Assembly (NCBI GenBank): GCA_022562855.1
Contig: JADFON010000076.1
Location: 1-7,621 of the forward strand
Direction: 5' to 3'
Source: Candidatus Zhuqueibacterota bacterium
Lineage (GTDB): Bacteria > SM23-31
Length of the DNA stretch: 7,621 nt
Shown here piece by piece: positions 1 to 7,621 of this stretch. Position 1 is the stretch's first letter; every line of letters starts with the position of its first letter. The translations under genes and the position numbers were made by a program. The notes beneath the pieces were generated by a model. The model was not told where the DNA came from. It saw nothing but the letters and a program-made list of their open reading frames with translations, and searched no databases.

Positions 1-1
1 C

Positions 2-241
2 GATGACAAACTAAAACATCTCTTTAAGGGAATGGAAGATCATGGTCCTCTCAACACATTGAAATGGGGAATGCTGTCAACCGGAATAGGATTGGGGCTG
101 CTTGTGGGTTACCAGATGCCGGACTACCGGTACGATCCCGAAATCGTTTTTGCATTTATGCTCATATTTGCCGGCTTATCGCTTTTAATATATTATTTTC
201 TGGCAGATAGAATATTAAAAAGAAGAAACTCGGAAGATTAA
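2..241 (+). CDS. DUF6249-like small membrane protein, C-terminal part (5' end outside window)
   Basis: The frame is open from the left edge, so the gene probably begins before the window; the ATG at 32 would be internal. The visible part reads DDKLKHLFKGMEDHG, then a loop followed by two hydrophobic segments: one around LKWGMLSTGIGLGLLVGY and a second around FAFMLIFAGLSLLIYYFLA. It ends in a basic, charged tail (DRILKRRNSED). The pattern of a charged region, then a (L/R)KWGxLxxGIGLGLLxG helix, then a closing helix and short charged tail, is that of DUF6249 proteins. These are about 110-150 residues long and carry another membrane helix at the N-terminus, which is missing here because of the window edge. 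The function of the family is unknown; in other genomes it often sits near sigma factors or anti-sigma-like genes, but nothing here tests that. A strong terminator follows about 75 bases after the stop, so this is the last gene of its unit. Family assignment is by recognition only. Confidence 0.75.
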   Translation, partial: DDKLKHLFKGMEDHGPLNTLKWGMLSTGIGLGLLVGYQMPDYRYDPEIVFAFMLIFAGLSLLIYYFLADRILKRRNSED

Positions 242-315
242 CACAATAAACCGATTTACTGTATGATTTGCGAGAATCTATAATTGAGTCGGTAACAATC
301 AATGGTTGTCAATCG

Positions 316-357
316 AGGTCAAACCCCGTTTCGTGGTGGGATTTGACCTTCTTTTTT
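316..357 (+). terminator. Rho-independent terminator after the DUF6249-like gene
   Basis: Positions 316-323 (AGGTCAAA) pair perfectly with 342-349 (TTTGACCT). After one mismatch the stem continues with three C-G pairs (325-327 with 338-340) and two G-T wobbles, leaving a six-base loop. A T-rich run (TCTTTTTT, 350-357) follows on the + strand. The opposite strand has no T-tract after the hairpin, so this acts mainly on + strand transcription, although the convergent - strand genes also end just beyond it. Confidence 0.85.
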
Positions 358-383
358 GGTGTTACACGATTAATTAATAAGGT

Positions 384-551
384 TTAACAACCAGGATAGT
401 GATTCCTGCCGATTTCCTTCGCAAGCTTCCAAAAAACGGGAGCAGGGATACCAAGAGTATTTTTCGGATTTATTCCATACTTGCTCATGCCGGCAGCATT
501 TTCGGGGTTCACCATTGATTTGAGGCGGGAGATTATTTCATTGACGGTCAT
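384..551 (-). pseudogene. Truncated AlkD-like DNA alkylation repair gene (N-terminal remnant)
   Basis: The 55 residues from the ATG at 551 (MTVNEIISRLKSMVNPENAA, then GMSKYGINPKNTLGIPAP and KLAKEIGRNH) match the conserved start of AlkD-type DNA alkylation repair proteins. Those are HEAT-like repeat DNA glycosylases of about 220-240 residues that remove bulky or alkylated bases. Here the frame ends four residues after KEIGRNH (YPGC, stop). The remaining roughly 180 residues, which hold the catalytic and DNA-binding repeats, are absent: the - strand below 384 carries no matching sequence before the hairpin at 316-349. A TTG at 590 would extend the frame by 13 residues and overlap the preceding gene by 8 bases, but the family begins at MTV, so 551 is preferred. 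No good ribosome binding site precedes 551. It is most likely a decaying gene left by a 3' deletion. Expression as a tiny protein cannot be excluded, but repair activity is not expected. Confidence 0.75.
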
Positions 552-582
552 AGTCAATTTCTGATAGTAACTGCACGCGACC

Positions 583-1305
583 TCACTCAAAATAGGCTTC
601 GCACAAAAGATCGATATCCGACAGCTTATCTTCGTCTACTTTGAAAACAACATATCCTGCAAAACTATCGAGAATTATGAGAGCGTTTATACTTGCATCC
701 TGAATTTTCATATGTGAGAGTCTCTTCCAGAAACTCCTGTTTACCGTCTGGATTTCATCATAAATATGGACTAACCTGTCCAGTGTCCAGTCCGGTTCTC
801 CACCTCGTTTGTTTGTAAAATATTGTGCCAGGAGAAACATCGAAAGAGCACGGTGCGAAGTTTCTTCAAGAGTGGCAAATGGTAAATGGTGCCGTGCCAT
901 CGGTTTTAGTTTTCCGAGAACCGGGCAGCCGCTTGTCACCATGTACAAACCAAGTAGAGAACTGACTCCTTGTTGAAGAGACGTATTCTTAATATAAGAC
1001 CTCTCGCTTGTTTCGACCGTCACATCGACTTCTTCGTAAGAAATTGAATCCCTAAAAAAATCTATAACACCCGTGATACTTTTTGCAACAGGGCAATATT
1101 TGTGGTCATCTTCATTCAGGGGACAATTAGGACATTTGCAGTTTTCCAATTCTGTCCATTCAGGATATGAATTCTGTGAAGTTTCCACGAGATTAAGGGA
1201 TTTTTTATCAAGTTCGACTATAAATTCTTTTTGCGAACCGTCATGAAATTTGTATTGATATTTATAACTGATATTTTTTTGCTTTTCGTCATCAATTTTA
1301 TTCAA
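583..1305 (-). CDS. DUF6901-like protein with N-terminal four-cysteine cluster
   Basis: This 240-residue soluble protein has no signal peptide or membrane helix. An N-terminal beta-like segment (roughly 13-40) is followed by a cysteine cluster C56-x-C58-x2-C61-x9-C71 (CKCPNCPL, then CPVA), which could hold a metal. After it come the blocks ISYEEVDVTVETSER (88-102), a helical stretch (108-125), SGCPVL (125-130), the MARHHLPFA motif (136-144), and EETSHRALSMFLLAQYF (147-163), ending with a helical region. This combination is what I recognise as the DUF6901 family, found in Geobacter-type and other environmental bacteria; its function is unknown. The start is TTG at 1305, supported by a GGGAGG site four bases upstream. 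The gene follows the rdgB-like gene by 57 bases on the same strand and may be cotranscribed. A TATAAT sequence at 1333-1328 could supply its own promoter, but no convincing -35 box accompanies it. Confidence 0.8.
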   Translation of the reverse strand: MNKIDDEKQKNISYKYQYKFHDGSQKEFIVELDKKSLNLVETSQNSYPEWTELENCKCPNCPLNEDDHKYCPVAKSITGVIDFFRDSISYEEVDVTVETSERSYIKNTSLQQGVSSLLGLYMVTSGCPVLGKLKPMARHHLPFATLEETSHRALSMFLLAQYFTNKRGGEPDWTLDRLVHIYDEIQTVNRSFWKRLSHMKIQDASINALIILDSFAGYVVFKVDEDKLSDIDLLCEAYFE

Positions 1306-1309
1306 ATAT

Positions 1310-1315
1310 CCTCCC
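1310..1315 (-). promoter_or_regulatory. Strong ribosome binding site for the TTG start at 1305
   Basis: The - strand reads GGGAGG, then ATAT, then TTG. This near-consensus Shine-Dalgarno sequence is the reason for accepting a TTG start; no ATG in the same frame nearby has comparable support. Confidence 0.75.
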
Positions 1316-1362
1316 GGGTTGTATTTTATTATAATTAATCTCTAATTTTCCAGGTAATGAAT

Positions 1363-1959
1363 TTAAGCAATGCTCTTCAAAAAACCGGTGACCTTTGCGA
1401 GCGCCCGGCTTCTGTGACTCATCTCTGCCTTGATATCTTTACCCAGCTCCGCAAATGTTCTGTCATAACCTGCCGGGATAAATAACGGGTCATATCCGAA
1501 TCCATGAAACCCGGCAGATGAGACAGCAATTTTCCCCTCAACTGAACCATAAAATGTACGAGTTTTATCAGGTCCTGCAAGCGCCATTACGCACTTGAAC
1601 CTTGCCTTTCTTAAAGATTCCGGTATATCTTTCAACATTTCGAGAAGTTTAGCGTTGTTTTCTTCGTCCGATGAATTTTCGCCGGCAAACCGTGCAGACA
1701 ATACACCCGGCGCTCCTTCGAGTTCATCCACTTCCAGACCGGAGTCATCAGCCAGCGTAAAAATATTAGTATGTTTGAAAACAGTCTCGGCTTTCAATAT
1801 TGCATTTTCCTCAAAAGTGTTTCCCGTTTCTTTTACAAATATTGTTTCGGATAAATCAATAAAGGAGTAAACCCTTTTCACAATGTTGTTAAGGAGTGGG
1901 ATGATTTCGCCAATTTTACCCTCGTTATGTGTCGCTATAAACAATTCCTGAATCATCAT
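1363..1959 (-). CDS. rdgB: XTP/dITP diphosphohydrolase (RdgB/HAM1 family)
   Basis: This is a house-cleaning nucleotide pyrophosphatase that hydrolyses non-canonical purine triphosphates (dITP, XTP, dHapTP) to monophosphate plus pyrophosphate, keeping them out of DNA and RNA in the cytoplasm. At 198 residues it is full length for the family, and all signature blocks are present: ATHNEGKIGEI (9-19), ETGNTFEENAILKA (44-57), ADDSGLEVDEL (70-80, with the catalytic acidic residues D71/D72), PGVLSARFAG (84-93), RFKC (120-123), GFGYDPLFIP (153-162) and the closing SHR (181-183). Two ATGs stand in tandem (1959 and 1956). Neither has a strong Shine-Dalgarno site, so the exact start is uncertain by one codon. 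The gene lies 119 bases after pilT on the same strand, with no terminator visible between them, so read-through from pilT is plausible. Nothing suggests damage. Confidence 0.96.
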   Translation of the reverse strand: MMIQELFIATHNEGKIGEIIPLLNNIVKRVYSFIDLSETIFVKETGNTFEENAILKAETVFKHTNIFTLADDSGLEVDELEGAPGVLSARFAGENSSDEENNAKLLEMLKDIPESLRKARFKCVMALAGPDKTRTFYGSVEGKIAVSSAGFHGFGYDPLFIPAGYDRTFAELGKDIKAEMSHRSRALAKVTGFLKSIA

Positions 1960-2078
1960 TAGTTGAAAAGCGGATCATTATGCAGTATTGATGTCTTTCT
2001 TATTCCCTGACACCGGGGTCAGCTTTGGAAGATGCGGCTCATTTTACAGGATGGTATATTTCAGTGGAAGCGAAAGGC

Positions 2079-3137
2079 TTACATCATTCCGAGACCGGCT
2101 TGAAAACTTTTCTTGTCATGGGCAAATGCGAGAGCAACTTCTGCATCGACATCCCCATTATTTACCAGGTCTTTTAGTGCGCTGTCCATACTTTGCATGC
2201 CCTGTTCCTTACCCGTCTGAATAATTGAAGGAATTTGAAAAGCTTTGCCTTCCCGGATAAGGTTCCTGATTGCGGTGGTACCGATCATAATCTCCATTGC
2301 CGCCACCCTTCCTTTGCCGTCTTTTTTGCGTAGCAGGCGTTGTGCGATTACACCTTCAATCGACTCGGCGAACATAGCGCGTATCTGATCCTGCTGATCG
2401 GGTGGAAACACATCGATTATCCGGTCGACAGTCTTGGCGGCGCTTGACGTATGTAATGTACCGAATACTAAGTGCCCTGTTTCGGCGGCGGTAATTGCAA
2501 GTGATATCGTCTCAAGATCACGCATTTCTCCAACGAGAATTATATCCGGGTCTTCCCGGAGTGCGCTTCTTAGCGCGTTTGCAAAAGAGTGAGTATGGGG
2601 TCCGACTTCCCGCTGGTTAACGAGACACTTTATACTCTCGTGGCGGAATTCTATCGGGTCCTCGATAGTGAGAATGTGTCCGCGTTTAGTCTTATTTATG
2701 TAATCGACCATAGCGGCAAGGGTCGTTGATTTCCCGCTTCCCGTAGGACCCGTTACCAGTATGAGACCTTTTTCCCTGTTGGCAAGCTCAAGAAGAACCG
2801 GCGGCAAGTTAAGTTCCTCGGCTGTTAACACTTTTGTGGGAATTGTCCGGAAAACAGCCGCTTCTCCATTTTGATTGTAGAAAATATTTACACGGAACCT
2901 TGCAATATCTCCAAGCTGGCGGGAAAAATCTATCTCTTTATCTTCTTCAAAACGCTTTTTTTGATCGTCATCCATTATATCGTAGATCAGGTGATGGATG
3001 TCATCGTTAGTCAGCATCGAGATTTTTAAACGGTGCATTTCACCATGAACCCGAATCATGGGAGGAGACCCAGCGCTAAGATGAAGGTCGGAACCGCCCG
3101 CCTGTTTCGTAAATGTCAGCAGTTGTGTAATATCCAT
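2079..3137 (-). CDS. pilT: Type IV pilus retraction ATPase PilT
   Basis: This cytoplasmic hexameric secretion-type ATPase powers depolymerisation and retraction of type IV pili, and hence twitching motility. It has 352 residues, normal for PilT (about 340-370). The N-terminal PAS-like domain (1-100) contains GGSDLHLSAGSPPMIRVHGE (14-33). The RecA-like domain has Walker A GPTGSGKST (130-138), the Asp box TIEDPIE (157-163), Walker B DPDIILVGEMRD (196-207) and the His box TAAETGHLVFGTLHT (216-230). The AIRNLIREGK motif (289-298), which separates PilT from PilB-type assembly ATPases and is needed for retraction, is intact, followed by QIPSIIQTG (301-309). The ATG at 3137 begins the usual MDITQLL start; a weak GGA lies upstream. 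No other pilus genes lie in the window, so the assembly genes must be elsewhere. It is separated from the small cysteine protein by 193 bases and probably has its own promoter. Confidence 0.96.
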   Translation of the reverse strand: MDITQLLTFTKQAGGSDLHLSAGSPPMIRVHGEMHRLKISMLTNDDIHHLIYDIMDDDQKKRFEEDKEIDFSRQLGDIARFRVNIFYNQNGEAAVFRTIPTKVLTAEELNLPPVLLELANREKGLILVTGPTGSGKSTTLAAMVDYINKTKRGHILTIEDPIEFRHESIKCLVNQREVGPHTHSFANALRSALREDPDIILVGEMRDLETISLAITAAETGHLVFGTLHTSSAAKTVDRIIDVFPPDQQDQIRAMFAESIEGVIAQRLLRKKDGKGRVAAMEIMIGTTAIRNLIREGKAFQIPSIIQTGKEQGMQSMDSALKDLVNNGDVDAEVALAFAHDKKSFQAGLGMM

Positions 3138-3279
3138 ATTTTCCGATCCCGCTTGGCGGTACGATTCCCGTTCAGGGATCCACGAAGGATGTTATGAAAT
3201 TGATGATATGAAAATTCGGAAAAGGAATAAAAATAAGAGAAGCGAATAGCAACGATTTTCCTCAGTTAAAATATTCGGC

Positions 3280-3300
3280 ATTATACATTCAAACTTTGAA
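3280..3300 (-). promoter_or_regulatory. Possible promoter and 13-base palindrome upstream of pilT
   Basis: On the - strand a perfect -10 hexamer TATAAT (3285-3280) is immediately preceded by a perfect 6-1-6 palindrome, TTCAAA-G-TTTGAA (3300-3288), sitting where the spacer or an operator would be. The -35 region (around 3303-3308) is a poor match to TTGACA. If used, it would give a leader of about 135 bases before pilT. This is a weak call because the region is AT-rich and such matches arise by chance. Confidence 0.3.
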
Positions 3301-3330
3301 AAATAATCTTAAATTTCCGGTCGAATTATA

Positions 3331-3528
3331 TCATGCATATACTTCTTTTTCATTACACTTACATACTTTTTCTATGGTTTTACTGAATTTCCATGCATTG
3401 CTATCCGATTTCTTTTCCGAATTAATCACCATCACCGGCTCAAATGACTGCCCGCATTTTGGACAGATCGGAACTCCACTCTTTCCGCCAAGCGCTTTTT
3501 CCGCAAACGTTTTCTGTTTCTTTGCCAC
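3331..3528 (-). CDS. Small four-cysteine (zinc-ribbon-like) protein of unknown function
   Basis: This is a 65-residue protein. After a basic, helical N-terminus (MAKKQKTFAEKALGGKSG) it has CPKCG (C22-x2-C25), then a central part containing VINSEKK and NAWKFSK, and finally CKCNEKEVY (C56-x-C58). The two cysteine pairs about 30 residues apart look like a zinc ribbon, the second with unusual C-x-C spacing. I do not recognise a named family with certainty. Reality of the gene is supported by an excellent AAGGAGA ribosome binding site upstream of the GTG start at 3528. It lies 74 bases after the M99 peptidase gene and 193 bases before pilT on the same strand. There is no signal peptide, so it is probably cytoplasmic. 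Nucleic acid or protein binding is a guess from the fold type only. Confidence 0.72.
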   Translation of the reverse strand: MAKKQKTFAEKALGGKSGVPICPKCGQSFEPVMVINSEKKSDSNAWKFSKTIEKVCKCNEKEVYA

Positions 3529-3536
3529 TTCTTTTA

Positions 3537-3543
3537 TCTCCTT
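3537..3543 (-). promoter_or_regulatory. Ribosome binding site for the GTG start at 3528
   Basis: The - strand reads AAGGAGA, eight bases (TAAAAGAA), then GTG. The strength and spacing of this site justify the non-ATG start of the small cysteine protein. Confidence 0.75.
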
Positions 3544-3602
3544 TTTTTAAAATATTATTTTTTTGGTTTGCTAAACTCTTTGATTATCTAAAATAGTCAA
3601 GT

Positions 3603-5471
3603 CTAAGGATTGCGTCTTGCTGAAATACTATTTAATTGTATGAATGACCGCCCGATTAGAATGTCACGATATTTTACATCGATAGCATACACTTTACCCC
3701 TTGTATCGATAGAATATTCGGGCAATAATTCTGAAGATACATATACAGGAAAATTTATATCGTTATCCTCGGATCCTCCTACAAACCCGCGGATATTCAC
3801 CGTAATTTCTGTGTTATTCGGAATATTCGTTACAATATCGGAAATTTCGAATGACCGTTCACTCGTGAACGAATAGGTTTTTCCATTCTCCAAAAACCCC
3901 TTGTTACCATTATCAAATGTAAGAACCAAATGGATCAATTCAGGATCGATAAGGCGGACCCTCATTGTTGCAAGCGTTTTTTCCTGGTTCTCTAAACGTA
4001 CTTCGTATTCTTTACCCTTCTGCCAGGATGAAAAAGACGCGTCGAGGTCTTTTGAGGTGTTAATATCGATACTTTGGTCGTCACCGGAATTGTCTTTCAT
4101 GTTTTTTTGCCAAAATCCTATAAAATTGATTTTTGCACCGGAAAAAACATCTACGGATGGGCTGGTACCGACAAGTCGAATAACATCTCCTTTCATTACA
4201 GACAGAATTCCGTTCGTTTTTACACTTTGCAGGAAGCCGTTCACAGATACAGTAAATCCCTCAACCTGCGGGCTGAGCCGGTAAACATTTTTTTCTTCAG
4301 CTGCAACGAATGCATTTTCCGAGACCTCTATGTTTACTATACCACACGGGAAACTGTCTTTCCCGATGATAATCGAAGTGTTTTTATAAATCGTTATATC
4401 AGATTCAAAGTCATTCAGACCTCCATGGTCGATTACATCGGCATACAAACCCCTTTCGGTATTTGCTTCTATATGCGTTATCCTGATTATGTCGGAAGGA
4501 CGCAGCGTTATCGTGGAACCATCGTGATAAACCCTGGGCGTATTATTATTTATCGACACCGTGAGAAAATTAAACTCCGGATCGAGAACCGGGTTAAAAA
4601 CTTCTTCACGTACGATACCAAATTCTTCCATAAAGGCATTTACTATAATCGTCTGGTAACGCACATTCAAAGAAAGGTCTGTTATATTTTTGGAAGTCTC
4701 AATTCCAAATGCAGGGATATTGTATTTTTTCAGGGCATAATATGTTGCCGACTTTTGCTGCTCAAAGTGTTTTGAGATTTCAGAAAAAGTATCATGGTTG
4801 TTAAATCTGAACAGGTACTCTTCATTCGAAATTTCCATGTTGACTACTGTGCAGATTCTTTTAGCAATTTTCTGAAGCGGTATGGTCTTATCGGATCCGG
4901 GGACGTAATATACGTCGGTATCGGCTATAATTGACTGGCCAAGCCGGTCTGGGTTGTGCATATCGTCAATATACTCTTCCCGGAAAAATCCCCAACCGTC
5001 ATGCAGATTCAGCATTACATCACTTTCTCCGATCAGGTCTTTGAGTATTTTGACTATCTCCATCGAATGGTCGTTCTCAAAGCGCGGTTCTTCGAGATCA
5101 AATAACCTGTTCATATCTCCGAGAATTCCTCTCTCATTTTCAATAATCGTTTGAAAATTCGCCCGGGGAACAACGATAAGCCTCCCTTTTTTAAGAGAGA
5201 TATCAACAAATTGGTCTGCTGTCAGATAACCGCCGGGTTCATTATGGATACCGCTGATTATTAAGAGGGTCGGACCCGGTTCTCTTCCTTCTATCCGGTA
5301 AATATTCAATTCATGCGATGTATCTTTGAAGTATATTTCATGACCGTTGTCTCCAGGGGCAAGACCGGTTATCACAAAATTAACCGCAAACAATACACTT
5401 AATGGGAAAAGAAGAGTATAGATGAACCGCTTTTTCGAAAATAGCATGCGCTTTACAATAATTTGGTTCAT
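3603..5471 (-). CDS. Membrane-anchored M14/M99-type zinc carboxypeptidase, Csd4/Pgp1-like
   Basis: This is a predicted periplasmic metallocarboxypeptidase. Relatives Csd4 (Helicobacter) and Pgp1 (Campylobacter) remove the terminal meso-DAP from peptidoglycan tripeptides and control cell shape. From the ATG at 5471 it has 622 residues; AAGGA six bases upstream supports this start over a GTG at 5558 in the same frame. A hydrophobic segment (about 16-36) forms a signal peptide or anchor. The catalytic domain (about 45-285) shows GIHNEPGGY (74-82; ligands H76 and E78), VVPRANF (100-106), DMNR (119-122, likely carboxylate binding), LNLHDGWGF (154-162; third ligand H157) and FGIETS (255-260; probable catalytic E258). 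The zinc motif is H-x-E rather than the usual H-x-x-E or Q-x-x-E. From about 295 on the protein is beta-rich, with two similar modules (302-331 and 406-434) and a further 180 residues, much longer than Csd4 (about 440). Substrate is inferred, not shown. Confidence 0.83.
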   Translation of the reverse strand: MNQIIVKRMLFSKKRFIYTLLFPLSVLFAVNFVITGLAPGDNGHEIYFKDTSHELNIYRIEGREPGPTLLIISGIHNEPGGYLTADQFVDISLKKGRLIVVPRANFQTIIENERGILGDMNRLFDLEEPRFENDHSMEIVKILKDLIGESDVMLNLHDGWGFFREEYIDDMHNPDRLGQSIIADTDVYYVPGSDKTIPLQKIAKRICTVVNMEISNEEYLFRFNNHDTFSEISKHFEQQKSATYYALKKYNIPAFGIETSKNITDLSLNVRYQTIIVNAFMEEFGIVREEVFNPVLDPEFNFLTVSINNNTPRVYHDGSTITLRPSDIIRITHIEANTERGLYADVIDHGGLNDFESDITIYKNTSIIIGKDSFPCGIVNIEVSENAFVAAEEKNVYRLSPQVEGFTVSVNGFLQSVKTNGILSVMKGDVIRLVGTSPSVDVFSGAKINFIGFWQKNMKDNSGDDQSIDINTSKDLDASFSSWQKGKEYEVRLENQEKTLATMRVRLIDPELIHLVLTFDNGNKGFLENGKTYSFTSERSFEISDIVTNIPNNTEITVNIRGFVGGSEDNDINFPVYVSSELLPEYSIDTRGKVYAIDVKYRDILIGRSFIQLNSISARRNP

Positions 5472-5477
5472 AATATG

Positions 5478-5482
5478 TCCTT
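5478..5482 (-). promoter_or_regulatory. Ribosome binding site that decides the start of the M99 peptidase gene
   Basis: The - strand reads AAGGA, six bases (CATATT), then ATG at 5471. Translation from here places the hydrophobic anchor near the N-terminus, as expected of an exported protein. The longer reading from 5558 would run through the terminator hairpin. Confidence 0.7.
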
Positions 5483-5516
5483 GAAATCTGTTATTTCTAA
5501 ACAAAGTGAATTTGAT

Positions 5517-5540
5517 AAAAAATGCCTGATATCGCAGGCA
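5517..5540 (-). terminator. Rho-independent terminator-like hairpin between the anchored protein and the M99 peptidase
   Basis: On the - strand TGCCTG (5540-5535) pairs perfectly with CAGGCA (5528-5523) around the six-base loop CGATAT, followed at once by TTTTTT (5522-5517). It lies 47 bases after the stop of the membrane protein gene and ends 45 bases before the M99 start. The 6-bp stem is short, so termination may be partial, which would lower but not abolish expression of the downstream peptidase. Confidence 0.72.
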
Positions 5541-5545
5541 AATTG

Positions 5546-5563
5546 ACGTAGTCATCACTACGT
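5546..5563 (-). other. Second hairpin directly upstream of the terminator
   Basis: ACGTAG (5546-5551) and CTACGT (5558-5563) form a perfect 6-bp inverted repeat around a six-base spacer, five bases before the terminator stem on the - strand. It could be an operator, part of the terminator structure, or a processing or stability hairpin at the 3' end of the upstream transcript. The two stems do not share sequence, so they are not an obvious anti-terminator pair. Confidence 0.5.
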
Positions 5564-5587
5564 AACAAGAAAACGCTTATTTCATTA

Positions 5588-6355
5588 TTAGAAACTGTTT
5601 CTAAGTGAGCGGGTCTGCTGAAGTAGTATTTCACCGCTGCTGGAAAAAACAAGAATACGGTAATATTCAAACGAAGCGCTATCGTCAGTCAAAACTAATC
5701 TTCCGGTTTTTTCGGGTGTCCGGATCGACATAGAAAAATACTCCCCCCGAAAATAATTGGGAATTTTTCCGTCGGTGGAGACTCTTACATCCGGATCGCT
5801 TATGTAAGGATTATTCTTGTCATTAGTTTTCGCTAAAATTATTATTGTACCGGATACGGTATTACTCGAATTGTCCTTCTTGTATATCTCGAACGATATT
5901 TCCAGTTCTCTTGCGTCTGCGGAAAGGCTGTGAATCCAATTATCAAAACCTATCATCTTGGAATCAATGTCTCCGGAGAATATATCCCCTTTTTCCTCAA
6001 CAGCCTCTGTATCATTCTCGATTTGACTGTTTTCTCCATTGGACCGGCTGGTCGATTCATCCAAAGAAGCGAAATTATCATTCGAGAAATCCTGATTGCC
6101 CGAAGTAATCTGCGGCGAAGAAAAATTACGAGTATCAACCGTTTCCTGGTTGGCTTCAGGTATGATCCCGGTCAAATTTCCAGGAAAACCGGGATTCGTA
6201 AACTGATAAATATTGAGACCGATAGAAAATACCAGCGTTATCGAAAAAACAGAGACCGCATAAATTGCCAGCCGGATTCTCCTGCGGTTGATCTTTATAC
6301 TTCTTACCCGTTTTACACCCTTTAAAATTAAAATGGTGGTGTTTTCGTCCGCCAT
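5588..6355 (-). CDS. Single-pass membrane protein of unknown function between the Csd6-like and Csd4-like genes
   Basis: This 255-residue protein has a short basic cytoplasmic N-terminus (1-27; KGVKRVRSIKINRRRIR), one membrane helix (about 29-51), then a polar Ser/Asn/Glu-rich linker (about 55-120) that looks disordered. A compact C-terminal domain follows (about 130-255) with alternating beta-like segments: ARELEISFEIYKKD, SGTIIILAKT, a proline- and glycine-containing middle with YFRGEYFSMSIR, and FEYYRILVFSSSGEILLQQ. The positive-inside rule places this domain in the periplasm. I do not recognise a named family. The layout (cytoplasmic tail, helix, linker, small beta domain) recalls Csd5, the membrane organiser of the Helicobacter shape complex, but no sequence relation is claimed. 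The ATG at 6355 is preceded by AGGG at suitable distance. It lies 66 bases after the Csd6-like gene and is followed by a terminator-like hairpin. A role as an anchor or partner of the flanking enzymes is inference. Confidence 0.85.
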   Translation of the reverse strand: MADENTTILILKGVKRVRSIKINRRRIRLAIYAVSVFSITLVFSIGLNIYQFTNPGFPGNLTGIIPEANQETVDTRNFSSPQITSGNQDFSNDNFASLDESTSRSNGENSQIENDTEAVEEKGDIFSGDIDSKMIGFDNWIHSLSADARELEISFEIYKKDNSSNTVSGTIIILAKTNDKNNPYISDPDVRVSTDGKIPNYFRGEYFSMSIRTPEKTGRLVLTDDSASFEYYRILVFSSSGEILLQQTRSLRNSF

Positions 6356-6421
6356 GAATATAGCCCTGTAATATTTAACTTACATAATGTGCAGTCAAAA
6401 ACAAAATTATTGTGTAATAAA

Positions 6422-7441
6422 TTAATTTGCGTCTGTCCACGATTCTGAAATAATTAGTAACCGTCCTTCGTTTTCAACAATGTAAAGTCGTTTTGTACCT
6501 TCGTCCCGGTAAATTCCGCTGCGAAATGACTGGTGATATTCGACAACAATATATTCATCCGATTGGTATATCCTCATGTTCGAAATATCGACATCAATCC
6601 ATTTATATTGGTTTAGTACCTGTTTCTTATAGTCTATCCACAAATGTAAATTTTTATCGTCACTCATAAAATTTGGCGAGTACGACGACTCATATTCTTC
6701 AAAGTTTCTTTGCTCCCAGCTTATTTTCCAGTTTTCAATAAAATTCAAAATTCTTTTTGAATAGCTTTCCAATTGATTTGCGGTAACATATTCGATTTCT
6801 TTGCTGATAATTATCGGGGTCTTGTTGAGAGAAATCAGGGAGGTAATCTCCTCCATATCCCGGTTATTAATTGCTACACACCCTTTGGTATCGTAAGGCT
6901 GCCCTATCCGTTCCGGACGGTCGGTAGCATGAAGCCAGATATCATAACCCTTCTTTTTATAGATACGGTCAATGCCGTTCGGATAGTCCATGTCGAATGC
7001 CCTTATTCCGAACTGCAGAGCTTCCCCTTTTCCGTAGAGCCTGACGAGTTGTTCGCTGTCCAGAACCTGTGTAAAAAAGTAAACACCTTCGGGTGTTTTC
7101 AGGTCGCCGTTTTTTTGCTTATTTCCCGGTATGGATCCTGTAGTACATTCATAGGTTTTTATTTTATGATAATTTCCATCGAATTTGTACACATATAATT
7201 CTTGCTTTTCTTTGTCGACAATTAGTACATATGGATTGTCGTTTGTGTCCATTTTAACAAGCGAAGACGGAATCATCCTAACATTGTATTCTTCATACGG
7301 AGAAAGATCGACAAGTTCATCCTTAATGTCGGTATTATGTCTGCCATCTTGTGCCAGCACGGGTGAGGACAAAATGGGAACTATCAGAAATGCTGTAAAA
7401 ACAATAACTCCGACATTTATCGGGATTTCTGCAAATTTCAT
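6422..7441 (-). CDS. Secreted YkuD-fold L,D-carboxypeptidase/transpeptidase, Csd6/Pgp2-like
   Basis: This is a periplasmic peptidoglycan enzyme of 339 residues. It has a clear signal peptide (hydrophobic 9-28, SSPVLA ending at 30, cleavage before QDG). The YkuD domain (about 68-215) opens with YVLIVDKEKQELYVYKFDG (71-89) and KTPEGVYFF (115-123). Its active site is IWLHATDRPERIG (168-180, H171) plus TKGCVAINNRD (185-195, nucleophile C188). The TKGC(I/V)AI form, lacking the Arg of standard L,D-transpeptidases (S-x-GC-x-R), is that of Csd6, Pgp2 and YafK-type enzymes, several of which are hydrolases. The C-terminal part (about 225-337; FIENWKISWEQRNFEEYESS, YHQSFRS, KRLYIVENEGRLLIISESW) is an NTF2-like domain, also present in Csd6. 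By family it would trim tetrapeptides to tripeptides, making the substrate of a Csd4-type enzyme; L,D-transpeptidation remains possible. It starts 30 bases after the GGDEF gene stop, with GAGA-type SD spacing, so it is probably cotranscribed. Confidence 0.88.
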   Translation of the reverse strand: MKFAEIPINVGVIVFTAFLIVPILSSPVLAQDGRHNTDIKDELVDLSPYEEYNVRMIPSSLVKMDTNDNPYVLIVDKEKQELYVYKFDGNYHKIKTYECTTGSIPGNKQKNGDLKTPEGVYFFTQVLDSEQLVRLYGKGEALQFGIRAFDMDYPNGIDRIYKKKGYDIWLHATDRPERIGQPYDTKGCVAINNRDMEEITSLISLNKTPIIISKEIEYVTANQLESYSKRILNFIENWKISWEQRNFEEYESSYSPNFMSDDKNLHLWIDYKKQVLNQYKWIDVDISNMRIYQSDEYIVVEYHQSFRSGIYRDEGTKRLYIVENEGRLLIISESWTDAN

Positions 7442-7471
7442 AGTATCTCTTTACTTGTTTCTGCGGACAAA

Positions 7472-7621
7472 CTACAAAACGGATTCGGTTTCTTCCGAAT
7501 ACGCCACTACACAGTCTCTTCCTTTTGCTTTTGCCCGGTAAAGGGCGGTATCTGCTTCACTGATAAGTTTTTCATAATCTTTTGAAGAATTTGGAAATTT
7601 AACCGCACCGATACTTATCGT
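7472..7621 (-). CDS. GGDEF domain diguanylate cyclase, C-terminal end (5' part outside window)
   Basis: The last 49 residues are visible: TISIGAVKFP, then SSKDYEKLISEADTALYRAK, then AKGRDCVVAYSEETESVL and a TAG stop at 7474-7472. The TISIG strand, the (E)ADxALYxAKxxGR(D/N) helix and the following short strand are the invariant end of GGDEF domains, which make cyclic di-GMP from two GTP. The GGDEF active-site loop and any sensor domains lie beyond the right edge, so activity cannot be judged. The gene ends 30 bases before the Csd6-like gene on the same strand with no hairpin between, which suggests one transcript. Confidence 0.93.
   Translation of the reverse strand, partial: TISIGAVKFPNSSKDYEKLISEADTALYRAKAKGRDCVVAYSEETESVL

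Follow-up and report, generated by a model that had tools for sequence, protein, structure and literature searches.

A conserved cassette of two predicted peptidoglycan-trimming enzymes and a membrane protein that may tether them to bactofilin

Organization of the locus

The window analysed here, a stretch of 7,621 bases, represents the entire contig C82 of a 2.5 Mb genome that is 80% complete. The span from 7441 to 3603 on the minus strand is filled by three same-strand open reading frames (ORFs) in the order LDT, MID and M99. These coordinates agree with the first-pass annotation, which had described three consecutive genes on one strand in this order. The following features were assigned:

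6422 to 7441, minus strand: LDT, predicted secreted L,D-carboxypeptidase-type protein of 339 aa with signal peptide, YkuD and NTF2 domains (Pfam; similarity to 7o21)
6806 to 7234, minus strand: YkuD catalytic domain of LDT (Pfam); H171, G187 and C188 invariant among 24 cassette homologues
6443 to 6751, minus strand: NTF2-like (Cds6_C) domain of LDT (Pfam), shortly followed by a Trp equivalent to W303 of Bd1075
5588 to 6355, minus strand: MID, putative bitopic adaptor of 255 aa with no Pfam or NCBIfam entry
6290 to 6340, minus strand: predicted cytoplasmic beta-hairpin of MID, aa 6-22 (AlphaFold2 model; HMM likeness to the region by which LmdC-type M23 peptidases bind bactofilin)
6197 to 6286, minus strand: helix of MID including the transmembrane segment, aa 24-53 (AlphaFold2 model and sequence)
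5591 to 5968, minus strand: predicted periplasmic beta-sandwich of MID, aa 130-255 (AlphaFold2 model, pLDDT ~97)
5523 to 5540, minus strand: terminator-like hairpin and T run in the gap between MID and M99 (pattern match only)
3603 to 5471, minus strand: M99, predicted metallo-carboxypeptidase of the Csd4/Pgp1 family, with a probable ATG start at 5471 and a frame open to 5558
5238 to 5246, minus strand: zinc motif H-N-E (HxE) of M99 (homologue alignment)

The open frame of M99 extends from a GTG at 5558 to 3603 (651 aa). Probably, translation starts at the ATG at 5471 rather than at this GTG, since the relatives begin there and the terminator-like hairpin (5540-5523) precedes that ATG. The hairpin could decouple M99 from LDT and MID, in a window where eight such pattern matches were found compared with 4.7 in shuffled sequences.

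On the 3′ side, the cassette is followed by genes for a PilT-family ATPase, a HAM1-type pyrophosphatase and a DUF6901 protein (Pfam/NCBIfam). These were dropped as parts of the cassette; HAM1 and pilT are kept only in the two nearest relatives, with altered spacing. A small ORF with a zinc-ribbon-like CPKCG motif (3331-3528, minus strand) is located in the interval between M99 and pilT. Immediately 5′ of the cassette, positions 7492-7621 (minus strand) encode the apparent C-terminal end of a GGDEF (diguanylate cyclase) domain, which is truncated by the end of the contig.

Relatives of the cassette were collected by scanning 84,980 species genomes, which yielded 504 M99 relatives. The best 80 of these were fetched; addition of the window and another five loci brought the total to 86 distinct loci, mostly from Desulfobacterota. 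The nearest relatives belong to one small class, the closest being the metagenome-assembled genome bacterium SM23_31 with an M99 that is ~60% identical. Judged by genome names among the best 80 of 504, the remaining relatives are mostly Desulfobacterota, with some KSB1, Latescibacterota, Nitrospirae, Glassbacteria and Cloacimonadota.

LDT, a predicted L,D-carboxypeptidase related to Bd1075

Both domains of LDT were detected above the Pfam cut-offs (YkuD, 2.5e-17; Cds6_C NTF2, 1.8e-18), and the protein carries the motif TKGCVAI. In sequence comparisons with solved structures, Bd1075 (7o21) gave an E-value of 3.3e-44, followed by Csd6 (1.9e-21) and Pgp2 (3.2e-18). The protein had initially been called Csd6-like; the YkuD/NTF2 family and the TKGCVAI active site were borne out by Pfam and the structure matches, whereas the nearest relative turned out to be Bd1075 and not Csd6. 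An arginine two residues after the catalytic cysteine is a feature of most L,D-transpeptidases (PMC8938487). The corresponding position 190 of LDT, two residues after Cys188, is occupied by Ala, and by Val, Ala or Ile among the 24 aligned homologues. By its domains and active site, LDT thus belongs with the L,D-carboxypeptidases of the Csd6/Pgp2/Bd1075 type, and an activity of this kind is predicted. An alternative assignment as DpaA/LdtF (NCBIfam) was rejected: the score of 27.4 bits is far below the cut-off of 365, and the NTF2 domain and the similarity to Bd1075 point to the Csd6 type.

Bdellovibrio cells are bent by the L,D-carboxypeptidase Bd1075, whose NTF2 domain retains the enzyme on the convex side (PMC8938487). 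Thus, a curvature-setting relative of LDT outside the Epsilonproteobacteria is already known. Like LDT, Bd1075 of Bdellovibrio bacteriovorus combines YkuD and NTF2 domains over the matched 290 aa, has a short N-terminal segment and contains a C-terminal Trp in the NTF2 pocket. This residue, W303, was reported as specific for Bdellovibrio (PMC8938487); an equivalent Trp is present in LDT of the window and in 16 of the 24 aligned cassette homologues. The two proteins differ in the residue two positions past the catalytic Cys (Val in Bd1075, Ala in LDT) and in their genetic context, as bd1075 is monocistronic while the LDT gene sits in a cluster with MID and M99, often joined by bactofilin. Csd6 of Helicobacter pylori and Pgp2 of Campylobacter jejuni share the YkuD and Cds6_C NTF2 domains and an Ala at the second position past the catalytic Cys, but are more distant from LDT than Bd1075, and many cassette homologues add a second NTF2 domain or the MID sandwich. 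Tandem NTF2-like domains were seen in many cassette LDTs (L031, L040, L041, L050, L056, L060, L073, L105).

No YkuD protein other than LDT was found in the 80% complete genome of the window, and LDT could therefore serve general roles. This would fit a function of both enzymes in general peptidoglycan maintenance or in muropeptide recycling (tetra- to tri- to dipeptide), with MID merely as an inner-membrane anchor. However, the characterized relatives Csd4, Csd6, Pgp1, Pgp2 and Bd1075 are determinants of cell shape, and the cassette is linked to bactofilin (see below), so that we regard such a housekeeping role as quite improbable and favour a role in shaping the cell wall.

M99 and its shortened zinc motif

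M99 matched Peptidase_M99 (PF17033) with an E-value of 8.6e-31 and 107.8 bits compared with a cut-off of 27. Its AlphaFold2 model (mean pLDDT 90.9) aligned to the Csd4 structures with Z-scores of 31-32 over ~370 residues, while the next fold, succinylglutamate desuccinylase, reached a Z-score of 21. Foldseek gave a similar picture, with 1.4e-27 for Csd4 versus 1.2e-9 for the next fold. The rmsd to Csd4 of ~11 Å probably reflects differently placed domains in the model. Csd4 is therefore by a wide margin the top structural match, which supports the previous designation of M99 as a Csd4-like enzyme. Like Csd4 of H. pylori and Pgp1 of C. jejuni, M99 consists of a catalytic domain followed by beta domains and keeps most of the substrate residues; its C-terminal beta region is longer than that of Csd4. 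With roles taken from the Csd4 literature (PMC4220969), the equivalents of Arg86, Asn93 and Arg94 (substrate), His128 and the catalytic Glu222 are invariant in 73 M99 homologues. The position of Csd4 His126 is occupied by Asn in M99.

The metal site shows a further difference. Other M14 enzymes bind zinc by the motif HxxE. In the window, the metal motif of M99 reads H-N-E...H and is one residue shorter than the QxxE of Csd4 or HxxE. Among Csd4 homologues, QxxE...H has been described as strictly conserved (PMC4220969). Q occupies the first position in 67 of the 73 M99 homologues, and QxxE is found in Csd4 and most cassette members, whereas HNEP/HxE occurs in all five members of the class of the window (the window, L029, L030, L033 and L038) and in none of the 68 other aligned homologues. 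As it is common to five separate assemblies, an assembly error was ruled out. The first annotation as an M14/M99 zinc peptidase was thus right for the family, but the zinc motif to be expected from it is replaced by H-N-E, on which it had not remarked.

The shortened motif could signal an inactive M99 in this clade. M99 of this class might then be a dead or altered enzyme, its zinc triad broken by a one-residue deletion, that serves as a scaffold with a beta-domain tail; the restriction of HNEP to all five class members is in line with this. Yet the catalytic Glu is retained in the HxE-bearing proteins, as are the second zinc His and the residues equivalent to Arg86, Asn93 and Arg94, at an identity of 39-59% within the class, which indicates that selection on the site continues. 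We consider loss of catalysis unlikely; it touches only one part of the cassette and is compatible with a role of MID as adaptor. By profile and predicted fold, M99 is a member of the M99 family, but we refrain from calling it an orthologue of Csd4 with proven equivalent catalysis.

MID, a single-pass protein with an LmdC-like N-terminus

MID had been noted as a single-pass anchored protein in the middle of the cassette, and one transmembrane helix was indeed found in its 255 aa. The AlphaFold2 model consists of two strands forming a hairpin (6-12 and 16-22), a helix (24-53), a disordered linker and the sandwich (130-255). No family was found for MID in Pfam, NCBIfam or PDB sequences; scattered database matches among its members resemble transmembrane or coiled-coil matches and were dismissed. 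A scan of the genome contigs with the single MID sequence gave no match, because MID proteins diverge too rapidly to share short exact peptides. Fold searches with the sandwich returned generic Ig-like/GH2 sandwiches (best Z-score 9.9), from which no function was deduced.

A profile built from the whole protein (53 homologues aligned) was compared with about 2,000 ORFs (1,906). Beyond MID proteins and LDT fusions it matched nine proteins, all nine of which are LmdC-type M23 peptidases encoded next to bactofilin. The matching region runs from the hairpin through the transmembrane helix into the beginning of the linker. When the profile was restricted to the 25 residues preceding the transmembrane segment, the M23 peptidases scored above 247 other ORFs with an N-terminal transmembrane segment (p 3e-5, which overstates independence as the sampled genomes are related), with low single scores for most of them. 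Therefore, the likeness does not come from the transmembrane helix alone. We regard it as a short resemblance and do not claim homology as proven.

LmdC is an M23 endopeptidase whose cytoplasmic region binds bactofilin and requires a conserved beta-hairpin to do so; this binding modulates curvature in Rhodospirillum (PMC10945521). LmdC-type peptidases share with MID the layout of cytoplasmic beta-hairpin, transmembrane helix, linker and periplasmic domain (PMC10945521), and their genes adjoin bactofilin, as MID cassettes often do. In MID, however, a beta-sandwich replaces the M23 peptidase domain, so that MID would act by bringing in other enzymes and not as an enzyme itself. On the basis of sequence and model, MID may act like a bactofilin client without being an LmdC. 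A comparable layout has been described for Csd5 of H. pylori, a single-pass protein with a periplasmic beta domain, a peptidoglycan-binding SH3 domain and a cytoplasmic N-terminus that binds the bactofilin CcmA; MurF is a further partner (PMC9507126). The folds listed for the MID sandwich were generic Ig-like/GH2 ones (Z-scores of at most 9.9). Unlike Csd5, MID travels with the trimming enzymes.

Conservation of the cassette and fusion of LDT to MID

The LDT gene lies upstream of M99 on the same strand in 70 of the 86 loci, and a separate MID gene adjoins M99 in at least 67 of 86, often overlapping or only a few bases away. Several loci that seemed to be devoid of MID turned out to encode a divergent copy or one in a different frame; some contain LDT and M99 without MID (L025, L028). 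The synteny check proposed at the outset therefore came out in favour of a conserved three-gene order. At five loci (L035, L036, L039, L044, L046), LDT itself carries the MID sandwich as its C-terminal part (i-E 1e-30 to 1e-34), and two of them (L036, L046) have no separate MID. Such fusions point to a joint action of the sandwich and LDT.

Linkage to bactofilin

A bactofilin gene is located beside the cassette in 38 of the 86 loci. In 28 of 86 it directly follows M99, with a spacing that ranges from a 154-base overlap to a 130-base gap; in L031 and L032, an M23 gene lies between M99 and the bactofilin gene 3′ of it. In the five fusion loci, bactofilin lies upstream of LDT; in L074 and L100 it lies upstream of MID, again together with an M23 peptidase, and in L105 it is ~4 kb from the cassette. 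In the class of the window, none of the five cassette-bearing genomes has bactofilin beside the cassette; all six genomes of the class contain it elsewhere.

Co-occurrence was followed in 118 related genomes of one phylum (that of G028), for which p-values are only a guide. MID including its C-terminal domain, as read from match ranges, was present in 23 genomes, M99 in 22 and Cds6_C in 29, and 21 of the 22 M99-bearing genomes also had Cds6_C. Bactofilin was present in all 23 genomes with MID compared with 60 of 95 without. In four genomes of one family, MID is paired with bactofilin and neither M99 nor Cds6_C was detected; the pair was read directly in G166, G142 and G112 and by position in G075.

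The fusion of the sandwich to LDT at five loci would also be expected if MID regulated the assembly or activity of LDT only, for instance as a co-factor holding the NTF2 domain. Adjacency to bactofilin would then represent clustering in morphogenesis operons with no contact, as might be suggested by the many cassettes, including those of the window's clade, that have no adjoining bactofilin. On the other hand, three to four genomes in which neither LDT nor M99 was matched have MID paired with bactofilin, and MID carries an LmdC-like cytoplasmic hairpin. We therefore find a function confined to LDT doubtful, and prefer MID as a connection between the enzymes and bactofilin.

A model for localized trimming of the cell wall

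We are moderately confident that the locus is a module for shaping the cell wall in which MID tethers trimming enzymes to bactofilin. The direct results behind this reading are the protein families, the conservation of active sites, the fold, the synteny, the fusion and the linkage to bactofilin. As to the activities, we infer that LDT would cut tetrapeptide stems to tripeptides (L,D-carboxypeptidase) and that M99 would cut these to dipeptides (D,L-carboxypeptidase). Gene linkage and the hairpin suggest that the cytoplasmic hairpin of MID docks onto the bactofilin filament, while its periplasmic sandwich might hold or position LDT, and perhaps M99. Trimming would thereby be confined to the wall beside the filament. 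Such local trimming could alter growth or stiffness of the wall on one side, resulting in curvature or another non-rod shape.

The initial idea that a membrane component could recruit the enzymes gains support from the adjacency to bactofilin, the LmdC-like N-terminus, the LDT fusion and the MID-bactofilin pairs. Taken as a whole, the first-pass reading held for enzyme assignments, synteny and recruitment but not for Csd6 as the nearest relative of LDT; it had mentioned neither the bactofilin link nor the unusual zinc motif.

LDT and M99 are each a fresh member of a known family, and the new part is the MID family with its link to bactofilin. In the literature, with most subscription journals outside the coverage, we found neither an adaptor family of the MID type tied to bactofilin nor a report that connects carboxypeptidases of the L,D- or D,L-type with bactofilin. 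Recruitment by bactofilin has been described for M23 endopeptidases (PMC10945521). For Bd1075, the authors stated that no mechanism is known by which a protein could be directed to just one of the lateral side-walls (PMC8938487), and the one-sided placement of trimming enzymes of the Bd1075/Csd6 type is the question on which the MID cassette may bear. We are evenly divided on the wider proposal that MID represents an unnamed family of bactofilin adaptors linking the cytoplasmic skeleton to periplasmic trimming enzymes, with one-sided carboxypeptidase action and curvature in Desulfobacterota and several candidate phyla. If true, MID adaptors would provide a general mechanism for both. A conserved cassette with an adaptor and an LDT fusion renders such a connection between bactofilin and carboxypeptidases directly testable, and it offers a marker by which genomes of uncultured bacteria can be screened for possible shape control.

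Further bactofilin-associated genes

The genome of the window contains bactofilins on contigs C27 and C102, one of them adjoining an LmdC-type M23 gene. Two more M23 peptidases with an LmdC-like N-terminus (L112, L114) were not found beside bactofilin. Several clients may share one bactofilin skeleton in this genome. At L074 (4295-8689) and L100 (4432-8710), both bactofilin-client systems occur together in the order M23 peptidase, two bactofilins, MID and M99. Two-gene MID-bactofilin pairs are located at L165 (3419-4519), L166 (1745-2812) and L162 (1135-2195), in genomes with no detected LDT-NTF2 or M99.
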